Source of the DNA: Chloroflexota bacterium
GTDB taxonomy: Bacteria; Chloroflexota; Anaerolineae; Anaerolineales; UBA4823
Assembly (NCBI GenBank): GCA_030636125.1
Contig: DAOVXM010000162.1
Span: 1 to 6,327, forward strand
Direction of reading: 5' to 3'
Length of the DNA: 6,327 bases
Below are positions 1 through 6,327 of the stretch, piece after piece. The number at the start of each line of letters is the position of its first letter. Position 1 is the stretch's first letter. The notes beneath the pieces are model-generated. The model searched no databases. It worked only from the letters and a program-made list of their open reading frames with translations, and was not told the origin of the DNA. Made by a program: the position numbers and the translations under genes.

Positions 1-1702
1 CCACCTCACCCTTGCGCGCGCTGATAATGAAGTTATAGATCGCGATCAAAACTGCAATGCCGATGATATAGCCTGCAATTGTGACCAATAACTGGCCTGT
101 GTCAACACCTAATTCCGGACCATAAGTGGCGATACGCCGGCGCATACCCATTAGGCCAACCTGCATCTGGCCAAGAGACTGCAGGTAAAAGGCTGGTAGC
201 ATCAAATAGAAGTGCCACTTACCCAACTTCTCGTTATACATACGGCCAGTAATTTTTGGGAACCAGAAGTAAATCGCCGCGAAGAAGGGGAAAACAAATC
301 CACCAAACATGGTGGCGTGGAAGTGTCCCACGATCCAATAGGTATCCTGCACATACAGGTCAGTCGAAACCACGCCGTTAGGCGGACCACTTAGACCACC
401 AAGCAAGAAAATCGAAATGGCACCCACCACAAACAACATAGGTGTCGGGAAGGTCAGTTTTCCTTCCCACATGGTGGCGACCCAACTGAAAAACTTTATA
501 CCTGTAGGAATGGCCACCAATAAGGTGCTGTACATGAATGGTACCCGCAGATAAGGCTCCATCCCGGAGGTGAACATGTGGTGCGCCCACACCAGGAACC
601 CTACCAGGGCAATGGCAAAGGAGGATAGTGCCACCCACTTGTAACCAAATAGGGGTTTGCGGGCGAATACCGGCAAGATTTCACTGATCACACCCAGACC
701 AGTCAGGATAAATACATAAACAGCCGGGTGTGAGTAAAACCAGAATAAGTGCTGGAAGAGAATCGGGTCACCGCCTCCAGCAGGTTCGAAGAAGGTCATA
801 CCCAACAGACGCTCAAAACTGATCATCTGGAAGGAAAGACCGATCAACTGGGTTGCGGTCAGGCTGATGATTGCAGTCGCGAAAGCTGTCCAAACGAAGA
901 TGGGCATACGGAAATAAGTCATACCCGGCGCCCGCATCTTCACAATGGTGACAATAATATTCAAGGAACCGAGTATGGACGAAAGACCGATGAAATAGAC
1001 CCCCCAGAAAAACAGCTGCGTTCCCAGGGGTGCCTGCCAGCTTAAAGGTGGGTATCCCGTCCAACCGGTCTCTAAGCCGCCGAAAAACCATACGCTGGTG
1101 AGCAAGACCGCCGCGGGCACATTGAGCCAATAGGCAAAAGCGTTCAAGCGTGGGAAAGCCATATCGTTGGCGCCGATCATAAGTGGCACTAAATAGTTCG
1201 ACATGGCTGCGACACCTATCAACATCGCCCCGATCATTACAATCCCGTGTAGGGTCATCATTGTATTGAATGTTTGAGGCTCCAGGAAATCATTGGCCGC
1301 TTGAGCAAGCTGGATCCGGAAGGTCAGGGCATATAACCCGGCTAAAGTAAGCAGAAGCAAAGAAGTAACGCCATATTGGATACCGATCACCTTATGATCA
1401 TATGAGACGCTCAAATATTTACGCCAACCTTTAAGCTTGGGATTCACCTCCGGGTCTTCGGGCGTCTCCTCACCCTTTGCCCATTTGATCCAATCATCCA
1501 TCACCCCTGTGCCCAACATGAACCCGATCACACCCACAATCGCACCGACGACCCATACCGGTTCAGGATCCCAGGCGGGTAGCCCCATCAGAAAGCGGGT
1601 CAAGATCACCAGGTCCATCCCGACTAAGGTGCCAAAAACCATGCCGATCAGGCCACCCACGAAACTGATGGAAAATATACCGGTTTTCTCGTTTTCACTC
1701 AT
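1..1702 (-). CDS. ctaD: Cytochrome c oxidase subunit I (A2-type haem-copper oxidase), C-terminus cut by the window edge
   Basis: This is the catalytic subunit of an aa3/caa3 oxidase. It reduces O2 to water at the haem a3-CuB centre and pumps protons across the cytoplasmic membrane. The frame is open for 567 codons from ATG at 1702 and leaves the window at base 1. All metal ligands are present in one frame: H152 and H462 for haem a, H460 for haem a3, and H325, H374 and H375 for CuB, with Y329 placed to crosslink to H325. D180 (GANDMAFPR) marks the D channel; T400 and K403 mark the K channel; R521-R523 match the haem-propionate arginines. YSHPAVY at 323-329 replaces GHPEVY, the A2-subclass signature known from caa3 oxidases. 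Residues 1-95 are an extension with two extra hydrophobic segments (about 11-35 and 47-67) before canonical helix I (about 106-128). Q452 stands where most A-type enzymes have the Mg-site His. The last visible segment (about 536-560) looks like helix XII, so only a tail, or a fused subunit III, is missing. The start is supported by AAGGAG at 1710-1715, overlapping the subunit II stop. Confidence 0.96.
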   Translation of the reverse strand, partial: MSENEKTGIFSISFVGGLIGMVFGTLVGMDLVILTRFLMGLPAWDPEPVWVVGAIVGVIGFMLGTGVMDDWIKWAKGEETPEDPEVNPKLKGWRKYLSVSYDHKVIGIQYGVTSLLLLTLAGLYALTFRIQLAQAANDFLEPQTFNTMMTLHGIVMIGAMLIGVAAMSNYLVPLMIGANDMAFPRLNAFAYWLNVPAAVLLTSVWFFGGLETGWTGYPPLSWQAPLGTQLFFWGVYFIGLSSILGSLNIIVTIVKMRAPGMTYFRMPIFVWTAFATAIISLTATQLIGLSFQMISFERLLGMTFFEPAGGGDPILFQHLFWFYSHPAVYVFILTGLGVISEILPVFARKPLFGYKWVALSSFAIALVGFLVWAHHMFTSGMEPYLRVPFMYSTLLVAIPTGIKFFSWVATMWEGKLTFPTPMLFVVGAISIFLLGGLSGPPNGVVSTDLYVQDTYWIVGHFHATMFGGFVFPFFAAIYFWFPKITGRMYNEKLGKWHFYLMLPAFYLQSLGQMQVGLMGMRRRIATYGPELGVDTGQLLVTIAGYIIGIAVLIAIYNFIISARKGEV

Positions 1703-1709
1703 TGGTATT

Positions 1710-1715
1710 CTCCTT
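1710..1715 (-). promoter_or_regulatory. Ribosome binding site of subunit I, overlapping the subunit II stop codon
   Basis: AAGGAG on the minus strand uses the last two bases of the TAA stop of subunit II. It ends seven bases before the subunit I ATG. It fixes the start that includes the unusual N-terminal extension and suggests coupled translation of the two subunits. Confidence 0.8.
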
Positions 1716-2724
1716 ACTTCAAGCTTTCGATGAAAGCGATAATGTCATCGATTTGATCATCCGTTATGTTGTCTTCACAATAATTAGGCGGCATTATGGC
1801 TTGGAAGCCTTCCACGACCTGCGATGCAGGATCGCAGATTGCCTGATACAGGTATTCGTGATCGGCAACTACCGTCGAACCGTCATCCAAGCTCTCATCC
1901 TTCCCAAATAAACCACTCCAGCTCGGTCCCACACCTTGGCTACCATCTGTGGTATGGCAAGCAAAACAACCATACTGTTCAGCCCACTTCCGGCCTCGTT
2001 CCACTGGATCATCGGATACACCGGATTGTTCAATAACCCAGGCGTCAAAATCGGCTTGTGAAACAACATTTACAGGAGCCACCATCGTGGCATGATTTAA
2101 ACCACACATTTCAGCGCAACGAACAAAGTAATTACCTGATTCAGTCGGTGTGATCCGCAACTCCCTATCAAAGTCTCCCCCTCCCGGCAGGATATCTTGT
2201 TTTACACGGAATTCAGGCACCCAGAATGAGTGGATCACATCTTGAGAAGTGAGACTTAGTAATACTTGCTGGTTCACTGGCAGCCACAACTCGTTTGAGG
2301 TCACACCAAGGTCGGGATATTCGAAGCGCCAGGACCACTGGGAGCCAATTACGTTCACATCCATGGCTTGTGGGTCTATTCGCATGGTTGCAGCTAGCGT
2401 TTGAGCCCCAAAATATGCAAACACAAAGACAGTCGCCAGGGGTGCCAACGTCCAGAAAACTTCCAGACGTGTATTGCCTTCAATATGTTTAGCGTCACTT
2501 GTATCGCCCTTTTTGCGCCGGAATACCACAATACTGTAAACCATCAAAACCACGATTAGGGCGAATAGGAAGATAATTACCTGGAACTCGAGGTTGAACA
2601 TCCAATCGATGGGTTCAGCCTGTGCACTGGCAGCGGCAGGTAATATCTGAACTTGATCCAAACCGATCAAAAGCAAAGCTGTTACGATCACAACCAGTAT
2701 TCCAGCGATGATTAAATGTTTCAT
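1714..2724 (-). CDS. ctaC: Cytochrome c oxidase subunit II with fused C-terminal cytochrome c (caa3-type)
   Basis: This 336-residue subunit accepts electrons from a donor through its own haem c, passes them to CuA and then to haem a in subunit I. An N-terminal signal-like segment (hydrophobic 4-22, possible cleavage after A36 in AQA-EP) is followed by two membrane helices (about 48-68 and 92-112). The exported cupredoxin domain has the aromatic electron-entry patch QWSW (W130) and a complete CuA set: H165, C203, E205, C207, H211 and M214. A cytochrome c domain follows, with CFACH at 253-257 and the likely axial Met at M311 (IMPP). C297 and C316 are two more cysteines flanking the Met loop; they are not part of the usual family pattern and could form a disulfide. 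The start is ATG at 2724, with GAGGAG at 2732-2737 seven bases upstream. Another ATG at 2731-2729 is out of frame. Only 11 bases separate the stop from subunit I, so the two are surely co-transcribed. No convincing promoter is visible upstream, where the first palindromic element lies. Confidence 0.97.
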   Translation of the reverse strand: MKHLIIAGILVVIVTALLLIGLDQVQILPAAASAQAEPIDWMFNLEFQVIIFLFALIVVLMVYSIVVFRRKKGDTSDAKHIEGNTRLEVFWTLAPLATVFVFAYFGAQTLAATMRIDPQAMDVNVIGSQWSWRFEYPDLGVTSNELWLPVNQQVLLSLTSQDVIHSFWVPEFRVKQDILPGGGDFDRELRITPTESGNYFVRCAEMCGLNHATMVAPVNVVSQADFDAWVIEQSGVSDDPVERGRKWAEQYGCFACHTTDGSQGVGPSWSGLFGKDESLDDGSTVVADHEYLYQAICDPASQVVEGFQAIMPPNYCEDNITDDQIDDIIAFIESLK

Positions 2725-2779
2725 GTTTCATCTCCTCGTAATATCTGACTGGTAGATTTATTTTCCTTCAAGTGCACAA

Positions 2780-2901
2780 CTAGTGTTCCGTCAAATGTGA
2801 TTGTTTAGTAAGAAAAGATCGTGGACGGAACACTTTAAGCTTTGTCAAGGGTGTAGCAATCCAGATATCGAATGTAATTTTCATCCTTGACAAAGCACTG
2901 G
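2780..2901 (-). repeat. Palindromic MITE-like element, copy 1
   Basis: This 122-bp non-coding element is built from two hairpins. Hairpin B has perfect 11-base arms, AGTGTTCCGTC (2782-2792) and GACGGAACACT (2824-2834). Hairpin A has perfect 12-base arms, GCTTTGTCAAGG (2839-2850) and CCTTGACAAAGC (2885-2896). They are separated by a short TTAA-containing joint. The reverse complement matches copy 2 at 3369-3489: over the first 78 positions I count 9 differences, while the hairpin B loop is largely unrelated. The left end is CTAGTG; the right end is CACTGG, one base off CACTAG, next to a GCACTG tandem hexamer (2895-2906). It fills the gap between the receiver gene and the subunit II leader, and could act as a transcription or mRNA-stability element there. 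The rest of the 2725-2947 gap shows no gene or clear promoter. Strand is given relative to copy 2. Confidence 0.8.
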
Positions 2902-2947
2902 CACTGTCAATCTCCTAAGCAAATTCACCAATCTAGATTTGTCCGTC

Positions 2948-3322
2948 TCAACCCCTGTCATAAGACCATTCCTCAAACCAGTCATCTATCTGAGTAGCAG
3001 CAAGCGCTCGACGATCATATACAATGGCTTCGCCACCATCCTGTAGCGATAATAAGACCACTCGCAATTTCTTATCGCCCTCGATGAAATGAGCCAGAAA
3101 CTCCTCCCTATTGAGACGTTGGTCGTCATAATCCACAATCACCAGGTCGGGGTTTTGTTTGTCCAGGGCTGCGATGGCTTCCTCAAGATTTGATACAACC
3201 CCAATAATCTCGACATCGGAACCCTTGCGCGCCTCGAGTAAACTGCGCAAACCTTGACCAAACAAGGCATGGTTAGAAGCTATCAAAACGCGCTGGGGAT
3301 ATTTTGGAGTTGCAGAAACCAT
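2948..3322 (-). CDS. Orphan degenerate receiver-domain protein
   Basis: This 124-residue protein resembles a stand-alone response-regulator receiver domain of the NarL/LuxR type. RVLIASNHALFGQGLRSLLE at 11-30 matches the first strand and helix of that family (typically VDDHALFR.GL). PDLVIVD at 58-64 supplies the phosphoacceptor-position Asp, D64, and VVLLS at 88-92 supplies a Ser at the conserved Thr/Ser position. The metal-binding acidic pair is replaced by S16-N17 and the conserved Lys is absent (RR at 104-105). Phosphorylation by the normal route is therefore doubtful, although D64 is kept. There is no DNA-binding domain. The start ATG at 3322 is the only Met, with a weak AGAGA-like ribosome site about 12 bases upstream. 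It is bracketed by two inverted copies of a palindromic element. It could be a pseudo-receiver modulating the neighbouring kinase/regulator pair or the oxidase, or a decaying regulator that has lost its output domain. No function can be assigned. Confidence 0.82.
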   Translation of the reverse strand: MVSATPKYPQRVLIASNHALFGQGLRSLLEARKGSDVEIIGVVSNLEEAIAALDKQNPDLVIVDYDDQRLNREEFLAHFIEGDKKLRVVLLSLQDGGEAIVYDRRALAATQIDDWFEEWSYDRG

Positions 3323-3368
3323 TTTTAGCAGTTATCTCTTTTAATTTCCTACTTGCATTTTTACCTGA

Positions 3369-3489
3369 CTAGTGCTTTGTCAAGGATGAAAGTTTCATTC
3401 GATATCCGAGTTACTACACCCTCGACAAAGCTTAAAGTGTTGCGTCATTGTTACCAAACTATCGAGTCACTTTCGCCGCGCAACACTAG
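3369..3489 (+). repeat. Palindromic MITE-like element, copy 2 (inverted relative to copy 1)
   Basis: This 121-bp element has the same two-hairpin plan as copy 1. Hairpin A arms are GCTTTGTCAAGG (3374-3385) and CCTCGACAAAGC (3420-3431), with one A/C mismatch that becomes a G-U pair in a minus-strand transcript. Hairpin B arms are AGTGTTGCG (3436-3444) and CGCAACACT (3479-3487). Compared with copy 1, the C in the left arm of hairpin B has become G and its partner G has become C, so pairing is kept. Both ends carry CTAG (3369-3372 and 3486-3489), giving a TA repeated on each side, which is the insertion footprint known for IS630/Tc1-mariner-type elements. No transposase is present, so it would be a non-autonomous passenger. 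Confidence 0.8.
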
Positions 3490-3567
3490 ATAATCTATGT
3501 GGTAAGACGAGTTAAATTTACCAAAAGCAGTCGTGATTGTCATCAACCACACCCATTCAAAAAGGTG

Positions 3568-3610
3568 GATATTAAATAACACGGAGGGGTGATTTTTCAA
3601 TCACCCCTCC
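3568..3610 (-). terminator. Probable Rho-independent terminator of the kinase/response regulator operon
   Basis: Perfect 12-base arms, GGAGGGGTGATT (3583-3594) and AATCACCCCTCC (3599-3610), enclose a four-base loop. Read on the minus strand the loop is GAAA, a stable GNRA tetraloop, and the stem is followed by a T-rich run, GTGTTATTTAATAT. It lies 42 bases beyond the response regulator stop. The plus-strand side lacks T residues, so it works in the direction of the operon. The tail is not a pure T tract, so some read-through toward the receiver and oxidase genes is possible. Confidence 0.75.
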
Positions 3611-3652
3611 AGGTAGACCAAGAGAGTTATTACCTTTAACTTAAAATAATTG

Positions 3653-4297
3653 TTACTCTTCCTGCCGAATTAGTCCTAAATGAACAGCTTTGCTGACTGC
3701 CTCAGCCCGGTTGGAAGCCTCTAACTTCTCCAAGATATGGCGCACATGTGTCTTGACTGTGTTCTCAGAGATAAATAGATCTGAAGAGACCTGGGAAGTT
3801 GTCTTTCCTTTAGCCAGACAGTGCAACACATCCATCTCCCGGGCGCTCAGACCACGAGTAGATAAGTGAGTTTGGTCAACACTGACCGCTTGCAATACCC
3901 GGCGAGTTACCTCAGGCGCGATCACTGACATCCCTGCATGAACATTAAGGATCGATTTACATAATTCTTCCGGAGAAGCGTTCTTAAGCAAATAACCATC
4001 TGCCCCTGCTGATATTGCTCCAAATAGATCCTCATCATTTTTTGATATGGTCAACATGAGAATACGACAGTCTTCTCTTTTTCCGATCGCCTTGACTGTC
4101 TCAACGCCACCCATCCCCGGCATATTCACGTCCATGAGTACGACGTCTGGTTTAGTCTGGCTTACCAATTCAAGCGCTTCCTTCCCATTGCCAGCCTCAC
4201 CTACCACTTCGAATTCCGACATTCCGGCCAACAAGCTGATCAGCCCTGTGCGGAACAAAGCGTGGTCATCAACTACAACTAAGCGGATCGGTGTCAT
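3653..4297 (-). CDS. NarL/FixJ-family response regulator (receiver plus LuxR-type HTH)
   Basis: This 214-residue cytoplasmic transcription regulator is activated by phosphorylation. The receiver domain (about 4-120) has the full active site: acidic pair D10-D11, phosphoacceptor D56 in VVLMD, T83 and K105 in GYLLK. The C-terminal LuxR-type helix-turn-helix (about 148-205) starts with LSAREMDVL, and its recognition region is ISENTVKTHVRHILEKL. The length is typical of the family. The start ATG at 4297 overlaps the TGA stop of the kinase (ATGA, 4294-4297), with a strong purine-rich ribosome site (GGAGGGAG) inside the kinase 3' end. Translation is therefore probably coupled, and the kinase is its cognate partner. 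Targets cannot be read from the sequence. The downstream oxidase genes and its own operon promoter are reasonable candidates by position only. Confidence 0.95.
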   Translation of the reverse strand: MTPIRLVVVDDHALFRTGLISLLAGMSEFEVVGEAGNGKEALELVSQTKPDVVLMDVNMPGMGGVETVKAIGKREDCRILMLTISKNDEDLFGAISAGADGYLLKNASPEELCKSILNVHAGMSVIAPEVTRRVLQAVSVDQTHLSTRGLSAREMDVLHCLAKGKTTSQVSSDLFISENTVKTHVRHILEKLEASNRAEAVSKAVHLGLIRQEE

Positions 4298-6147
4298 GCC
4301 TCTCCCTCCTTAACGGTCAACGGCAATCTAACCCTGACAGTTGTCCCTATTTGAGGTTGACTGATCACCTGGAAATCTGCTCCGATCAAATCTGCCCGTT
4401 CACGCATTCCGCGCAATCCATGCTGTGAAGAACCTGGGATATCCTCGGATAAAAATCCAATCCCATCATCACGAATCTCAATGATTATATCCGTTTCGCT
4501 TTGAAAACAAGAAATCTCAATCTCACGGGCATGAGCGTGTTTACGAATATTATTTAAGGCTTCCTGTACAATCCGAATTAGCTGGGCTTGTACCTCTGGT
4601 GCCAGGGAAATCACCATATCAGCATCATGGACTGAAACTGAAATATCATTATAATCCTGGAATTCAGCCACGGTTTGTCCCAACCAACCTGCCAGCCCGT
4701 TCTCTGAAGGTGAGATACGTAATCCATCGATCGCTTGGCGAGCATCCTGGTAAGCGTCACTCAATACTTCATGGCAGACATTTATGGTATCCCGTATCAG
4801 GTCAAGCTCACCCCGATCTAAATAATTCTGTGCCTGGGCAGATTTTAACTTTAAAAACCCCAGAGTTTGTGCCAAACCATCATGGATTTCACGGGCCAAA
4901 CGCGTCCGTTCATCCATCATGGTGCGATACTCAAGCTGAGCCATCAAATCAACATTCTGAACGACCAAAGCTGCCTGTCCCGCCACGGTCTGAAGGAAGG
5001 ATAACTGCTGGTTGGTGAAGGCTTTGGCGCGCCGGTTTGCTATCAATATAGCTCCTATGGTATTTTGGTCCTGGAGGGCTAATGGAACTGCCATTAATGA
5101 GCGAAACCCGGGTGGAGAGGCTGAATTCCCAGACACTTTTCCAAAAATGACCGGCTCCCTTGAACTTATCACGCTGCGCAATATACCCTCAACCAAAGCC
5201 TGCGTATTGTCAGGAAGCTCTCCACTTGTAATGGTTTCTTTGGGTTCGTCGACTTTCCTATCCCAGGTAGCCACAAGAGCGTAATCAGCATCCAAGGTAT
5301 CGCGCAAGTTCTCCAACAAATCAGAAAATAACGCGTTCAGGTTAGTCCTATCTCGCACAGACTGTAACTGGCGCAGCGTTGAAATAGCCCGATTCCTTAA
5401 ACGCACACCTTCCAACGCCGAAGTTGTTTCATCCAATAGTGCCCGCAAAACTGTCTGAATTTCCGGGTCTAATCCCTCGTTACGAGGGACGTACAAGTTT
5501 AATACACCGTATTCCTGATCCCCGCGATGTAGGGATAAACAATAGACACCCTTTGTATCCAAGAAAGTTTCAGTAAGCAGTGGGCAAGCATGTGTCAATT
5601 GCTCAATGTCTTGACAAGAGCCACACTTCTGCCTGACTAACGGGGAGGCCAGATACTCAATCCAGGCTTCAGCTACGGGGAAAGGCATCTCTCCCACGCT
5701 CATTGCCGAAAGCGGCTGGGAGCGTTCATCCAAAGGCACGAATGAAGCCCCATCCGCTCCAACCAGCTCCATCGAAAGGCGCAAGATTAAATCGACCACA
5801 TCATCTTGATCATCAGCTTCAGCAAACATCTGGCTGATCTGAAAGATCGTTTTGTGGCGTTGATGGGCTGCAGTCAGTTGCCTTTCAGTGTCTTCAAGTC
5901 GTTGTTGTAACAAAGAGCGCTCTTTGGATAATCGCAAAATACGCCCGAACCCCAGATACACGATCACTCCAATCACTACTAAAACCAGCATATCCAGAGC
6001 AATCCAGGCTGGACGGGATAGACGCACCAACCAGGTTGTTTCGATGATCACATATATTAAAATGATCGCCAAAATCAACCCGGCTAAGAACAAAGGCAGC
6101 CAGCGATGGCGACGAATCGTTTGGGTCTGTTGATCGGAAACACTCAC
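4294..6147 (-). CDS. Membrane-anchored NarL-type sensor histidine kinase with two GAF-like regions and a cysteine cluster
   Basis: This 617-residue kinase autophosphorylates on His and passes the phosphate to the response regulator encoded immediately downstream. Two membrane helices (about 17-36 and 47-68) with only a short segment between them leave almost nothing outside the cell, so sensing is probably cytoplasmic or within the membrane. A likely coiled coil (about 70-100) leads to a divergent GAF-like region (about 101-250), then a more typical GAF (about 265-400). A HisKA_3 dimerisation domain follows, with REIHDGLAQTLG holding phospho-His H422, and then an HATPase domain with the N box (QEALNN, N532-N533), DDGIGF (560-565) and GLRGMRERA (577-585). 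The first GAF-like region contains C175, C178, C188 and C203, a spacing reminiscent of Fe-S or redox-sensing kinases. The start is GTG at 6147: it is the first start codon after an in-frame TAA at 6159-6157, and no ATG occurs before M53. No good Shine-Dalgarno precedes it. The signal is not known. Confidence 0.93.
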   Translation of the reverse strand: MSVSDQQTQTIRRHRWLPLFLAGLILAIILIYVIIETTWLVRLSRPAWIALDMLVLVVIGVIVYLGFGRILRLSKERSLLQQRLEDTERQLTAAHQRHKTIFQISQMFAEADDQDDVVDLILRLSMELVGADGASFVPLDERSQPLSAMSVGEMPFPVAEAWIEYLASPLVRQKCGSCQDIEQLTHACPLLTETFLDTKGVYCLSLHRGDQEYGVLNLYVPRNEGLDPEIQTVLRALLDETTSALEGVRLRNRAISTLRQLQSVRDRTNLNALFSDLLENLRDTLDADYALVATWDRKVDEPKETITSGELPDNTQALVEGILRSVISSREPVIFGKVSGNSASPPGFRSLMAVPLALQDQNTIGAILIANRRAKAFTNQQLSFLQTVAGQAALVVQNVDLMAQLEYRTMMDERTRLAREIHDGLAQTLGFLKLKSAQAQNYLDRGELDLIRDTINVCHEVLSDAYQDARQAIDGLRISPSENGLAGWLGQTVAEFQDYNDISVSVHDADMVISLAPEVQAQLIRIVQEALNNIRKHAHAREIEISCFQSETDIIIEIRDDGIGFLSEDIPGSSQHGLRGMRERADLIGADFQVISQPQIGTTVRVRLPLTVKEGEA

Positions 6148-6156
6148 AGGCGTATT

Positions 6157-6177
6157 TTACCCTAAATTAGAGGGTAA
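6157..6177. promoter_or_regulatory. Inverted repeat, candidate operator in front of the kinase gene
   Basis: Perfect 7-base arms TTACCCT (6157-6163) and AGGGTAA (6171-6177) flank a 7-base centre, AAATTAG. The repeat lies 10 bases upstream of the GTG start and its outer arm overlaps the candidate -10 box. This geometry would suit binding of a dimeric repressor or autoregulator. No flanking T tract suggests a terminator in either direction, though a hairpin in the leader RNA is also possible. Confidence 0.4.
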
Positions 6178-6202
6178 TAAGCTCAATCGAATATTTAACC
6201 AA
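6174..6202 (-). promoter_or_regulatory. Candidate sigma70-like promoter for the kinase/response regulator operon
   Basis: On the minus strand, TTGGTT (6202-6197) and TATTAC (6179-6174) are separated by 17 bases in an AT-rich stretch. The matches to consensus are partial (first three bases of the -35, four of six in the -10). Transcription would start near 6167, leaving a leader of about 20 bases before the GTG. The call rests on position and spacing only. Confidence 0.3.
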
Positions 6203-6252
6203 TTCTCACCGCCCTTATTCTCCCAACCTACGCGCAATTGACCACTGATTAG

Positions 6253-6278
6253 TCCCAGGATGACTGGGAAATCATCCT
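6253..6278. repeat. Two overlapping, mutually exclusive short hairpins upstream of the kinase gene
   Basis: TCCCAG (6253-6258) can pair with CTGGGA (6264-6269). Alternatively AGGATGA (6257-6263) can pair perfectly with TCATCCT (6272-6278). The arms share bases, so only one can form at a time. They lie about 110 bases upstream of the kinase start, upstream of its candidate promoter. The remainder of 6148-6327 shows no gene that can be called. It could belong to the end of an upstream transcript or be a protein-binding site. Confidence 0.4.
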
Positions 6279-6327
6279 AATGTCATTACGAATTAACCCG
6301 TTTGCAGGATAGAGAGTATGTAGAAAA

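Follow-up and report, generated by a model that had tools for sequence, protein, structure and literature searches.

A probable MITE-like family of two-hairpin repeats in Chloroflexota, with CTAG-type flanking repeats and covarying stems

MITEPsy1 from Pseudomonas syringae and the CcrM-associated intergenic repeats (CIR) from Caulobacter and Brucella are among the known repeats closest to the element analyzed here. According to the description of MITEPsy1 in PMC3189936, this element has a CTAG-type target duplication, terminal repeats of 18 nt and a suggested parent, ISPsy2. The Chloroflexota family shares the CTAG-type duplication, although its terminal repeats are about 12 nt long, imperfect and different in sequence, it carries two hairpins, and no parent has been found for it. 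On the other hand, the CIR, as outlined in PMC2229807, are alphaproteobacterial intergenic elements with two long inverted repeats or arms, a linker between them and a GANTC motif at a loop. The same two-armed plan and intergenic location are found in the Chloroflexota family; however, in this comparison by description, GANTC is not conserved, being located anywhere in the element in 40 of 67 copies and absent from 27 of 67. Moreover, the Chloroflexota family has a 4-bp direct repeat, a feature marked as unknown for CIR in the same source (PMC2229807). RUP, ERIC, Correia/NEMIS and YPAL are also short foldable non-autonomous repeats in the account of PMC2229807, several of them with target duplications (3-26 bp in YPAL, which contains internal inverted repeats). 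As presented there, the repeats other than CIR form a stem-loop by pairing of their 5' and 3' ends and mostly have TA ends, whereas in the Chloroflexota family the two hairpins fold separately and the 4-mer resembles CTAG. This family combines the traits of a CTAG-duplicating MITE with those of a CIR-like two-armed repeat, each of them already known. A search of the open-access literature retrieved no description of it, and it would add a mobile-repeat family to Chloroflexota.

All the genes called in the window, that is, the whole stretch of 6327 bases that was analyzed, are on the minus strand (Table 1). Two elements of about 121 nt, with their 4-mers included, flank the REC-like ORF and are inverted relative to each other (3369-3489 on the plus strand and 2780-2901 on the minus strand), one in the 330-nt gap between the regulator and the REC-like ORF and the other in the 223-nt gap between this ORF and cox2. 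These are the two inverted two-hairpin copies that a sequence-only reading had located, and their presence was corroborated by the sequence, by an inverted-repeat search of the window (arms 2824-2899 and 3371-3446, 76 nt, 89% complementary) and by folding. The ranges given in that reading include four flanking bases at each end, so that the element proper corresponds to the shorter ranges of Table 1. With DNA parameters, each strand of both copies folds better than all of its 200 dinucleotide-preserving shuffles, with z values from -4.2 to -5.8 (-4.97 and -5.80 for the two strands of copy 1, and -4.43 and -4.21 for those of copy 2). In both copies, the two outermost pairs of hairpin B extend into the flanking 4-mer. 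A comparison of the arms of this hairpin reveals the C-G to G-C change between copies that had been noted, which the tree reconstruction places on the window branch. Also, the G-U pair announced for hairpin A corresponds to one pair that is A-T in copy 1 and A-C in copy 2 in the alignment orientation, the last one being G-U on the opposite strand.

Table 1. Positions of the genes and of the parts of the two elements in the window. Both copies were among the 12 that built the covariance model.
Feature	Position	Strand	Basis or remark
GAF-domain sensor kinase	4294-6147	-	
LuxR-type response regulator	3653-4297	-	
REC-like ORF	2948-3322	-	28.4 bits to PF00072, slightly below cut-off
cox2 with cytochrome c domain	1714-2724	-	
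cox1	2-1702	-	
Copy 1, element proper, 114 nt without flanking 4-mers	2784-2897	-	covariance-model match 2780-2901, 133.1 bits
Hairpin A, copy 1	2839-2896; arms 2839-2853 and 2882-2896	-	inverted repeat, 15-nt arms, 93% complementary
Hairpin B, copy 1	2782-2834; arms 2782-2790 and 2826-2834, AGTGTTCCG/CGGAACACT	-	sequence, fold
Copy 1 flanking 4-mer CTAG, 3' side in element orientation	2780-2783		sequence; family direct-repeat test
Copy 1 flanking 4-mer CCAG (minus strand), 5' side in element orientation	2898-2901		sequence; family direct-repeat test
Copy 2, element proper, 113 nt without flanking 4-mers	3373-3485	+	covariance-model match 3369-3489, 107.2 bits
Hairpin A, copy 2	3374-3431; arms 3374-3388 and 3417-3431	+	sequence; consensus structure
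Hairpin B, copy 2	3436-3487; arms 3436-3444 and 3479-3487, AGTGTTGCG/CGCAACACT	+	sequence
Copy 2 flanking 4-mer CTAG, 5' side	3369-3372		sequence; family direct-repeat test
Copy 2 flanking 4-mer CTAG, 3' side	3486-3489		sequence; family direct-repeat test

The 18-nt joint between the hairpins, identical in both window copies, was the seed query of the family search. It gave 15 exact matches in genome contigs, 10 corresponding to whole elements (L003, L004, L006, L007, L008, L010, L012, L013, L014 and L015) and five that do not; eight of the whole elements are in MAGs named Chloroflexi or Anaerolineales. A covariance model made from these 10 elements and the two window copies was run on their seven source genomes, all of which match it by construction. 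When fragments are counted, the model gives 32 rows in G001 and 37 in G002. Full-length copies that could be aligned amount to 67, coming from the window and nine genomes (the source genomes plus G411 and G440): 27 from G002, 25 from G001, three each from G006 and G440, two each from the window, G004 and G007, and one each from G003, G005 and G411. Both copy-rich genomes are Chloroflexota MAGs. With 65 full-length copies in nine genomes other than that of the window, the proposal of a dispersed element family holds. This 67-copy set was used for covariation, tree, placement and ends, and a 63-copy set, obtained after dropping 19 of 82 model matches (fragments, reverse-strand echoes and solo hairpins), for the direct-versus-inverted 4-mer test, the G-T/A-C counts and the gene orientation.

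The elements are 118-124 nt long including the 4-mers, with about 114 nt between them, a length from which they would be non-coding, and they are organized as two successive hairpins with a short linker. Their spread is patchy, being present in four of 41 genomes among the relatives of G002, in the identical four among those of G004 and in one of 41 near G428; in a class-wide model search the element appears in at least one of 396 genomes, a lower bound because the filters were strict and the scoring was restricted to nine candidates in each genome. The hairpin joint has no matches in viral stretches. The two element ends match 5 and 29 of them, and these matches are read as chance because none of the 34 stretches has a covariance-model match. 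Plasmid (copy 2) and phage (copy 1) searches gave short weak matches only. Two single copies, L007:6357-6476 and L012:554-675, come from MAGs with CSMAG isolate names, labelled Alphaproteobacteria and Sumerlaeota, and both contigs are short; mis-binned Chloroflexota contigs or horizontal spread are both possible. Variants of the element are also observed. In G002, L097:378-432 and L101:2234-2285 consist of hairpin B only, and L096:1310-1375 retains hairpin B and apparently lost hairpin A by an internal deletion. In G001, L122:2501-2597 (approximate) is a palindrome with only one hairpin, whose ends resemble those of the element (CTAGTGTTCAGTCAAAC...GTTGACTGACCACTAG), possibly a sister family.

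The surroundings of the copies are those of mobile DNA. None of the 2211 copy pairs shares a 14-mer in the 100-bp flanks, and such unrelated flanks indicate that the spread was not by large duplications. CTAG is the commonest flanking 4-mer, present on at least one side in 43 of the 67 copies. The 4-mers of both sides are identical in 27 copies (p about 1e-4) and non-identical in 40, and 53 of the 67 share the fourth base (p about 5e-5). As CTAG is palindromic, the argument for direct repeats rests on the non-CTAG 4-mers, and the 27 identical cases comprise 19 CTAG and eight others (CTAA, CTAC twice, CTAT twice, CTGG and CCAG twice). In the 63-copy set, the direct match of the 4-mers exceeds that of shuffles (p about 1e-4), with positions 3 and 4 being significant and 1 and 2 not, whereas for the inverted match the overall p value is 0.28, with 0.006 for the third position alone. 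The ends follow roughly TG[CT]T[CT][CT]GTC.AA and form imperfect terminal inverted repeats of about 12 bp, where a mean of 7.2 of 12 positions match (range 5-10) versus 3.2 for shuffled letters; in window copy 2, 5 of 12 match. Thus, the family displays several of the features that define a MITE, being short, apparently non-coding and dispersed among unrelated flanks, with a target site duplication and terminal inverted repeats, these last imperfect.

Placement relative to genes was also evaluated, with genes called as hexamer-scored ORFs. None of the 67 copies is inside a called ORF, compared with 278 of 379 other CTAG sites (Fisher p about 2e-33), these controls being taken from the window and loci L046-L128, some of which overlap. 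Adjacent ORFs frequently extend a few codons into the element, and one called ORF (L085) starts inside. The stop codon of a neighbour falls within the flanking 4-mer in 19 of the 67 copies versus 17 of 101 CTAG sites outside gene interiors, an excess that is not significant (p 0.086), so that a preference for CTAG together with the loss of in-gene insertions may suffice. The copies with such a stop codon illustrate how an element that duplicates CTAG fits compact genomes with little damage. Regarding orientation, the neighbours show no preferred sense relative to the element (n=63: ++ 21, -- 19, -+ 11, +- 10 and two incomplete).

Two sets of relatives provide loci without the element, although their intergenic DNA has diverged and the comparison is not base-exact. 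None of six fetched loci related to the window's kinase carries the element by the covariance model (E up to 1), and three of them (L220, L222 and L223) keep the kinase-regulator-REC-cox2-cox1 order, with regulator-to-REC gaps of 228, 126 and 32 nt according to the hexamer-scored ORF calls. The sharper case is L052, from G002, in which the element occupies precisely the space separating a glycosyltransferase gene from a convergent rsmA-type gene; the left CTAG contains the stop codon of one of these genes and the right CTAA that of its neighbour. Among 29 loci related to this glycosyltransferase, 20 include an rsmA-type gene in the fetched stretch, convergent in every case. In 17 of these the two genes overlap or their stop codons are at most 41 nt apart, and in the other three the gap is 100, 151 and 538 nt. 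The covariance model matches none of the 29 loci. The idea that the two window copies form a composite transposon was discarded, since the REC region is in the same place in three element-free relatives. As a separate observation, REC and COX2 are in one uninterrupted ORF in the three order-keeping relatives (L222:7161-8624 and L223:6823-8343 on the plus strand, L220:4831-6258 on the minus strand); in the window, the REC-like region and cox2 are separate ORFs with copy 1 between them. The REC-like region of the three long ORFs is weak, with Pfam REC giving no match at E 0.001 in L223 and scoring below its cut-off in the other two. Each long ORF may be a true REC-COX2 fusion or a read-through to an internal start, where MKH is kept.

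Taken together, the many copies with unrelated flanks, the 4-bp direct repeats favouring CTAG, the element-free loci of relatives, the placement outside ORFs and the covarying stems make it very probable that this is a MITE-like family of non-autonomous, non-coding mobile elements. In this scheme, the DDE-type transposase of a partner element would move the copies in trans and insert them into CTAG-like sites, with duplication of 4 bp. Insertions within genes would be lost, and where the CTAG contains a stop codon the duplication would leave it intact. The pairing would be kept chiefly in the lineages that yield new copies, the resident copies then mostly decaying, and the reason could be either an aid to mobility or repair by template switching between the arms.

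The moving enzyme is a putative one, because the searches of draft genomes detected no transposase with the ends of the element; insertion sequences are often missing from MAG assemblies. Allowing one mismatch in the end pattern, no inverted pair around a transposase was seen in five genomes among the matches listed, which are complete for G001, G002 and G007 (for G004 and G006 only the matches listed were considered, and pairs were judged by eye). In the first ~150 bases of each of 13 further end matches, one related single-hairpin palindrome was recognized (L122), and the rest look like fragments or chance. IS481 elements favour CTAG, and the TG..CA ends and CTAG targets presumably resemble this group. 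Of 27 IS481 matches, 20 had loci, and the IS481-like genes scanned lack these ends. Facing end pairs at L139 and L150 (up to two mismatches) were attributed to chance, one of them not being around a transposase and the flanks of L139 being neither CTAG-like nor matching. DDE_5 and DDE_Tnp_1 are absent from G001, G002 and G007, and ten G004/G006 loci have no facing pair. For the G007 relatives, the exact end pattern is present in 6 of 61, with no facing pair.

The covariation of the stems exceeds what is expected by chance. In the 67-copy alignment, 92.0% of the stem cells are paired, in comparison with 34-42% when the partners are slid 1-3 columns. Both-sided changes affect 14 of 25 pairs, a number reached by 5 of 500 shuffles; doubly changed cells number 105, whereas the shuffles average 32 and none of them reaches 105. 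This alignment was fitted to the structure; hence, the 55 copies outside the model were realigned using MAFFT without structure, where 90.0% of the stem cells are paired (36.2-43.5% when slid) and 85 are doubly changed (shuffle mean 29, maximum 41). Moreover, on a tree built from unpaired columns only, 16 switches between standard pairs in which the two sides change on one branch were reconstructed, against 0-2 in the slid controls, and these occur in G001, G002, G003, G005, G007, G440 and the window. The arms thus covary beyond both types of control, shuffled and slid partners, and in genomes other than that of the window there are further copies whose arms covary, in line with the sequence-only reading.

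Single stem changes in the main G002 subfamily (22 copies) amount to 46 from a paired consensus, 31 breaking and 15 keeping the pair, and one of its two doubly changed cells is still paired; in a G001 subfamily (14 copies) four break and five keep the pair. The rate of change at stem positions is about half that at unpaired ones (4.8 versus 9.1% and 3.4 versus 7.8% in the two subfamilies), a difference that may come from subfamily layers in the loops or from a real constraint, so that some selection on resident copies is conceivable.

A serious candidate to explain this covariation, with somewhat less than an even chance of being right, is that the element is mobile but the pairing of its arms gives no information on function, replication template switching copying the changes between the arms of a quasi-palindrome. 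The mechanism is a known one, and in the summary of PMC8794818 template switching makes and maintains hairpins with compensatory changes. The tip branches fit with it, because their single stem changes mostly break the pair (72 versus 50 that keep it), yet 11 of 15 double changes end paired, leaving four without pairing; on an internal branch, one change turns an unpaired state into a paired one. The lack of an overall preferred strand is also in agreement. However, the presence of both hairpins in every subfamily would be left unexplained, and no loop inversion was noticed among the copies in a non-systematic inspection. As this proposal concerns the covariation only, it is compatible with the MITE-like element.

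It is rather unlikely, on the other hand, that movement acts directly on the paired hairpins. The family would then be a DDE-type element in which the transposase, or else a host factor, requires both ends to be extruded into a hairpin or a cruciform. If this were the case, selection would act during mobility and not at the host locus, and would lead to RNA-like covariation in a DNA element with 4-bp CTAG duplications.

The sequence-only reading had suggested that the folded form, in RNA or single-stranded DNA, is what has been kept. The stem covariation agrees with a kept fold, for which a single-stranded or cruciform DNA form is possible, but the RNA side of the proposal finds little agreement, given the unbiased orientation, the mostly broken pairs of resident copies and the G-T and A-C counts. 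Consequently, a conserved cis-acting or small RNA family, with the RNA fold selected at each locus, is very improbable, even though the strong covariation of two stems across genomes and the fewer changes at stem than at unpaired positions would be in its favour. Selection for one RNA sense is expected to give more G-U than A-C on that strand. This is what hairpin B presents in the element sense (62 G-T versus 20 A-C cells), with 46 of the 62 coming from two pairs; nonetheless, hairpin A leans the opposite way (18 versus 40), and counting by pair and genome gives 30 G-T versus 33 A-C. It is the absence of both an orientation bias and a consistent G-U versus A-C asymmetry that makes an RNA function so doubtful. 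Also, single stem changes in the G002 subfamily mostly break pairs, and there is no Rfam match for the window at the gathering score nor for 2700-3560 at E up to 1. Such an RNA does not predict direct repeats or empty loci, and the 4-bp direct repeats together with the element-free loci of relatives support a transposable element rather than a conserved RNA. This case calls for caution, since a dispersed DNA element without preferred orientation can covary strongly and covariation alone does not amount to RNA function.

REPs are palindromes with a tetranucleotide tag, mobilized by Y1 (RAYT) transposases. The poorest candidate is a REP/BIME-like repeat of this type, which is scarcely credible despite the two hairpins, the non-ORF placement and the solo hairpin-B copies of G002 (L097 and L101), because the ends carry 4-bp direct repeats, which Y1 movement is not known to leave. 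Moreover, comparing by length only, the element has ~114 nt and REPs have 20-40 bp in PMC3733652.

Finally, the two inverted copies of the window are 89% complementary over 76 nt and lie on both sides of the REC-like ORF, and a transcript spanning this ORF could pair with itself into a long duplex.
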